From: Methylosinus sporium
Lineage (GTDB): Bacteria > Pseudomonadota > Alphaproteobacteria > Rhizobiales > Beijerinckiaceae
Assembly: GCF_003113265.1 (NCBI RefSeq)
Contig: NZ_PUIV01000024.1
Span: 1-56,654 of the forward strand
Direction of reading: 5' to 3'
DNA length: 56,654 nt
The notes below the pieces were generated by a model. That model saw only the letters and a program-made list of their open reading frames with translations. It made no database searches and was not told the origin of the DNA. Made by a program: the position numbers and the translations under genes. Shown in pieces: positions 1-56,654 of the stretch (its first letter is position 1; each line of letters starts with the position of its first letter).

Positions 1-66
1 GCCGGGGCCGGGGCATGAGTGGGAGCCGGCTCCCGCCCCGGCTCCCACTCATGCCCCGGCCCCGGC
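1..66. repeat. Perfect 29-bp inverted repeat at the window edge
   Basis: Bases 1-29 are the exact reverse complement of 38-66, with an 8-base spacer (30-37). It sits in a Pro/Ala-rich coding stretch. The right arm makes sense as coding sequence (PA-repeat), while the left arm read in the same frame gives PGPGHEWEP, which breaks that pattern. A fold-back artefact at a contig end is therefore as likely as a genuine hairpin. Confidence 0.75.
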
Positions 67-286
67 AGAAACGGCTCCCGCTCCGACGCCGGCTCCGGCC
101 CCAACGACCGCCGCTCCCGCGGCGAAGCCCGCCACCGAAGGCAAGGCCGCCCAGGCCGCGCGCCAGAAGAAATGCGGCGCCGAATGGAAGGCGAAGAAGG
201 CCGAGCTGCTGAAGGCCAATCCCAAGGCCACATGGCCGAAATATTGGAGCGAATGCAACAAGCGCCTCAAAGCCGCGGGCGAGTGA
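2..286 (+). CDS. Small Pro/Ala-rich protein with conserved C-terminal domain (5' truncated)
   Basis: The frame is open from the window edge to the TGA at 284-286 (94 residues visible) and has no start codon, so the gene is cut by the edge. It begins with a PA/PT-rich linker (about residues 10-45). A charged C-terminal module follows, with a single Cys in KKCGAEWKAKK and a second in YWSECNKRLKAAGE. Small exported proteins of Hyphomicrobiales often end in such a W-x-x-W-x-x-C-x-K-R-L module; their function is unknown. The overlapping ORFs in other frames are compositional shadows. The first ten or so residues come from the inverted repeat and may be artefactual. A good hairpin terminator follows. 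Confidence 0.7.
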   Translation, partial: PGPGHEWEPAPAPAPTHAPAPAETAPAPTPAPAPTTAAPAAKPATEGKAAQAARQKKCGAEWKAKKAELLKANPKATWPKYWSECNKRLKAAGE

Positions 287-315
287 CCGAGCGAGCGAGG
301 CGAGATTTTCGACAG

Positions 316-343
316 GCCCGGCGCAGCGCGCGCCGGGCTTTTT
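316..343 (+). terminator. Rho-independent terminator
   Basis: A 9-bp GC stem (316-324 with 330-338) and a short loop are followed by TTTTT. It lies 30 bases after the stop of the truncated small-protein gene. Confidence 0.8.
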
Positions 344-484
344 CGTTCGAGCGGAGATGGGCGAGCGGAGACGAGCGAGCGCCCGCCCCTCTTGCGGCGC
401 GGCGGCGATTCATGGCACAGGCAGCAGGCCGCGAGACGACGGCGAGGCGCTCGGCAAGAGGCGCGTGAAGCGGGGGAACCGGAA

Positions 485-880
485 TTGGACAAGATCGAGC
501 TGCGTAAGCTGCAGGCCTTCTTGCGCCAGTCGCTCGGCAACGACGGGATTCGCGTGACCGCCGATCCCAAAAATCCCGAGGACGCCGCCGTTCATCTCGG
601 CGAACGCAAGATCGCCTCCATCATGGTGGACGACGAGGACGGCGACCGCTCCTTCGCCTTCGGCATGAAGCTCCCGGTCGGGCGCGAGACGCTGCAATCC
701 TATCTGCGCAAGCTGTTCGAGAACGACAAGCTCACCATCGCCCCGCGCGGCCGCAAGACCGATTCGGTGGAGCTCAACAGCGGCGAAGATTTTCTCGGCG
801 TCATCTCCGCCGACGACGCCAAGCAGACGAGCTACACGCTGCAGATCGCCATTCTCGACTTCGACCTCGACGATTTCTGA
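485..880 (+). CDS. DUF3126-like protein, apparent tandem duplication
   Basis: This is a 131-residue soluble acidic protein. I chose the TTG at 485 because GGGGGAA at 472-478 is a suitable ribosome-binding site and the N-terminus then reads LDKIELRKLQAFLRQ; the longer frame upstream is Arg-rich junk. Residues 1-65 and 66-131 resemble each other: LRKLQAFLRQSLGND versus LQSYLRKLFENDK, and later VHLGERKIASIMVDDEDGDRS versus LNSGEDFLGVISADDAKQ. The second half ends in QIAILDFDLDD, which is typical of DUF3126, an alphaproteobacterial family of about 70 residues. The function is unknown. The family call is from memory of the motif and is moderately sure. Confidence 0.7.
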   Translation: MDKIELRKLQAFLRQSLGNDGIRVTADPKNPEDAAVHLGERKIASIMVDDEDGDRSFAFGMKLPVGRETLQSYLRKLFENDKLTIAPRGRKTDSVELNSGEDFLGVISADDAKQTSYTLQIAILDFDLDDF

Positions 881-886
881 CAGCGC

Positions 887-1558
887 TCAGCGCGGCCGCG
901 GGGACGCGCCGTCGATCGAGGCCAGAAAGGCGCGCAGGCCCTTCGCCAGCTCCTCCCAATCGCGCAGCAGCGGCGCGGAAAAGCGCGCCTCCACATCCAC
1001 GGTCTTCCAGCGCAGCGCCCAGATGCAGGGGGCCGAGCCGAGAAAGCCGGCGTCCCGACGCGGGCAGCGCGCGAAGAACGCGCGCCCGTCCGGCGGCGCG
1101 AGATAGAGCTGCTCGAGCTCATAGGGCGAGCCGGCCTCGAAGCGCCGCAGGACGAGGCCGCCCGGCCCGCTCCAGACCTCGCTCTCCAGAAAGCGCGCAT
1201 AGAGACGCGACGGCCGCTCGGCCGGATCGAGCGCCTCCTCGCGCGGCGCGAGCGTGACGAAGACGCGCATCGGATCGAGCTCCTCGGCCGCGCGCCGGCG
1301 CGGATCGAGGCTGGGCTTCGGCGGCGGGGCGAAATCGGGAGCCACGGCGATGAAGGAAAGACGATCGACCGCCCCGCCATAGCGCGTCGACTCGTCGCGC
1401 GCGTGGGCCGGCGAATAGACGAAGCGCGCATCGCCGAGGCTGGCGGCGACGACGGCCGGCGCGGCCTCGTCGGCTCTTCTGAGGAGGCGAAAGGCGCCTG
1501 CGCCGAGAAGCCCCAGCGCGAGAGCGAGAAGGACGAGAACGAGGACGAAGAGACGCAT
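887..1558 (-). CDS. Membrane-anchored hypothetical protein
   Basis: This is a 223-residue protein with an N-terminal hydrophobic helix (residues 2-25) followed by RRADE, so it is probably a signal anchor with the rest in the periplasm. The soluble part contains two Cys (in ARCPRRDAGF and APCIWALRW) that could form a disulfide, and it ends in a basic PRPR tail. I recognise no catalytic motif or family. It is convergent with the DUF3126-like gene, whose stop lies 7 bases away. Confidence 0.65.
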   Translation of the reverse strand: MRLFVLVLVLLALALGLLGAGAFRLLRRADEAAPAVVAASLGDARFVYSPAHARDESTRYGGAVDRLSFIAVAPDFAPPPKPSLDPRRRAAEELDPMRVFVTLAPREEALDPAERPSRLYARFLESEVWSGPGGLVLRRFEAGSPYELEQLYLAPPDGRAFFARCPRRDAGFLGSAPCIWALRWKTVDVEARFSAPLLRDWEELAKGLRAFLASIDGASPRPR

Positions 1559-1724
1559 GGCTCTTTGGAAAGAGGAGCGCGGAAGATTCGCGAAGCTTAG
1601 CCCATTTTCGCCGGCGCCGCTCGCGCTCGCCGGTAGTGGGTCAGTTTGAATTTCACGTCATGACCCGAAGCCGTCACGCACCTTTGCTGACCTGAAGGTC
1701 TCAGATGGGGTGAGAAGCGGAGGC

Positions 1725-1973
1725 CTATGCTCGGCTACCGCGGAACCAGGGCGTAGCCACTATGAATTTTTCCGCATCCGCTGGCGAAGCGAACGGACCT
1801 ACCAACCTACCGGAATGCCTGTTCTTGAATGTGGTCCCTTCGACCCATTCCTGCTCGTCGAGATATGTTTCGCCGTTGCGGAACTCCAGCACGTCGGCTG
1901 CTCGTTTCCCGTCCTCGCTGTAGAGCTTGAACGCGCTTCGACATTCTTGCTCTGGCATCGGGGGCTCACTCAT
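1725..1973 (-). CDS. Small hypothetical protein
   Basis: This is an 82-residue acidic, soluble protein containing AFKLYSEDGKRAADVLEFRNGETYLDEQEW. It has no signal peptide or membrane segment. A purine-rich stretch (AGAGGCGG) precedes the ATG at 1973. Base composition here is less GC-rich than in the flanking genes, suggesting acquired DNA. I do not recognise a family. The convergent ORF on the other strand (1710-2111) is Cys- and Arg-rich and looks like a shadow. Confidence 0.5.
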   Translation of the reverse strand: MSEPPMPEQECRSAFKLYSEDGKRAADVLEFRNGETYLDEQEWVEGTTFKNRHSGRLVGPFASPADAEKFIVATPWFRGSRA

Positions 1974-2076
1974 TCGCCGCCTCTCTGCGTCGGGTCAATC
2001 CCAGTCGTTCGACGGTTTGCCTCAGAATGCGCGCTCCTGGCGAGACGTCCCCATTCGGCAACGCGTAACTCTACAT

Positions 2077-2520
2077 TCAACGAGAATGTGTCTCTGTCAC
2101 GTGTCCCATGATCAATAAACCTCGTTCTGTGAGTTGGACTGGATATTTTCCAAACCCATCGATCGCATTCATGATTGCCTCGACGTCTTGCTCGATTTCT
2201 CCATCGGGAACGCCAGGATTGCCCCGCTTATATTTCGCTATACGGGGAACAAGCATCCATTCGATGGAGCGCAAAGGTATCGGGCCGAAGCCAAAGATGT
2301 CGACCCAAGGACGCGGGGACCATAAGCCTATCGGGAAATAGACCCTTTTTTCTTCGGTAACGTCGATAAATTTCACGATGCAATATTCCAGCCGCCACTC
2401 GGGCTTGTTGAGTTCCGAAAACACTTTCCGCCATTTCGTATCCGACATGAGCGAGGCGTGCGCGCGCGCCTGGACCCTGCGGCCAACGCACTGAAGTTCC
2501 TCACGCCCATGTGTCGCCAT
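2077..2520 (-). CDS. Hypothetical protein, possibly DUF6678-like
   Basis: This is a 147-residue protein. The ATG at 2520 is preceded by GGAGGAGT at ideal spacing, which favours it over the internal Met at 2448 (MSDTKWRKVF) where the conserved-looking part begins. The core reads SDTKWRKVFSELNK, then FGFGPIPLRSIEWMLVP. This resembles small proteins annotated as DUF6678, whose function is unknown and which sit in accessory regions. There is no signal peptide. It lies in the less GC-rich patch with the 1725-1973 gene on the same strand. The family assignment is tentative. Confidence 0.55.
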   Translation of the reverse strand: MATHGREELQCVGRRVQARAHASLMSDTKWRKVFSELNKPEWRLEYCIVKFIDVTEEKRVYFPIGLWSPRPWVDIFGFGPIPLRSIEWMLVPRIAKYKRGNPGVPDGEIEQDVEAIMNAIDGFGKYPVQLTERGLLIMGHVTETHSR

Positions 2521-2716
2521 ACCAGCACTCCTCCGCGCTAAAAAATACCTGCATAAAATTGCCTTCGCACGGCGCGAATTTTGCTCGGCGGCCCCTTTAA
2601 AGAATAGCGATTATGAGGGTAGGATTCCGGTAATCAATAGGGCTCCGAAAATTCGGACCGCACCGCCGGACACTACTTACGCCCCATTTGCTGCATTGGG
2701 AAGGCATTGTTGCTCG

Positions 2717-3130
2717 ATGTACCAAGTGGAAAAAGTGTGCCTCGTCGTGATCCGAACGTTTGAGTGCGGGCTGGAAGTCCTTGCCTTTGTGCATCCTTCG
2801 GCTGGGAAGCAGTTCGTGAAGGGAACGATCGAAACAGGAGAGACGCCGGTCGAAGCTGCCGAGCGCGAGTTGCGAGAAGAAAGCGGACTGACCATTCAGT
2901 CGCCATTGATGTACCTCGGACAACACCAGATCGGAGCTGATCGTCAGCTGTGGCATTTCTTCCATTTTCGTTCTTCTGGCCTACCCGACACTTGGCAACA
3001 TAAGGCTGAGGACGACCACGGTCATACTTTCTCATTCTTCTGGCATCCGATCGATTTGCCGCTTGATCGAGACTGGCATCCGCTCTTTCACGAGGCCTTT
3101 GAGTTCTTTGCGCCTCTTGTACCTCACTAA
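2717..3130 (+). CDS. NUDIX hydrolase
   Basis: This is a 137-residue protein starting MYQVEKVCLVVIR. The ATG at 2717 is preferred over an upstream TTG at 2696 because the fold starts here. The NUDIX box G-x5-E-x7-REL-x-EE-x-G-L is complete (GTIETGETPVEAAERELREE, then SGL), so it should bind a divalent metal and cleave a nucleoside diphosphate linked to another group. The substrate is unknown. It is rich in His and Trp in the C-terminal half (RQLWHFFHF, HTFSFFWHPIDLP). It stands alone, next to the low-GC accessory genes on the opposite strand. Confidence 0.85.
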   Translation: MYQVEKVCLVVIRTFECGLEVLAFVHPSAGKQFVKGTIETGETPVEAAERELREESGLTIQSPLMYLGQHQIGADRQLWHFFHFRSSGLPDTWQHKAEDDHGHTFSFFWHPIDLPLDRDWHPLFHEAFEFFAPLVPH

Positions 3131-3198
3131 TGTCCATACATGGCGCGACGCGGGAACGGCCAAGCGCGACCTATGCCGGACACGATGGATGAAACGTG

Positions 3199-3303
3199 AT
3201 GGAAATTACAGTGATCGATAGGATGCGCTCGTCGAACCGCCAGGAGCTGTTGACGCTCCTTGCGACGTCGATCACGGAAATGACCATTCAAACCGACCCA
3301 TAA
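3199..3303 (+). CDS. Possible 34-residue peptide
   Basis: The frame ATG 3199 to TAA 3301 encodes a peptide of 34 residues with an amphipathic centre (SSNRQELLTLLATSITEM). No clear ribosome-binding site is visible. It lies between the NUDIX gene and the carbonic anhydrase gene and could be a remnant of a longer gene or chance. Confidence 0.2.
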   Translation: MEITVIDRMRSSNRQELLTLLATSITEMTIQTDP

Positions 3304-3401
3304 CGCGGTTTCCTCTTCGCGGCAAAAACTCTAGAAAGTCCGGCGAAGCCCCTGCGCGTCTCTCCGAGACGTCGCCGAAAGGGGCGCGGGAGACGAGGAT
3401 C

Positions 3402-3929
3402 ATGCCGCTCTACAAGCTCGACGGCGTCGCGCCGCGCGTGCCGGCTTCCGGCCGTTTTTGGGTCGCGCCGGACGCTCGGATCATCGGCCGCGTGCAGCTC
3501 GACGAAGACGCCAACATATGGTTCGGCTGCGTGCTGCGCGGCGACAATGAATGGATTGCCGTCGGCGCCCGCACCAATGTCCAGGACAACTGCATTTTCC
3601 ATACGGATATGGGCTTTCCGCTGACCATCGGCGCCGATTGCACCATCGGCCATGGCGTCATTCTGCACAGCTGCGTCATCGGCGAGGCGAGCCTCGTCGG
3701 CATGGGCGCGACGATCCTCAATGGCGCGAAAATCGGCCGCAACTGCCTCGTCGGGGCCAATTCGCTGGTGACGGAAAACAAGGAATTCCCGGACAACAGC
3801 CTGATCGTCGGCTCGCCGGCCCGCGTCGTACGCACGCTCGACGAGGGCGCGCTGGCGCGCAATCTCGAATCGGCGAAGCATTATGTCGAGAACGCCGAGC
3901 GCTATGCGAAAGGGCTGGAGGCGATCTGA
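3402..3929 (+). CDS. Gamma-class carbonic anhydrase family protein
   Basis: This is a 175-residue left-handed beta-helix protein with hexapeptide repeats through residues 20-140 (for example IGADCTIGHGVILHSCVIGE) and a C-terminal helix. The three metal-ligand histidines of the gamma-CA family are present at about residues 67, 84 and 89 (IFHTD, TIGHGVILHS). The family hydrates CO2 or, in YrdA/PaaY-type members, has other or unproven activities. It acts in the cytoplasm as a trimer. It stands alone, convergent with the protease gene. Length and motifs are normal. Confidence 0.9.
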   Translation: MPLYKLDGVAPRVPASGRFWVAPDARIIGRVQLDEDANIWFGCVLRGDNEWIAVGARTNVQDNCIFHTDMGFPLTIGADCTIGHGVILHSCVIGEASLVGMGATILNGAKIGRNCLVGANSLVTENKEFPDNSLIVGSPARVVRTLDEGALARNLESAKHYVENAERYAKGLEAI

Positions 3930-3971
3930 CCGTCCCGGCGCGCCCTTCGCGGGGGCGCGCCGACCGCCGGC

Positions 3972-4589
3972 TCAGCGCGCGGCGAAGCGGGGCGCGTTCG
4001 GATCGTCGATCGCCACCCAGACATTCTGATCGAGCTGCGACTGCCGCTTGACGAAACGATAGGGCGTGTTGGTCCAAGGGCGCACGGCGTCGTTCATATT
4101 GTCGAGGACGAACTCGCCGCGATTGGTCTTGACTGTCAGAATCGCGTGACCGTCGCCATTCTTCTCCTTGACCACCGTCATCAGCAGCGCGGCGCGCGGA
4201 TAGCCGAGCTCGACCAGCAGACGGCGCTTCATCAGCGCATAATCCTCGCAATCGCCCTTGCCGTCGGCGGGATAGTCCCAGCGATCGACGACGCCCCAAT
4301 GCTCCATGTCGGAGACGGGCTCGATCGCGTGATTGACCTTCGCGTTGATGCGCTGGAGGTCCTTGTAGGCCTTGGCGGTGAGATCGATATCGCGCGGAGC
4401 GGAGGCGTCGACGTCGCATTCGCCGCGATAGCGATGACAAAAGTCCAGCCATCCGTATGGGACGCTGGTCTCGGCTCCGAGAGCCGCATGGAGCAGGGGC
4501 TCGGAGGCTGCGCGCGCAGGCGCTCCCCAGAAGGAGAATGCGCCGGCCAGCGCCGCGCTCATCGTCAGTCTCGCCACTCTACGCAACAT
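3972..4589 (-). CDS. Bacterial transglutaminase-like cysteine proteinase (BTLCP)
   Basis: This is a 205-residue exported protein with a signal peptide ending near ARA-AS (residue 28). The Cys-His-Asp triad of the family (DUF920/BTLCP) is visible: Cys in GKGDCEDYALMKR, His in GDGHAILTV and Asp in FVLDNMND. Family members are periplasmic; LapG-type relatives cleave surface adhesins when c-di-GMP is low, but no LapD partner is seen here, so the substrate is open. A long AT-richer intergenic region lies upstream. Confidence 0.88.
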   Translation of the reverse strand: MLRRVARLTMSAALAGAFSFWGAPARAASEPLLHAALGAETSVPYGWLDFCHRYRGECDVDASAPRDIDLTAKAYKDLQRINAKVNHAIEPVSDMEHWGVVDRWDYPADGKGDCEDYALMKRRLLVELGYPRAALLMTVVKEKNGDGHAILTVKTNRGEFVLDNMNDAVRPWTNTPYRFVKRQSQLDQNVWVAIDDPNAPRFAAR

Positions 4590-4976
4590 TCTCGTCGTCT
4601 CCCCGATGTGAAGACGAGAATAGATTTATTGTTTTGCCCGCTCCGTAAGTAGATAGCTCAGTTTTTCAGCGAACACGTTTAGATTTTATGGGTTTTTTCG
4701 TAAGTATAACGAATTGCGACCGAAATAGGCGAAATTTCGCGGTATTTTCGATATGCTATTGAAAATATGCGATATCGATGGCCGCCCGAGGGGCCGCCGC
4801 GGATCGTTCGAGGCGCCGCGCCTGCTCTCGCGGGGCCCATTCGTTAACGCCGGAGCCCTATTCGTCGTTAACGGGCTCGCCTCGGCGGCGGCGGGGGAAA
4901 TCACGGCGGCGGCCATGGTTCGGTCTCAAAGGCGGCGTAAGAACTCGAGCCGGGTTTCCATCGGGGTTCGACGACG
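4590..4976. other. 387-bp intergenic region with AT-rich core
   Basis: The region lies between two divergent genes. It includes an unusually AT-rich stretch (about 4620-4775) within GC-rich DNA, with an inverted repeat TATTTTC (4743-4749)/GAAAATA (4761-4767) and a self-complementary CGAAATTTCG just before it. It probably carries the two divergent promoters. No convincing gene was seen; the ORFs here are Arg-rich shadows. Confidence 0.5.
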
Positions 4977-5468
4977 ATGTTGCTGCGCTTTGCAATTGCC
5001 TTGGCGGCGAGCTTTCTCGCCTTCGTAGTCTGCGACGCGCCGATCGCCGAGCCGCTCAACCGTGTGGCGGAAAATCCCTTTGTCGCGCGCCGCAGCCCGC
5101 TCGAGAGCCATATGGACGAATGGCGGCTCGCTCTGCGTCTCTCGGGTGAGCAGGACCGGCTGTTCTCCACTTTCGCGGAGCAATTGCATATCGTGGTTCG
5201 GGACCGCGACGCCGCCATCGTCGCCGCCGCGATCGACCGCAATCGGGAGGGCGCGCCGCGCGATCCCGGCGAACCGCTCCGCGCGCGCGCCGATCGTCTG
5301 AGCCGCCATGTGGAGAATTTACGCGCGCTCGCCGACGCCGAAACGAGCTTCTTCGCCTCTCTGTCCGTCGAGCAGCGACGCACAGCGGATCGCGTCATGC
5401 CGCGCGATGTGCTCGGCGCTCATGACCTGTTCCGCCGCCGCGGAATTCGCCCGGACCGAAATGGCTAG
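4977..5468 (+). CDS. Spy/CpxP (LTXXQ)-like periplasmic protein
   Basis: This is a 163-residue protein with an N-terminal hydrophobic segment (LLRFAIALAASFLAFVVC), probably a signal peptide. The rest is predicted helical and charged: HMDEWRLALRLSGEQDRLFSTF, then ENLRALADAETSFFASLSVEQRRTAD. The L-S-x-x-Q repeats at equivalent positions resemble the LTXXQ motif of Spy/CpxP periplasmic chaperones. The Cys near residue 19 is not a clear lipobox. It is followed closely by another exported small protein. Confidence 0.65.
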   Translation: MLLRFAIALAASFLAFVVCDAPIAEPLNRVAENPFVARRSPLESHMDEWRLALRLSGEQDRLFSTFAEQLHIVVRDRDAAIVAAAIDRNREGAPRDPGEPLRARADRLSRHVENLRALADAETSFFASLSVEQRRTADRVMPRDVLGAHDLFRRRGIRPDRNG

Positions 5469-5520
5469 AATTTCCATGCGCACGCTCGCCGCAGCCCCCT
5501 CCCCTCGTCGGACGCAGGGA

Positions 5521-5964
5521 ATGAAATCCGTTTCGGACGCCCGCGCCGCGCGCTGTGGGGGACTTCGGGTTCTTTTGGCCTGCGCTCTCTCTATGATGGC
5601 GCTCGCGCCTGCGGCCTCCGCCGCCAATGGCCCCGACAGGCCGCCGACCTTCGAGCCCGCCGCCCCGCCCGCGCTCGCCGGAAAATCGGCGCAGCCGGCG
5701 CAAGCGCGCAAGCGCCTGACCAAATTCGAGGCGCGACGCATTCGTCACGCCTGCCAGGGGCGCGCCAATGAGCGCGGCCTCGGCGGCCCCGAGCGCGAAG
5801 CTTTTTTGGGTCGCTGCTATTTCGGCCGCGTCTCGACCCGCGTCGAGCGCCAGCAATGCCGCCAGGAGGCGGCGGCGCGCGGCGTCGAGCGAGGGAGCCT
5901 GCGCGCCTATATCCGCGACTGCGTGCGGGACCGTCTGCGCGCCAGGGAAGAGAGAAAGAACTGA
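5521..5964 (+). CDS. Exported PsiF-like repeat protein
   Basis: This is a 147-residue basic protein. From the ATG at 5521 the N-terminus is a signal peptide (VLLACALSMMALAPAASA-AN); in-frame ATGs at 5461 and 5476 are alternatives, and 5461 would overlap the preceding stop. After a Pro/Ala linker the domain reads ARRIRHACQGRANERGLGGP then EREAFLGRCYFG, matching the PsiF pattern of C-x3-A-x3-G-L-x-G-x2-R-x2-F-x3-C. A second Cys-containing segment follows (RQQCRQEAAARG, RDCVRDRLR). PsiF-type proteins are periplasmic and of unknown function. Confidence 0.65.
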   Translation: MKSVSDARAARCGGLRVLLACALSMMALAPAASAANGPDRPPTFEPAAPPALAGKSAQPAQARKRLTKFEARRIRHACQGRANERGLGGPEREAFLGRCYFGRVSTRVERQQCRQEAAARGVERGSLRAYIRDCVRDRLRAREERKN

Positions 5965-5980
5965 TAGGCGGCCGGCGCGC

Positions 5981-6409
5981 TCAGCGCCGCACCACCAGCA
6001 CCGAGCATTTGGCGTGGCGCACGATCGTCTTGGCGTTGGAGCCGAGAAGATAGGTCGACATCGCCGGCCGATGCGAGCCGAGCACGATGAGATCGGCGCC
6101 CCACTCTTGCGCTTCCGCGAGCACCTCCGGATAGATGGCGCCGAAACGCACCACTGTCGTCACCTTGTTCTTGGGATAGTCGAGCTTGGCGGCGACATCG
6201 GCGATTTCCTGCTCCGCCGCGGTGCGCAATTCCTCGTCGAAATTCGGCGGGATGTAATCGAGAAACGCCACCGGCACGAGAGATTGCACATTGACGAGGC
6301 GAAGTTCGGGCTGCGCCTGGCCTTTGGCCAATGCGAGCGCTTCGTCGAGCGCGAGGCGCGTCAGCTCCGGCTCTGTCAAATCGAGGGGAATGAGGATTTT
6401 CTCATGCAT
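5981..6409 (-). CDS. Universal stress protein (UspA family)
   Basis: This is a 142-residue single-domain Usp protein. The N-terminus MHEKILIPLDLTEPE is the first beta strand, and the C-terminal ATP-binding signature G-x2-R-x9-G-S/T-x-A is present in GSHRPAMSTYLLGSNAKTI, followed by CSVLVVR. Such proteins bind nucleotides and protect cells in stress; no specific partner is evident. It is convergent with the PsiF-like gene. Confidence 0.92.
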   Translation of the reverse strand: MHEKILIPLDLTEPELTRLALDEALALAKGQAQPELRLVNVQSLVPVAFLDYIPPNFDEELRTAAEQEIADVAAKLDYPKNKVTTVVRFGAIYPEVLAEAQEWGADLIVLGSHRPAMSTYLLGSNAKTIVRHAKCSVLVVRR

Positions 6410-6648
6410 GGGCGCTCCTCCGCTCGGGTAACCAACCGATCATGGCCCCGAGATCGTGATGTAAGGCTCGCGCTCCGGCGTTTCAGCGCTCTAGCGCGCG
6501 ACCGAACGTCGCGCGCGGAACGGTCGCCTCTTACGATGGGACGACGTCGGCCGGCGCGCCGCCAGCCGATTATATGGCGTCCGACTCGCGATTGCGCTGC
6601 GGGAAAATATTTAGGAGACGAGTGACGCCGGCGCGATCGCTCTCGGCT

Positions 6649-9318
6649 TCACTGCGCGGCCTTTTGGCGGAGCGTCTCCTCGACCGCCGCGAGCGCCGCA
6701 TCGAGCGCCGAAGCGTCGGGACCGCCGGCCTGGGCGAGATCGGGCCGCCCTCCTCCGCCCTTGCCGCCGAGCTTCTCGGAAGCGGCGCGCACCAGATCGA
6801 TGGCGTTGAAGCGGGCGGTGAGATCGGCGGTGACGCCGACGACAACTCCGGCCTTGCCGTCCGTGGAGGCGTTGGCGATGGCGACGACGCCGGAGCCGAT
6901 CGTCTTCTTGGCCTCGTCGACGAGGGACTTCAAATCCTTCGCGTCTATGCCGCCGACGGCTTTGGCGAACAGCTTGATTCCAGCGACGTCGCGAACGGGC
7001 TCCGCCGCGCCATTGCCGCCGCCGCCGCCCATGGCGAGCTTGCGCTTGGCGTCGGCGAGCTCGCGCTCCAAAGTCTTGCGCTCCTCGATGAGGCTGGCCA
7101 GCCGCGCCGGGGCTTCCTCGACGGAGGCGCGGACGAGAGCGGCGATCTCGCGCAGCGCCTTGGCCTCGGAGACGAGCTGCGCGCGGGCGCCTTCCGCCGT
7201 CTTCGCCTCGATGCGGCGCACGCCCGAGGCGACCGCGCCCTGCGAGACGACGCTGATGAGGCCGATGTCGCCGGTGCGGCGCACATGCGTGCCGCCGCAG
7301 AGTTCGACGGAAAAGGCGCGATCGGCGTCGACGGGCGCATGGCCCATGGCGACGACGCGCACCTCGTCGCCATATTTTTCGCCGAACAAAGCGCGGGCGC
7401 CGGAACGAATGGCCTCGTCCTGGCCCATCAGCCGGGTTTCGACCGGGGCGTTGTCCTGCACCACTTCGTTGGCGATCTGCTCGACGGCGGCGATCTCTTC
7501 CTCGGTCAATGGCTTGGGATGGGTGAAGTCGAAGCGCAGCCGATCCGGCGCGACGAGCGAGCCCTTTTGCGCGACATGATCGCCGAGCACGCGGCGCAGC
7601 GCCTCGTGCAGAATATGCGTCGCCGAATGATTGGCGCGCACGGCGTTGCGGCGAGCGTGCTCGACCTCGAGCTCGAGCGCGAGACCAGGCGTGAGCGCGC
7701 CCTCCTCCACCACGCCCTCGTGAACGAAGAGGCCGTGAACCTTCTTTTGCGTGTTGGTGACGCGAAAGCGCACGCCCTTGGCGCGCATCACGCCGATGTC
7801 TCCGATCTGGCCGCCGGATTCCGCGTAGAAGGGCGTCTGATTGAGCAGCACGGCGCCGCGCGCGCCGGTCTCGAGCCGGAAGGTCTCCGCCCCTTCGTGG
7901 AGAAGGGCGACGATCTGGCCCTCGGACTTCTCCCGGTCATAGCCGAGAAACTCGGTCGCGCCGAGACGCTCCTCGAGCGCGAACCAGACGGCCTCGGTCG
8001 CCGTCTCGCCAGAGCCGGCCCAGGCCTTGCGCGCCTCGGCGCGCTGGCGCTCCATGGCGGTCTCGAAAGCGGCCTTGTCGACGACAATGCCGCGCGGACG
8101 CAGCGCATCCTCGGTGAGATCGAGCGGAAAGCCGTAAGTGTCGTAGAGCTTGAACGCCGTTTCGCCGGAGAAGCTCGCGCCGGCCGTGAGCGAGGCGCTC
8201 TCCTCGTCGAGGATCGAGAGGCCGCGCACGAGAGTCTGGCGGAAACGCGTCTCCTCGGTCAGCAGAGTGTCGCGAATGAGGCTTTCGGCGCGGGTCAGCT
8301 CGGGATAGGCGAGGCCCATTTCGGAAACCAGCTCGCCGACGAGGCGATGCATCAAAGGCTCGGCGGCGCCGAGAAGCTGCGCATGGCGCATGGCGCGGCG
8401 CATGATTCGGCGCAGCACATAGCCGCGGCCCTCATTCGAAGGCGTCACGCCATCGGCGACGAGAAAGGCCGACGCGCGCAGATGATCGGCGATGACGCGG
8501 TGGCTCGCCGCCTGCGGTCCGGCGGAATCGACGCTTGTCGCCTCCGCGACGGCGCCGATGAGGCGCCGGAAGAGATCGACCTCGAAGACCGATTGCACGC
8601 CCTGCAGCAGCGCGGCGATTCGCTCGAGGCCCATGCCCGTGTCGATGGAGGGACGCGGCAGCGGCGCGCGCTCGCCCGGCGCGATCTGCTCATATTGCAT
8701 GAAGACGAGGTTCCAGAACTCCAGGAACCGATCGCCATCCTCGTCCGGGCTGCCGGGCGGGCCGCCGGCGACGCTGTCGCCCTGATCGAAGAAAATCTCG
8801 GAGCAAGGGCCGCAGGGGCCGACGTCGCCCATGCTCCAGAAATTATCTGCGGTGGGAATGCGGATGATGCGATCGTCAGAAAAGCCGGCGATCTTTTTCC
8901 ACAGCGAAAAGGCTTCGTCGTCGTCGTGATAGACGGTGACCAGCAGCTTTTCGCGCGGCAGGGCCAGCTCGCGGGAGACGAAATTCCAGGCGAGTTCTAT
9001 GGCGCCTTCCTTGAAATAATCGCCGAAAGAGAAATTGCCGAGCATCTCGAAAAAGGTCAGATGCCGCGCCGTATAGCCGACATTGTCGAGATCATTGTGC
9101 TTGCCGCCGGCGCGCATACATTTTTGCGCGGTGGCGGCGCGCGCGTAATGGCGCTTCTCGAAGCCGGTGAAGACATTCTTGAACTGCACCATGCCGGCGT
9201 TGGTGAACATCAGCGTGGGGTCGTTCTGCGGGACGAGCGGCGAGGATGCGACCTTCTCGTGTCCATTGCGCGAGAAATAGTCGAGGAAGGTCGAACGGAT
9301 CTGGTTGACGCCACTCAT
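6649..9318 (-). CDS. alaS: Alanyl-tRNA synthetase
   Basis: This is an 889-residue cytoplasmic class II synthetase that charges tRNA-Ala. The N-terminal catalytic core begins [19 protein letters not shown], with motif 2 region [17 protein letters not shown]. The editing domain carries HSATH and the Cys/His motif [11 protein letters not shown] that binds zinc. The C-terminal part includes a Gly-rich linker (GGGGGNG) and the DHHA1-type C-Ala domain. Length is normal. The large plus-strand ORF over the same bases (6574-9543) is a GC-skew shadow. recA lies upstream on the same strand. Confidence 0.97.
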
Positions 9319-9423
9319 ATCGGTTCTTGTCGCCCGCTTGTTCGGCTCGAAAAGCCATCGAACGCGCGCTCGGCCGTAACCGTCGCAGGGAAAAGGAAAA
9401 GGCCCGGCGCGAACCGAGCCCTT

Positions 9424-9562
9424 CTAGAGCATTTGTCCGCGAAGTGGAACAGGCGGCGCGGCTCGCGGAAGGGGATGACGCTTCGGAAGTCTTCGCGCCG
9501 CCACCCCACCCCGGACGGCCACGCCGTCCGACCCTCCCGCTGAAGGGGAGGGTGGGCCGTCC
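9424..9562. repeat. Intergenic repeat and nested hairpins downstream of recA
   Basis: The spacer between alaS and recA holds two structured pieces. At 9424-9450 there is a reverse-oriented, diverged copy of the repeat seen at 24009-24042 (GTTCC-ACTTCGC with AA and CTCTA ends). At 9513-9562 nested inverted repeats occur: GGACGGCC (9513-9520)/GGCCGTCC (9555-9562) enclosing ACCCTCCC (9531-9538)/GGGAGGGT (9546-9553). The hairpin could help end recA transcription, although no T-run follows. Confidence 0.5.
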
Positions 9563-9590
9563 TCGCTTCACCTTCGGGCGATCGCTCGAC

Positions 9591-10670
<1,080 letters not shown>

Positions 10671-10980
10671 GGCGATGATTCCTTCTGGCACGGGGCGGGC
10701 GGCAGGCGCAACGCGAGATGCGGCCCTGAAGCGAAAGAGCGGTGAAAGACTTGTGAGGATCGGACCGGTATCGGACGCGAAGATCGGATGGGCAGATTGT
10801 ATCGCATTTGTTCTCTTCGCCAAGTTCTTTTTTTGTTCCGCTCGCATTTTTCGCCCCGCCTCCCGCGCCGGCGCGGGCCGAGGGAAGGAACCGGCTTGAA
10901 GTCCGCGAGTTCCTCGGCGTAAGGGACGCGAGCCGGCGCCCGGCGCCGTTCTTCTATCGACAGCGGAGTTTCGACAGCCA
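10671..10980. other. recA-pyrE divergent intergenic region
   Basis: This 310-bp region separates recA (minus) and pyrE (plus). It contains the LexA box at 10824-10838 in a T-rich segment (10808-10852). No gene was seen in it. Confidence 0.6.
10824..10838 (-). promoter_or_regulatory. LexA (SOS) box of recA
   Basis: GTTC (10824-10827), seven T's, then GTTC (10835-10838) exactly matches the alphaproteobacterial LexA direct repeat GTTC-N7-GTTC. It lies 154 bp from the recA start and 143 bp from the pyrE start. A third GTTC at 10809-10812 is out of register. Regulation of recA by LexA through this site is the standard arrangement in this class. Confidence 0.75.
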
Positions 10981-11574
10981 ATGAGCGATTTGCGCGCTTC
11001 CCGTCCCGACGCCGTTCTCGATCCCGCCGATCCGCGCTGGGGGCGGCTGCATCGGCTGATCGACACGCATTCGCTGCTGCGCGGCGATTTCACGCTCTCC
11101 TCGGGCCGCAAGAGCAATTATCTCTTCCAGCTGCGCCAGACGACCATGCTGCCGGAGGGCGCGCATCTCATCGCCGATATCGTCGTCGACTATATGAAGG
11201 CGCTGGGAATAAAGGGCGTCGGCGGGCTGGCCGTGGGCGCCGTGCCCATGGTGGCGGCCATCGCCGCGGTGAGCTTTCCCAAAGGCGCGCCGGTCGAGGC
11301 TTTCTTCGTGCGCAAGGAGGCCAAGGGCCATGGCGCCAAGGAGCGTATCGACGGCTATGTGCCCAAGGGCGGCGAATCGCTGATCGTGGACGATGTGGCG
11401 ACGACGGGCGGCTCTATATTGGAGGCCATCGCCGGCATGACGGAAGAGCATCCAGAGGCGAAAGCGACGCGCGCGCTGGTGGTGATCGACCGCGAGGAAG
11501 GCGCCGCGGAAAAGCTCGCCGAAAAGGGAATCACGCTGGCGTCGATCTTCAAGCGGAGCGATTTCACCATATAG
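10981..11574 (+). CDS. pyrE: Orotate phosphoribosyltransferase
   Basis: This is a 197-residue enzyme of pyrimidine synthesis that converts orotate and PRPP to OMP. The phosphoribosyltransferase signature is [17 protein letters not shown], and the Lys-rich catalytic loop region is [18 protein letters not shown]. The N-terminal hood contains [12 protein letters not shown]. It is followed by a small cytochrome gene after 12 bases, so the two may be cotranscribed although they are not functionally linked. Confidence 0.95.
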
Positions 11575-11586
11575 AGGAGCTGCGAC

Positions 11587-11919
11587 ATGATTTGCCCGAC
11601 GCCGATGATTTTTGCATTAGTCGCTTCCATAGCCGTCGCGGCGCCCGCGGCCGCGCAATCGAGCGATCCGACGGCCGGGCGACGCCTCGCCGCCTCGCTC
11701 TGCGTCGAATGTCACCGCATAGACGACAAGACGCCGGCCAAGGACGAAGCCTCCAAGGCGCCGAGCTTCGTCGATGTGGCGCGCATGCCCTCGACGACCG
11801 AGCTGGCGATCAAGGTTTTCCTGCGCAGCTCGCATCGCAACATGCCCAATCTCATCCTCACGCCGGACGAGATCGACTCGCTCGCCGCCTATATCGTCGG
11901 CCTCGCGCCGAAGCATTGA
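11587..11919 (+). CDS. Small class I cytochrome c
   Basis: This is a 110-residue exported monohaem cytochrome. The signal peptide ends at AAAQ (about residue 24), and the haem site CVECH is at residues 39-43. A likely distal Met lies in HRNMPNL, and the terminal helix is TPDEIDSLAAYIVGL. It should be a periplasmic electron carrier; its partner is unknown. It lies 12 bases behind pyrE with GAGGAG just upstream as ribosome-binding site. Confidence 0.88.
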   Translation: MICPTPMIFALVASIAVAAPAAAQSSDPTAGRRLAASLCVECHRIDDKTPAKDEASKAPSFVDVARMPSTTELAIKVFLRSSHRNMPNLILTPDEIDSLAAYIVGLAPKH

Positions 11920-11923
11920 CGCC

Positions 11924-12376
11924 TCAGGGCTGCGGACATTCCGGGCGAAGATATTTCGCGTCTATGGTGAAGCCCGAGCGCTCGCGCGTGACGCCGCTCT
12001 TTTGCGTGAGCGTCGTCTTCGATTGCGCGCGATACCAGCTCGAGAAATCGCCGGTGAACAAGAGGCTCGTCACTTCGCGCGCGCCATGGAGATCGCAGGA
12101 GAAGGTGACGATGACCTCGCCGCCCTGCGCGGATTCGACGCTCGGCTTGGTGCAATTGTCCTGCGGAACGCCGAGCAGGCCGTCGCTCGCCTCGATGCAG
12201 ACGTCATGCGCCTGCAATCCCACTTCCGGCGATATGGTCTTTATGCGCCACAGGCCGGGACGACGCTGCGGGAGATCATCCGCGCGCACCGAGGACGCGC
12301 CCGCGACGACGGCGAGAGACAAGGTCGCAGCGAGCATGGCGAGATGCGGCGCGCGACGATAGATGCGGAGGTTCAA
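11924..12376 (-). CDS. DUF3617 exported protein
   Basis: This is a 150-residue protein with a signal peptide (residues 1-33, ending SSVRADD). It then has the DUF3617 hallmarks: RRPGLWRIKT near the mature N-terminus, and Cys in VCIEAS, DNCTK, FSCDL and a final PECPQP, so two disulfides are possible. The family is periplasmic with unknown function. It is convergent with the cytochrome gene, 4 bases apart. Confidence 0.8.
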   Translation of the reverse strand: MNLRIYRRAPHLAMLAATLSLAVVAGASSVRADDLPQRRPGLWRIKTISPEVGLQAHDVCIEASDGLLGVPQDNCTKPSVESAQGGEVIVTFSCDLHGAREVTSLLFTGDFSSWYRAQSKTTLTQKSGVTRERSGFTIDAKYLRPECPQP

Positions 12377-12510
12377 CGCTTCGCCTCGATCTATGATCTT
12401 TTACGGCGCGGAATATGTGACGCGCGCCTTTGCGAGGCAATTCGTTTTCGATATCGCGCGCGATTTCGAGAATAGCTCCCGCGTGCGCATCCCTATTTTT
12501 CCCGCATGAC

Positions 12511-12532
12511 GCGGCCTCCCGAAGGAGGCCGC
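12511..12532 (-). terminator. Hairpin with UUCG loop, probable terminator
   Basis: A 9-bp stem (12511-12519 with 12524-12532) closes a TTCG tetraloop when read on the minus strand. It lies 11 bases past the stop of the LysM gene. The T-run is missing (A-rich GGGAAAAATAG follows a few bases later), so termination is likely but not certain. Confidence 0.55.
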
Positions 12533-12542
12533 GCGACAGAGA

Positions 12543-13034
12543 TCAGGCCTGGCCGGCGGCGCCTTGGGCCTTGGGAATGCGCAGCACCTGGCCGGGATAG
12601 ATCTTGTCGGGGTCAGAGAGCAGCGGCCGATTGGCGGCGAAAATCTCCTCGTATTTTCCGCCCTTGCCCTGGCCATATTGCGTCTCGGCGATCTTCCACA
12701 GCGTGTCGCCTTGGCGCACCTTGTAGAAGAAGGATTCCGTCTCCTGCTTGCCGACGACGATATTGCTCTCGACCTGCGAGACGCCCTTGGTGTTGCCGAC
12801 GGCGAGCACGATCTTCTCGGCGTCGCTGGTGGAGGCCGCCTTGCCGCCGAGCTTCACCTTGTCGCCCTCGACCGAGATTTCGATCTTGGAGGCGTCGAGA
12901 CCTTTCTTCTCGATCTCCTTCTTCAGCTCATCGGCGGGCGCGGCGGCGTTCTCGGTCGCGCCCTTGGGCGACGGCGCATTCTTGTCGATCTGCTCGCCGC
13001 TCTTCGAGTTGTTCCAGAAATTGAAGAGACCCAT
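12543..13034 (-). CDS. BON-LysM domain protein (YgaU/Kbp-like)
   Basis: This is a 163-residue soluble protein. The start ATG at 13034 follows a strong AAGGAGG. A BON domain covers about residues 33-95 (LKKEIEKKGLDASKIEISVEG, then GVSQVESNIVVG), and a LysM domain covers about 103-157 (FYKVRQGDTLWKIAETQYG, then IYPGQVLRIPK). This order is that of E. coli YgaU/Kbp, a cytoplasmic K+-binding protein. No signal peptide is visible, in line with Kbp. A hairpin follows the stop. Confidence 0.9.
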   Translation of the reverse strand: MGLFNFWNNSKSGEQIDKNAPSPKGATENAAAPADELKKEIEKKGLDASKIEISVEGDKVKLGGKAASTSDAEKIVLAVGNTKGVSQVESNIVVGKQETESFFYKVRQGDTLWKIAETQYGQGKGGKYEEIFAANRPLLSDPDKIYPGQVLRIPKAQGAAGQA

Positions 13035-13118
13035 TTTTACGACCTCCTTCGCGCTTTGGCGTGAGCGCGAGCGCCGGTGGAATTGCGCCCGCGCCGCGTT
13101 ACATAGGGCGCGCCGCGC

Positions 13119-13775
13119 TCAGGCGAGCCCATCGCGAAGAAGGCGCTCGCGCGCCGCCTGCACCCATAGCTTTGCGGCGAGCGGCGAGAAATGCAGGCCG
13201 TCATCGGTCATCTCGGCCCGCCGCGCGCCGTCTTGCGAAAGCTGCGGCGCGAGATCGACGACCGCGAGCCCGCGCGCTTCGGCGAGCGCGCGCATCAGCC
13301 GATTCATCTCGTCTATGCGCGGCGCCTGCGCCGCGTCGGCGATATGGGGCGCGAGCATCAGAACGCCGCGCGCATCCTCCGGCAGGCGGCGCAGCAGCGC
13401 GCGAAAATCATGGTCGATCTGCGTGAGCGGCGCCGCGTCGAAAAGAAGATCGTTCAAGCCGCCGTCGATGACGAAGCAGCGCGCGCCCATCATGCGCGCC
13501 TCGACGATTAGCGCGCCTATATCCTTCAGCGTCGCGCCGCCGAGGGAAAGGCGCAGCACGTCGAAGGGCCGCCGACGCAGCGGGCGCCAATCGCATTGCG
13601 CCGCGAGACTGTCGCCGACAATGGCGTAGCGCGGCGGCCGCAGACGCGCGACCCGCCGATGCAGCGCGATACGAAAGGCGCGCCGCGCGCCGGCGTCGGA
13701 GACGACGAGCAGCGCGCCGAGGAGCAGCAGGAGAAAGACGAAAATGAAAAGAATTTGCGTCACTGTCGCGATCAT
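13119..13775 (-). CDS. SGNH/GDSL-type hydrolase, membrane anchored
   Basis: This is a 218-residue protein. I start it at the ATG at 13775, where a clear N-terminal membrane helix begins (TQILFIFVFLLLLLGALLVV); the longer upstream frame overlaps the divergent gene and lacks homology. SGNH blocks are present: AIVGDSLAAQC (block I), DGGLNDL (the N of block III) and DDGLHFSP (Asp-x-x-His of block V). It is likely an esterase or acyl hydrolase facing the periplasm; the substrate is unknown. A second, unrelated-looking SGNH hydrolase is encoded at 17979-18605. Confidence 0.8.
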   Translation of the reverse strand: MIATVTQILFIFVFLLLLLGALLVVSDAGARRAFRIALHRRVARLRPPRYAIVGDSLAAQCDWRPLRRRPFDVLRLSLGGATLKDIGALIVEARMMGARCFVIDGGLNDLLFDAAPLTQIDHDFRALLRRLPEDARGVLMLAPHIADAAQAPRIDEMNRLMRALAEARGLAVVDLAPQLSQDGARRAEMTDDGLHFSPLAAKLWVQAARERLLRDGLA

Positions 13776-13844
13776 CGCCCTCGCCGCCTCGCCCGCGTCA
13801 TCGGCGGGACATAGATCGGAATCGACTCCGGGGAGGACCCACGC

Positions 13845-14339
13845 ATGATCGCCCGCATCGCCAAGATCCTGCTCACCGCCTGCGCCGGCCTGCTCGGCCT
13901 CGTCACCGGGCTCGGCAATATTTTCGATTATGGCACGAATTTCGAGGTCCTTCGCCATGTCGTCTCCATGGACACGACTCACGCCGACGCCGCGCTGATG
14001 AGCCGCGCCATTCTCTCCGACACGCTGCAGCGGCTGTTCTATGCCGGGATCATCGCGACGGAGCTCGCCTATGGGGCGCTCTGCCTCTATGGCGCGCTGC
14101 GGCTTTTTGGCGCACGAAAGGGCGATGCGGCGCGCTTCGAAGCGGCGAAACAATGGGCCATAGGCGGGCTCGCGCTCGGCTTCGCGCTCTATTTTTTCGG
14201 CTTCATGATCATCGGCGGCGAATGGTTCCAGATGTGGCGTTCCATTGATTGGAACTTCCAGCAGCCGGCCTTTCGATTCATCGGCTCGCTCGGCCTCATC
14301 CTGCTCTTCGTCGCTCAGCCGGAGCCCCCGCGCGGCTGA
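13845..14339 (+). CDS. DUF2165 small integral membrane protein
   Basis: This is a 164-residue protein with four predicted membrane helices (about residues 5-25, 65-88, 105-130 and 140-158). The family features are FDYGTNFEVLRHVVSMD after helix 1 and EWFQMWRSIDWNFQQPAFRF before the last helix. DUF2165 proteins sit in the inner membrane and have no known function. It is divergent from the SGNH hydrolase gene. Confidence 0.85.
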   Translation: MIARIAKILLTACAGLLGLVTGLGNIFDYGTNFEVLRHVVSMDTTHADAALMSRAILSDTLQRLFYAGIIATELAYGALCLYGALRLFGARKGDAARFEAAKQWAIGGLALGFALYFFGFMIIGGEWFQMWRSIDWNFQQPAFRFIGSLGLILLFVAQPEPPRG

Positions 14340-14462
14340 AGCGGCGAGAGCATTGTTTGGAACCGATCCAATCTATGGAGTTTGACGGAATTAGCGCTTC
14401 TTCACTAGATTTCGCGCGCCTCGCTCATTCGGAGAGTCCGCTCTCCCGATTGGAGACTCTCA

Positions 14463-15734
14463 ATGGCGCTCGCCATTCGATCGCGCCTCTCGATAGTGTC
14501 GCGCGCCTTTTTCTTTCTGCTCGCCGCGGCCGCGCCGGCGGCGAGCTTCGAATCGACGACGAGCGACGCGCGGGCGGCCGATGAAGCCGGCCTCACGCCG
14601 CGCGAGCTGCTGGGCAAGCGGATTTTCGAGGACAAGAGCCTGTCCGAGCCCGCCGGCCTCTCCTGCGCCTCCTGCCACGATCCCGCCAAGGCGTTTCAAG
14701 GCAATAACGGCTCGCCCGTCGCGGCGCTGGCGCGCGGCAGCCGGCCGGATGCGCTCGGAACGCGCAAGACGCCTTCGCTCGCTTACGTCTCCTTCAGCCC
14801 GCGCTTTCATTTCATGAAGAAGGAGGACGAGGAGACCGGCGCGACCGAGCTCGTTCCCGCCGGCGGCCAATTCTGGGACGGACGCGCGGATGATCTGGCT
14901 GCGCAAGTGGAAGGGCCGCTGCTCAATCCGCGCGAGATGAACAATCCGTCGAGAGCCGCCGTCGTCGAGAAGATCAAATCCGGCGCCTATGCCGATCTCG
15001 CGCGGCGCGTCTATGGCGCGAAGATTTTCGACAGCGACGCCGCTTTCGACAAATTGGCGCGCGCCGTCGCCGCCTATGAGAGCAGCGCGCGCTTTCATCC
15101 CTTCTCGTCCAAATTCGACGATGTTCTGCGCGGCCGCGAGAAATTGACCGCTGAAGAAGCAAAGGGCTTCGCTCTGTTCAAGGACAAGAACAAGGGCAAT
15201 TGCCTCGCCTGCCATGTCGGCGAGGAGAAATCGCGCCGGCCGCAAGACTGGCTGTTCACCGATTTCAGCTATGACGCGCTGGGCGCGCCGCGCAACGCCG
15301 CCATTCCCGACAACAAAGACCCGGCCTTTGTCGATCTCGGCCTCTGCAAACGCGAGGGCCTCGCGAAGATCGCGCCGAAAGGCTTCGACATCGACAGTCT
15401 CTGCGGCCAGTTCAAGGCGCCGAGCTTGCGCAATGTCGCCGTGACCGGGCCCTATCTGCACAATGGCGTTTTCGCCAGCCTGCGCGATGTCGTCGCCTAT
15501 TATGCGACGCGCGACACCGACCCTGCGCGCTGGTATCCGAAAAAGGACGGCGCGACCGCGAAATACGACGATCTGCCGGAGAAGTTCCACGACAATGTGA
15601 ACGTCAAGGAAGTTCCCTATGATCGCAAGCCGGGCGAGACGCCGCGGCTCGACGAGGGCGAAATCGACGCCATCGTCGCCTTTCTGCGCACGCTGACCGA
15701 TCGGCCCGCGCCGGTCGCCAGAGCCGAGAAATAA
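14463..15734 (+). CDS. Di-haem cytochrome c peroxidase / MauG family protein
   Basis: This is a 423-residue periplasmic protein with a signal peptide (to about residue 28) and two haem sites, CASCH at 68-72 and CLACH at 247-251. The segment GGQFWDGRADDLAAQ and the C-terminal TGPYLHNGVFASLRDVVAYY are typical of the bacterial di-haem peroxidase/MauG superfamily. It may reduce H2O2 or, as MauG does, oxidise a protein partner. No mau gene lies nearby, so the peroxidase role is the simpler reading. A short hairpin (14431-14446) lies before the start. Confidence 0.88.
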   Translation: MALAIRSRLSIVSRAFFFLLAAAAPAASFESTTSDARAADEAGLTPRELLGKRIFEDKSLSEPAGLSCASCHDPAKAFQGNNGSPVAALARGSRPDALGTRKTPSLAYVSFSPRFHFMKKEDEETGATELVPAGGQFWDGRADDLAAQVEGPLLNPREMNNPSRAAVVEKIKSGAYADLARRVYGAKIFDSDAAFDKLARAVAAYESSARFHPFSSKFDDVLRGREKLTAEEAKGFALFKDKNKGNCLACHVGEEKSRRPQDWLFTDFSYDALGAPRNAAIPDNKDPAFVDLGLCKREGLAKIAPKGFDIDSLCGQFKAPSLRNVAVTGPYLHNGVFASLRDVVAYYATRDTDPARWYPKKDGATAKYDDLPEKFHDNVNVKEVPYDRKPGETPRLDEGEIDAIVAFLRTLTDRPAPVARAEK

Positions 15735-15836
15735 AGCCGAGAAACAGAACGTCTCCGGCCGAAGCGCCGGCTCCGCCGCGAAAAGGACATAAGCATCGGG
15801 CCGGATGGCTCCGTCTTTCCTCGAGGAGGCGGCCCC

Positions 15837-17507
15837 ATGCGGCTTCGTGTTTCCGCTCTCGTTTGCGTATCATCGATCGCGCTGTCCTCCGCATGGGCGA
15901 AGGAGACGATCGTCGAGGCGGCCTCGGCGGTCGAAGGCGTCGTCGTTCATCCCGACGCCGCGACGGTGACGCGCAGAGCGACGATCGATCTTCCCGCGGG
16001 GGCTTCGACCATCGTGCTCGCGAACCTGCCCGCCGGGCTCGACGCCGATTCGCTGCGCGTCTTTGGCGAAGCCGATGGCCGCGTGACGATCGGCGCCGTC
16101 GAGACGCGATTCGCTCCGGCGGATGCGCGCGCGCCGGATACGGCGATCGAGATCAAGCTGAAGCAATTGCGCCGGGCGCGCGAGAGCCTGCAGGCGACGC
16201 TGGATGCGCTCGCCGGCAAGCAGGCGATGATCGTGCGCTATTCGCAGGCCGGGCCGGAGAAGCTCGGGCCCGAGGCGCGCCCTCTCGCGATCGGCGAATG
16301 GAACGCCGCTTTCGAGACGATCGGCGCCGCGCTGGCCAAGACCGGCGAAGAATTACGCACGGCGCGCGCCAGGGCCAAGGATCTCGACGATGAGATTCAT
16401 GCGCTCGAAGCGGGAGGCGGCGAACGCAAAATGCAGCGCCCGGCGCGCGAGGTCGCGATCGCCGTGGAATCGGCGAGCGGCGGAAAGCTGCGATTGACGC
16501 TCACCTATCTCGTCGCCGGCGCCTCTTGGCGGCCCGCCTATGACGCGCGGCTCGACACCGGCGGCAAGGACGGCAAGCCGCAGATCGAGCTCACCCGTCG
16601 CGCCGCGGTGACGCAGAACACGGGCGAGGACTGGAGCGACGTCGCGCTCTCCGTCTCGACGACGCGCGCGCATCGCGGCGCATCGGCGCCGGATGTGCAG
16701 CCGCAGCGCGTCGGCTTCTACGAGCCGCCCGTTCTCTATGCGGAAAAGCTCGCCGCTCCGGTCGCCGCAGCGCCCGAGCGCCAATTGCGCAGAGCCGACG
16801 CCAGGGCTTCGGCGCCCGCGCCCGTCCCCTTGGAACAGCAGACGGCAACGCTCGAATCCAACGCCTATCAGGCCAGCTTCAACATCGCGGGCCGCGTCGG
16901 CGTCCCCGGCGACGGAAGCTCGAAGAGTTTCATTCTCTCGTCGCGCCGCATCGAGCCGACGCTCGCCGCGCATATCGCGCCGGCGCAAGATCCGACCGCC
17001 TTTCTCGAGGCGCGCATCGTCAATGACGAGGACGCGCCGCTGCTGCCCGGCCCCGTCGCCGTGCAGCGCGACGGCGTTCATGTCGGGCAGAGCCGCATCG
17101 CTTTCGTCGCGCCCGGCGAGGCGGTCGAGCTCGGCTTCGGCGCCGACGACAAGATCAAGGTGACGCGCGCGCCGGTCAAGCGCGTCGAAAACGAGCCGAG
17201 CTGGTTCGGCCAGACCAAATATGAGACGCGCGACTTCAAGACGACGATTCGCAATCTGCATGATTTCGTCGTCCCGGTGACGGTGGTCGATCGAACGCCT
17301 TTTTCCGAAAACACGGCCATTACGGTGGAGACGCTGCCACAGACCACTGCGCCCACGACGAAGCAGGTGGCGGACAAGCGCGGCGTGATGGCCTGGAGCT
17401 TCGACGCCAAGCCCGGCGAGACGAAAGAGCTGCGCCTCGCCTATCGGGTCAAATGGCCGGCGGAGCGCGACATTGTGACACAGCCGGCGCCGATCGCGCA
17501 GAGATGA
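15837..17507 (+). CDS. DUF4139 (mucoidy inhibitor A-like) exported protein
   Basis: This is a 556-residue protein with a signal peptide (LVCVSSIALSSAWA). An N-terminal DUF4140 domain begins VEGVVVHPDAATVTRRATID, a coiled-coil region lies near residues 100-190, and the DUF4139 domain begins LTLTYLVAGASWRPAYDARL and runs to the C-terminal RLAYRVKWPAERD. This is the full architecture of the DUF4140/DUF4139 family, which is found in bacteria and fungi with unknown biochemical role. Length is normal. Confidence 0.85.
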   Translation: MRLRVSALVCVSSIALSSAWAKETIVEAASAVEGVVVHPDAATVTRRATIDLPAGASTIVLANLPAGLDADSLRVFGEADGRVTIGAVETRFAPADARAPDTAIEIKLKQLRRARESLQATLDALAGKQAMIVRYSQAGPEKLGPEARPLAIGEWNAAFETIGAALAKTGEELRTARARAKDLDDEIHALEAGGGERKMQRPAREVAIAVESASGGKLRLTLTYLVAGASWRPAYDARLDTGGKDGKPQIELTRRAAVTQNTGEDWSDVALSVSTTRAHRGASAPDVQPQRVGFYEPPVLYAEKLAAPVAAAPERQLRRADARASAPAPVPLEQQTATLESNAYQASFNIAGRVGVPGDGSSKSFILSSRRIEPTLAAHIAPAQDPTAFLEARIVNDEDAPLLPGPVAVQRDGVHVGQSRIAFVAPGEAVELGFGADDKIKVTRAPVKRVENEPSWFGQTKYETRDFKTTIRNLHDFVVPVTVVDRTPFSENTAITVETLPQTTAPTTKQVADKRGVMAWSFDAKPGETKELRLAYRVKWPAERDIVTQPAPIAQR

Positions 17508-17578
17508 CGGACTTGAAAGGGACTTCGGCGTAGCCATTTGTGTGGTGTCGCGGCGCTCGCGCGACGAGGAGAGTCCCC

Positions 17579-18013
17579 ATGCATGTCAATATCGCCGCGG
17601 CGGAGGCCGCCATCACCGCCGCGCGCAAGCGCGCCGCCGAGCTCGGCACGAAAATGTGCATCGCCGTCGTTGATTCCGGCGCCGATCTGAAAGCCTTCTA
17701 TCGCATGGACGACGCCTGGGTCGGCAGTATCGACATTGCGATCAAGAAGGCGAAGACGGCAGTCTTCTTCGGAATGCCGACCGGCGAGATCGGCAAGCTG
17801 TCGCAGCCGGGCGGCCCGCTCTTCGGCATAGAGCATTCCAATGACGGGCTCATCACCTTTCCCGGCGGCCTGCCCATCGTCGACGAGGATGGCGTGCTGG
17901 TCGGCGCGATCGGCGTGAGCGGCAGCTCGGTGGAGAACGACCACGCCGTCGCGCAGGCCGGCGTCGCCGTCGTCGGCGTCAGCGATCTGCCGGCGCATCC
18001 TTGGCGGACGTGA
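17579..18013 (+). CDS. GlcG/HbpS-family haem-binding-like protein
   Basis: This is a 144-residue protein. The ATG at 17579 has GAGGAGAG upstream, and the family N-terminus [20 protein letters not shown] starts there. Conserved parts include [26 protein letters not shown] and [20 protein letters not shown]. The family includes HbpS (haem sensing) and GlcG of glycolate loci; small-molecule binding is likely but the ligand is unknown here. Its 3' end overlaps the convergent SGNH gene by 35 bases. Confidence 0.85.
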
Positions 18014-18605
18014 GCGCGCCGTCGAGCCATGCGCGCCATTGCGGCGCCGCGCCGATGAAATCGGCCAGCGCCGCATAGCCGCCGCTATTGGGGTGGGCGC
18101 CGTCGCCGGCGGCCGCCTCGCTCAAAAGCACGCCGCAATGCGCGGCGAAGCCGTGCGTCTCGATATAGGGAATGCGCTGCTCGGCGCAGAGCCGCTGCAA
18201 TTGCGGACACAGGCGATCGATGCGCGCCACGTCCGGCAGAAACGGGCCGACCATCAAAACGGGCGCGAGCGTCGCCGCCTCGCGCAATATTTCCTGCGCA
18301 TGAGCGAGCGTCTCCTCGAGCGGAACGCGCGCACAGCCCGCTTCCTCTATGCAATCATTGGCGCCGAAGGAAAACAGCAGACGCGCGTCGCAGTCTCGCG
18401 GCAGACGGCGCCGCGCCTCCTCGCGCCAACGCGCCGCGATGTCGGCGCTGGTGTCGCGGCGGACGCCGAGATTATAGGCGGTGACGTCCCGCCCGCCCCG
18501 GCGCTCCCGCGAGACGAGCCGACCCACCCAGCCGAGACCATCGTCGTCGCCGGTTCCATTGACGAGGCTGTCGCCGAAGAAGCAGATGCGAACCGGCGTG
18601 GTCAT
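17979..18605 (-). CDS. SGNH/GDSL-family lipase/esterase
   Basis: This is a 208-residue cytoplasmic protein. The start ATG at 18605 overlaps the stop of the pseudouridine synthase gene as ATGA, which argues for translational coupling and against the longer MARGDG start. Block I is [20 protein letters not shown], block [15 protein letters not shown] and block [12 protein letters not shown], so Ser, Gly, Asn and His of SGNH are all present. It is related to TesA-type acyl hydrolases. It overlaps the convergent GlcG-like gene at the 3' ends. Confidence 0.85.
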
Positions 18606-19315
18606 TCCGTCTCCGCGCGCCATCCGCAGAGCGCCAGCGCCTCACGCATATGCGCGGGCGCCGGGGCGCGCACGACGATGCGCTCCTTGTTCTCGCGCAT
18701 CGGAATGTCGATCTCGCGCGCATGAAGATGCAGCGGCGGCGCGCCTTCGCGCTTGCCATGGCCGTAGACGGGATCGCCGAGCATGGGCCAGCCCATCGCC
18801 TGGCAATGCACGCGTAGTTGATGCGTGCGGCCGGTCTGCGGCTTCAGCTCGAGGAAGGCGAGGTCATTGCCCTGCGCGTCGCGGGCGCGGCCGAGCACGC
18901 GCCAATCCGTCTGCGCCGGCAGGCCCAGCGGATCGGGCCGCATCCACCAGCCGCGCGTCGAATCGAGCCGGCCGAGCGCCATGTCGATATGGCCCTCCTC
19001 CTCCGAAGGCGCGCCTTCGACGATCGCCCAATAGGTCTTCTCGATGCGCCCATCGTGGAACAGTCTGCCGAGCCGCTCCAGCGCCTTGCGGTGGCGGCCG
19101 AGCACGAGGCAGCCGGAAGTGTCGCGATCGAGCCGATGCGCGAGCGCCGGCGCGCGCGGCAGGCCGAAGCGCAGAGCGTCGAAATGATCCTCGAGATTTT
19201 CGCCGCCCTTGGGGCCGCGATGCACGGGCAGGCCGGCGGGCTTGTCGACGACGAGCATCAGCCCGTCCCGATAGAGGAGGCGCGAGACGAGATCATCCGG
19301 TGTCATAGGCCTCAT
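18602..19315 (-). CDS. RluA-family pseudouridine synthase
   Basis: This is a 237-residue RNA-modifying enzyme. The catalytic Asp is in HRLDRDTSGCLVLGR, with the family-typical segments VVDKPAGLPVHRG upstream and LKPQTGRTHQLRVH downstream. There is no S4 domain, so it resembles the RluA/TruC-type short members; the target uridine cannot be named from sequence. It is cotranscribed with the SGNH hydrolase (4-base overlap). Confidence 0.92.
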   Translation of the reverse strand: MRPMTPDDLVSRLLYRDGLMLVVDKPAGLPVHRGPKGGENLEDHFDALRFGLPRAPALAHRLDRDTSGCLVLGRHRKALERLGRLFHDGRIEKTYWAIVEGAPSEEEGHIDMALGRLDSTRGWWMRPDPLGLPAQTDWRVLGRARDAQGNDLAFLELKPQTGRTHQLRVHCQAMGWPMLGDPVYGHGKREGAPPLHLHAREIDIPMRENKERIVVRAPAPAHMREALALCGWRAETE

Positions 19316-19406
19316 CCTAATCGAAACATGCGGCGATTTCGCGGGGCGTCACGCGGCCCGCCCTTGCCGCCGCGCGGCGCGCGCTAGCTAGAGACATGCG
19401 GAGCCA

Positions 19407-19423
19407 GCCCTTGGTCCAAGGGC
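19407..19423. repeat. 17-bp perfect palindrome
   Basis: GCCCTTGG-T-CCAAGGGC occurs 28 bases before the start of the small glycine-zipper gene. It could be an operator or a small hairpin in the leader. No regulator is implied. Confidence 0.4.
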
Positions 19424-19450
19424 CAGCGATAGAGAACAACGGAGAGTACC

Positions 19451-19633
19451 ATGGCCGAAGAAGATCAAGTCGACCGCCTGATGTCGCGGAACGCCTATAT
19501 TTTCGGAGGAGTCGGGGCCGTGCTCGGCGGCATAATGGGCGCCGGCGTCGTCGGTTTCCCCGCCGCGATCGGGACAGTGATCATCGGCGCGCTGCTCGGC
19601 GGCATTCTCGGGTCCTTCATCGTCACCAAATGA
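19451..19633 (+). CDS. Small glycine-zipper membrane protein
   Basis: This is a 60-residue protein with a charged start (AEEDQVDRLMSRN) and two hydrophobic Gly-rich helices with GxxxG spacing (GGVGAVLGGIMGAGVVGF, GALLGGILGSFIV). The ribosome-binding site GGAGAG lies upstream. It is of the same design as the 64-residue protein at 48281-48475, though sequence identity looks low. It probably sits in a membrane; the function is unknown. Confidence 0.65.
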   Translation: MAEEDQVDRLMSRNAYIFGGVGAVLGGIMGAGVVGFPAAIGTVIIGALLGGILGSFIVTK

Positions 19634-19697
19634 CCCGGGCGAGCGACGCCCATTCGACGGAGCGCGGCCGCACGAAGCCGCCGCGCTCCCGCAGCGC

Positions 19698-20816
19698 TCA
19701 GGCCGAATGGCCGAGATGCGCGAGCACGAAGTCGAGCGCGCCGACGCGCTCCAGCAGCCAATAGGCGCCGAGCAGCGCGATTGCCGCCGACAGCGCATAG
19801 ACGAGCCGCGGGCTGCGCTTGCCGCCGGTCTGCTTGTCGATGAAGAGCAGCGCCGGCACGAAGACCAGCACGATCGCCACTTGTCCGAGCTCCACGCCGA
19901 TGTTGAAGGAGGCGAGCGCCGGCAGCACGGCGTTCGCCGGCACGCCGAGCTCCTTCAAGCTGCTGGCGAAGCCGAAGCCATGGATGAAGCCGAAGAGAAA
20001 TGTGTCGCGCCAGCGCCCGTCGACGCGGCGTGAGAAAAAGTTCTCGACTGCGACATAGATGATCGAGGCGGCGATCGCCGCCTCCACCCATTGCGAGGGC
20101 AGCGTCACAATGTCGAGCGCCGCCAGCGACAGCGTGATCGAATGGGAAACGGTGAAGGCGGTGACGATCTTCACCACCGGCCAGACGCGCGTCGCCCATA
20201 GAAGAATGGCGATCAGAAAGCAGACATGATCGTAGCCGGTCAGAATATGTTCGACGCCGGCCTGCACGAATTTCCACATCAGCTGCCAGACCGTCTCCAA
20301 CGGCTTCGACAGATCGAGCGGCGGATCGGCGGGATAGAGCATGGTCTCGCCGGCGTTTTCGCCGGTCAGCGTCACGAGATGCTTGGCCTTGGAGCCGGCG
20401 ACGGCCAGCAGCTCCTTTGCGTCGTAGAAAATCTGGCCGGCGACGCCGGAGCAGTCGAATTTCAGCTTCACCAATGCGCTGTCTGCATTGGCGGGGTCCT
20501 CTCCGGCGTAATCGACGCGGCCGGCGCAGGCGTGTCCCTCGGCGTCATGCATGGAGACGCGGCGCTGAACGAGCTTGCCGATCTGCGTCTCCAGCACGCC
20601 CGGCTGCGACAGCTCGACGCCGGCGCGCTCCGCCATGGTCTGCGAGAAGATGCGCTCGAGATCGGTCGCCAGAAAGCCGACATCGATCTGATAGGAACGA
20701 TCTTTCTCGGGCGTGATCTTGGCGGTGGAAATATCCGCCGTATGGGCGAAGGCCGGCGCGAGCGATGCGAGCAATGCGGCGACGACGAGCGGCAAGCATT
20801 TCGACGACCAGCTCAT
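19698..20816 (-). CDS. HupE/UreJ-family nickel permease with periplasmic domain
   Basis: This is a 372-residue inner-membrane protein. I chose the ATG at 20816 because the signal peptide MSWSSKCLPLVVAALLASLA begins there and cleavage would leave His as the first mature residue (AFA-HTADIST). Residues 30-175 form a soluble periplasmic domain with two Cys. The rest carries about six helices with the HupE/UreJ motifs EHILTGYDHVCFLIA, FTVSHSITLSLA and FGFIHGFGFASSLKELG. HupE/UreJ proteins are thought to move Ni2+ into the cytoplasm for hydrogenase or urease. Divergent nikR and the NikR-controlled receptor support a nickel role. Confidence 0.85.
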   Translation of the reverse strand: MSWSSKCLPLVVAALLASLAPAFAHTADISTAKITPEKDRSYQIDVGFLATDLERIFSQTMAERAGVELSQPGVLETQIGKLVQRRVSMHDAEGHACAGRVDYAGEDPANADSALVKLKFDCSGVAGQIFYDAKELLAVAGSKAKHLVTLTGENAGETMLYPADPPLDLSKPLETVWQLMWKFVQAGVEHILTGYDHVCFLIAILLWATRVWPVVKIVTAFTVSHSITLSLAALDIVTLPSQWVEAAIAASIIYVAVENFFSRRVDGRWRDTFLFGFIHGFGFASSLKELGVPANAVLPALASFNIGVELGQVAIVLVFVPALLFIDKQTGGKRSPRLVYALSAAIALLGAYWLLERVGALDFVLAHLGHSA

Positions 20817-21006
20817 TTTCGAAAGACTCCGGGACAAGCCTGAATGGCGGGGCCGCGACAATGCCCGACGCCGCGAAAATGGACAAGACCGCGCGCCGCT
20901 CGGCCCGCGCGCGATTGCGGGGCCGCTCCCGAACGGGTAAAATCAACGACATGCGGCCGAAGCTTTTCATTGGAATGCAGGGCCGCCGCGCGGGGGAGCG
21001 TCCGAT

Positions 21007-21465
21007 ATGCAGCGTGTCACCATGACCATAGACGACGATCTCATGGCCGCTCTCGACAAATATATGGAAGCCGGCGGGCATCAGAATCGATCGGAGGCGG
21101 TGCGCGATCTCGTGCGCGCCGGCCTCATGAAGCAGCCGAAGCTCGACGACAGCGATCGCCCCTGCATCGGCGCGCTCGTCTATCTCTACGACCATGAGAC
21201 GCGGCAATTGTCGAAGCGGCTGATGCACGACCATCACAGCCACGCCGATCTCTCCATCGCCGCCCTGCATGTGCATGTCGACGCCGAGACCTGCCTCGAG
21301 GTCTCGCTGCTGCGCGGCGCAAAGTCGGAGGTCGAGCATTTCGCCCAGCATGTGATCGGCGAGCGCGGCGTGCGCTACGGCCAGCTCGTCGTCGCGCCGG
21401 CGGAGGCGCATTCGCCCGAGAGCGCCTCGGCGCCGAAACCGCACCACGGCCATAGCCACGCCTGA
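21007..21465 (+). CDS. nikR: Nickel-responsive regulator NikR
   Basis: This is a 152-residue ribbon-helix-helix repressor. The N-terminus MQRVTMTIDDDLMAALDKYM closely matches E. coli NikR, which fixes the start, and GGGGGAG lies upstream. The ACT-like metal domain has SIAALHVHVDAETCLEV. The high-affinity site residues correspond to His77, His88, His90 and Cys96 here (E. coli His76, 87, 89 and Cys95). A His-rich tail (HHGHSHA) may bind extra nickel. It probably represses the adjacent receptor gene, which has a perfect NikR box. Confidence 0.96.
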   Translation: MQRVTMTIDDDLMAALDKYMEAGGHQNRSEAVRDLVRAGLMKQPKLDDSDRPCIGALVYLYDHETRQLSKRLMHDHHSHADLSIAALHVHVDAETCLEVSLLRGAKSEVEHFAQHVIGERGVRYGQLVVAPAEAHSPESASAPKPHHGHSHA

Positions 21466-21530
21466 GGCCTGTGACACAAATGCAACGCTTCGGGCAAATC
21501 CGTAGGTGGGTCGTTGCCACAGCTACGTTC

Positions 21531-21558
21531 GTATGATCTGATAATAAAAAAATCATAC
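21531..21558 (+). promoter_or_regulatory. NikR operator (GTATGA-N16-TCATAC)
   Basis: GTATGA at 21531-21536 and TCATAC at 21553-21558 are separated by exactly 16 bases, an exact match to the operator of the E. coli nik operon. It ends 12 bases before the receptor start and abuts the GGGGGAG ribosome-binding site, so NikR-Ni binding there would block expression of the receptor. The spacer is A/T-rich. Confidence 0.92.
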
Positions 21559-21570
21559 GGGGGAGCTGCG

Positions 21571-23841
21571 ATGACCGGCTGGCGAGTTGGCGAAATTTCC
21601 GCATTGGCCCTGGCGGTCGCGCTTTTCGGCGCGGACGCCGTCGCGCAGGAGAGCTTGCCGGACATAGACATCGGCGCGCCGATCGCGGCCGCGACTCCGG
21701 CGGCCGCCGCGCGCGCGGAAGACGCGCAAAAGGCGAAGGTGAGAGTCGAGGCGGCCAGCGAGACCGTCTTCAGCGGCCAGCAGGTCAACGCCGTTCCCTT
21801 CGCGCGTCCGGGCGAGGCGCTCGAGATCGTGCCCGGCCTCTCGGTCACGCAGCACAGCGGCGAGGGCAAGGCGAACCAGTATTTTCTGCGCGGCTTCCAG
21901 CTCGACCACGGCACTGATTTCTCGCTGACGCTGGACGGAATGCCGATCAATATGCGCACCCACGGCCATGGCCAGGGCTATGCGGACGCCAATTTCCTGA
22001 TCCCGGAGCTGCTCTCCTCCGTCGTCGGCCGCAAGGGCCCTTATTACGCCGACAAGGGCGACTTCTCCTCGGCCGGCGCGGTCGATATGCAATATATCGA
22101 CAAGCTCGATCACGGCTTCTTCCGTGCGACGGGCGGCAGCTTCGCCTATGGCCGCCTGCTCGGCGCCAAGAGCTTCGAGGTGAATGGCGGCAATCTGCTC
22201 ACCGCCATCGAATCCAGCATATACAACGGCCCGTGGACGCGGCCCGACGAGATGCGCAAGATCAATTCGGTGCTGCGCTGGTCGCGCGGGACGCAGGAGG
22301 ACGGCGTCTCCATCACCGCTATGGCCTACGCCAACCGCTGGTTCTCCACCGACCAGATCCCCTCGCGCGCCGTCTATGGCGGCGTCCTTCCGCTCTGGGG
22401 CAATGTCGACAGCACGGACGGCGGCGACGCCTCGCGCTTCAGCCTCTCGGCGCGCTGGAGCCAGACGGAAGGCGCGCATTCCTCGCGCGTGGAAGCCTAC
22501 GCCATCCGCTCGACGCTCGATCTCTACAACAACTTCACCTATTTCCTCTCGCATCCCGACCTCGGCGACCAGTTCCGCCAATTCGACCGGCGCACCGTGC
22601 TCGGCGTCAACGCGCAGCACGCCTATAAATACGAGCTCGCCGGCCTGCCGATCGAATCGCGCATCGGCCTCGAGAGCCGCTACGACAATATTCGTCTCGG
22701 CCTCCAGGACAGCTGGCGGCGCCAGCCCTATGACACGATCACCAACAGCCATGTGGCGGAAGGCAGCGTCGGCCTTTGGACCGACACCACTGTTCGCTTC
22801 ACGCCCTGGCTGCGCGCCACCGGCGGCGTGCGCTTCGATTATTTCGCCGCCAGCGTCGGCAGCCTCCAAGACCCACTCTCCGCGCCCAAGGACGAGAATG
22901 GCGCTCCGATCTGGACCGGCCCCTGGAACAGCGGCTCCAAATCGGCGACGATGGGGAGCCCGAAGGTCGGCGTCGTTATCGGCCCCTTCGAGCAGACGGA
23001 GCTCTTCCTCAATTTCGGCGAGGGACTGCATTCGACCGACGTGCGCGGAACCGTGACCCGGCTGAGCCCGGCCGACGGCTCGTCGGTGGCGACCATCCCG
23101 CTGCTGGTGAAGCAGCGCGGCGCCGAGATCGGCGTGCGGACCACGCGCCTGCTGGAAGGGCTCGAATCCTCGGTCGCCCTCTGGTGGCTGAACAATGATT
23201 CGGAAAATCAGTTCGAGGGCGATTCCGGCAGCACCTCCTTCGGCCGGCCGAGCCGGCGCTACGGCATAGAGATCATCAACCACTACACGCCCGCCTCCTG
23301 GCTGCGGATGGAGGGCAGCGTGTCGCTGTCTCATGCGCGCTTCCGCGGCGTCGATCAGCAGCAGGCGCTCGCCTGGATCGATCTTCTCTCGCCCGACGCG
23401 ATCGGCTACGGAACCTATGTCGGCAACGCCCCCGGCAATTACATTCCCGATTCGCCCAACATCGTCGCCATGGGCCAGATCGAGGTGGGCGAGGCGACCG
23501 GCCCCTTCGCGGCGCTGCGCTATCGCTATCTCGGCGAGCGCCCGCTGACCGAGGACGGCTCCTTCAAATCGCCGGCGACCGGCACGCTCAATCTGCGCGC
23601 GGGCTATCGCTTCGACAATGGCTGGAGCATTCAGGCCGACGCTTTCAACGTCACCAATTCGCGCTCCGACATGATCACCTATGGCTATGGTTCGCTGATC
23701 CCCTCCGATCCGCTCTATGGCCTGTGCAAGGCGGGCGTCGCGCCGAGCAATGTCTGCTCGGTCGGCGTGATGGGCCGTCATTTCAAGCCGATGGAGCCGC
23801 CGGCCGTGCGCGTGTCGATCACCGGCCCGCTGCCCTTCTGA
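21571..23841 (+). CDS. TonB-dependent outer-membrane receptor, probably for nickel
   Basis: This is a 756-residue outer-membrane barrel. The start is the ATG at 21571 after GGGGGAGCTGCG; the longer frame would run into the NikR box. It has a signal peptide (to about AVAQ), then a plug with PFARPGEALEIVPGLSVTQH, NQYFLRGFQLDHG and a His-rich loop THGHGQGYADANF, then a 22-strand-type barrel ending in Phe (VSITGPLPF). The substrate is inferred to be nickel or a nickel chelate from the NikR operator and the adjacent nikR and HupE genes. Energy would come from TonB-ExbBD encoded elsewhere. Confidence 0.9.
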   Translation: MTGWRVGEISALALAVALFGADAVAQESLPDIDIGAPIAAATPAAAARAEDAQKAKVRVEAASETVFSGQQVNAVPFARPGEALEIVPGLSVTQHSGEGKANQYFLRGFQLDHGTDFSLTLDGMPINMRTHGHGQGYADANFLIPELLSSVVGRKGPYYADKGDFSSAGAVDMQYIDKLDHGFFRATGGSFAYGRLLGAKSFEVNGGNLLTAIESSIYNGPWTRPDEMRKINSVLRWSRGTQEDGVSITAMAYANRWFSTDQIPSRAVYGGVLPLWGNVDSTDGGDASRFSLSARWSQTEGAHSSRVEAYAIRSTLDLYNNFTYFLSHPDLGDQFRQFDRRTVLGVNAQHAYKYELAGLPIESRIGLESRYDNIRLGLQDSWRRQPYDTITNSHVAEGSVGLWTDTTVRFTPWLRATGGVRFDYFAASVGSLQDPLSAPKDENGAPIWTGPWNSGSKSATMGSPKVGVVIGPFEQTELFLNFGEGLHSTDVRGTVTRLSPADGSSVATIPLLVKQRGAEIGVRTTRLLEGLESSVALWWLNNDSENQFEGDSGSTSFGRPSRRYGIEIINHYTPASWLRMEGSVSLSHARFRGVDQQQALAWIDLLSPDAIGYGTYVGNAPGNYIPDSPNIVAMGQIEVGEATGPFAALRYRYLGERPLTEDGSFKSPATGTLNLRAGYRFDNGWSIQADAFNVTNSRSDMITYGYGSLIPSDPLYGLCKAGVAPSNVCSVGVMGRHFKPMEPPAVRVSITGPLPF

Positions 23842-23945
23842 GCTGCGGTCGCATCAGTTTCTCGCACTGATCTGGCGCCCCGCGGAAAGCTCGGCTAGGC
23901 TGAGCGTTTCGCTGGGCGGCTTTTTGCGCGCCGCAGCGATCCGCT

Positions 23946-24042
23946 AGAGTGATTCCGGTTCGGATCGAACCGGAATCACTCTCCTTGTTCTGCCGTGTTT
24001 TCTTCCCGCGAACCGGTTCCCACTTCGCTCGAAAACACTCTA
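23946..24042. repeat. Intergenic palindromic repeat element
   Basis: A perfect inverted repeat has 17-base arms (23946-23962 and 23966-23982; arm AGAGTGATTCCGGTTCG) with a 3-base loop. It is followed at 24009-24042 by a stretch beginning GAACCGGTTCCCACTTCGC and ending AAAACACTCTA. Elements of this kind are scattered in intergenic regions of Hyphomicrobiales. A diverged reverse copy of the second part lies at 9424-9450. The palindrome could also end transcription of the receptor gene, though no T-run follows. Confidence 0.65.
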
Positions 24043-24092
24043 TTGCGGCGCGCGATTTTTTCGACGCTCCGGTTTTTGCGAAAGAGACGTTT

Positions 24093-25298
24093 ATGACCGC
24101 GACCAAGCCCAAGAAGAAGCTCGTGATCTTTTGCGACGGCACGTGGAACGAGCCGACCGAGCGCGGCACCAATGTCGTGCGAATGCTGCAGGCCACCGAT
24201 TTTCTCGACGCCGACGGCAATCCGCAGCTCACCCATTACATCGCCGGCGTCGGCACTCGCAAAGACGAGAAGGTCATCGGCGGCGCATTCGGCTTCGGCA
24301 TCTCCGACAATATAAAGGACGCCTACGCCTTCATCGTCAGCAATTACGAGCCGGGCGACGACATCTATCTCTTCGGCTTCAGCCGCGGCGCCTATACGGC
24401 GCGCAGCATCGCCGGGCTCATTCACAATCTCGGCGTGCTGAAGCGCTGGAATCTGCCGCTCGTCTCCATCGCCTATGACCATTACAAGGACAGGGCCGCG
24501 GAATGGCGCCCGGGCGGCGCCTCCGCGCAGACATTCCGCGACGAGAATTGCCACCCCTATCCGACCAAGATCAAATTCCTCGGCGTGTGGGACACGGTGG
24601 GCGCGCTCGGCGCACCCTATGGCGAAATTCTCGGCCGGCTGTTCGACAAGCTCTTCAAGACGAGCTTCCACGATGTGACTCTGAGCGCGAGCGTCGATTC
24701 CGCCTATCACGCGCTGGCGGCGGACGAGCGTCGCTGGCCGTTCCGGCCGACGCCGATCGCGCTCACCGATTATCATCTGGAGCGCGATGCGAAGAACATC
24801 GCCGAGAAAGGCTTTCCGCTCTACAAGCAGCGCTGGTTCCCCGGCGTCCACTCCAATGTCGGCGGCGGCTATCAGGAGCACGGCCTCTCCGACTATGCGC
24901 TGGTGTGGATGGCCGAACGCGCCGCGGAGAATGGCCTGAAGCTGTTGAAATTCGCCGATGTCAAATTCTCCGTCGACCGGCCCTTTTCACCCGATCCGAC
25001 CGAGAAAATTCAAAACAGCCAGACGCTGGGCTACAAGCTCGCCACGACGCTGCTCGTCAAGCTGCCGGCGGCTTTCGGCCTGCCCTCCGTCTATCCGAAA
25101 GCGGATCAAGGGCTCGCGAAGCACGCCAGCTGGGGCGGGGATTACATCCGGCCGATCGCCCCCGACGAGGATTTCGCGCCGGTTCGCGAGAAGGCCGAGA
25201 TCGACCCCTCCTATCGCCCGAAGCAGCTGACGACGATCGGCGTTCCCGTCGCGCAGGAGCAGGAAAAGGCGAAGGAGAAAGAGCGCGAGCCTGCGTGA
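24093..25298 (+). CDS. DUF2235 alpha/beta-hydrolase (Tle1-like phospholipase family)
   Basis: This is a 401-residue cytosolic protein. The start at 24093 gives MTATKPKKKLVIFCDGTWNE, the usual DUF2235 N-terminus; the longer frame runs through the intergenic repeat. The nucleophile motif GFSRGAYTAR (GxSxG) is present, with FLGVWDTVGALG, Asp-rich segments and a His in FPGVHSNVGGGY, consistent with a Ser-Asp-His triad. The family includes T6SS phospholipase effectors (Tle1), but no T6SS gene or immunity gene is nearby, so a housekeeping lipase role is as likely. It ends in a Lys/Glu-rich tail. Confidence 0.87.
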   Translation: MTATKPKKKLVIFCDGTWNEPTERGTNVVRMLQATDFLDADGNPQLTHYIAGVGTRKDEKVIGGAFGFGISDNIKDAYAFIVSNYEPGDDIYLFGFSRGAYTARSIAGLIHNLGVLKRWNLPLVSIAYDHYKDRAAEWRPGGASAQTFRDENCHPYPTKIKFLGVWDTVGALGAPYGEILGRLFDKLFKTSFHDVTLSASVDSAYHALAADERRWPFRPTPIALTDYHLERDAKNIAEKGFPLYKQRWFPGVHSNVGGGYQEHGLSDYALVWMAERAAENGLKLLKFADVKFSVDRPFSPDPTEKIQNSQTLGYKLATTLLVKLPAAFGLPSVYPKADQGLAKHASWGGDYIRPIAPDEDFAPVREKAEIDPSYRPKQLTTIGVPVAQEQEKAKEKEREPA

Positions 25299-25311
25299 GA
25301 AGCGCCCGGGC

Positions 25312-25578
25312 TCAGCGCAGGCGCTCTCTCATATAGCCGCGCAGGACGGCGTTGATGCGCCGCTGATAGCCGGGACCTTCCTTCTTGAAGAAGTCGATGA
25401 GGTCCTGGTCCAGGCGGATGGAGATCGCCTGCTTCTTGGGCGGAATGACGACCTCGGCCTTGCTCCAGTCGATCGGCTCGAATTCCGCCCAATCGGGATC
25501 GCTCGCGATCGCCGCGTCGATTTCAGCGTCCTCTCGATCGCCCGTGCGCTGCGCGGTCCCGCTCGATCTGTCCTTCAT
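25312..25578 (-). CDS. BrnA-family antitoxin-like protein (no BrnT seen)
   Basis: This is an 88-residue protein starting MKDRSSGTAQRTGDREDAEI. The middle reads DWAEFEPIDWSKAEVV, and the C-terminus is a ribbon-helix-helix: KQAISIRLDQDLIDFFKKEG then YQRRINAVLRGYMRERL, which is typical of BrnA. BrnA normally neutralises the RNase BrnT encoded just upstream, but the 178 bases upstream encode nothing BrnT-like. It may be an orphan regulator or an antidote left after toxin loss. It is divergent from dnaG. Confidence 0.8.
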   Translation of the reverse strand: MKDRSSGTAQRTGDREDAEIDAAIASDPDWAEFEPIDWSKAEVVIPPKKQAISIRLDQDLIDFFKKEGPGYQRRINAVLRGYMRERLR

Positions 25579-25637
25579 TCCGCTTCGCCCCGCATTCCGG
25601 TTCGCCCCGCGGCTCGAGCCTAGCGCTCGACGAAGGG

Positions 25638-25657
25638 ATGCGTATATACAACCGCAT
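25638..25657. promoter_or_regulatory. Possible operator of the BrnA-like gene
   Basis: A short inverted repeat ATGCG (25638-25642)/CGCAT (25653-25657) encloses TATATAC in the divergent promoter region of the BrnA-like gene and dnaG. BrnA-type antitoxins repress their own promoters. This is suggestive only. Confidence 0.3.
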
Positions 25658-25756
25658 TGCATGTCGAGTGGGCTGCCGACCGACCGTGTTGTGGGTAGCG
25701 GGCACAAAGCCGACGCCGCGCGCGCCGAATGCGTCGACAATGCTACTAGGGACACG

Positions 25757-27673
25757 ATGCGATACCCTCCCTCCTTCCTCGATGAAATTCGCGCCCGCGT
25801 GCCGGTCTCGGCCGTGGTGTCGAAGAAGGTCAAGCTCAAGAAGGATCGGCGCGAATGGCGCGGGCTTTCTCCCTTTCAGGCGGAGAAGACGCCCTCCTTC
25901 TATGTCAACGACCAGAAGGGCTTCTTTCATGACTTCTCCTCCGGCAAGCATGGCGACGGCTTCACCTTTCTGATGGAGACGGAAGGCCTCACCTTCCCCG
26001 AGGCGGTCGAGCGGCTCGCCGGCATGGCCGGCCTGCCCATGCCGGTGGAGACGAAAGAGGCGCAGGAGGCGGAGCAGCGCCGCGGCTCTCTGACCGAAGT
26101 GCTGGAATGGGCGGCGCAATTCTTCGAGAAACAGCTGCGCGGGCCCGCCGGCGCCGAGGCGCGCGCCTATCTCGCCCGCCGCGAGCTCGGCGAAAAGGAG
26201 CAGACGCAGTTTCGTCTGGGCTTCGGGCCGAGTGAGCGCTATGCGCTGCGCGACCATCTCGCCGCCAAGGGCGCCAGTGTCGAGACGATGATCGAGGCTG
26301 GACTGCTCGTCCATGGCGAGGACATCGCCGTCCCCTATGACCGTTTCCGCAATCGGATCATCTTTCCGATCTCAGACCGCTCCGGCCGCGTCATCGCCTT
26401 CGGCGGGCGAGCGATGGAGAAGGACGCCAAGGCCAAATATCTCAACTCGCCGGAGACGCCGCTCTTCCACAAGGGCGCCAATCTCTACAATCTGCACAAC
26501 GCCCGCAAAGCCGCCCATTCAGCGGGAAACATCATCGCCGTCGAGGGCTATGTCGACGTCATCGCCATGACGGCGGCCGGCTTTCCGCAGACGGTGGCGC
26601 CGCTCGGCACGGCGCTGACGGCGGACCAATGCGCTCTGCTCTGGAATCACGCCGAGGAGCCCATTCTCTGCTTCGACGGCGACAAGGCCGGCCGCGCCGC
26701 CGCCTTTCGGGCGATCGACACGGCCCTGCCGCTGATCGGCCCCGGCCGCAGCCTGCGCTTCGTGCTGCTGCCGGACGGCCAGGACCCGGACGAGCTCTTG
26801 CGCTCCGCCGGCCCTTCCGCCTTGGCCGCGGCGGTGGCGGCGGCGCGCCCTCTGGTCGATCTGATATGGGCGCGGGAGACGGAAGGCGCGCTGCTCGACA
26901 CGCCCGAGCGCCGCGCCGGGCTCGAGCGTCGCCTCGCCGAACTCGCCCGCGCCATCGCCGACGAGAGTTTGCGCCGGCACTATCAAAAAGAATTCTCCGA
27001 CCGCTGCGATTCGCTGTTCGGCCGCACGCGCGGCCAATTTCAGCGTCGGCCCGAGGGGCGTCGCCCCGGCGGACAGCAGCAGCGCTTCCGCCGCGATGCG
27101 GAGCCCATGCGCGGCCCGCTGACCATCGGCGCGGCGCTCGCCAATTCCCCGCTCTATCGCGGCACGACGCCCGCCATCGCCCCGCGCGAGGCGCTCATTT
27201 TGTTGATTCTCTTGAATCACCCGGAGCTGCTCGCGGCCAATCTCGAGGCGGTTGCGGCGCTGGACTTCGCCTCCGCCGAAGGCGAGCGGCTGCGCGCCGT
27301 GCTGGTGCGCAGCCTCGCCGACGGAAGCGGCGCGCGCGAAGAATTCGCTCGCGCCGCTTCCGAAGCCGGGCTACAAGCATTTTGCGAGAAATTGGCCGGC
27401 ATGGGAGCCCATGCGACGCTGTGGAGCGTGCGCGCAGAGGCGGCTCCGGCGGACGCCGGCGAGAGCTTGCGTCAAGCTCTCGTCTTGCAACATCGCGTGC
27501 GCGCATTAGATAAAGAACTTCGGAAAATCGAGGCGAGGTTGGCGATTGCCCCCAACGACCACGATTCCGCGCGTTTAAGCGATATTCAGGCGCAATTGAA
27601 CGCGCTCGATGGAACCGAAGCCGCTCTCGACGGGTTCGGTTCCCAATCGGGCCGTTCGCTGAGAAGCCTTTGA
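25757..27673 (+). CDS. dnaG: DNA primase DnaG, zinc ligands absent
   Basis: This is a 638-residue primase that makes RNA primers at the replication fork. The start MRYPPSFLDEIRARVP matches alphaproteobacterial DnaG. In the N-terminal CHC2 domain the expected Cys-x2-His and Cys-x2-Cys ligands are replaced: GLSPFQAEKTPSFYV (Ser38, Gln41) and FFHDFSSGKHGD (Asp59, Ser62), so it should not bind zinc. The Toprim core is intact (IIAVEGYVDVIAM, CFDGDKAGRAAAF), and the C-terminal helicase-binding domain is present. It is followed by rpoD, the classic dnaG-rpoD arrangement. Confidence 0.96.
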   Translation: MRYPPSFLDEIRARVPVSAVVSKKVKLKKDRREWRGLSPFQAEKTPSFYVNDQKGFFHDFSSGKHGDGFTFLMETEGLTFPEAVERLAGMAGLPMPVETKEAQEAEQRRGSLTEVLEWAAQFFEKQLRGPAGAEARAYLARRELGEKEQTQFRLGFGPSERYALRDHLAAKGASVETMIEAGLLVHGEDIAVPYDRFRNRIIFPISDRSGRVIAFGGRAMEKDAKAKYLNSPETPLFHKGANLYNLHNARKAAHSAGNIIAVEGYVDVIAMTAAGFPQTVAPLGTALTADQCALLWNHAEEPILCFDGDKAGRAAAFRAIDTALPLIGPGRSLRFVLLPDGQDPDELLRSAGPSALAAAVAAARPLVDLIWARETEGALLDTPERRAGLERRLAELARAIADESLRRHYQKEFSDRCDSLFGRTRGQFQRRPEGRRPGGQQQRFRRDAEPMRGPLTIGAALANSPLYRGTTPAIAPREALILLILLNHPELLAANLEAVAALDFASAEGERLRAVLVRSLADGSGAREEFARAASEAGLQAFCEKLAGMGAHATLWSVRAEAAPADAGESLRQALVLQHRVRALDKELRKIEARLAIAPNDHDSARLSDIQAQLNALDGTEAALDGFGSQSGRSLRSL

Positions 27674-27912
27674 CCGGCAAGCCGAACGGCCGACGAGCCA
27701 AAGCTCTACGGATTTGGTTAGGCGGACGTTAAGCCCTGGCCGCGACTGTGGGCTGGAGCGAATCGGTCGGGTCCGTTGCGGGGTCCGCCGGCTTGTCATG
27801 CGGTCGGCGCTGTGGTTTTCGTTAAAATGCGGCGAGCGAGAAAGTAAACGATCCCGGCATGGCGCAGCCTTCGGCTCGGGAAGGCGGCGTGGGGTGGGGC
27901 TTGGAGCGAAGA

Positions 27913-29922
27913 ATGGCGAAAAAAGACGACGAGAAGGTCGAAAACGAGGGCGCAGTGGCAGTGGAGACCGCCGACGGTCCGCTGCTCGACCTCAACGACG
28001 CCGCCGTCAAGCGGATGATCAAGCTCGCCAAGAAGCGCGGCTTCGTCACTTATACCGAGCTCAACGCCGTTCTGCCCTCCGAGGAAGTCTCCTCGGACCA
28101 GATCGAGGACGTCTATGCGATGCTCCAGGAGATGGGCATCACCGTCTCCGAGGGCGACGATCCGGACGACGCCGAGGGCGAGGAGCAGCAGGAGGAGGAG
28201 GAGGCCGAAGGCGGCGAGCTCGTCGAGTCGCCCCGCGCCACAGCCGTCGCCACGCGCAGCTCGGAGCCCGCCGACCGCACCGACGATCCCGTCCGCATGT
28301 ATCTGCGCGAAATGGGTTCGGTCGAGCTTTTGTCGCGCGAGGGCGAGATCGCCATCGCCAAGCGCATCGAGGCCGGCCGCGAGGCGATGATCGCCGGTCT
28401 CTGCGAGAGCCCGCTGACCTTCCAGGCCATCATCATCTGGCGCGAGGAGCTCGAGGCCGGCAAGGTCCTGCTGCGCGACATCATCGACCTCGAGGCCACC
28501 TACGCCGGCCCCGAGGGCAAGAACGCCGGCAAGCCGCCGGTCACGCCGTCCGATCTCGCGCCGGCCACCGCGCCGCGCTCGCCGCCGGCCGCGCTGGGCG
28601 ACGCCGGCGCGCCGCCGGAGGAGGCTTTCGAGGAGGAGGACGACCTCGAGAATTCCGTCTCGCTCTCCGCCATGGAGACCGAGCTGAAGCCCAAAGTGCT
28701 GGAGACCTTCGCCCGCGTCGCCGACGCCTATAAGAAGCTGCGCCGGCTGCAGGATCAGAATGTCGAGAACAAGCTCAAGAACGAGACGCTGACTCCGGCG
28801 CAGGACCGCAAATACAAGCAGCTCAAGAAAGAGATCGTCACCGACGTCAAATCTCTCTCCTTGAACCAGAACCGTATCGAGGCGCTGGTCGAGCAGCTCT
28901 ACGACATCAACAAGCGCCTCATCGGCTATGAGACCAAGCTGCTGCGCCTCGCCGATGCGCAGGGCGTGCAGCGCGAGGACTTCATCGACAAGTTCCAGGG
29001 CTCGGAGCTCGATCCGAAATGGATCATGCGCGTCTCCAAGCTCGGCTCGCGCGGCTGGAAGGAATTCGTCGCCAACGAGAAAGACCGGATCAAGGAGCTG
29101 CGCGGCGAGATTCACGCGCTGGCCACCGAGACGGGCCTCGAGATCGCCGAGTTCCGCAAGATCGTCCATATGGTTCAAAAGGGCGAGCGCGAGGCCCGGC
29201 AGGCGAAGAAGGAAATGGTCGAGGCCAATCTGCGCCTCGTGATCTCCATCGCCAAGAAATACACCAATCGCGGCCTGCAGTTCCTGGACCTCATCCAGGA
29301 GGGCAATATCGGCCTGATGAAGGCGGTCGATAAGTTCGAATATCGCCGCGGCTATAAATTCTCGACCTACGCCACCTGGTGGATTCGGCAGGCGATCACG
29401 CGCTCCATCGCGGATCAGGCGCGCACGATCCGCATTCCGGTGCATATGATCGAGACGATCAACAAGATCGTGCGCACCTCGCGCCAGATGCTGCACGAGA
29501 TCGGCCGCGAGCCGACGCCGGAGGAATTGTCCGAAAAGCTCGCCATGCCGCTGGAAAAAGTGCGCAAGGTGCTGAAGATCGCCAAGGAGCCGATCAGCCT
29601 GGAGACGCCGATCGGCGACGAGGAGGATTCGCATCTCGGCGATTTCATCGAGGATAAGAACGCCGTTCTGCCGATCGAGGCGGCGATCCAGTCCAACCTC
29701 CGCGAGACAACGACGCGCGTCCTGGCCTCACTGACGCCGCGTGAGGAGCGCGTGCTGCGTATGCGCTTCGGCATCGGCATGAACACCGACCATACGCTCG
29801 AGGAAGTCGGCCAGCAATTCTCGGTGACCAGAGAGCGCATTCGCCAGATCGAGGCGAAGGCGCTGAGGAAGCTCAAGCACCCGAGCCGAAGCCGGAAGCT
29901 GCGGAGCTTCCTGGACAATTGA
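27913..29922 (+). CDS. rpoD: Primary sigma factor RpoD
   Basis: This is a 669-residue sigma-70. The ATG at 27913 is preceded by GGAGCG, and the product starts [13 protein letters not shown]. Region 1.1 is at about 25-85, region 1.2 at [20 protein letters not shown], a long non-conserved acidic region follows, then region 2 ([37 protein letters not shown]), region 3 and region 4 ([20 protein letters not shown]). It directs transcription of housekeeping genes. The plus-strand frame upstream to 27859 and the minus-strand ORF over it are not genes. Confidence 0.97.
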
Positions 29923-29932
29923 GCTATTGGCG

Positions 29933-30031
29933 ATGCCGACGATCGCTTCGTTCTACGGCATCGCCATTCGGATGTACCTCGAATCAAACTGGCGTCGCCG
30001 CGAGACGTTGGAGCAGATCGATGGGTTCGAT
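29933..30031 (+). pseudogene. DUF4160 gene remnant with internal deletion
   Basis: The frame begins [15 protein letters not shown], the standard DUF4160 N-terminus, then runs directly into [17 protein letters not shown], which resembles the family's C-terminal end (NW-x-x-A-x-x-G-x-x-L-x-x-ID). The middle of roughly 50 residues is missing, and the frame continues without homology to a stop at 30166. It starts 10 bases after rpoD and leads into the DUF2442 gene, its usual partner. Confidence 0.6.
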
Positions 30032-30302
30032 GCCGAACGAGGTCGTTCAGATCGCGGCAGTAGGCCATTACTGCATCGCTGTCTGTTTTCAGGATGGCGC
30101 CTCGGGCCTTCACGACTGCTCCTCGCTCCTTCGGGAGGAAGGTCCGATGGCAATTCCGTTTCGTGATCCCGATTTTTTTGCGAAGGTCCGGCTCGAGGAC
30201 GGCGCGCCGACATGGCCGAACGGCTACGACATGTGCCCGGATTGGCTGCGGATGGAAATGGAAGCCGGCGGCGAATTGTCGGGGCCGCTCGCAGCGGAAT
30301 AA
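30030..30302 (+). CDS. DUF2442 domain protein
   Basis: This is a 90-residue protein starting [20 protein letters not shown]; an in-frame ATG at 30021 is an alternative. The DUF2442 pattern is visible: an N-terminal beta hairpin, [37 protein letters not shown] then [14 protein letters not shown]2442 genes usually pair with DUF4160 in small mobile two-gene units suspected to be toxin-antitoxin-like. Here the partner is decayed, so this gene may be an orphan or decaying too. Confidence 0.75.
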
Positions 30303-30345
30303 TCTGTCGCCGCTGTAAGCGACAACAGTCGGCGCATTCGCATTC

Positions 30346-32115
30346 ATGGATGAATCAGTCTCCCGAGAACGGCTTTCCGAAGGACGCAAGCGCCGCGGCG
30401 TCGTCTACACGCCCGCCCCCATCGCCCGTTTTCTCGTCGCCCGCACCATTGCGCTGTCGCTCGACGAGCGGCGCGCGGCGCTCCTCGTGCAGCATGGCGG
30501 ATGCGAGACGCCCGCCTTCTGGCGCGCATGGCTCGACGCTCTTCGTTCCTTCAAGATCATCGATCCCGCCTGCGGCGACGGCGCGCTTCTCGACGCCGCC
30601 TTCGACGAAATGGCGCGACGCTATGAGGAGATTACGTTCGGCGCCATGATCGCGCTCGATGCGGCGCGCGAGACGATCGCCAATAATCTCTTCGGCATGG
30701 ACATAGATGCGCGCGCGGTGGAAGCCGCCCGCCGCGCGCTATGGAGCCGATGCCCGCAGATCGCTCTCGATCCAAACAATCCGCACGACAATTTGCGCGT
30801 CGGCGACAGCCTCATCGACGATATTGCGGCGCGCGGCCGCTTCGATATCGTCATCGGCAATCCGCCCTATGTGCGGATGGAATATCTGAAAGCGGCGAGG
30901 CCCCATCTCGCGAAACATTACGCCGTCGCCGCCGAGCGCGCCGATCTCTACGCCTATTTCTTCGAGAAAGGCGTGCGCTTGCTGAAAGACGGCGGACGGC
31001 TGGGCTTCATCTCCTCGTCGAGCTTTTTCCGCACCGGCGCCGGCGAGACTTTGCGCCGCTTCCTCACTGCCAATGCAACGATCGAAAGCGTCGTCGATTT
31101 CGGCGATTTGCGCGTCTTCGACGGCGTCGTCACCTATCCGGCGATCGTGACGCTGAGGAAGTGCGCCGAGCGCGGCGATCTATCCTTTCTGCTGTTGAAG
31201 GATCGCGCGCCGCAGGACCTCGAATCGGAGTTTGCGGAGAATGCGCGGCCCATGCCGCAGGCGCGGCTCGGCGCCGCCTTCTGGCGCTTCGAGGAAGAGG
31301 CGCTGGCGCTGCTGCGCGACAAGATCGCGCGGGGCCGCAAGACGCTGCACAAGGTCTATGGATCGCCGCTCTGGGGGATCAAGACGGGGCTCAACGACGC
31401 TTTCGTCATCGATGGCGCGACGCGCGACGCGCTCGTCGCCGCCGATCCGCGCAGCGCCGAGATTTTGAAGCCCTATATGCGCGGCGCGAGCATCGGCCGC
31501 TGGCGCAGGGCGAGCGAGGACTGGCTCGTCGATGCGCCGAAAGGCGCTTTCGACATTGCGGAATATCCGGCCGTGGAGGCATGGCTCACGCCTCTGCGCT
31601 CGCGGCTGGAGCGCCGCGCCACGCGACAAAAATGGTTCGAGCTGCAGCAGGCGCAGCTCGCCTATCGCGCCGGCTTCGCGGCGCCGAAGATCGTCTTTCC
31701 GGACATTTCGCAAGGGCCGAAATTCGCGCTCGACGAAAGCGGCGGCCTCATCGACGCCACCTGCTTCTGTCTGCCCTGCGCCGATCTCGCGCTGCTCGCC
31801 TTTCTCAATTCACGGCTCTGCTGGTTCCTGCTGCATTCGGTGTCCAATCCGCTGCGCGGCGGCAAATGGCGGCTGCGGCTGAAGGCGCAATATTTGGAGC
31901 CGCTGCCGCTGCCCGACTTCGACCCGCAGGCCGCGGACCGGCTCACGGCGCTGGCGCGCGCCAATTGCGATGCGGCCGCCGACCCCGACGATGCCGAGCG
32001 CCTCGCCGAGATCGAAATCCGGGAGAGGGAGATCGATGCGATCGTCTACGATCTCTTCGGCTTGTCCGCGGCGGAGGCGGAATTGCTGGAAGCCTCGCTC
32101 GCCGGCCAATATTGA
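30346..32115 (+). CDS. Eco57I-type N6-adenine DNA methyltransferase
   Basis: This is a 589-residue protein. The N-terminus [16 protein letters not shown] is typical of gamma-type adenine methyltransferases. Motif I is [10 protein letters not shown] (residues 73-82), and the catalytic motif IV is NPPYVRMEY (172-180). The C-terminal half (about 330-560) looks like a TaqI-type target-recognition domain ([33 protein letters not shown]). There is no N-terminal nuclease domain, so unlike type IIG enzymes it could only methylate. The Uma2-family gene starts 39 bases later. It may be an orphan or part of an unrecognised modification system. Confidence 0.88.
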
Positions 32116-32154
32116 CACGCGAAATCCCGCCGGGATTGCGCTATATTGCGCTGC

Positions 32155-32772
32155 ATGAACCCGCATCTGCGCCCGATCGGCCTTCCGCTCGAGACTCAGG
32201 CCGCCGAGGGACTCCCCCGGCGCTGCTGGAGCGTGGCGGAAATCGAGGAGATGCTGCGCGCCGGCATCATCGATGACGACGAGCGGTTCGAGCTGATCGG
32301 CGGGGAGGTCGTGCCAATGTCGCCCAAGGGCGCCCGACACGAATGGGTGAAGATCGCGGTTAATCGCTTCCTTATCAAGGCAGCGCCCCCACATCTCGAG
32401 GTTGCCCCGGAAACGACGCTGCGCCTCGACGCCCGCACTTTCGTCGAGCCGGATTTCTGCGTCTTTCCACGCGGCCTCCCGCTGACGGCCCTCGACGGGC
32501 CGGCGCTGCTGCTGGCGATCGAGATCGCCGATTCGAGCCTCGCCTATGACAAGGGCCGCAAGATCGGCGTCTACGCCGCTTTCGGCGTGCGCGAGGTCTG
32601 GGTCGTCGACGCCGTGCGGGCCGTGACCTTCGTTCATCGCCGGCTGGGCGCGGCGGGCTATGCCGAGATCGTCGAGCTCGCCGGCGGAGCGCGCCTCGAG
32701 CCCATGCTCGCGCCCGAGCTCTCCTTCAGCCTCGCCGAACTCGGCGTAACGCCCGGCGCGGAAACGCAGTGA
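32155..32772 (+). CDS. Uma2 family protein (DUF820, PD-(D/E)XK fold)
   Basis: This is a 205-residue protein starting MNPHLRPIGLPLETQ (ATG at 32155). Conserved Uma2 parts are WSVAEIEEMLRAGIIDDDER then FELIGGEVVPMSPKGARH, VEPDFCVFPRG, and AIEIADSSLAYDKGRKIGVY followed by AAFGVREVWVVD. The Asp of EPDF, the Glu of IEIA and the Lys of DKGRK form the PD-(D/E)XK-like site. Uma2 proteins are abundant in cyanobacteria and largely uncharacterised. Here it follows a DNA methyltransferase by 39 bases on the same strand and precedes a DUF983 gene by 4 bases. Confidence 0.88.
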   Translation: MNPHLRPIGLPLETQAAEGLPRRCWSVAEIEEMLRAGIIDDDERFELIGGEVVPMSPKGARHEWVKIAVNRFLIKAAPPHLEVAPETTLRLDARTFVEPDFCVFPRGLPLTALDGPALLLAIEIADSSLAYDKGRKIGVYAAFGVREVWVVDAVRAVTFVHRRLGAAGYAEIVELAGGARLEPMLAPELSFSLAELGVTPGAETQ

Positions 32773-32776
32773 TCCC

Positions 32777-33148
32777 ATGACGCCGACGACGATCGCCCGG
32801 CCCTCGACGACCACCGCGCTGCTGCGCGGCTTTCTGCGCAAATGCCCCCGCTGCGGGCAGGGCGCGCTCTTCGACGGCTATCTGAAGCGCGCCGACGCCT
32901 GCCCGCATTGCGCGGAGAGTTTCATCGGCGTCGACGCCGATGATGGCCCGGCCTGGCTCACCATCGGCGTCGTCGCCCATATTATCGTGCCGCTGCTCAT
33001 ATTTCTGGAGACGCGCGGAACGCTGTCCTACGGCGCGGAGGCGGCGCTGGTGCTGTCCGCGACCGTCGTCTCCACCCTGCTGCTGCTGCCGCTCTGCAAA
33101 GGCTTTTTCATCGCGGCGGTGTGGGCGTTGGCGAGAAAGGCCGGCTGA
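32777..33148 (+). CDS. DUF983 zinc-ribbon membrane protein
   Basis: This is a 123-residue protein. An N-terminal zinc ribbon CPRCGQGALFDGYLKRADAC then PHC is followed by two membrane helices (about 60-78 and 86-118). DUF983 proteins are common in alphaproteobacteria, often near cytochrome oxidase genes, and their role is unknown. It sits 4 bases after the Uma2 gene, so cotranscription is likely. It is convergent with the TonB-dependent receptor gene. Confidence 0.87.
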   Translation: MTPTTIARPSTTTALLRGFLRKCPRCGQGALFDGYLKRADACPHCAESFIGVDADDGPAWLTIGVVAHIIVPLLIFLETRGTLSYGAEAALVLSATVVSTLLLLPLCKGFFIAAVWALARKAG

Positions 33149-33169
33149 TCGCCTCGCGCCGATCCTCGA

Positions 33170-35635
33170 TCAGAAAAACTTCACGCGCAGCGTGCCGCCG
33201 ACAGTCCGCACCGTGTCGGGCAAGCCGATCGTCGTCGGACTGGTCGCCGTGCCGGGACTGAAAGAGGTGGCCGGCCGGACGTCCGCAATGTTCTTCGCCC
33301 AGACGTTGAGGCTGTAGCGGTCGTCGTCGGTGCGAACGCCGAAGCCGAGGTTGATCAAAGCGTAAGCGTCTTGCCAATAATGAATGACCGCGGTCGGGTC
33401 CGTGAGCTCGGATTTGTCGCGCCAGGCGACATTGGCGTAGGTGAATCCGGTGACAGGACGATTCGCCCAATCGCCGAGGCCGTCGAAAATCACGCCGAGC
33501 GGACGCTCGTAGTTGAAACCCACGTTGAAGGCGAACGTCGGCACATCGTTGAAGCGCGAATGCGACCTCGACACCTGGGTCGGCGCCGCCACGGCTCCGC
33601 CGCTCCATGTCCAGGCGGCGTCGAGCGGAGCATCGTCGAAGTCGATCCAGCGCGGCTCGGTGATGGCTCCGGCGAAATTCACCCACAGGCCTTCATAGGC
33701 GTTCCAGCGGCCGTCGAACTCGAAGCCGCGCAGGCGGGCGTGCTTGGCCGTGCCGAGATAGGTCTGCCGCGTCGGCACGCCGTTGGCGTCGACGACGGAG
33801 GTGTCGACGAAATTGGTCTGGAAATTATAGAGATCGTTCCAATAGAAATTGGCATTGATGATCAGCGTCTCGTCGAACCAATTGGTCTTGACGCCGATCT
33901 CATAGTCCCATGAGATCTCGGGTTTGGTGATGACGGGCTGGAACTTCTGGAACACGCCGCCGACGAATATGGCCTGCGCGCCGGTGTTGACGGCGCCCGC
34001 CTTCTCGCCGCGTCCGACGAGACCGTAGAAAGTCACATTCTCGGTCGCCTTGTATTGCGGATTGAAAATGCCGGTGAGCGCGTTTAGCGTCGCCTTCTGT
34101 CCGCCTGTGTCGTAGAAGCGCTGCCCGCCGCCGGCGACGATCGCGTCGACCTGCTCGACGATCGTGCCATTGCCCGGAACGATCGTGTTCCAGCTGAAAT
34201 TGGAGCCCGAGCGCACCTCCCAGCTGTCGCGGAGCCCTAGGGTCAGGCTGAACTGCTCGTCGATATGATAGGTGGCGTTGCCATAGGCGGCGATCTGCAG
34301 GTCTCGCGCCTTGCCGTCGCGATTGTTGGTCATGTCGCGCAGCAGACGCGGTGCGCTGAACCAAGCCGCGGCGTCCGAGCCGAAATTCGTGTAGGACCGG
34401 TTCCAGACATATTCGTAGAAGGAGAAAAGGCCCACCTTCCACTCCAGTGGCTGATCCTCGGGGGAGGAGAGTCTGAACTCCTGGGAGAACTGCTCCACAT
34501 AGGTGTTCGAGGCGGTGTTGGTGATCTCGGTCAGATTATTGCCGCCGGTGTTGCGCGGCAGCAGGCGGAACTTGCCGAAGGCGGTGATAGACGTGAAAGT
34601 GTTCCGGCCGACCTCGACGTTCAGCTCGTTGGAGACGAGATGCTGGCGCTCGTCGAGCGTGCCGAGCCTGGTGTTGAGCGACTTGTAGGGATCGAGCGTC
34701 AAGACCGAGCGCCCCAGCCGGCTCTGGAGATTTTGGAAATAGCTGCGGGCCGGCGTCGTGCCATTGGCGTAGATCAACGACGTGTCGCCGATCGGACCGC
34801 TGGCGCTGTTGTTGTATTCGTGCGAGGCCGAATAATTGAAAATCAGCCGGTCGGTGAAATTCTCGCCGACATAATAGAGCTGCCCGCGCACGCCCCAACG
34901 ATTGTCGCCCGGCATGCTCGCGCCCGATATCTGATCGAAGAAATAGCCGTCGCCCTTGTCGTAATAAGCGGCGATGCGATAGGCGAGCTTGTCGTCGATG
35001 ATCGGCCCGGTGGCGTTGAACTGCTGGAGAACATGCAGATGATTGCCGAACTGGGTCTCGAAGACTTCTTTGCGCTGGAAGGACGGAAGCTGCGTGCGGA
35101 TCACGATGGAGCCGACCGTCGTGTTCTTTCCGCCATTCGTTCCCTGCGGGCCGAGTGCGACCTCGAGCGATTCGGTGTCGATGAAATTCGCCCATTGGAA
35201 GCCGACATGCTTCAGGAACACATTGTCGACCATGAAGCCGGTGTCGAACTCCGATCCGTCGCCGGCTCCCGCGCCTTTGGCGACGCCGCGGATCGCCGGA
35301 CGCGAGGTGCGTGGATTGCCGAGGCCCGGATTGTAGCTCGGCAGTTTTTGGGCGAAATCGCGCAGATTGTAGAGCTGCTCGCGCTCGGCGGTCTTGGGAT
35401 CGACGACGACGATCGGACGCGGGATTTTCAACACCTCGACCTTTCGCTTCGACAATTCACCCGGGAGCCCCGGGGCGCCGGCTCCGACGACGACATCGGC
35501 GATTTGCGCCTCCTCGGCGCGCGCGAGAGCGGCGACGGCCGCGGCCAAAGCGAGCGCGGACGACATGGTCAGCATCGCGCGCAGAAGCGCGGGGTAGGCG
35601 AGGAAGCAGCGGCGCGGCGCGAGTTCGAAAGTCAT
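33170..35635 (-). CDS. TonB-dependent receptor next to the xox cluster
   Basis: This is an 821-residue outer-membrane receptor. I prefer the ATG at 35635, as GGGGG lies 6 bases upstream; the ATG at 35647 is an alternative. It has a signal peptide to about ALARAEE, then a plug (VVVDPKTAEREQLYNLRDFA, AIRGVAKGAGAGDGSEFDTG, LGPQGTNGGKNTTVGSIVIR) and a barrel ending in Phe (LRVKFF). It lies on the same strand as xoxF-G-J, 144 bases after the CXXCW gene, behind its own AT-rich promoter. Receptors near xox genes in methylotrophs can import lanthanides (LutH, LanA); that role here is inferred. Iron or other chelates are alternatives. Confidence 0.85.
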   Translation of the reverse strand: MTFELAPRRCFLAYPALLRAMLTMSSALALAAAVAALARAEEAQIADVVVGAGAPGLPGELSKRKVEVLKIPRPIVVVDPKTAEREQLYNLRDFAQKLPSYNPGLGNPRTSRPAIRGVAKGAGAGDGSEFDTGFMVDNVFLKHVGFQWANFIDTESLEVALGPQGTNGGKNTTVGSIVIRTQLPSFQRKEVFETQFGNHLHVLQQFNATGPIIDDKLAYRIAAYYDKGDGYFFDQISGASMPGDNRWGVRGQLYYVGENFTDRLIFNYSASHEYNNSASGPIGDTSLIYANGTTPARSYFQNLQSRLGRSVLTLDPYKSLNTRLGTLDERQHLVSNELNVEVGRNTFTSITAFGKFRLLPRNTGGNNLTEITNTASNTYVEQFSQEFRLSSPEDQPLEWKVGLFSFYEYVWNRSYTNFGSDAAAWFSAPRLLRDMTNNRDGKARDLQIAAYGNATYHIDEQFSLTLGLRDSWEVRSGSNFSWNTIVPGNGTIVEQVDAIVAGGGQRFYDTGGQKATLNALTGIFNPQYKATENVTFYGLVGRGEKAGAVNTGAQAIFVGGVFQKFQPVITKPEISWDYEIGVKTNWFDETLIINANFYWNDLYNFQTNFVDTSVVDANGVPTRQTYLGTAKHARLRGFEFDGRWNAYEGLWVNFAGAITEPRWIDFDDAPLDAAWTWSGGAVAAPTQVSRSHSRFNDVPTFAFNVGFNYERPLGVIFDGLGDWANRPVTGFTYANVAWRDKSELTDPTAVIHYWQDAYALINLGFGVRTDDDRYSLNVWAKNIADVRPATSFSPGTATSPTTIGLPDTVRTVGGTLRVKFF

Positions 35636-35647
35636 GAAGGCCCCCAT

Positions 35648-35700
35648 ATATATCTATAATCATACTAGATAAATATATTTATGTAACGCGTGCAAGCACG
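35648..35700 (-). promoter_or_regulatory. AT-rich promoter region of the xox-linked receptor
   Basis: The 50 bases upstream of the receptor gene are almost entirely A/T (35648-35685) in an otherwise GC-rich region. Read on the minus strand they contain a single GTATGA, half of a NikR site, with no TCATAC at 16 bases, so it is probably not a NikR operator. It is likely the receptor's own promoter or regulator site. Confidence 0.45.
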
Positions 35701-35778
35701 AATCGTCTGCAGTGACGCGTTCGATGTCGGCCGCTCGCTTCGTCCAGCGAGGCTATTATCCCATCACTGCAACAGGAT

Positions 35779-36351
35779 TTAGTCCGGGCGCAGCGCCGGC
35801 TCGCGCAGCTCCAACGGATGGCCGGCGGCGGACCAGCCATCCGTGCCGCGAGAAAACCAGGAGACATTCGAATAGCCGAGCGCGAGCGCCCGCTTGGCGG
35901 CGTTCCACGACATCCAGCAATCGGCGAGGCAATAGAAGACGAGCGGCCGGCTTTTGTCTTCGGCGGTCGCCCTGGCGAGGCCGCTTTCGAAATAATGCAA
36001 TGCGGCCGGCGCCAATTCGCCATAGCCGGTCTCGGGAAGCCAGACGCTGCCCGGAATGTCGAAACGCGGCTTGTCGCGCCAGACGGCGTCGGGCGGCAGG
36101 CCGGCGGGCCTCGGCGGGCGCGGCAGAACATCGACGAAAACCGCCGCCTTGTCCCGCCAGATCGCGAAAGCCTGCGGCGTGTCGATGACGCGGGCGCCGC
36201 GCAGAGTGGCGGGAACGGCCGCGCGAAAATCCGACATCCTGTAGCCGTCGGGCTCCGGGACGGTCTCGGCGGCCGCCGCCGTCGCGGCGAGCAGCGCGAG
36301 GCCGATCGCGGCGACGACCCCACGGGCGCCGGTCGGCCGCCGCCGCGTCAT
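35779..36351 (-). CDS. PQQ-dependent catabolism-associated CXXCW motif protein (rhodanese-like)
   Basis: This is a 190-residue exported protein. The start ATG at 36351 overlaps the xoxJ stop as ATGA. A signal peptide (IGLALLAATAAAAE) precedes a rhodanese-like domain, with VFVDVLPRPPRPAGL, FDIPGSVWLPETGYGEL and the hallmark FYCLADCWMSWNAAKRA, which carries the two Cys and Trp that name the family. These proteins accompany PQQ-dependent alcohol dehydrogenase systems and the SoxYZ-like carrier; sulfur or thiol chemistry in the periplasm is suspected but not proven. Confidence 0.87.
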   Translation of the reverse strand: MTRRRPTGARGVVAAIGLALLAATAAAAETVPEPDGYRMSDFRAAVPATLRGARVIDTPQAFAIWRDKAAVFVDVLPRPPRPAGLPPDAVWRDKPRFDIPGSVWLPETGYGELAPAALHYFESGLARATAEDKSRPLVFYCLADCWMSWNAAKRALALGYSNVSWFSRGTDGWSAAGHPLELREPALRPD

Positions 36352-37244
36352 GGGGCGGGCGTGACCGGGGCGGGCGTGATCGGCGCGTCCGCCTCGTCGA
36401 TCATCGGCACGCCGAAATCGGCGAGCAGCCTGTCGATCTCGTTCTGATTTTGGGCGATGAGCCGATTGAGCTCGCGTTTCCATTCCTGGTCGGAATGGCG
36501 CACCCCCATGGCGATGCGAAAGCTCATGCGCGCGCCCTTGTCCCCCGAAAGCAGCGCCAGCTTCAGCCGGCCCGCGGATTTTTTCGCATGATAGCCGGCG
36601 ATCGGCCCCCAGAGAATAGCGACGTCGATCGCGCCGCTTTCGAGATCGCGGATCATATCGGCGCCCGGCGCGTCGACGCGCGTGTCGACGACGAGCGGAT
36701 AGGGCTTCACGGCTCCGAGCAGGCCATAGCGCGCCAGAAGATTGCCCGGCGGCGTGTTGGCGACGAGGCCGATACGCTTGGCCTCGGCGAGGCGCGGATC
36801 GGCGAGAGAGGTCAGCCCCTCGAGGTCGGAGCCGGCGCGATAGACCGCCGCATAGGAGGTTCGGTAATAGGGATTGGTCGGCTGAACGAGATCGTCGCCC
36901 TGCGGCATTCCCATCACCACATCGCACAAATGCGCATTGAGCGTGTTGCGGATGAAGCCGGTCGCGCCCGGATAATAGGAATAGGCGAGATCCTTGCCGA
37001 GCTTCTTGGCCAGCAACGCCGCCAGCCGATTCTCGAAGCCGTCGCCGGCGCGGTCGGAGAAGGGCAGATTGCTGGGATCGGCGCAGACGCGCAGAACTTT
37101 GGGATCGACGAGTTCGATCGAGCCGCGCGCGTCATCGGCGGCGCCCCGAGGGCGCGCGACGAGCCCCGGCGATTGGGAATGGGCAGGGGCCGTCGCGAGC
37201 AGGCTCGCGACGGCGACCAGGGAAAAAGCGAGACGGCGCGACAT
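36348..37244 (-). CDS. xoxJ: XoxJ, periplasmic binding-like methanol dehydrogenase accessory protein
   Basis: This is a 298-residue protein with a signal peptide (LAFSLVAVASLLATAPAHS). It has an extracellular solute-binding type 3 fold: LRVCADPSNLPFSDRAGDGF then ENRLAALLAKKLG, LCDVVMGMPQG and IDVAILWGPIAGYHAKKSAG. The start at 37244 is where the signal peptide begins, 15 bases after the xoxG stop. XoxJ/MoxJ proteins are thought to help activate or assemble methanol dehydrogenase. It is encoded directly behind xoxF and xoxG and is translationally coupled to the CXXCW gene. Confidence 0.92.
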   Translation of the reverse strand: MSRRLAFSLVAVASLLATAPAHSQSPGLVARPRGAADDARGSIELVDPKVLRVCADPSNLPFSDRAGDGFENRLAALLAKKLGKDLAYSYYPGATGFIRNTLNAHLCDVVMGMPQGDDLVQPTNPYYRTSYAAVYRAGSDLEGLTSLADPRLAEAKRIGLVANTPPGNLLARYGLLGAVKPYPLVVDTRVDAPGADMIRDLESGAIDVAILWGPIAGYHAKKSAGRLKLALLSGDKGARMSFRIAMGVRHSDQEWKRELNRLIAQNQNEIDRLLADFGVPMIDEADAPITPAPVTPAP

Positions 37245-37258
37245 GGCGCGCGCGGACG

Positions 37259-37780
37259 CTATTTGGCGCTCATGCACTTCGATTCGGCCTCGGCGAAAGC
37301 CGCGGGCTTCTCGGCCTTCTTCTCTGGACGACCGCGGCCGACCGCCTCGGTCGAGCGGGCGCGGATGTAGATGTAGAGGTCGTCGATATAGCACATGGCG
37401 TTCTTATTGTCGGCGAAAGCCGGCATGACGCTGTCATTGCCCGCCTGCTTGTTCTCGCGACCGCCGACGACGATGCCGTAGAATTCTTCATAGTTGAAGT
37501 TCTTCAGCGAGTTCTTCAGCGCCGGAGCATAGGTCGAGCCTTCGGCGTTGGGGCCGTGGCAGACGTGGCATTCGGCATGATAGCGGCGATAGCCGGAGAA
37601 AGTGTACCAGTCGACCGTGCCGTCCGCCTGCACCTTATAGGTCGGCTTGCCCTGGGCGTCGAACCACTTGCCGTCCACTTCCTTGACCGCGGTCGGGTCT
37701 CCCGGCGCTTCGGCGCGCGCGGTCGTTCCAACACCCATGAAGACGCTCAGGGCGAGGGCCCCGACGAGCGGCAGTCTCAT
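37259..37780 (-). CDS. xoxG: XoxG, cytochrome c electron acceptor of XoxF
   Basis: This is a 173-residue periplasmic cytochrome cL-type protein. The start MRLPLVGALALSVFMG is preceded by GGATGGAG, and a signal peptide ends at ARA-E. The haem site is CHVCH (residues 71-75). Conserved parts are YAPALKNSLKNFNYEEF and SVMPAFADNKNAMCYIDDLY, the latter holding the likely axial Met. It accepts electrons from XoxF. It lies 95 bases after xoxF and just before xoxJ. Confidence 0.93.
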   Translation of the reverse strand: MRLPLVGALALSVFMGVGTTARAEAPGDPTAVKEVDGKWFDAQGKPTYKVQADGTVDWYTFSGYRRYHAECHVCHGPNAEGSTYAPALKNSLKNFNYEEFYGIVVGGRENKQAGNDSVMPAFADNKNAMCYIDDLYIYIRARSTEAVGRGRPEKKAEKPAAFAEAESKCMSAK

Positions 37781-37875
37781 TACTCCATCCTCCAGCTTTC
37801 CATCCACTTAAACACGAGGCGCCCGGCGACGCGCCACGGGGCGTTCGCCGAGCGCCAATCTTATTTTTGGCCTTA

Positions 37876-39711
37876 TCAGTTCGCCGGAGCGACGATCGGC
37901 AGCGCGTAGTCGGGCAGAGCGAAGACGGTCAGCACGCCGCCGAGGGCGGTGTAGTCGGACAGCGCCTTATAGCCGCCGACCGCGCCGAGGCCTTCATTGC
38001 TCTTGGACAGGCCGGCCGCGAGGCCGATGCCGGCCCAGCCGCCGACGCCGGACAGAACCGCGACATACTGCTTGCCCTTGTGCTCATAGGTCATCACATT
38101 GCCGATGATGCCCGACGGAGTCTTGTACTTATACAGCTCCTTGCCGGTCTTGACGTCGACGGCCTTCAGATAGCCCTCGAGCGTGCCGTAGAAGGCGAGA
38201 CCGCCGGCCGTGGTGACCGTGCCGGACCAGACCGAGAACTGCTCCTTGTTGGACCAGACGATCTTGCCGACGCGAGCGTCCCAAGCGATGAAATTGCCCA
38301 TATTGGTGTCGCCGGGCGGCGGGAACATCTCCAGCGTCGCGCCGACATAGGGCTGACCCGCCGTGTAGCTGACGCGGAAGGGCTCATAGTCCATGCAGAC
38401 GTGGTTGGTCGGCACATAGAACAGGCCGGTGTCCGGGTTGAAGGACGCGGGCTGCATGTCCTTGGAGCCGAGAGCCGCCGGGCAGACGCCCTTGGTGTTG
38501 ACGTCCTCGCCGTTCTGCTGCGTCGAATATTTCGACACGACGAGCGGACGGCCATAGGTCTTGGAGTTCTTGTCCATGTCGACCTTGGTCGCCCAATTGA
38601 CGGCCGGGTCATATTTCTCGGCGACGAGCAGCTCGCCGGTCACGCGGTCGAGCGTGTAGCCGAAGCCGTTGCGGTCGAAGTGGACGAGCGTCTTGCGCTT
38701 GGCGCCGCCGATCGTCTGGTCGGCGAGGATCGTCTCATTGATGCCGTCATAGTCCCACTCGTCGTGGGGGGTCATCTGATAGACCCATTTGGCGACGCCG
38801 GTATCGAGATCGCGCGCCCAGATCGTCATGGACCAGCGATTGTCGCCGGGACGCTGAGACGGGTTCCAGGTCGAGGGATTGCCCGAGCCGTAATAGACGA
38901 GGTTCAGCTCCGGGTCATAGGAATACCAGCCCCAGGTCGTGCCGCCGCCGATCTTCCACTGATCGCCTTCCCAGGTGTTCAGGCCCGAGTCCTTGCCGAC
39001 CGGCTTGCCGAGATGGGTGGTCTTCTCGCCGTCGATCAGCGTGTCGCTGTCCGGGCCCATGGAGTAGCCGCGCCAGGCGAGCTTGCCATCGGCGACATTA
39101 TAGGCCGTGATGCTGCCGCGCACGCCGAACTCGCCGCCGGCGATGCCGACGAAGACCTTGTCCTTGAAGACATGCGGAGCGGCGGTCGAAGTGGCGCCCT
39201 TGGACGGATCGCCGTTCTTCACCGACCAGACCAGCTTGCCGGTCTTGGCGTCGAGAGCGACGAGGGTGGTGTCGGCCTGGGCGAGGAAGATCTTGCCGTC
39301 GGCATAGGCGAGGCCGCGGTTGACCGTGTCGCAGCACATCACCGGAACGACGCTCGGATCCTGCTTGGGCTCATACTTCCAGAGGATCTTGCCTTCGTTG
39401 TTGAGGTCGAGAGCGTAGACGATATTGGGGAAAGGCGTATGCAGATACATCACGTCGCCGAGGACGAGCGGGGCGCCTTCGTGGCCGCGCAGCACGCCGG
39501 TCGAGAAGCTCCAGGCGGGAGCCAGCTTGCCGACGTTCTCGGTGGTGATCTGCTTCAGTTTCGAGTAACGCAGATTGGCGTAGTCGCCCGTCGGCGACAC
39601 CCAGTCCTTCGGGTTCTTCTGGAGCTCGAGAAGCGCGTCGGCGGCGTTCGCCACGCCGGCCCCGAACAGCGCGAGAATCCCCACCGAAGTCGACAACAAC
39701 AGCTTATGCAT
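37876..39711 (-). CDS. xoxF: Lanthanide-dependent methanol dehydrogenase XoxF
   Basis: This is a 611-residue periplasmic PQQ dehydrogenase that oxidises methanol. The signal peptide ends ANA-AD, and AGGAGG precedes the ATG. The vicinal disulfide Cys126-Cys127 (VMCCDTV) is present. Likely metal ligands are Glu194 (GGEFG), Asn278 (GSGNPS) and catalytic Asp320, with Asp322 two residues later in [11 protein letters not shown]. That extra Asp, an Ala in MxaF, is the mark of lanthanide use. The eight-bladed propeller repeats are complete (for example [20 protein letters not shown]). It belongs to the XoxF5-like type by its neighbours xoxG and xoxJ; the clade call is inferred. Confidence 0.97.
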
Positions 39712-40022
39712 GAGCTTTTCCTCCTGACGACATCACCGTGCGAAAGGCCCGGCGACGCCGCCGACATCGCGCCTTTTCGACGCCCTAAGGCTTTGGGAAG
39801 CCGTTTCCTCGTTTTTGCCACGTCGATCAGACGGAACGCCGCGCCCGCAGCCCCGCCAACATCTCCGTCGAGACGCCTTCCGGTTCCCGGCCGGAAAGCC
39901 TCTTTTAGGTCGGAAACGGCGGGATAATATGTCGCACAGAATTGAAGCGCAATCCCCAAAACAAGTTCCCGACTTTCCTGATTTCGTGCGTGAAACCGGC
40001 GAAAAGCGAGGCTGAAAAACCG
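39712..40022. other. xoxF upstream intergenic region
   Basis: This 311-bp region lies between xoxF (minus) and the metallohydrolase gene (plus) and should hold both promoters. A small inverted repeat TTCCGG (39879-39884)/CCGGAA (39891-39896) is visible, and an A/T-richer stretch (39925-39965) precedes the plus-strand gene. No gene was seen; the open frames here are extensions of neighbours or shadows. Confidence 0.5.
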
Positions 40023-40946
40023 ATGCTGCAATGCACTATTCGACGGCTCGCCATCGCGTGTCTCTGCCTCGTCGCGAGCGGCGCGAAAAGCTTCGAGCTG
40101 ACCGAGATCGCGCCCGGCGTCTTCGTCCATCAGGGCGAGACCGCTTTGATGTCTCGCGACAACTTGGGCGGTATCGCCAATCTCGGGGCGATTGTCGGCG
40201 AAGAGGCGATCGCTGTCATCGACACCGGCGGCAGCCGCGCCGAGGGGGAAGCGTTTCTCGCTGCGTTGCAGCAGCGCTCGACCAAGCCCATCCGCTATGT
40301 GATCGACACCCATGTCCATCCCGATCATATTTTCGGGAATATTGCCTTTCGAGACACGGGAGCCGTCTTCGTCGGGCACAAGAATCTTCCCCGCGCCATG
40401 GCGGCGCGCGGCCCGCATTATCTCGCTTCGTTTCGCGAGACGATGGGAACGCTGCTCGACGATGTGAGTCTGGTCCCGCCGACCCTCACCGTCGAGCGCG
40501 AGACGACACTCGATCTCGGCGGCCGCAAAATCGTGCTGAAAGCCTGGCGCACCGCTCACAGCGATAGCGACCTCACCGCGCTCGATCCGCAGAGCGGCAC
40601 GCTCTTTACCGGCGATCTGCTGTTTTTGCAGCATGTTCCGATCGTCGACGGCAGCCTTTTGGGCTTTCTCTCCGTCATCGACGAATTGCGCAAGATCGAG
40701 GCGGCGCGCGTCGTTCCGGGCCATGGGCCGGCGGTCGCCCCCTGGCCGCAGGCGCTCGCCGCGCAAAAGGCCTATCTCGACCATCTCACCCGCGATTTGC
40801 GCGCCTCTATCGCCAAGGGCGAGAGTCTCGCGCGCGCGGCGGCGGCCGCCGGCCGCAGCGAAAAGCCCAATTGGCTTTTGTTCGAGGATTATCACACGCG
40901 CAACGCCACGGCCGGCTTCGCCGAGCTGGAATGGGAGGCCCCTTGA
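40023..40946 (+). CDS. Quinoprotein relay system zinc metallohydrolase
   Basis: This is a 307-residue exported metallo-beta-lactamase-fold protein. I start it at the ATG at 40023, where a signal-like N-terminus begins (MLQCTIRRLAIACLCLVASG). The zinc motif THVHPDH (His97, His99, Asp101, His102) is followed by further metal ligands near AHSDSD, FTGDLLF and VPGHGP. Members accompany PQQ dehydrogenases together with a SoxYZ-like carrier and a CXXCW protein, all found here. The substrate is unknown. It is divergent from xoxF and leads into the SoxYZ-like gene. Confidence 0.87.
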   Translation: MLQCTIRRLAIACLCLVASGAKSFELTEIAPGVFVHQGETALMSRDNLGGIANLGAIVGEEAIAVIDTGGSRAEGEAFLAALQQRSTKPIRYVIDTHVHPDHIFGNIAFRDTGAVFVGHKNLPRAMAARGPHYLASFRETMGTLLDDVSLVPPTLTVERETTLDLGGRKIVLKAWRTAHSDSDLTALDPQSGTLFTGDLLFLQHVPIVDGSLLGFLSVIDELRKIEAARVVPGHGPAVAPWPQALAAQKAYLDHLTRDLRASIAKGESLARAAAAAGRSEKPNWLLFEDYHTRNATAGFAELEWEAP

Positions 40947-40997
40947 GCGGCCCGCGCGCGGGGCGCTATGGTTTTAAAAAGCGCCGGAGGAAGCCAG

Positions 40998-41846
40998 ATG
41001 AGCCCTTGGACCGCGAGCCTTCAGGCTCGCAAATCGCCGAATGAGAGCGAGCCTCGAGGCTCGCGGCCCGGTCTCCTTCGTGTCGCGACGGCGGCGGCCC
41101 TCTTTTGGGCCGGCGCGGCGCTGGCCCAGGAGCCCAAGATCGATCCCTGGCCGGGCCTCGTCACCGATATTTTCCACGACCGCGCGATAAAGGAGCATGA
41201 GGGCGTCGTCGCGCTCGATGCGCCGAAGCGGGCCGAGGACGCCGCCATCGTGCCGATGACGATCACCCTCCTCGAGCCGGGCCTGCGCGCGGCGACGCTG
41301 GTCATCGACGAGAATCCCATGCCCATGGCCGCCGCCTTCTCCTTCGGCGTGGGCGCCGGCGTCGCCAAGATCGAGACGCGCGTGCGCGTGAATTCCTACA
41401 CCAATGTGCATGTCGTCGGCCAAACGGCCGATGGCGCGCTGCATTCGGTGGCGAAATTCGTGAAAGCCTCGGGCGGCTGCTCGGCCCCGGCGATCAAGGA
41501 TCAGGACGAGGCCGCCGCCAATCTCGGCAAGATGAAATATCGCGAGTTCACGAGCGAGACCCCCGCGCTGCGCGAAGCGCAGATCATGATCCGCCATCCC
41601 AATAATTCGGGATTGCAGATGGACCCGATCACCCGCGCCTATCTTCCCGCCCATTATGTCGACAAGGTGGAGGTGCGCCAGGGCGAGGCGCTGATCTTCT
41701 CCATGGAGGGCGGAATTTCCCTGTCCGAGGATCCGAGCTTTCGCTTCGCCTACAAGCCAAATGGCGCCAAGGTGATGCGCGTCGAGGCGCGCGACAATCA
41801 GGGCAATGTGTTCAAAGGGGAGTGGCCGATCGGCGGGGCGTCCTGA
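40998..41846 (+). CDS. Quinoprotein dehydrogenase-associated SoxYZ-like carrier
   Basis: This is a 282-residue fusion of SoxY-like (about residues 60-155) and SoxZ-like (about 185-280) domains. GGAGGA lies just before the ATG at 40998. The carrier Cys is in KASGGCSAPA at the end of the SoxY part; the SoxZ part has RHPNNSGLQMDPITRAYLPA. The first 24 residues (MSPWTASLQARKSPNESE...) are encoded by two copies of an 18-bp palindrome and precede a normal signal helix (LLRVATAAALFWAGAALAQ), so the N-terminus looks extended by an inserted repeat. It overlaps thiE tail to tail by 35 bases. Confidence 0.87.
   Translation: MSPWTASLQARKSPNESEPRGSRPGLLRVATAAALFWAGAALAQEPKIDPWPGLVTDIFHDRAIKEHEGVVALDAPKRAEDAAIVPMTITLLEPGLRAATLVIDENPMPMAAAFSFGVGAGVAKIETRVRVNSYTNVHVVGQTADGALHSVAKFVKASGGCSAPAIKDQDEAAANLGKMKYREFTSETPALREAQIMIRHPNNSGLQMDPITRAYLPAHYVDKVEVRQGEALIFSMEGGISLSEDPSFRFAYKPNGAKVMRVEARDNQGNVFKGEWPIGGAS
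41013..41064. repeat. Two REP-like 18-bp palindromes in a coding N-terminus
   Basis: GCGAGCCT-TC-AGGCTCGC (41013-41030) and GCGAGCCT-CG-AGGCTCGC (41047-41064) occur 34 bases apart inside the predicted 5' end of the SoxYZ-like gene. They differ only in the central bases. Confidence 0.85.
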
Positions 41847-42459
41847 GGCGCTTTTCGTCCGTCGCCTCCACCCACTCGCGGGCGCGCGCCTCCGGCTCCG
41901 AGGCGCGCAATATATCGGTGACGACGCAGGCGCTGTCCGCCCCCGCCGCCAGCGCCGCGCGGGCGCGCTCCGGCGTCAGCCCGCCGATGGCGACGAGCGG
42001 AATCGCGCCGATGCGGCGTTTCCAGACGCCGATCTTTTCCAGCCCTTGCGGGGTGAAGGCCATTTGCTTCAGCAAGGTCGGATAGATCGGCCCCAGCGCG
42101 ACATAATCGGGAGCGAGCGCCAACGCCCGTTCCAGCTCCGCCGCGTCATGCGTGCTGACGCCGAGCCTTATGCCATGGGCGCGGATCGCGGCGATATCGG
42201 CCGTGTCGAGATCGCCTTGGCCGAGATGCACGAAATCGCAGGAAAGATCGATGGCGAGCTGCCAGTAATCATTGACGACGAGCTGCGCGCCATGGGCGGC
42301 GCAAAGGTCGCGAGCGCGGGCGATCTCCGCGCGCAGCGCCGCCTCCTCACGATCCTTGACGCGCAATTGCACGAGCCGCACGCCGCAAGGCAGCAGCCGC
42401 GGCAGCCAATCGGCGGAATCGACGATGAGATAAAACGGGTCGAGCGAAAACGCGCTCAT
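41812..42459 (-). CDS. thiE: Thiamine phosphate synthase
   Basis: This is a 215-residue TIM-barrel enzyme that joins the thiazole and pyrimidine phosphates to form thiamine phosphate. Family motifs are [41 protein letters not shown] and [12 protein letters not shown]. The start overlaps the thiG stop by ATGA. It is the last gene of the riboswitch-controlled thiO-S-G-E operon. Confidence 0.92.
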
Positions 42460-43256
42460 GCCTCGAATCCGTCGCCGAAGGCGCGGCCGAGCACGGGCGT
42501 CGAGGGCGCCGCCATGTCGCGCGGCTCCATCAGGCCGGAGAGATAGGCCGCCCGGCCCGCCTCTATGGCGAGCGAAAAGGCCCGCGCCATGGCCACCGGA
42601 TCGCCGGCGCGCGCCACCGCCGTGTTGAGCAGCGCCGCGTCGAAGCCGAGCTCCATGACCGCCGCCGCCTGCGAGGGCGCGCCGAGGCCGGCGTCGACGA
42701 TCAGCGGCGTATCGGGAAAATGCGCGCGCAGCGCTCTGAGGCCGAAGAGATTATTGATCCCGCGGCCGGAGCCGATCGGCGCGGCCCAGGGCATCAGCAC
42801 GCGGCAGCCGGCGTCGAGCAGCCTCTCGGCGACGACGAGATCCTCGGTCGTATAGGGAAAGACGCAAAAGCCGTCGTCGCTGAGGATGCGCGCCGCCTCC
42901 ACCAGGCCGAAGACGTCCGGTTGCAGCGTGTCCTCCTCGCCGATCACCTCGAGCTTGATCCAGCTGGTTCCGAACAGCTCGCGCGCCATTTGCGCGGTGG
43001 CGACGGCCTCCTTGGCCGTGCGGCAACCGGCTGTGTTGGGCAATACGCGCACGCCCAGCTCGCGAATGAGCCGCCAAAAGCTCTCGCCCGCGCGCGAGCC
43101 CCCGGCCTCCCGCCGCAGCGAGACGGTGACGATCTCCGCTCCCGCCGTGCGGATCGCCTCGGCGAGAATGGCGGGCGAAGGATAGCGCGCCGTGCCCAGC
43201 AGGAAGCGGGAGGATAGTCTCGCATCATAGACGACGAGGTCGTCGGACTTGCCCAT
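42456..43256 (-). CDS. thiG: Thiazole synthase
   Basis: This is a 266-residue enzyme that builds the thiazole phosphate ring from DXP, dehydroglycine and ThiS-thiocarboxylate. The Schiff-base Lys is in [17 protein letters not shown], and the phosphate-binding parts are [14 protein letters not shown] and [12 protein letters not shown]. The start at 43256 ([20 protein letters not shown]) is 7 bases after thiS. Its stop overlaps the thiE start. Confidence 0.95.
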
Positions 43257-43263
43257 TAAACCT

Positions 43264-43461
43264 TCACCCTCCCTGCCGCGGCGTGACGATCTCGACCGTA
43301 TCGTCCTCGACCAGCAGCGTCTCGCCGCGATCCTTGCTGCGCACGAATTCCTGGTTGACCGCCGTGGCGACGGTCTGCTCGCTAAAGCCCAATTCCTCGA
43401 TGAGGCGCTCCAATGTCGGCGCCTCGACCTCGAGCGTCTGTCCATTCACCCTGATTCGCAT
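43264..43461 (-). CDS. thiS: Sulfur carrier protein ThiS
   Basis: This is a 65-residue ubiquitin-like protein ending in the required Gly-Gly (TPRQGG). It starts [14 protein letters not shown] and includes [16 protein letters not shown]. It carries sulfur as a thiocarboxylate for ThiG. Its first 80 bases lie inside the 3' end of thiO in another frame, an unusually long overlap. Confidence 0.93.
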
Positions 43462-44443
43462 TCATGACCTCCGGGAAGATCTCGCCCGCGAAGAGAAAAC
43501 GCGCGACGCGACGCGCCAGCGCCGGCGCCAGAAGAAAACCATGCCGATAGAGCCCGTTCACATAGAGCGTCCGGCCCTGCCGCGAAATGCGCGGCAGATT
43601 GTCCGGAAATGCCGGCCGCACATCCGAGCCCGTCTCGACGATCTCCGCCTCGGCGAAAGCAGGATGAATGGCGAAAGCCGAATTGACCAGCTCGACGATG
43701 GAGCGCGCGGTGACGCGCGAGCGCTCCTCATTCTCGATCATCGTCGCGCCGATCATGAACACGCCCTGCCCGCGCGGCACCACATAGACCGGATGACGCG
43801 GATGCAACATGCGGACGGGGCGGGACAATTCGATCTCCTCGCTGCGCAGCACCAGCATCTCGCCCTTGACGCCGCGCAGCTCCGCCAGTTCGCCGCGCGC
43901 GGCGAAGCCGCGGCAATCGACGATCCAATCCGCCTGCGGAACCGAATCGGCGCAGAGCCGGATGCGGACATTGTCCATTGTCTGCAAACGTTCGAACAGC
44001 GCCCGCATCGCCGCGCGCGGCTCGAGATGCGCCTCCTCGCGAAAATAGAGCCCGCTCGAAAAGCGCCCGGCCAGCGCCGGCTCCAGCGCCGCGAGAGCGT
44101 CCGCGTCCAGCCGCTCGAACCGCCGGGTGCGGCGGGAGAATTCGGTCAGCTCGGCGCGGTCGCGCGGCGGCGCGATGACGAGGCTGCCGGCGATTTTCGC
44201 GACGGGAATGTCCCTGGTCCAGAAGGCGAGCGCCTCCTCGCCGAGCGTCGCCACAATGGGCTCGGCGCTCTCCAATTCGCACCAGGGCGCGATCATGCCG
44301 CCGGCGTAATGCGAGCAGCCGCGGCCGGGTCCGTCGGCTTTCTCGATCAGCTCGACCTCGGCGCCATGGGGCGCGCCGGCGCGGGCGATCTCGAAAGCCG
44401 CAGTCAGGCCGGCGACGCCGGCGCCGATCACGCCGATCAGCAT
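43382..44443 (-). CDS. thiO: Glycine oxidase ThiO
   Basis: This is a 353-residue FAD enzyme that oxidises glycine to the imine used by ThiG. The FAD-binding GxGxxG motif is at the N-terminus ([20 protein letters not shown]), with [15 protein letters not shown], the DAO-family [19 protein letters not shown] and the C-terminal [15 protein letters not shown]. The last 27 or so residues overlap thiS out of frame. The ATG at 44443 has only a weak ribosome-binding site and overlaps the stop of a 14-codon leader ORF; the strong site belongs to that leader. Confidence 0.92.
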
Positions 44444-44481
44444 CGATGCGCCCCGGTAGGGCCGAGGAAAATCAGGAACAT
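44437..44481 (-). CDS. 14-residue leader ORF between riboswitch and thiO
   Basis: The frame [14 protein letters not shown] starts at the ATG at 44481, directly after the riboswitch end GTAGGGAGG, which provides an ideal Shine-Dalgarno (5-base spacing). Its TGA (44439-44437) overlaps the thiO start as ATGCTGA. It could couple thiO translation to riboswitch control. It has no known homologue. Confidence 0.45.
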   Translation of the reverse strand: MFLIFLGPTGAHRC

Positions 44482-44485
44482 GCGG

Positions 44486-44611
44486 CCTCCCTACGCCAGC
44501 GCGAACTGGATCAGGTTCGAAGGGTCGCCGAGCCGCTTTTTTAAAAAAAAGCTCTTCGGCCTCTCAGCCTCTTGCCGCGCGCAGAGCGCGCCGGCGGCGA
44601 GGCTCCCCCGG
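44486..44611 (-). promoter_or_regulatory. TPP riboswitch (THI element)
   Basis: Read on the minus strand, the conserved parts appear in order: GGGGGAGCC (44609-44601), GCTGAGAGG, ACCCTT-GAACCTGATC, CAGTTCGC and CTGGCGTAGGGAGG (ending near 44486). The variable arm between them contains an A/T-rich loop with a run of T then A. It ends 43 bases before thiO and should lower expression when thiamine pyrophosphate is plentiful. The final GGGAGG is also a Shine-Dalgarno, which suggests control of translation. Confidence 0.95.
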
Positions 44612-44674
44612 GCGTTGCGAGAGTCGCGCAGGAATGGCGATGCGTCAAGCGGGGCCGCAACGGCTAGACGCCGG

Positions 44675-46993
44675 CTAGCCCCCGGATCGCCCCGTCAGCC
44701 GCCGCCACAGGCTGAGAAACGGCCGATAGACGAACCGCACCTCATGCCTGCCCTGCGGCGCGGCGACGGCGCGGAACATCACATTGGCGCGCATGATGTC
44801 CGCCGGCTCGCCGTCGATCTGCGCCGTCCAGGACGGATGAAAAATATCGTTCAGCACCACATAGCCGCCGCCCTGCGGAACATCGGCGTCGATGATTACC
44901 TCCGTATTGCCGTAAGAGCGGATGCGCGCGCCGCTCGCCTCCCCCGGCTCGGGGCGCGAATGCCGGCAGACGGGCGGCTCCTCGAGAAGCACGCTGGCGC
45001 GATAGTCGAGATCGGGCCACACGCCATCCTCGATCATCTGCGCGAAATCGACGCGCGTGGCGCAGGTCGCGAGCAGCACGCGCGGCAACGCGCGCTTGTT
45101 CTCATAGACATAAGCGTCCTTGGTGCGCGCGATGAATTCGAGATCGCCCGGCTTCAAATTCTTGTCGATCTCCTCGATCGGAACGCCGGTCGCGATGAAG
45201 CGCAGCCCGATGAGATCGGCGAGCGTCGAGCGATAGGAGGGATAGAGCTTGGAGAAAACGCGCTGCTCGGGCAGAGCGAGATGATCGCCGACGCCGGTCG
45301 CCTCCTCGAGCAGGCGCAGCCGCACCGGGTTGTAGCCGAACTCCTGGTCGAAGCCATGCACCAGCGAGGCGTTGGGCCAGTGGAAATCTATGCCCGCGAG
45401 CTCGACGCGATCGCGCCGGTCCGGCGCCGCCGTCGCCGCGAGACGCGCCCGCAGCAGAGCGATCGTGTCGTTTTGCGTGTCGGCGCGCAGCACGTCGAAA
45501 TTCTGCGGCGGCAGCGCGGTCGATTCATTGGGCCCGTTGTTGAAGGCGAGATCGAGCGTCATCGTCGCGCCGACGGCCGCGAGCAGCGCATAGCGGCGCA
45601 TGGCGAGCTGCGGCGCGAAGGCGATGACGAGAAAGGCCAGCGCGGCGAAGCCGGCGCTCTCGGCGAGCGGCAGGAGCGCCGCGGAAAGATGATCCTTGCT
45701 CCAGGCGAGCGCAATGGCGAGCGCAAATAGCGCGGCCAGCGCCGCCGTGAGGAAGCGCAGCGGCGGTCTGCTCGGCGCATTGGCGACGACGTTGAGGCCG
45801 AAGCCGGCGAGAATGGCGAGCACGGCGCAGAGCGGAAAGGTCGCGTCCGCCGGGCGGCGGAAGAGATCGACTCCCGGAATATGGAACATCAGCGCAAAGG
45901 CCGGCGTGAAGCGGCCGAGCGCATAGAGCAGCAGCGCCAGCGCTGCGGCGGTGAAAAAGCTTATCTCGCGATTGGACGGCAGGCCGTGGCGCGTCAGAGC
46001 GATGAGCGAGACCAGAGGCAGCGCGCCCATATAGACGTCGCACATATTGCGCGCGAGAAAGAGATCCGGCGAGCCGAAGACGAGCGCCGGCGGACCCCAG
46101 AAATTCGCGAGCGGACCATCCGTGCCGAAGAGATTGGCCGAGACGAAAGTGAGCAGCGCCGCCGGATGCAGCGAGCCGCGCAAGGCGCCCGCGAGATCGA
46201 TGGCCGGCCGATTGGATTGCGACGCCAGCTCCATCGTCAGCGAGAGCGGAACGATGATGATGGCGACGCCGCAGGCCGCGCCGGCGACGAGCGGCGCGAT
46301 GGCGGTGGAAATCTTCGCGTCGTCCGAGAAGACGCGAAAGACGGCGTAGGCCGAGAGGACGAGCACTTCGAGAAAAGCGACCTGATCGCGCCCGAGCACG
46401 AGAAAGGCCGCCGCCACGCCGGCATAGGCGCCCCATTGCGCCGAGCGGCGATCGAGCGCACGCGCGAGCAGAAAGAGCGTCACCGGGAACCAGGCGAGGC
46501 TCATCACCTGCCCCGTATGCTGAATGCGCCAGGCGGCCGAGCCGCCGAAAGCGAAGGCGAGCGCGCAGAGCAGCGCGCCTTCCGCCGAGAATTTGCGGTC
46601 GCGGAAATAGGCGATGAAGGCGAGCCCGCCCGTCGCCAGCATCGCGAAGACGATTGCATCCTCGAGCGCGAAAGAGGGTTCGGGAACGAGCCAGGCCGCG
46701 ATGAGGAAGAAGGGTGAGAAGATCAGCGATTGCGGATCGGCGAGCTGCGGCGAGCCGGCGAAGACATTGGGCGTCCAGAAGGGCGATTGGCCAGAATGCA
46801 GCGCATGGGCGAGAAAGGCGAATTGCGGCTGGAAATGCGCCTTGGCGTCCCAGGGGACGGTGACGCGGCCGGACAGCCACGGAAAAGCGAGAGCTACCGC
46901 CGCCGCCAGAAAGACGAGCGCAGCGGCGCCATAGGAAACAGTGGTCTGCGGACGCTCGGTCACTCTCGGCTCACTCCGACGAATCTCGATCAC
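44675..46993 (-). CDS. YfhO-family membrane protein
   Basis: This is a 772-residue protein starting with GTG at 46993. Around twelve or more hydrophobic helices fill residues 20-490, with the YfhO-type segments WLSGRVTVPWDAKAHFQPQF then FWTPNVFAGSPQLADPQS. A C-terminal soluble domain (about 500-760) includes GGYVVLNDIFHPSWTAQIDG then EPADIMRANVMFRAV, the part best conserved in the family. YfhO proteins act in transfer of sugars to lipids or teichoic acids in Firmicutes; the role in proteobacteria is unknown. It stands alone after the thi operon on the same strand. Confidence 0.82.
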   Translation of the reverse strand: MIEIRRSEPRVTERPQTTVSYGAAALVFLAAAVALAFPWLSGRVTVPWDAKAHFQPQFAFLAHALHSGQSPFWTPNVFAGSPQLADPQSLIFSPFFLIAAWLVPEPSFALEDAIVFAMLATGGLAFIAYFRDRKFSAEGALLCALAFAFGGSAAWRIQHTGQVMSLAWFPVTLFLLARALDRRSAQWGAYAGVAAAFLVLGRDQVAFLEVLVLSAYAVFRVFSDDAKISTAIAPLVAGAACGVAIIIVPLSLTMELASQSNRPAIDLAGALRGSLHPAALLTFVSANLFGTDGPLANFWGPPALVFGSPDLFLARNMCDVYMGALPLVSLIALTRHGLPSNREISFFTAAALALLLYALGRFTPAFALMFHIPGVDLFRRPADATFPLCAVLAILAGFGLNVVANAPSRPPLRFLTAALAALFALAIALAWSKDHLSAALLPLAESAGFAALAFLVIAFAPQLAMRRYALLAAVGATMTLDLAFNNGPNESTALPPQNFDVLRADTQNDTIALLRARLAATAAPDRRDRVELAGIDFHWPNASLVHGFDQEFGYNPVRLRLLEEATGVGDHLALPEQRVFSKLYPSYRSTLADLIGLRFIATGVPIEEIDKNLKPGDLEFIARTKDAYVYENKRALPRVLLATCATRVDFAQMIEDGVWPDLDYRASVLLEEPPVCRHSRPEPGEASGARIRSYGNTEVIIDADVPQGGGYVVLNDIFHPSWTAQIDGEPADIMRANVMFRAVAAPQGRHEVRFVYRPFLSLWRRLTGRSGG

Positions 46994-47049
46994 GCGGCAT
47001 TGCGCATGATTTTTTCAAAAGCGCAAAGGAGAAGGCCGCGCTGGCGCGC

Positions 47050-47460
47050 TCACGCGCCGACGGCGCGCTGCGGCCGCGGCGCAGCGGCCTGCTTTTCCGC
47101 CTCGCCGTCGAAACGGCGCCGCGATTCCTCGATGGTTTCGACATTCTCGAGCGCCCAGTCACCCAGCCGATGCAGCGGCTCACGCAGAGAGCGGCCGAGC
47201 GGCGTCAGCTCATAATCGACGCGGGGCGGGATGGTCGGAAAGACGGTGCGCGTCACGAAGCCGTCGCGCTCGGCCGCACGCAGCGTCAGCGTCAGCATAC
47301 GTTGCGAAATGCCGCCGATGCGCCGCCGCAGCTCGTTGAACCGCAAAGGCCCGTTCCCGAGCGATTCGACGACCAGCACGGTCCATTTGTCGCCGATGCG
47401 CGATAGAATGGCCGCAATACGCCCGCATTGGGCAGGAACATGAATGTGACCGCGTTCCAA
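47050..47460 (-). CDS. HxlR-family transcriptional regulator
   Basis: This is a 136-residue winged-helix protein: CGRIAAILSRIGDKWTVLVV then ESLGNGPLRFNELRRRIGGI, SQRMLTLTLRAAERDGFVTR and YELTPLGRSLREPLHRLGDW. The start is TTG at 47460, supported by AGGAGG upstream. HxlR regulators often sense quinones, aldehydes or redox state, and frequently control a divergent oxidoreductase. The azoreductase gene starts 77 bases away on the other strand, so it is the likely target. Confidence 0.92.
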   Translation of the reverse strand: MERGHIHVPAQCGRIAAILSRIGDKWTVLVVESLGNGPLRFNELRRRIGGISQRMLTLTLRAAERDGFVTRTVFPTIPPRVDYELTPLGRSLREPLHRLGDWALENVETIEESRRRFDGEAEKQAAAPRPQRAVGA

Positions 47461-47537
47461 AAATGTGCCTCCTTGCGCGCCGTCGCGACAGGGAGCAACC
47501 TAGCCTAAGTTACCTCTTTATACCAGGAGCGAGCCGC

Positions 47538-48155
47538 ATGACCCGCCTGTTGCACATCGATTCGAGCATTATGGGAGAAAAATCGCTCAGCCGCCGCCTC
47601 ACCGCCGAGCTGGTGGAGAAGCTGCGCGGCGACATCCCCGGCCTCGAGGTCGCCTATCGTGACGTCGCCGCCGCGGCGCCGCCCATGCTCTCCAGCGCTC
47701 TCTTTTTCGCTCGCGGGGCCGGGACGGAGCCGGAGGACGCCGCGCTGCGGGCCGAGCTGTCCACCGCCCGCGACATTCTCGAGGAGTTTCTCGCGGCCGA
47801 TATCGTCGTGATCGGCGCGCCAATGTATAATTTCTCCATTCCCACGCAGCTTCGCGGCTGGATCGACCATCTCGTCGTGCCCGGCAAGACCTTCGCCTAT
47901 ACGGCCGCCGGGCTTCAGGGCCTCGTGACCGGCAAGCGGCTCATCGTCGTCTCGACGCGCGGCAGCCTCTATGCGGGGAATGAGGCGCTTTCGGCGCAGG
48001 ACCATCAGGAGGCCTATTTGCGCACCACCTTCGGCAATCTGGGCGTCACCGATTTCGCCTTCATCCGCGCCGAGGGCGTCGGCCTCGGCCCGGCGCAGAA
48101 GGAGGAGGCGCTCGCTTCCGCCCGCCGCGACATCGCCGCTTTGGCGGCCGCCTGA
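47538..48155 (+). CDS. azoR: FMN-dependent NADH-azoreductase
   Basis: This is a 205-residue flavodoxin-fold enzyme starting MTRLLHIDSSIMGEKSLSRR. FMN-binding parts are APMYNFSIPTQLRGWIDHLV and VVSTRGSLYAG. AzoR-type enzymes reduce quinones and azo compounds with NADH. The promoter region shared with the HxlR gene (47461-47537) contains an A/T-rich stretch (CCTAAGTTACCTCTTTATACC), a candidate HxlR site. Confidence 0.92.
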   Translation: MTRLLHIDSSIMGEKSLSRRLTAELVEKLRGDIPGLEVAYRDVAAAAPPMLSSALFFARGAGTEPEDAALRAELSTARDILEEFLAADIVVIGAPMYNFSIPTQLRGWIDHLVVPGKTFAYTAAGLQGLVTGKRLIVVSTRGSLYAGNEALSAQDHQEAYLRTTFGNLGVTDFAFIRAEGVGLGPAQKEEALASARRDIAALAAA

Positions 48156-48156
48156 G

Positions 48157-48192
48157 CAAAAAAAAACGGCCCCACGGGCGAACGTGGGGCCG
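48157..48192 (-). terminator. Rho-independent terminator (minus strand)
   Basis: A 10-bp GC stem (48167-48176 with 48183-48192) is followed on the minus strand by nine T's (A-run at 48158-48166 on the plus strand). It ends transcription of the small glycine-zipper gene at 48281-48475 and lies just past the azoR stop. Confidence 0.85.
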
Positions 48193-48280
48193 CGACCTGA
48201 AGGGGAAATGACTACGTCCTAGAATTCCGCACGACCGCCGGAAAAGCGGCGACTCGCGACGCCACACGCAACCGACGCGA

Positions 48281-48475
48281 TCAATCGAACACGGAGCCCA
48301 GCGCCGCTCCGATGAGACCGAAAACCACTGCGCTGGCGAGAATGGCCGGGCCGCCCAGCAGGCCGTAGCCCACCACGCCGCCGATGACCGCCGCTATGCC
48401 GCCGACGATCAGCTTGCCCGTGTAATTGTCCTTCTTGCCGGCCTCGCCGGACTTTTCCGCGATATTGTCGGCCAT
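48281..48475 (-). CDS. Small glycine-zipper membrane protein
   Basis: This is a 64-residue protein. A charged head (ADNIAEKSGEAGKKDNYTGK) is followed by two Gly-rich hydrophobic helices (IVGGIAAVIGGVVGYGLLG, ASAVVFGLIGAALGSVF). A good terminator follows. It is similar in design to the 60-residue protein at 19451-19633. The function is unknown. Confidence 0.65.
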   Translation of the reverse strand: MADNIAEKSGEAGKKDNYTGKLIVGGIAAVIGGVVGYGLLGGPAILASAVVFGLIGAALGSVFD

Positions 48476-48685
48476 TTGCGCTGCTCCTCGAGAAGGGTGA
48501 GCCCTCGACGCCGCATCACGGCTCCTCTCCTAGCAGGCGCGTGTAATGCTCTCGTGAGAGTCTCTTGACGGGGAAGTGACAGGCCTTTCGCCCGGCGCGG
48601 CTTTCGCCGGGGACGAAAGCTTAGTAAAGTCGCGCCGCAATTTCGGCCGGCGCGGGGAGCCGGTCCCCAATCGAGGACAAAAGAC

Positions 48686-49663
48686 GTGACAGGGACATTG
48701 GATACGAGCGGGCGCGCCACGGCGAGCGTCAATGCGCTGGCGGGCGAGATCGTCGACAGACTCGTCGCGGGCGCGGAGCGCTATCGCCTCGCCGTTTCGC
48801 GCGGAAGCCTCGGAGAGCTGCTGATCGACGCCGGCGCCAAGGTGGCGGGCGGCATAGACGCCGGCCTTCTGCTCACGGAGATCTGCCTCGGCGGCCTCGG
48901 CAAGGTTACGCTCTCGCCGGCGCCCGGCCAGAAGAACTGGCCCTTCTGGCTCACCGTCTCCAGCAATGACCCGGTCGTCGCCTGCCTCGCCAGCCAATAT
49001 GCCGGCTGGAGCCTCAGCCACGAGAAATTCTTTGCGCTCGGCTCCGGCCCCGGCCGCTCGCTGGCGCGCAAGGAGGCGCTGTTCCAGGAGCTTCCTTATA
49101 AGGACTCCGCCGATCGCTCGACCATCGTGCTCGAGGCCGGCGCGCCGCCGCCGGAGGCCGTCGTGGCCAAGGTCGCCAATGATTGCGGCGTCTCTCCCGA
49201 CAAGCTCGCCTTCGTCTATGCGCCGACGCAGAGCCTCGCCGGCAGCGTGCAGGTCGTCGGCCGCGTGCTCGAGGTGGCGCTGCACAAGGCGCATGAGCTG
49301 AAATTCCCGCTCGAGCATATTGTGGACGGCATAGCCACCGCGCCGCTCTCGCCGCCTCACCCGGATTTCGTCACGGCCATGGGCCGCACAAACGATGCGA
49401 TCATCTATTCCGGCCGCGCTCATCTCTTCGTGCGCGGATCGGCGGCGGCGGCCAAGGAGCTGGCCGAGAAACTGCCGAGCTCGACCTCGCGCGACTACGG
49501 ACGGCCTTTCGCGGAAATTTTCAAAGCGTATAAGGGCGACTTCTACAAGATCGACCCCAGCCTGTTCTCGCCCGCCGAGGCGATCGTGACGGCAGTGGAG
49601 ACAGGCGAGACTTTCCGTGGCGGAGCCATCGACGAAAAACTGCTCGAAGCCTCTTTCGGCTGA
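48686..49663 (+). CDS. mch: Methenyl-H4MPT cyclohydrolase
   Basis: This is a 325-residue cytosolic enzyme that opens methenyl-H4MPT to formyl-H4MPT in formaldehyde oxidation. It starts with GTG after GAGGAC. Family parts are [66 protein letters not shown] and YPxKD-like [10 protein letters not shown]. It heads the cluster mch, ATP-grasp, CitG-like, fae, the order known from Methylobacterium extorquens (mch-orf5-orf7-fae). Confidence 0.96.
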
Positions 49664-50588
49664 GCCCGCGCGCCCCCGTGAGGGGGCGCCGCGCATCGCG
49701 ATCTTCACCGACGAGCTCGACTGGCATGTCGAGCGCCTCATCAAGGGCTTCGCGCGCCATGGCGCGCGGGCCGTTCCCGTGCGGCTTTCCGCCTGCAAGA
49801 TCGACACGACGCGGCCGCAGCACATCGCCATTCCTGGCTTTCACGGCGGCCTGCCGGACGCCGCCGTCGTGCGCGCGATCGGCGACGGCTCGCTGGAGAC
49901 GGTCACGCTGCGGCTCGGCGTGCTGCACGCGCTCGGCGCGCTCGGCGTTCCGCTGGTCAATAGCGCGCGCGCGATCGAGCGCTGCACCGACAAATCCGCG
50001 GCGAGCTTTCTGCTCGCCGCCGCGCGCATTCCGACGCCCGCGACTTTCGTGACCGGCTCGCGCGCCGAGGCGCTGCGCATCATCCGCAGCGAATGCGGGC
50101 GCGCGCCGCTGGTGCTGAAGCCGCTGTTCGGCGCGCAAGGCTGGGGCCTCAAGCTCATCCGCCGCGAGGAGGATCTGCCGACGACGAAGGAAGCGCGCGG
50201 CGTCTTCTATCTGCAGCGCTTCGTCCCGCCGCGGGACGTCTGGTACGAAGATATGCGCATTCTCGTCTCCCATGGCGAGATCATCGGCGCGATGCGGCGG
50301 CGCTCGCGACGCTGGATCACCAATATCCGGCAGGGCGCAAAGCCGACGCCCTGCGAGCCGAGCGCGCGCGAGCGCGAATTGGCGCTGCGCGCCGCCGCCG
50401 CGCTCAGCGCGGATTTCGCCGGCGTCGACATCATCGCCGGCGCGGACGGCCTGCCCATGGTGCTGGAGGTCAATAGTATGCCGGGCTGGAGCGGGTTGCA
50501 GAGCGTGACCCCTTTCCAGATCGCCGAACGCCTCGCCGGCGACATAATGGCGGCGATCGGCGCCGCCGCGCGCCGCGCCAATGGCTGA
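49617..50588 (+). CDS. ATP-grasp ligase of the H4MPT cluster (RimK-like, Orf5 type)
   Basis: This is a 323-residue protein starting with GTG at 49617, overlapping mch by 47 bases. ATP-grasp features are [20 protein letters not shown] (ATP-binding Lys and Gly loop), [20 protein letters not shown] and [20 protein letters not shown] then GWSGLQ (metal-binding Glu-x-Asn). It is related to RimK/MptN glutamate ligases and to Orf5 of the M. extorquens C1 cluster. A role in making H4MPT or the methanofuran analogue (glutamate addition) is likely; the exact substrate is not shown. Confidence 0.87.
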
Positions 50589-51444
50589 CGCGGAACAAAT
50601 CGCGAGCGCCTTCATCGCCGCCTGCGCGGACGAACTCGCCGCGCCCAAGCCCGGCAATGTCCATATCTATGCGCCGGGCCATGGAATGGAGGCCGCGGAT
50701 TTCATCGCCAGCGCGAAGGCCGCCGCGCCGCATATTTCCGCGCCGGGCGCGCGCGTCGGCGCCCGCATATCGGAGGCGGTGGAAGCGACCTGGACGCGCG
50801 TCGGCTGCAACACCAATCTCGGCATTATACTCTTATGCGCGCCGCTCGCTCACGCCGCCTCACGAGCGGGCGAAGGCTCTCTCGACGAAAAACTCGCGCG
50901 GACGCTGGAAGCGCTCGATTTTTCCGACGCCGATCTCGCCTTTCGCGCCATTGTGCGCGCCTCCCCCGCCGGGCTCGGCGCCGCGCCGCAGCACGATGTC
51001 GCCGCCCCGGCGCGCGTCTCCCTGCGCGAAGCCATGGCGCTCGCCGCCGATCGCGATCTCGTCGCAAGGCAATACGCCAACGGCTTTTCCGAGATTTTCG
51101 GCATGGGCCGCGAGGCGATCCGGCGCGCGCGAGAGAGAGGCCATGACAGAGAGACCACGACCCTGCTTCTCTTCATGACTTACGCGCGACATTTCCCCGA
51201 TACGCATATCCAGCGGAAATTCGGCGAAAAAGTCGCGCGCGAGACCTTGACGCGCTTTCAAGAAGCGGCTTCTCTTATCGACGCCGTCGACGACAGAGAC
51301 TCCATGTTCCGCATCGCGCTGGAACTGGATCGTTCTCTCAAAAAAAGCGGCTATAATCCGGGCGCCTGCGCGGACCTGACGGTCGCCGCGCTTTTTGTCG
51401 ATTATCTGCTCGCCATCTTGCCGAACGTTCACAAAAATGGTTGA
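50581..51444 (+). CDS. CitG-like triphosphoribosyl-dephospho-CoA synthase family protein (Orf7 type)
   Basis: This is a 287-residue helical protein that overlaps the ATP-grasp gene by 8 bases. Motifs are ADELAAPKPGNVHIYAPGHG (the KPGNV signature), GCNTNLGIILLCAPLA and SGYNPGACADLTVAALFVDY. CitG makes the citrate lyase prosthetic group precursor, but no citrate lyase genes are here. In methylotrophs this paralogue (Orf7) sits in the C1 cluster and is tied to H4MPT or methanofuran-type cofactor synthesis; the reaction is unresolved. Confidence 0.88.
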   Translation: MADAEQIASAFIAACADELAAPKPGNVHIYAPGHGMEAADFIASAKAAAPHISAPGARVGARISEAVEATWTRVGCNTNLGIILLCAPLAHAASRAGEGSLDEKLARTLEALDFSDADLAFRAIVRASPAGLGAAPQHDVAAPARVSLREAMALAADRDLVARQYANGFSEIFGMGREAIRRARERGHDRETTTLLLFMTYARHFPDTHIQRKFGEKVARETLTRFQEAASLIDAVDDRDSMFRIALELDRSLKKSGYNPGACADLTVAALFVDYLLAILPNVHKNG

Positions 51445-51581
51445 GTTCGCGCCGCGCGAGATGGTCTCGCGACCGGCTCGTCCGGCTCGGCCGCATTTCG
51501 GCCTGACGCCGGAGAGATGGGGGAGGCGCCCGCGCCGGCAGCCGCGCGGGCGACAAGTCGAGTTTATCGAAAGGAAGAAAC

Positions 51582-52091
51582 ATGGCCGTGATCAACAAGC
51601 TCCTGGTCGGCGAGTCGCTCGTCGGCGAAGGCAATGAAGTCGCTCACATCGACCTGCTGATCGGACCGCGCGGCAGCGCCGCCGAGACCGCCTTCGCCAA
51701 TGCGCTGGTCAACAACAAGGACGGCTTCACCACGCTGCTCGCCGTCGTCGCGCCGAACCTGCTGGCCAAGCCGAACACGATCCTTTTCAACAAGGTCACC
51801 ATCAAGAACGCCAAGCAGGCCGTTCAGATGTTCGGACCGGCGCAGGCCGGCGTCGCCAAGGCCGTCGCCGACTCCGTCGCCGAAGGCGTGATCCCGCTCG
51901 CCGAGGCCGATGACCTGTTCATCTCGGTCGGCGTGTTCATCCATTGGGAAGCCAACGACGACAAGAAGATCCAGGAGTACAACTATCAGGCCACCAAGGA
52001 AGCCATCGCGCGCGCCGTCAAGGGCGAGCCGAAGGCCGCCGAAGTCGTCGCCAAGCGCAACGACGTCAAGCATCCTTTCGGCGCCAACTGA
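51582..52091 (+). CDS. fae: Formaldehyde-activating enzyme
   Basis: This is a 169-residue enzyme that joins formaldehyde with H4MPT to methylene-H4MPT. It begins [20 protein letters not shown] then AHIDL, with the catalytic His in NEVAHIDL. Conserved parts include [49 protein letters not shown] and KHPFGAN. AAGGAAG precedes the ATG. It is the first of two tandem copies and has the standard Fae length. Confidence 0.97.
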
Positions 52092-52178
52092 GCTTTTGCT
52101 CGGTCGGCCGGCGAGCGACGGCGTGCATCCCGCGCGCCGCTGTCTCGCTGCGATGCGGCGCTCCGTCGCCGGATTTTC

Positions 52179-52202
52179 GAGGAGCCGTTCGCGGCTCCTC
52201 TT
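52179..52202 (+). terminator. UUCG hairpin after fae
   Basis: GAGGAGCCG (52179-52187), TTCG, CGGCTCCTC (52192-52200), then TTCG. It is a stable 9-bp hairpin in the 258-bp gap between the two fae genes. Its weak T-run suggests partial termination or mRNA end protection. Confidence 0.6.
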
Positions 52203-52349
52203 CGTCGACTCGAATTGAAGCGAATCGATCCGCGGTCGGCGCGTCACCAGTCGGCTTCCTGACGGAAGTTGCAGCGAGATTGGGGGGCCTCGCGCAGGCC
52301 GAGAACAACGCCGCCAAGGCGTGACGAACAGACCGAAAGGAAATCGAAT

Positions 52350-52916
52350 ATGGCTTCGATACTGGACAAAATTCTCGGCGCTCTCTTTCCGAAGGCCGGC
52401 GCCTCCTCCTCGACTCCGAAGCTGCTGGTCGGCGAATCGCTCGTCGGCGAGGGCAATGAGGTCGCGCATATCGACCTGCTGATGGGCCCGCGCGGCAGCT
52501 CCGCCGAGACGGCCTTCGCCAATGCGCTGGTCAACAACAAGGACGGCTTCACCACCCTGCTCGCGGTGGTCGCGCCGAACCTTCTGGTCAAGCCCTACAC
52601 CATTCTCTTCAACAAGGTGACGATCAAGAACGCCAAGCAGGCCGTTCAGATGTTCGGCCCGGCGCAATATGGCGTCGCCAAGGCCGTCGCCGACAGCGTC
52701 GCCGAGGGGATCATCCCGATCGAGCAGGCCGAGGACCTCTTCATCTCGGTCGGCGTGTTCATTCATTGGGAAGCCAATGACGATCAGAAGATCCAGGAGT
52801 TCAACTATCGCGCCACGAAGGAAGCCATCGCCCGCGCGATGAAGGGCGATCCGAGCGCCTCCCGCGTCCTCTCCGAGCGCGTGACCGCCAAGCACCCCTT
52901 CGCCGCCGCCGAGTGA
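52350..52916 (+). CDS. Second formaldehyde-activating enzyme with N-terminal extension
   Basis: This is a 188-residue Fae paralogue, nearly identical to the first copy through most of its length ([49 protein letters not shown]). It adds an N-terminal segment [20 protein letters not shown] not seen in copy one, an amphipathic helix plus linker. The catalytic His is kept. It follows its own upstream AAAGGAAA and has a strong terminator. The extension may affect location or partners, or the copy may be tuned for different conditions. Confidence 0.93.
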
Positions 52917-52941
52917 GGCGCGGACATATTTCGACCGATCA

Positions 52942-52976
52942 AAGAGGAGCCGCCGCCCGCGGCTCCTCTTTCTGTT
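52942..52976 (+). terminator. Rho-independent terminator of the fae pair
   Basis: A 12-bp stem (AAGAGGAGCCGC 52942-52953 with 52959-52970) and a 5-base loop are followed by TCTGTTTT. It lies 25 bases past the second fae stop. The stem shares its GAGGAGCCG core with the hairpin after the first copy, consistent with duplication of the whole unit. Confidence 0.85.
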
Positions 52977-53036
52977 TTGGCGGCGCTCATTTCCGCACGG
53001 CGCATTCATACGGTTCCGTCGGATTCGAATATCGCG

Positions 53037-53107
53037 AAACTCTGCAGCCGTCTTGACCGGGACGCGCCCGGCCAGGACGCCGTGGGGCGAGGAGCGTGTG
53101 CATTCGA
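53037..53107. repeat. Short copy of an intergenic repeat element
   Basis: The left part (AAACTCTGC-GCCGTC-TG-CCGGG) matches 56233-56256, and the right part (from GCCCGGCCAGGACGCCGTGG through GGGCGAGGAG to GCATTCGAT) matches 56413-56454. It thus looks like the 56-kb element without its interior. It lies between the fae terminator and the convergent HisA-like gene. Confidence 0.7.
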
Positions 53108-53167
53108 TAGGCGCGAGCGGGGAGAAGGAAGCGGCGATTCCGCGCCGAGCGATCAGATGAAAACGCA

Positions 53168-53884
53168 TCACATGGCGCGACGCAGCTCCTGCGCCGACAG
53201 CCGCCCGTCGTGCAGCGCCGAGGCGACGAGAACGCCGGCGACGCCGATGCGCGCCAGCGCCTCGAGATCGCGCGTGTCGCGCAGCCCGCCGGCGGCGTAG
53301 ATTTCCCTGCCCTGCGCGCGCCGCTCCAGCGACGACAAAAGCGCGAGATCCGGCCCGGCGAAGGCGCCGACGCGCGCCAGAGTCATGGCGATGAGTCGCG
53401 GCGGCCAGAGTTGCGGATCGTCCAGAAGCGCGCGCGGGCCGAGAAATTCATCGCCGCGAAAATCGAGCGAGAGAATCGCCCCCGTCTCCCGCGAGAGATC
53501 GGGCGCGACAGTCCGCGCGAGACTTTCGCTGCCGATGACGGGCGCGAGATTGGCGAGCTCGAAGGCTCGCGGTTTAGGCGCCGCATCGGACCGCGCGCCT
53601 CCGGGCGCGCTTTCGGCGCCACTATCGACCCAGAAACGGATTTGCGGAAAGCGCCGCGCCAGCGCCTCGATCGCCGCGCCATGATCGCCGCATCGCTCTA
53701 TGGCGTCGAGATCGGCGATATAGATCGTATCGAAAGCAAAGAGCCGCAGAAATCCCGCGACGATCGCCTCCGGCGCGCTGCCGGCGGCGAGCGGCGTGAC
53801 GATCGGCGCATAGGCGGCGCGCTCGCCGCGAAAGGCGCGCACGACATGGCCGGCTTTCAGGTCGATGACGGGGATGATCCGCAT
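53168..53884 (-). CDS. HisA/HisF-related protein of the C1 cluster
   Basis: This is a 238-residue TIM-barrel protein. It starts MRIIPVIDLKAGHVVRAFRG then ERAAYAPI and has DTIYIADLDAIERCGDH and EIYAAGGLRDTRDLEALA, so the HisA fold and phosphate-binding Gly-rich ends are kept. It differs from true HisA (VVDLDGA replaced by IADLDAI). This HisA-like branch occurs in methanogens and methylotrophs near H4MPT or methanofuran genes, suggesting a cofactor-synthesis role rather than histidine synthesis. The reaction is unknown. It is convergent with fae. Confidence 0.85.
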   Translation of the reverse strand: MRIIPVIDLKAGHVVRAFRGERAAYAPIVTPLAAGSAPEAIVAGFLRLFAFDTIYIADLDAIERCGDHGAAIEALARRFPQIRFWVDSGAESAPGGARSDAAPKPRAFELANLAPVIGSESLARTVAPDLSRETGAILSLDFRGDEFLGPRALLDDPQLWPPRLIAMTLARVGAFAGPDLALLSSLERRAQGREIYAAGGLRDTRDLEALARIGVAGVLVASALHDGRLSAQELRRAM

Positions 53885-54051
53885 GAGGGCGCGTTATAAG
53901 GGATGACCGGCGCCCGAGCGCCGGCGGGGTCGCGGTTTGAATTTCCATGATGCGCTATGAGCCGTCATTCGAGTGAATTCCGTATCGCACATCGAGGTAT
54001 TCATGCGTGGCGACTGGGTTGTTCCCGTGAGCGAGAAAGGTGGCGCGGCCG

Positions 54052-54654
54052 TTACTCCTCCAGACCTTCGAGCAAGGTAACGAGCGCCGCCTCGATGGCG
54101 TCCGGTCCGACTTTCTCCGGCCGGAGCAATCCGCCGATGGAAAGCATAGTAAGCCCGTGCACCAGCGCCCAGCATGTCGTCGCTTGGCCTTGAATAGCCC
54201 GTTTTCGCAAGACGCCTTCCCTCTGGCTGCGCTCCAGCGTTTCGAGCATGACGCCGAACGCGGCGAGCGCGCGTTCGCCCGAGTGGATGTCCGGCGCCTT
54301 GCCCGCATCCGCGCCGAACATCAGCCGGTAGAGCGCCGGACTGGAAGTTCCGAACCCGACATAAGCGTGCGCCAAAGTTAAGAACTCCTCGCGGTGCGAG
54401 GCGAAAGCGCCGCGTCTGGCCGCCGTCAGTTGTTCGCGGAGGCGGTCGAAGCCGAGCATGGCCATTTCAGCGAGCAGGGCGCCCTTGTCGGCAAAGTGCT
54501 TATAGGGAGCGGCATGGCTTACGCCAGCTCGACGCGCGACCTCTCGCAGCGTGAATTGCCACCCCTGCTCCTCGTCCAGCATGTCCATCGCCGTCTCGAT
54601 AATCGTCCGTCTCAGATCGCCGTGGTGATACGGGCGCTCGGATGTCTCTTGCAT
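54052..54654 (-). CDS. TetR/AcrR-family regulator
   Basis: This is a 200-residue regulator. The N-terminal helix-turn-helix is YHHGDLRRTIIETAMDMLDE then FTLREVARRAGVSHAAPYKH and FADKGALLAEM. The C-terminal ligand domain resembles the WHG type (SSPALYRLMFGADAG). It is divergent from the aldehyde dehydrogenase gene and probably represses it through the site at 54685-54699. Confidence 0.92.
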   Translation of the reverse strand: MQETSERPYHHGDLRRTIIETAMDMLDEEQGWQFTLREVARRAGVSHAAPYKHFADKGALLAEMAMLGFDRLREQLTAARRGAFASHREEFLTLAHAYVGFGTSSPALYRLMFGADAGKAPDIHSGERALAAFGVMLETLERSQREGVLRKRAIQGQATTCWALVHGLTMLSIGGLLRPEKVGPDAIEAALVTLLEGLEE

Positions 54655-54684
54655 GGCTCCTCGAAGTTGCCAGTGAAAACATAT

Positions 54685-54699
54685 GTAGACACTGCCTAC
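54685..54699. promoter_or_regulatory. Candidate TetR operator
   Basis: GTAGACACTGCCTAC is an imperfect palindrome (GTAG...CTAC with CA/TG inside) in the 101-bp gap between the divergent tetR-type gene and the aldehyde dehydrogenase gene. It overlaps where the promoters should be. Confidence 0.5.
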
Positions 54700-54755
54700 T
54701 TTTGGGCCTATGTCAATGGCGGGATGTTTTCGCTGTCAACATTGACGGAGGCGCC

Positions 54756-56183
54756 ATGAACTCTTCTTCCGAAATCCGGACCGACGCCCGGTTCCGCGAC
54801 ATCTTCGCCCGTCAGCGCGCCGCCTTCCTGAACGATGGCCCGCCTCCGCTCGGCCGACGCCGGGCTGATCTGAAGAAGCTCAGAGCCGCCGTTATAGCCC
54901 GGCGACTCGCCATCGAAACGGCGCTGAACGCCGATTTCGGCCATCGCTCGCGGCATGAAACGGCGATGATGGAGATAATGACGCTGGTCATGGGCATCGA
55001 CTATCTTCACCGCAATCTGCGCCGCTTCATGCGGCCGACGCGTCGGCATGTCGCGCTGTCTTTCCAGCTCGGCAGCGCGCGCATCGAGTATCAGCCGCTC
55101 GGCGTCATCGGCGTCGTGTCGCCATGGAACTATCCCTTCTCGCTGGCGCTGATGCCGCTGGCCACGGCGATTGCGGCCGGCAATCGGGCGATGATCAAGC
55201 CGTCGGAGCTCACGCCTACGACAAGCGATCTGCTCGAGACGCTGCTCGCGGATATCTTCCCCGAGGAGCAGGTGGCGGTGGTGACCGGCGACGCGGCGGT
55301 GGGCGCCGCCTTCTCCGCCCTGCCGTTCGACCATTTGGTGTTTACCGGCAGCACCGCCGTCGGGCGCGCGGTAATGAAGACCGCCAGCCAGAATCTCGTT
55401 CCCGTGACGTTGGAGCTCGGCGGCAAGTCTCCGGTCATCATCGGCAAGGGAGCTGCGCTCGATCACGCGGCGGCGGGCGTCGCCTATGGCAAACTCGCCA
55501 ATGCGGGCCAAACCTGCGTCGCCCCGGATTACGCGCTCGTGAGCGAAGCCGACATCGACGCCTTCGTCGCCGCCTATGGCGCGGCGGTAGCCGCGCAGTA
55601 TCCGGATGGCCCTTCGAGCGATGATTACACCTCCATCGTCAACGACCGACACTATGCGCGTTTGACCGGCTTGATCGATGACGCCCGCGCCAAAGGCGCG
55701 CGCATCATGGAGGTCGGACCGAGGCCGAACGAGGCGCGTAGCCGTCCGCACACTATGCCGCCGACGGTTGTCGTCGGCGCGACGGACGACATGGCGATCA
55801 TGCAGGAGGAGATATTCGGCCCCATCCTGCCGGTGCTGCCCTATCGCGACATCGACGAGGCCGTCGCATACGTCAATGCTCGGCCGCGACCGCTGGCGCT
55901 CTACTATTTTGGCGGCGACGGCGAGGACCGCCGTAAGGCGTTGACGCGCACCACCTCCGGCAACGTCACGATCAACGGCGCTCTGATGCACTACGCGCAG
56001 GACGATCTGCCCTTCGGCGGCGTCGGGCCCAGCGGCATGGGCGCTTATCATGGCATAGAGGGCTTCCGTTCCCTCAGCCATGCCAAAGGCGTTTTCGACC
56101 AGGGTCGATGGAACGCGAGCACGCTTCTCCGCGCGCCCTTCGGACGAATCGCCGACAATATCCTCAGGCTGATGCTCCGTTAG
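54756..56183 (+). CDS. Coniferyl-aldehyde dehydrogenase-type aldehyde dehydrogenase
   Basis: This is a 475-residue NAD(P)-dependent enzyme starting MNSSSEIRTDARFRDIFARQ. Motifs are VIGVVSPWNYPFSLALMPLA, IKPSELTP, FTGSTAVGR, the catalytic Glu in TLELGGKSP and the catalytic Cys in NAGQTCVAPDY. The C-terminal hydrophobic, basic segment (LLRAPFGRIADNILRLMLR) is typical of the CALDH/fatty-aldehyde group. It oxidises aromatic or fatty aldehydes to acids. Control by the divergent TetR is likely. Confidence 0.9.
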   Translation: MNSSSEIRTDARFRDIFARQRAAFLNDGPPPLGRRRADLKKLRAAVIARRLAIETALNADFGHRSRHETAMMEIMTLVMGIDYLHRNLRRFMRPTRRHVALSFQLGSARIEYQPLGVIGVVSPWNYPFSLALMPLATAIAAGNRAMIKPSELTPTTSDLLETLLADIFPEEQVAVVTGDAAVGAAFSALPFDHLVFTGSTAVGRAVMKTASQNLVPVTLELGGKSPVIIGKGAALDHAAAGVAYGKLANAGQTCVAPDYALVSEADIDAFVAAYGAAVAAQYPDGPSSDDYTSIVNDRHYARLTGLIDDARAKGARIMEVGPRPNEARSRPHTMPPTVVVGATDDMAIMQEEIFGPILPVLPYRDIDEAVAYVNARPRPLALYYFGGDGEDRRKALTRTTSGNVTINGALMHYAQDDLPFGGVGPSGMGAYHGIEGFRSLSHAKGVFDQGRWNASTLLRAPFGRIADNILRLMLR

Positions 56184-56654
56184 GTCGTCCCGAAACGGCG
56201 CTGTCGGCGCGCGGGGGCGACGATCTACTGCAAAACTCTGCCGCCGTCCTGGCCGGGCTTGTCCCGGCCATCCACGCCGAGCGGCTGAGAAACCTTAGGA
56301 AAGTGTACCCGCTATCGATGGATTCGACCCGCTGTCGGAGGCCGCCGGAGCTTCGGCGCTGCGCCAAACTTCCACCATGCCTCGCGCGTGTTGGCGTGGA
56401 TGGCCGGGACAAGCCCGGCCAGGACGCCGTGGGGCGAGGAGAATATGCGCATTCGATCGCCCTCGAGCCGGATAAGGAGAGGCGTTGGCGTCCGGCCACC
56501 ACGGGTCTTCCATTCTCGGCCCTTGACATATCCTGAAAATATTCCTATCTCTCCCTCGCTCCCGCTGACGCAAGGGCGCGTTTCTCGGGTCAGGGAACGC
56601 GGGCGGGGGCCGGCTCCATCCGGGACGGCGACCCCCGTCCATGGACAGGCGGCG
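56184..56654. other. Repeat-rich non-coding region to the window end
   Basis: No gene was seen in these 471 bases. They contain the inverted-repeat element at 56233-56454. The open frames here give peptides such as WMAGTSPAR and WPGLSRPSTP, which are typical translations of alphaproteobacterial intergenic repeats rather than proteins. The last 110 bases are GC-rich with no recognisable element. Confidence 0.6.
56233..56454. repeat. Long intergenic element with 34-bp inverted repeats
   Basis: Bases 56245-56278 are the exact reverse complement of 56393-56426 (34 of 34), separated by 114 bases. Each arm holds its own palindrome (GGCCGGGACAAGCCCGGCC in the right arm). A shorter relative lies at 53037-53107. 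This is a REP-pair or MITE-like structure. Confidence 0.8.

Follow-up and report, generated by a model that had tools for sequence, protein, structure and literature searches.

Organisation of the locus

The window, the whole stretch of 56,654 nt analysed here, is contig NZ_PUIV01000024.1 of the Methylosinus sporium assembly GCF_003113265.1 (genome G000, 3.79 Mb). Genes for a HupE/UreJ-type permease, NikR and a TonB-dependent receptor lie side by side in it, as stated in an earlier note on this DNA, and Pfam profiles confirmed all three. The 372-residue HupE_UreJ_2 permease (PF13795, 3.8e-48; PF04955, 1.7e-07) is encoded on the reverse strand at 19698–20816. The intergenic region 20817–21006 separates it from the divergent nikR gene, which codes for 152 residues on the forward strand at 21007–21465. 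The gene of the 756-residue receptor (PF07715, 1.8e-12; PF00593, 5.3e-17) follows on the same strand at 21571–23841. The predicted NikR operator, GTATGA-N16-TCATAC, is located between nikR and the receptor gene at 21531–21558.

The start of hupE was placed at ATG 20816 in preference to TTG 20861, given by the ORF tool, because the protein then has a signal-peptide-like beginning, judged by eye, and the AFA-H context common to its relatives. The receptor start at ATG 21571 agrees with relatives and with a Shine-Dalgarno-like GGGGGAG, and the operator therefore ends 12 nt upstream of the start codon. The overlap of the operator with the translation start of the receptor, described previously, is limited to a mechanical TTG-start ORF at 21514. 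A scan of 20700–21700 for consensus sigma-70-type promoters found none. The alignment of seven upstream regions, read by eye, contains a -35-like TTGCCA in M. sporium (21514–21519, forward strand), 11 nt before the operator, and TTGAC at about the same place in relatives. Control of the locus by an RNA element was rejected, since an Rfam search of 15000–30000, which includes the hupE–nikR intergenic region, gave no match at the gathering score.

The HupE permease

The permease has a signal-peptide-like start, an N-terminal periplasmic domain that seems to begin at His25, and a membrane domain from about residue 176. Residues H25, H190, D196, H197, H225, H279 and E309 are invariant in seven aligned sequences, ours included. 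Ala-His or Ser-His follows the signal-peptide-like start in 23 of the 24 HupE sequences from the loci, as judged by eye. The PF13795 domain together with a histidine after the signal-peptide-like start likens the protein to the Ang-1 group of HupE/UreJ-2 permeases, the "anglerases". According to their description (PMC12537917, 2025), these permeases have in common with M. sporium HupE the PF13795 membrane domain, a set of three helices inserted after strand 2 and before strand 3 and, seemingly, the histidine directly after the signal peptide. The spacing of His190, His197 and His225 equals that of residues 194, 201 and 229 of MmAng-2a, a related Ang-2 protein from the same source. Comparison with PDB sequences gave no solved relative and one chance-level match. 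The predicted structure has a pLDDT of 80.8.

The hupE and nikR genes appear to lie outside the control of NikR. The region 20777–21026 contains no NikR site even when 4 of the 12 positions may mismatch, and the divergent intergenic regions of M. sporium and seven relatives have none within 3 mismatches of a relaxed motif. NikR control of hupE or nikR was rejected because of this lack of a site, and the earlier view of a self-contained NikR-controlled unit is not supported for these two genes. One lead comes from locus L071, where a one-mismatch site is located upstream of HupE, in the gap that separates hupE from a divergently oriented copC. The -35-like TTGAC beside this site is directed towards copC, and no nikR was found on the 8.5-kb contig.

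Eleven family genomes have this type of HupE; in eight of them, spread over two genera, its gene adjoins nikR, and ten encode NikR. In G128, a distance of 1.1 Mb separates the hupE homologue from nikR and the receptor gene. Fifteen other family genomes, out of 27, contribute 16 HupE loci whose identity, in the membrane part, does not exceed 45%, and four second HupE copies reach 54–57%, which upholds the count of 11 genomes.

Nickel transport by the permease is plausible on this genomic evidence. The strongest alternative is that NikR and the receptor form a nickel unit, and that the neighbouring HupE serves a different metal, with copper the likeliest (or zinc). In the single Ang-1 domain tested, from a HupE/UreJ-2 protein, copper was bound more tightly (Kd 74 nM) than nickel (220 nM), as reported in PMC12537917, where the nearest match of the Ang-1 fold is a zinc-binding protein of Vibrio cholerae. 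The periplasmic domain of M. sporium HupE is likewise nearest in fold to zinc proteins, PA4063 and ZrgA being the best Foldseek matches (1.3e-3); none reached an E-value of 0.001 or better, and the Ang-1 fold 9GCE was not among the best 50 matches listed. The lack of a NikR operator at hupE, the separation of the genes in G128, the copC gene facing hupE in L071 and the PmoA-type protein encoded by M. sporium, a copper-dependent methanotroph, also favour another metal. So does G078, which has kept this HupE type together with a mere fragment of the receptor, and has no match to NikR or urease and no clear match to NiFe hydrogenase. However, the repeated position of hupE beside nikR in two genera and the presence of NikR in nearly all genomes with this HupE type speak for nickel. 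Furthermore, the five scanned proteins of the locus gave no match to a copper family, and the HupE of Rhizobium leguminosarum is called a nickel transporter in the title, known from its citation, of Brito 2010. We consider transport of another metal somewhat unlikely.

A bolder reading, which we rate as less likely than not, is that the Ang-1-type HupE works in the inner membrane as the dedicated partner of a nickel receptor repressed by NikR. If it does, a periplasmic domain with a single leading histidine must select nickel in a copper-rich periplasm, and nickel control acts at the outer membrane only. The locus puts a permease of Ang-1 type, with nickel and copper as its candidate metals, in the nickel context of a copper-dependent methane oxidiser.

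The TonB-dependent receptor

The receptor is made of a plug and a barrel, as indicated by the two Pfam domains and the predicted structure (pLDDT 87.8), and is homologous to a listed member of the Bll6948 type. Plug residues H95, H113, H131, H133 and D139 are invariant in alignments of 19 and 44 sequences, ours included. Profile and fold searches both matched YncD/PqqU best, and PqqU came first in Foldseek. There is no close solved relative, and none of the solved relatives in the profile and fold listings is a nickel receptor; the assignment of the substrate therefore rests on context.

The genes around related receptors point to nickel. The receptor of plasmid pHCG3, 51% identical over 91% of the M. 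sporium protein, adjoins nikR, hyp and hox genes. On pHG1, the receptor gene is near hoxN and a hydrogenase gene, and a Bradyrhizobium plasmid carries hoxN, receptor and hydrogenase genes together. Of 18 family genomes that encode the receptor at full length, 16 have NikR, compared to 35 of 149 genomes overall; these counts exclude the receptor fragment of G078 and, like the other genome counts given here, treat genomes as independent of kinship. Eight of the 18 genomes have no clear NiFe hydrogenase at an E-value of 1e-40, chosen to set aside complex I subunits.

Some receptors of the family may transport cobalt, since they are encoded beside RND efflux genes or near cobalamin genes. The main substrate of the M. 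sporium receptor could then be cobalt, free or as a chelate, and NikR would respond to cobalt as well as nickel; the published cluster in PMC3400609 does pool nickel and cobalt receptors. The homologue near cobalamin genes, on pCMU01, is however just 45% identical to the M. sporium receptor, and no nikR is annotated less than 8 kb from it, in an incomplete annotation, whereas closer relatives have NikR sites and hoxN and hydrogenase neighbours. A cobalt receptor is therefore improbable in M. sporium.

NikR and its operator

The ribbon-helix-helix and NikR_C domains span the whole of the M. sporium regulator, which matched PF08753 (1.4e-23) and PF01402. It scored above the cut-offs of the NCBIfam NikR models NF002815 and NF003381, narrowly missed that of TIGR02793 (171.6 compared to 175.45 bits), and remained below those of NF001884 and NF002169. 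Escherichia coli NikR (1q5v) was matched over its full length (4.7e-34), including all four nickel-ligand positions, which we take to be His76, His87, His89 and Cys95. Relative to the E. coli protein, M. sporium NikR has an additional C-terminal tail rich in histidine.

The perfect palindrome reported earlier at 21531–21558 is present and is the sole exact GTATGA-N16-TCATAC site in the genome; its extended form is CGTATGAT-N12-ATCATACG. Three other genomes of the genus (G042, G128 and G146) each contain one exact site, at the receptor gene, and the receptor site of G105 carries one mismatch. The half-sites are kept while the 16-base spacer differs at 5 positions in G128 and 4 in G146; the spacer of G042 is identical to that of M. 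sporium.

We surveyed 80 named loci encoding the receptor family, of which 15 were too short for a 1600-base search and 7 for a 600-base search. The wider span was chosen to include hoxN–receptor pairs, which the site often precedes in Bradyrhizobium; HupE and hoxN matches in the survey of neighbours include distant relatives. Within 1600 bases, an exact or one-mismatch site was present upstream in 33 of 65 loci and downstream in none of the 65, and exact sites numbered 26 upstream versus 0 downstream. Within 600 bases, the site was found upstream in 22 of 73 loci and never downstream. The second receptors of G105 (L016) and G146 (L023) have no operator site. When 15 further receptors, these two included, were searched with the relaxed motif, two had a one-mismatch site and three a site with two mismatches.

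Sites with two mismatches are common in the genome (20 besides the operator, versus 12 for the reversed control), but a chance palindrome is very improbable, given that about 0.04 exact sites are expected per genome with independent bases, that the reversed control gave 0 exact sites and 100 shuffles of the window gave none, that the position is conserved in four relatives, three of them with a changed spacer, and that sites in the surveyed loci occur upstream alone. The conservation and exclusivity of the operator among relatives strongly support control of the receptor by NikR, and the receptor is very probably switched off by NikR when nickel is plentiful. With a single exact site in each of four genomes from the genus, the system is a clean candidate for a NikR regulon of one target.

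Proposed mechanism of nickel uptake

The main nickel user seen in the M. sporium genome is a NiFe hydrogenase encoded elsewhere. Contig C15 contains matches to the NiFe hydrogenase large subunit together with a cytochrome b subunit and hypF. The latter two pass NCBIfam cut-offs, and the large and small hydrogenase subunits stay under them. Searches of the genome gave no match to urease or to the DUF4198 nickel-binding partner, and no classical HupE (PF04955) beyond two HupE_UreJ_2 proteins, the second of which is encoded on contig C36. Two NicO-family proteins encoded on contig C17 may also move nickel. The first comes after an ORF that contains the stretch AHPHVWV and is presumably DUF1007-like, and the second is near a metal P-type ATPase.

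Based on the gene identities and the operator, we propose, with a probability of about 0.7, that the locus is a nickel uptake system of a type already described, in which the receptor is under NikR and HupE takes the metal onward. When the cytoplasm contains enough nickel, nickel-loaded NikR would bind the single operator, which overlaps the likely receptor promoter, and thereby repress the receptor gene. Nickel shortage would lead to production of the receptor and to TonB-powered entry of nickel into the periplasm, probably as a chelate. The periplasmic domain of HupE, probably with a metal-binding histidine at its start, may then take up the metal, and the membrane domain would hand it to the cytoplasm, where the hydrogenase is its presumed destination. 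HupE itself would remain outside NikR control.

Comparison with known systems

The combination of NikR, HupE and receptor had been called less described in a methanotroph. This appears correct for the pairing of NikR and the receptor with HupE_UreJ_2 in methanotrophs, which we did not find in the literature, searched mostly at listing level. It does not apply to the receptor family. The original papers on Bll6948, Daro_3944, RPA_4757 and pHCG3_081 reportedly link these receptors to NikR. All four are named as nickel/cobalt TonB-dependent receptors in PMC3400609, and Bll6948 and Daro_3944 appear as predictions citing Rodionov 2006 in PMC7142613. As the sole match on pHCG3, the 51%-identical receptor is taken to be pHCG3_081. 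Many Bradyrhizobium relatives carry the same operator as M. sporium; the Bll6948-type receptors are accompanied by hoxN or by no permease, whereas that of M. sporium is paired with a HupE_UreJ_2 permease. The accessible part of PMC12537917 does not include NikR or TonB receptors when it names genes often found beside Ang-1, but notes both as neighbours of DUF4198.

The M. sporium operator has the same half-sites and spacing as that of E. coli NikR, but the target in E. coli is nikABCDE and in M. sporium the receptor gene. The predicted regulation resembles, by description, that of the Helicobacter receptors FrpB4 and FecA3, which are NikR-regulated TonB-dependent nickel receptors according to PMC11247825. 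Unlike these, the M. sporium receptor gene has an operator of the E. coli type. The system makes nickel control of an outer-membrane receptor approachable outside Helicobacter.

Operator and gene organization in the window

Three adjacent genes of the window, in left-to-right order, encode a HupE/UreJ-type permease (19698-20816, minus strand), NikR (21007-21465, plus strand), and a TonB-dependent receptor (21571-23841, plus strand), as the earlier note had claimed. The NikR encoded here matches E. coli NikR along its full length. The best start of the receptor is ATG 21571, which follows a ribosome-binding-like stretch, GGGGGAG, and from which close relatives align. A single copy of the probable NikR operator, GTATGA-N16-TCATAC, is present in the window (21531-21558; none of 100 shuffles has one), and this is the sole exact copy in the 3,785,845-base genome of M. 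sporium; the reversed motif, used as a control, gives none. The operator is perfect, as proposed, but it does not overlap the translation start. It ends 12 nucleotides before ATG 21571 and thus sits in the leader or promoter, not across the start codon. Allowing two mismatches in the 12 half-site bases yields 20 further genome sites versus 12 for the reversed control. Therefore, degenerate sites mean little, but the exact one stands out.

Two more genes flank the trio. A 61-residue glycine-rich hydrophobic protein with no Pfam match (19451-19633) adjoins hupE in four genus relatives too. Directly downstream of the receptor, the product of 23949-25298 contains a Tle1-like phospholipase catalytic domain (PF09994, 9e-78); its likely start is ATG 24093, and three genus relatives keep it at this position.

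Distribution of the operator

The genomes of M. sporium and three members of its genus (G042, G128, and G146) each contain one exact operator, located at the receptor, and that of a fourth, G105, has one site with one mismatch at its receptor. The genome scan found no exact operator in another genus member, G078. Other one-mismatch sites number two in G042 and two in G078, and the reversed control gives 0 or 1 per genome. The 16-base spacer of the window is identical in G042 and differs at 5, 4, and 3 positions in G128, G146, and G105. A TTGAC-like element, TTGCC in both the window and G042, was recognized by eye 11-13 nucleotides upstream of the operator in seven aligned loci. In two sister-group loci, from genome G089 and Methylocystis sp. 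Sn-Cys (locus L061), drift has turned the site into GTAAGA with ACATAC or TCACAC.

The receptor alignment was scanned against genome contigs, and the best 80 of a larger number of named loci include Methylocystis, Bradyrhizobium, Rhodopseudomonas, Methylobacterium, Roseomonas-type, and Betaproteobacteria. Among the 65 of these loci usable over 1600 bases, 33 have an upstream site that is exact or differs at one base, and none has such a site downstream; the counts are 26 versus 0 for exact sites and 37 versus 1 at two mismatches. Over 600 bases, one-mismatch sites occur upstream in 22 of 73 loci and downstream in none of the 73. The site-less loci of the best 80 include some of the nearest (Methylocystis) as well as some of the most distant. 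Neighbors within the 80 include NikR in 25, a HoxN-type permease in 17, and a HupE relative in 10. A relaxed motif, searched over 500 bases at 15 family receptors, gave two one-mismatch and three two-mismatch sites, and none at the second receptors of G105 and G146. This scarcity argues that NikR control is not family-wide; judging from sequence, it would belong to the window receptor and many relatives, not to all.

Co-occurrence and nickel context

Among 149 family genomes, 19 have a receptor match (one merely a fragment), 35 have NikR, and 27 have a protein above the cut-off for HupE_UreJ_2, the family of the window permease. Of the 18 genomes whose receptor is full-length, 16 have NikR (Fisher p 4e-10, uncorrected for kinship), and in nine of the 18 it adjoins a receptor. 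A HupE at least 65% identical to that of the window occurs in 11 genomes; 10 of these have NikR (Fisher p 2e-6, uncorrected for kinship), and in eight of the 11 NikR adjoins that HupE, seven times divergently and once in tandem. The survey for the three-gene order, which the earlier note had suggested, found NikR, window-type HupE, and receptor together in five of the 149 genomes (M. sporium, G042, G146, G105, and G089); among the best 80 named loci, several of which end short, L061 alone has the order of the window.

Contig C15 of M. sporium contains NiFe hydrogenase matches with a cytochrome b subunit and hypF, and urease alpha has no match in the genome. Several receptor relatives are plasmid-borne. 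The one on pHCG3 adjoins nikR and hydrogenase genes, that of a Bradyrhizobium plasmid adjoins hoxN and hydrogenase genes, and that of a Methylomagnum plasmid adjoins nikR; on pHG1, hoxN and a hydrogenase gene are close by. Other contexts also occur: nikR and RND efflux genes adjoin the relative on a Methylocystis rosea plasmid, and cobalamin genes are near that on a plasmid of M. extorquens CM4. G078 has no match to NikR and no clear NiFe hydrogenase, yet it keeps a window-type HupE. Its receptor is only a fragment (L057:6804-7236). We infer that NikR, hydrogenase, and intact receptor were lost together. Contig C17 of M. sporium encodes a NicO-family protein (L154:5937-7855). The ORF before it has the stretch AHPHVWV behind a signal-like start, an arrangement suggestive of DUF1007-NicO pairs.

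Receptor and permease proteins

The plug residues H95, H113, H131, H133, and D139 of the receptor do not vary across two alignments, one of 19 and one of 44 sequences, the window receptor included, which would suit metal binding without proving it. The receptor model is good (pLDDT 87.8), and its solved-structure matches are general TonB receptors, with PqqU first and the copper receptor OprC further down. A family receptor in another locus (L071:773-4033) carries an additional C-terminal segment that matches a small outer-membrane barrel (PF13505, 1.7e-05, below cut-off) and is possibly a two-barrel fusion. Where a HupE gene and a CopC gene diverge in the same locus, the region between them has a one-mismatch NikR-box-like site (L071:5289-5316).

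The window HupE contains the PF13795 domain, and its residues H190, D196, H197, H225, H279, and E309 are invariant in seven aligned sequences. By eye, a histidine follows the signal-peptide-like start in 23 of 24 HupE sequences. Foldseek gave no match to the HupE model (pLDDT 80.8) at E 0.001 or better; its six top hits, with E from 1.3e-3 to 0.02, are to the zinc proteins PA4063 and ZrgA. This permease may plausibly import nickel. Its proposed control by NikR was not borne out, since no NikR site was found upstream of hupE. A second HupE_UreJ_2 protein, 56% identical, is encoded near a PepSY_TM protein on contig C36 of M. sporium (L052:5890-7017).

Comparison with known systems

The literature searched yielded no published account of a NikR-HupE-receptor unit in methanotrophs, and to that extent the unit is less described, as the earlier note held; the kind of receptor, however, is already listed for nickel/cobalt. 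PMC3400609 gives Bll6948, Daro_3944, RPA_4757, pHCG3_081, and Daro_1684 as nickel/cobalt receptors. Bll6948 and Daro_3944 are predicted nickel receptors in PMC7142613, citing Rodionov 2006, and are among the nickel receptors named in PMC11247825. PMC2667541 notes predicted NikR control for other nickel transporters and divides HupE/UreJ into nickel and cobalt branches. The point of interest left is the metal and regulation of the HupE permease. Its architecture was named "anglerase" in 2025 (PMC12537917), where an Ang-1 example binds copper with a Kd of 74 nM and nickel with 220 nM, and the nearest match of the Ang-1 crystal structure is a zinc-binding protein of V. cholerae. Three helices separate strands 2 and 3 in the HupE model, as reported for that crystal structure, and the spacing of His190, His197, and His225 equals that of His194, His201, and His229 in MmAng-2a of the same paper.
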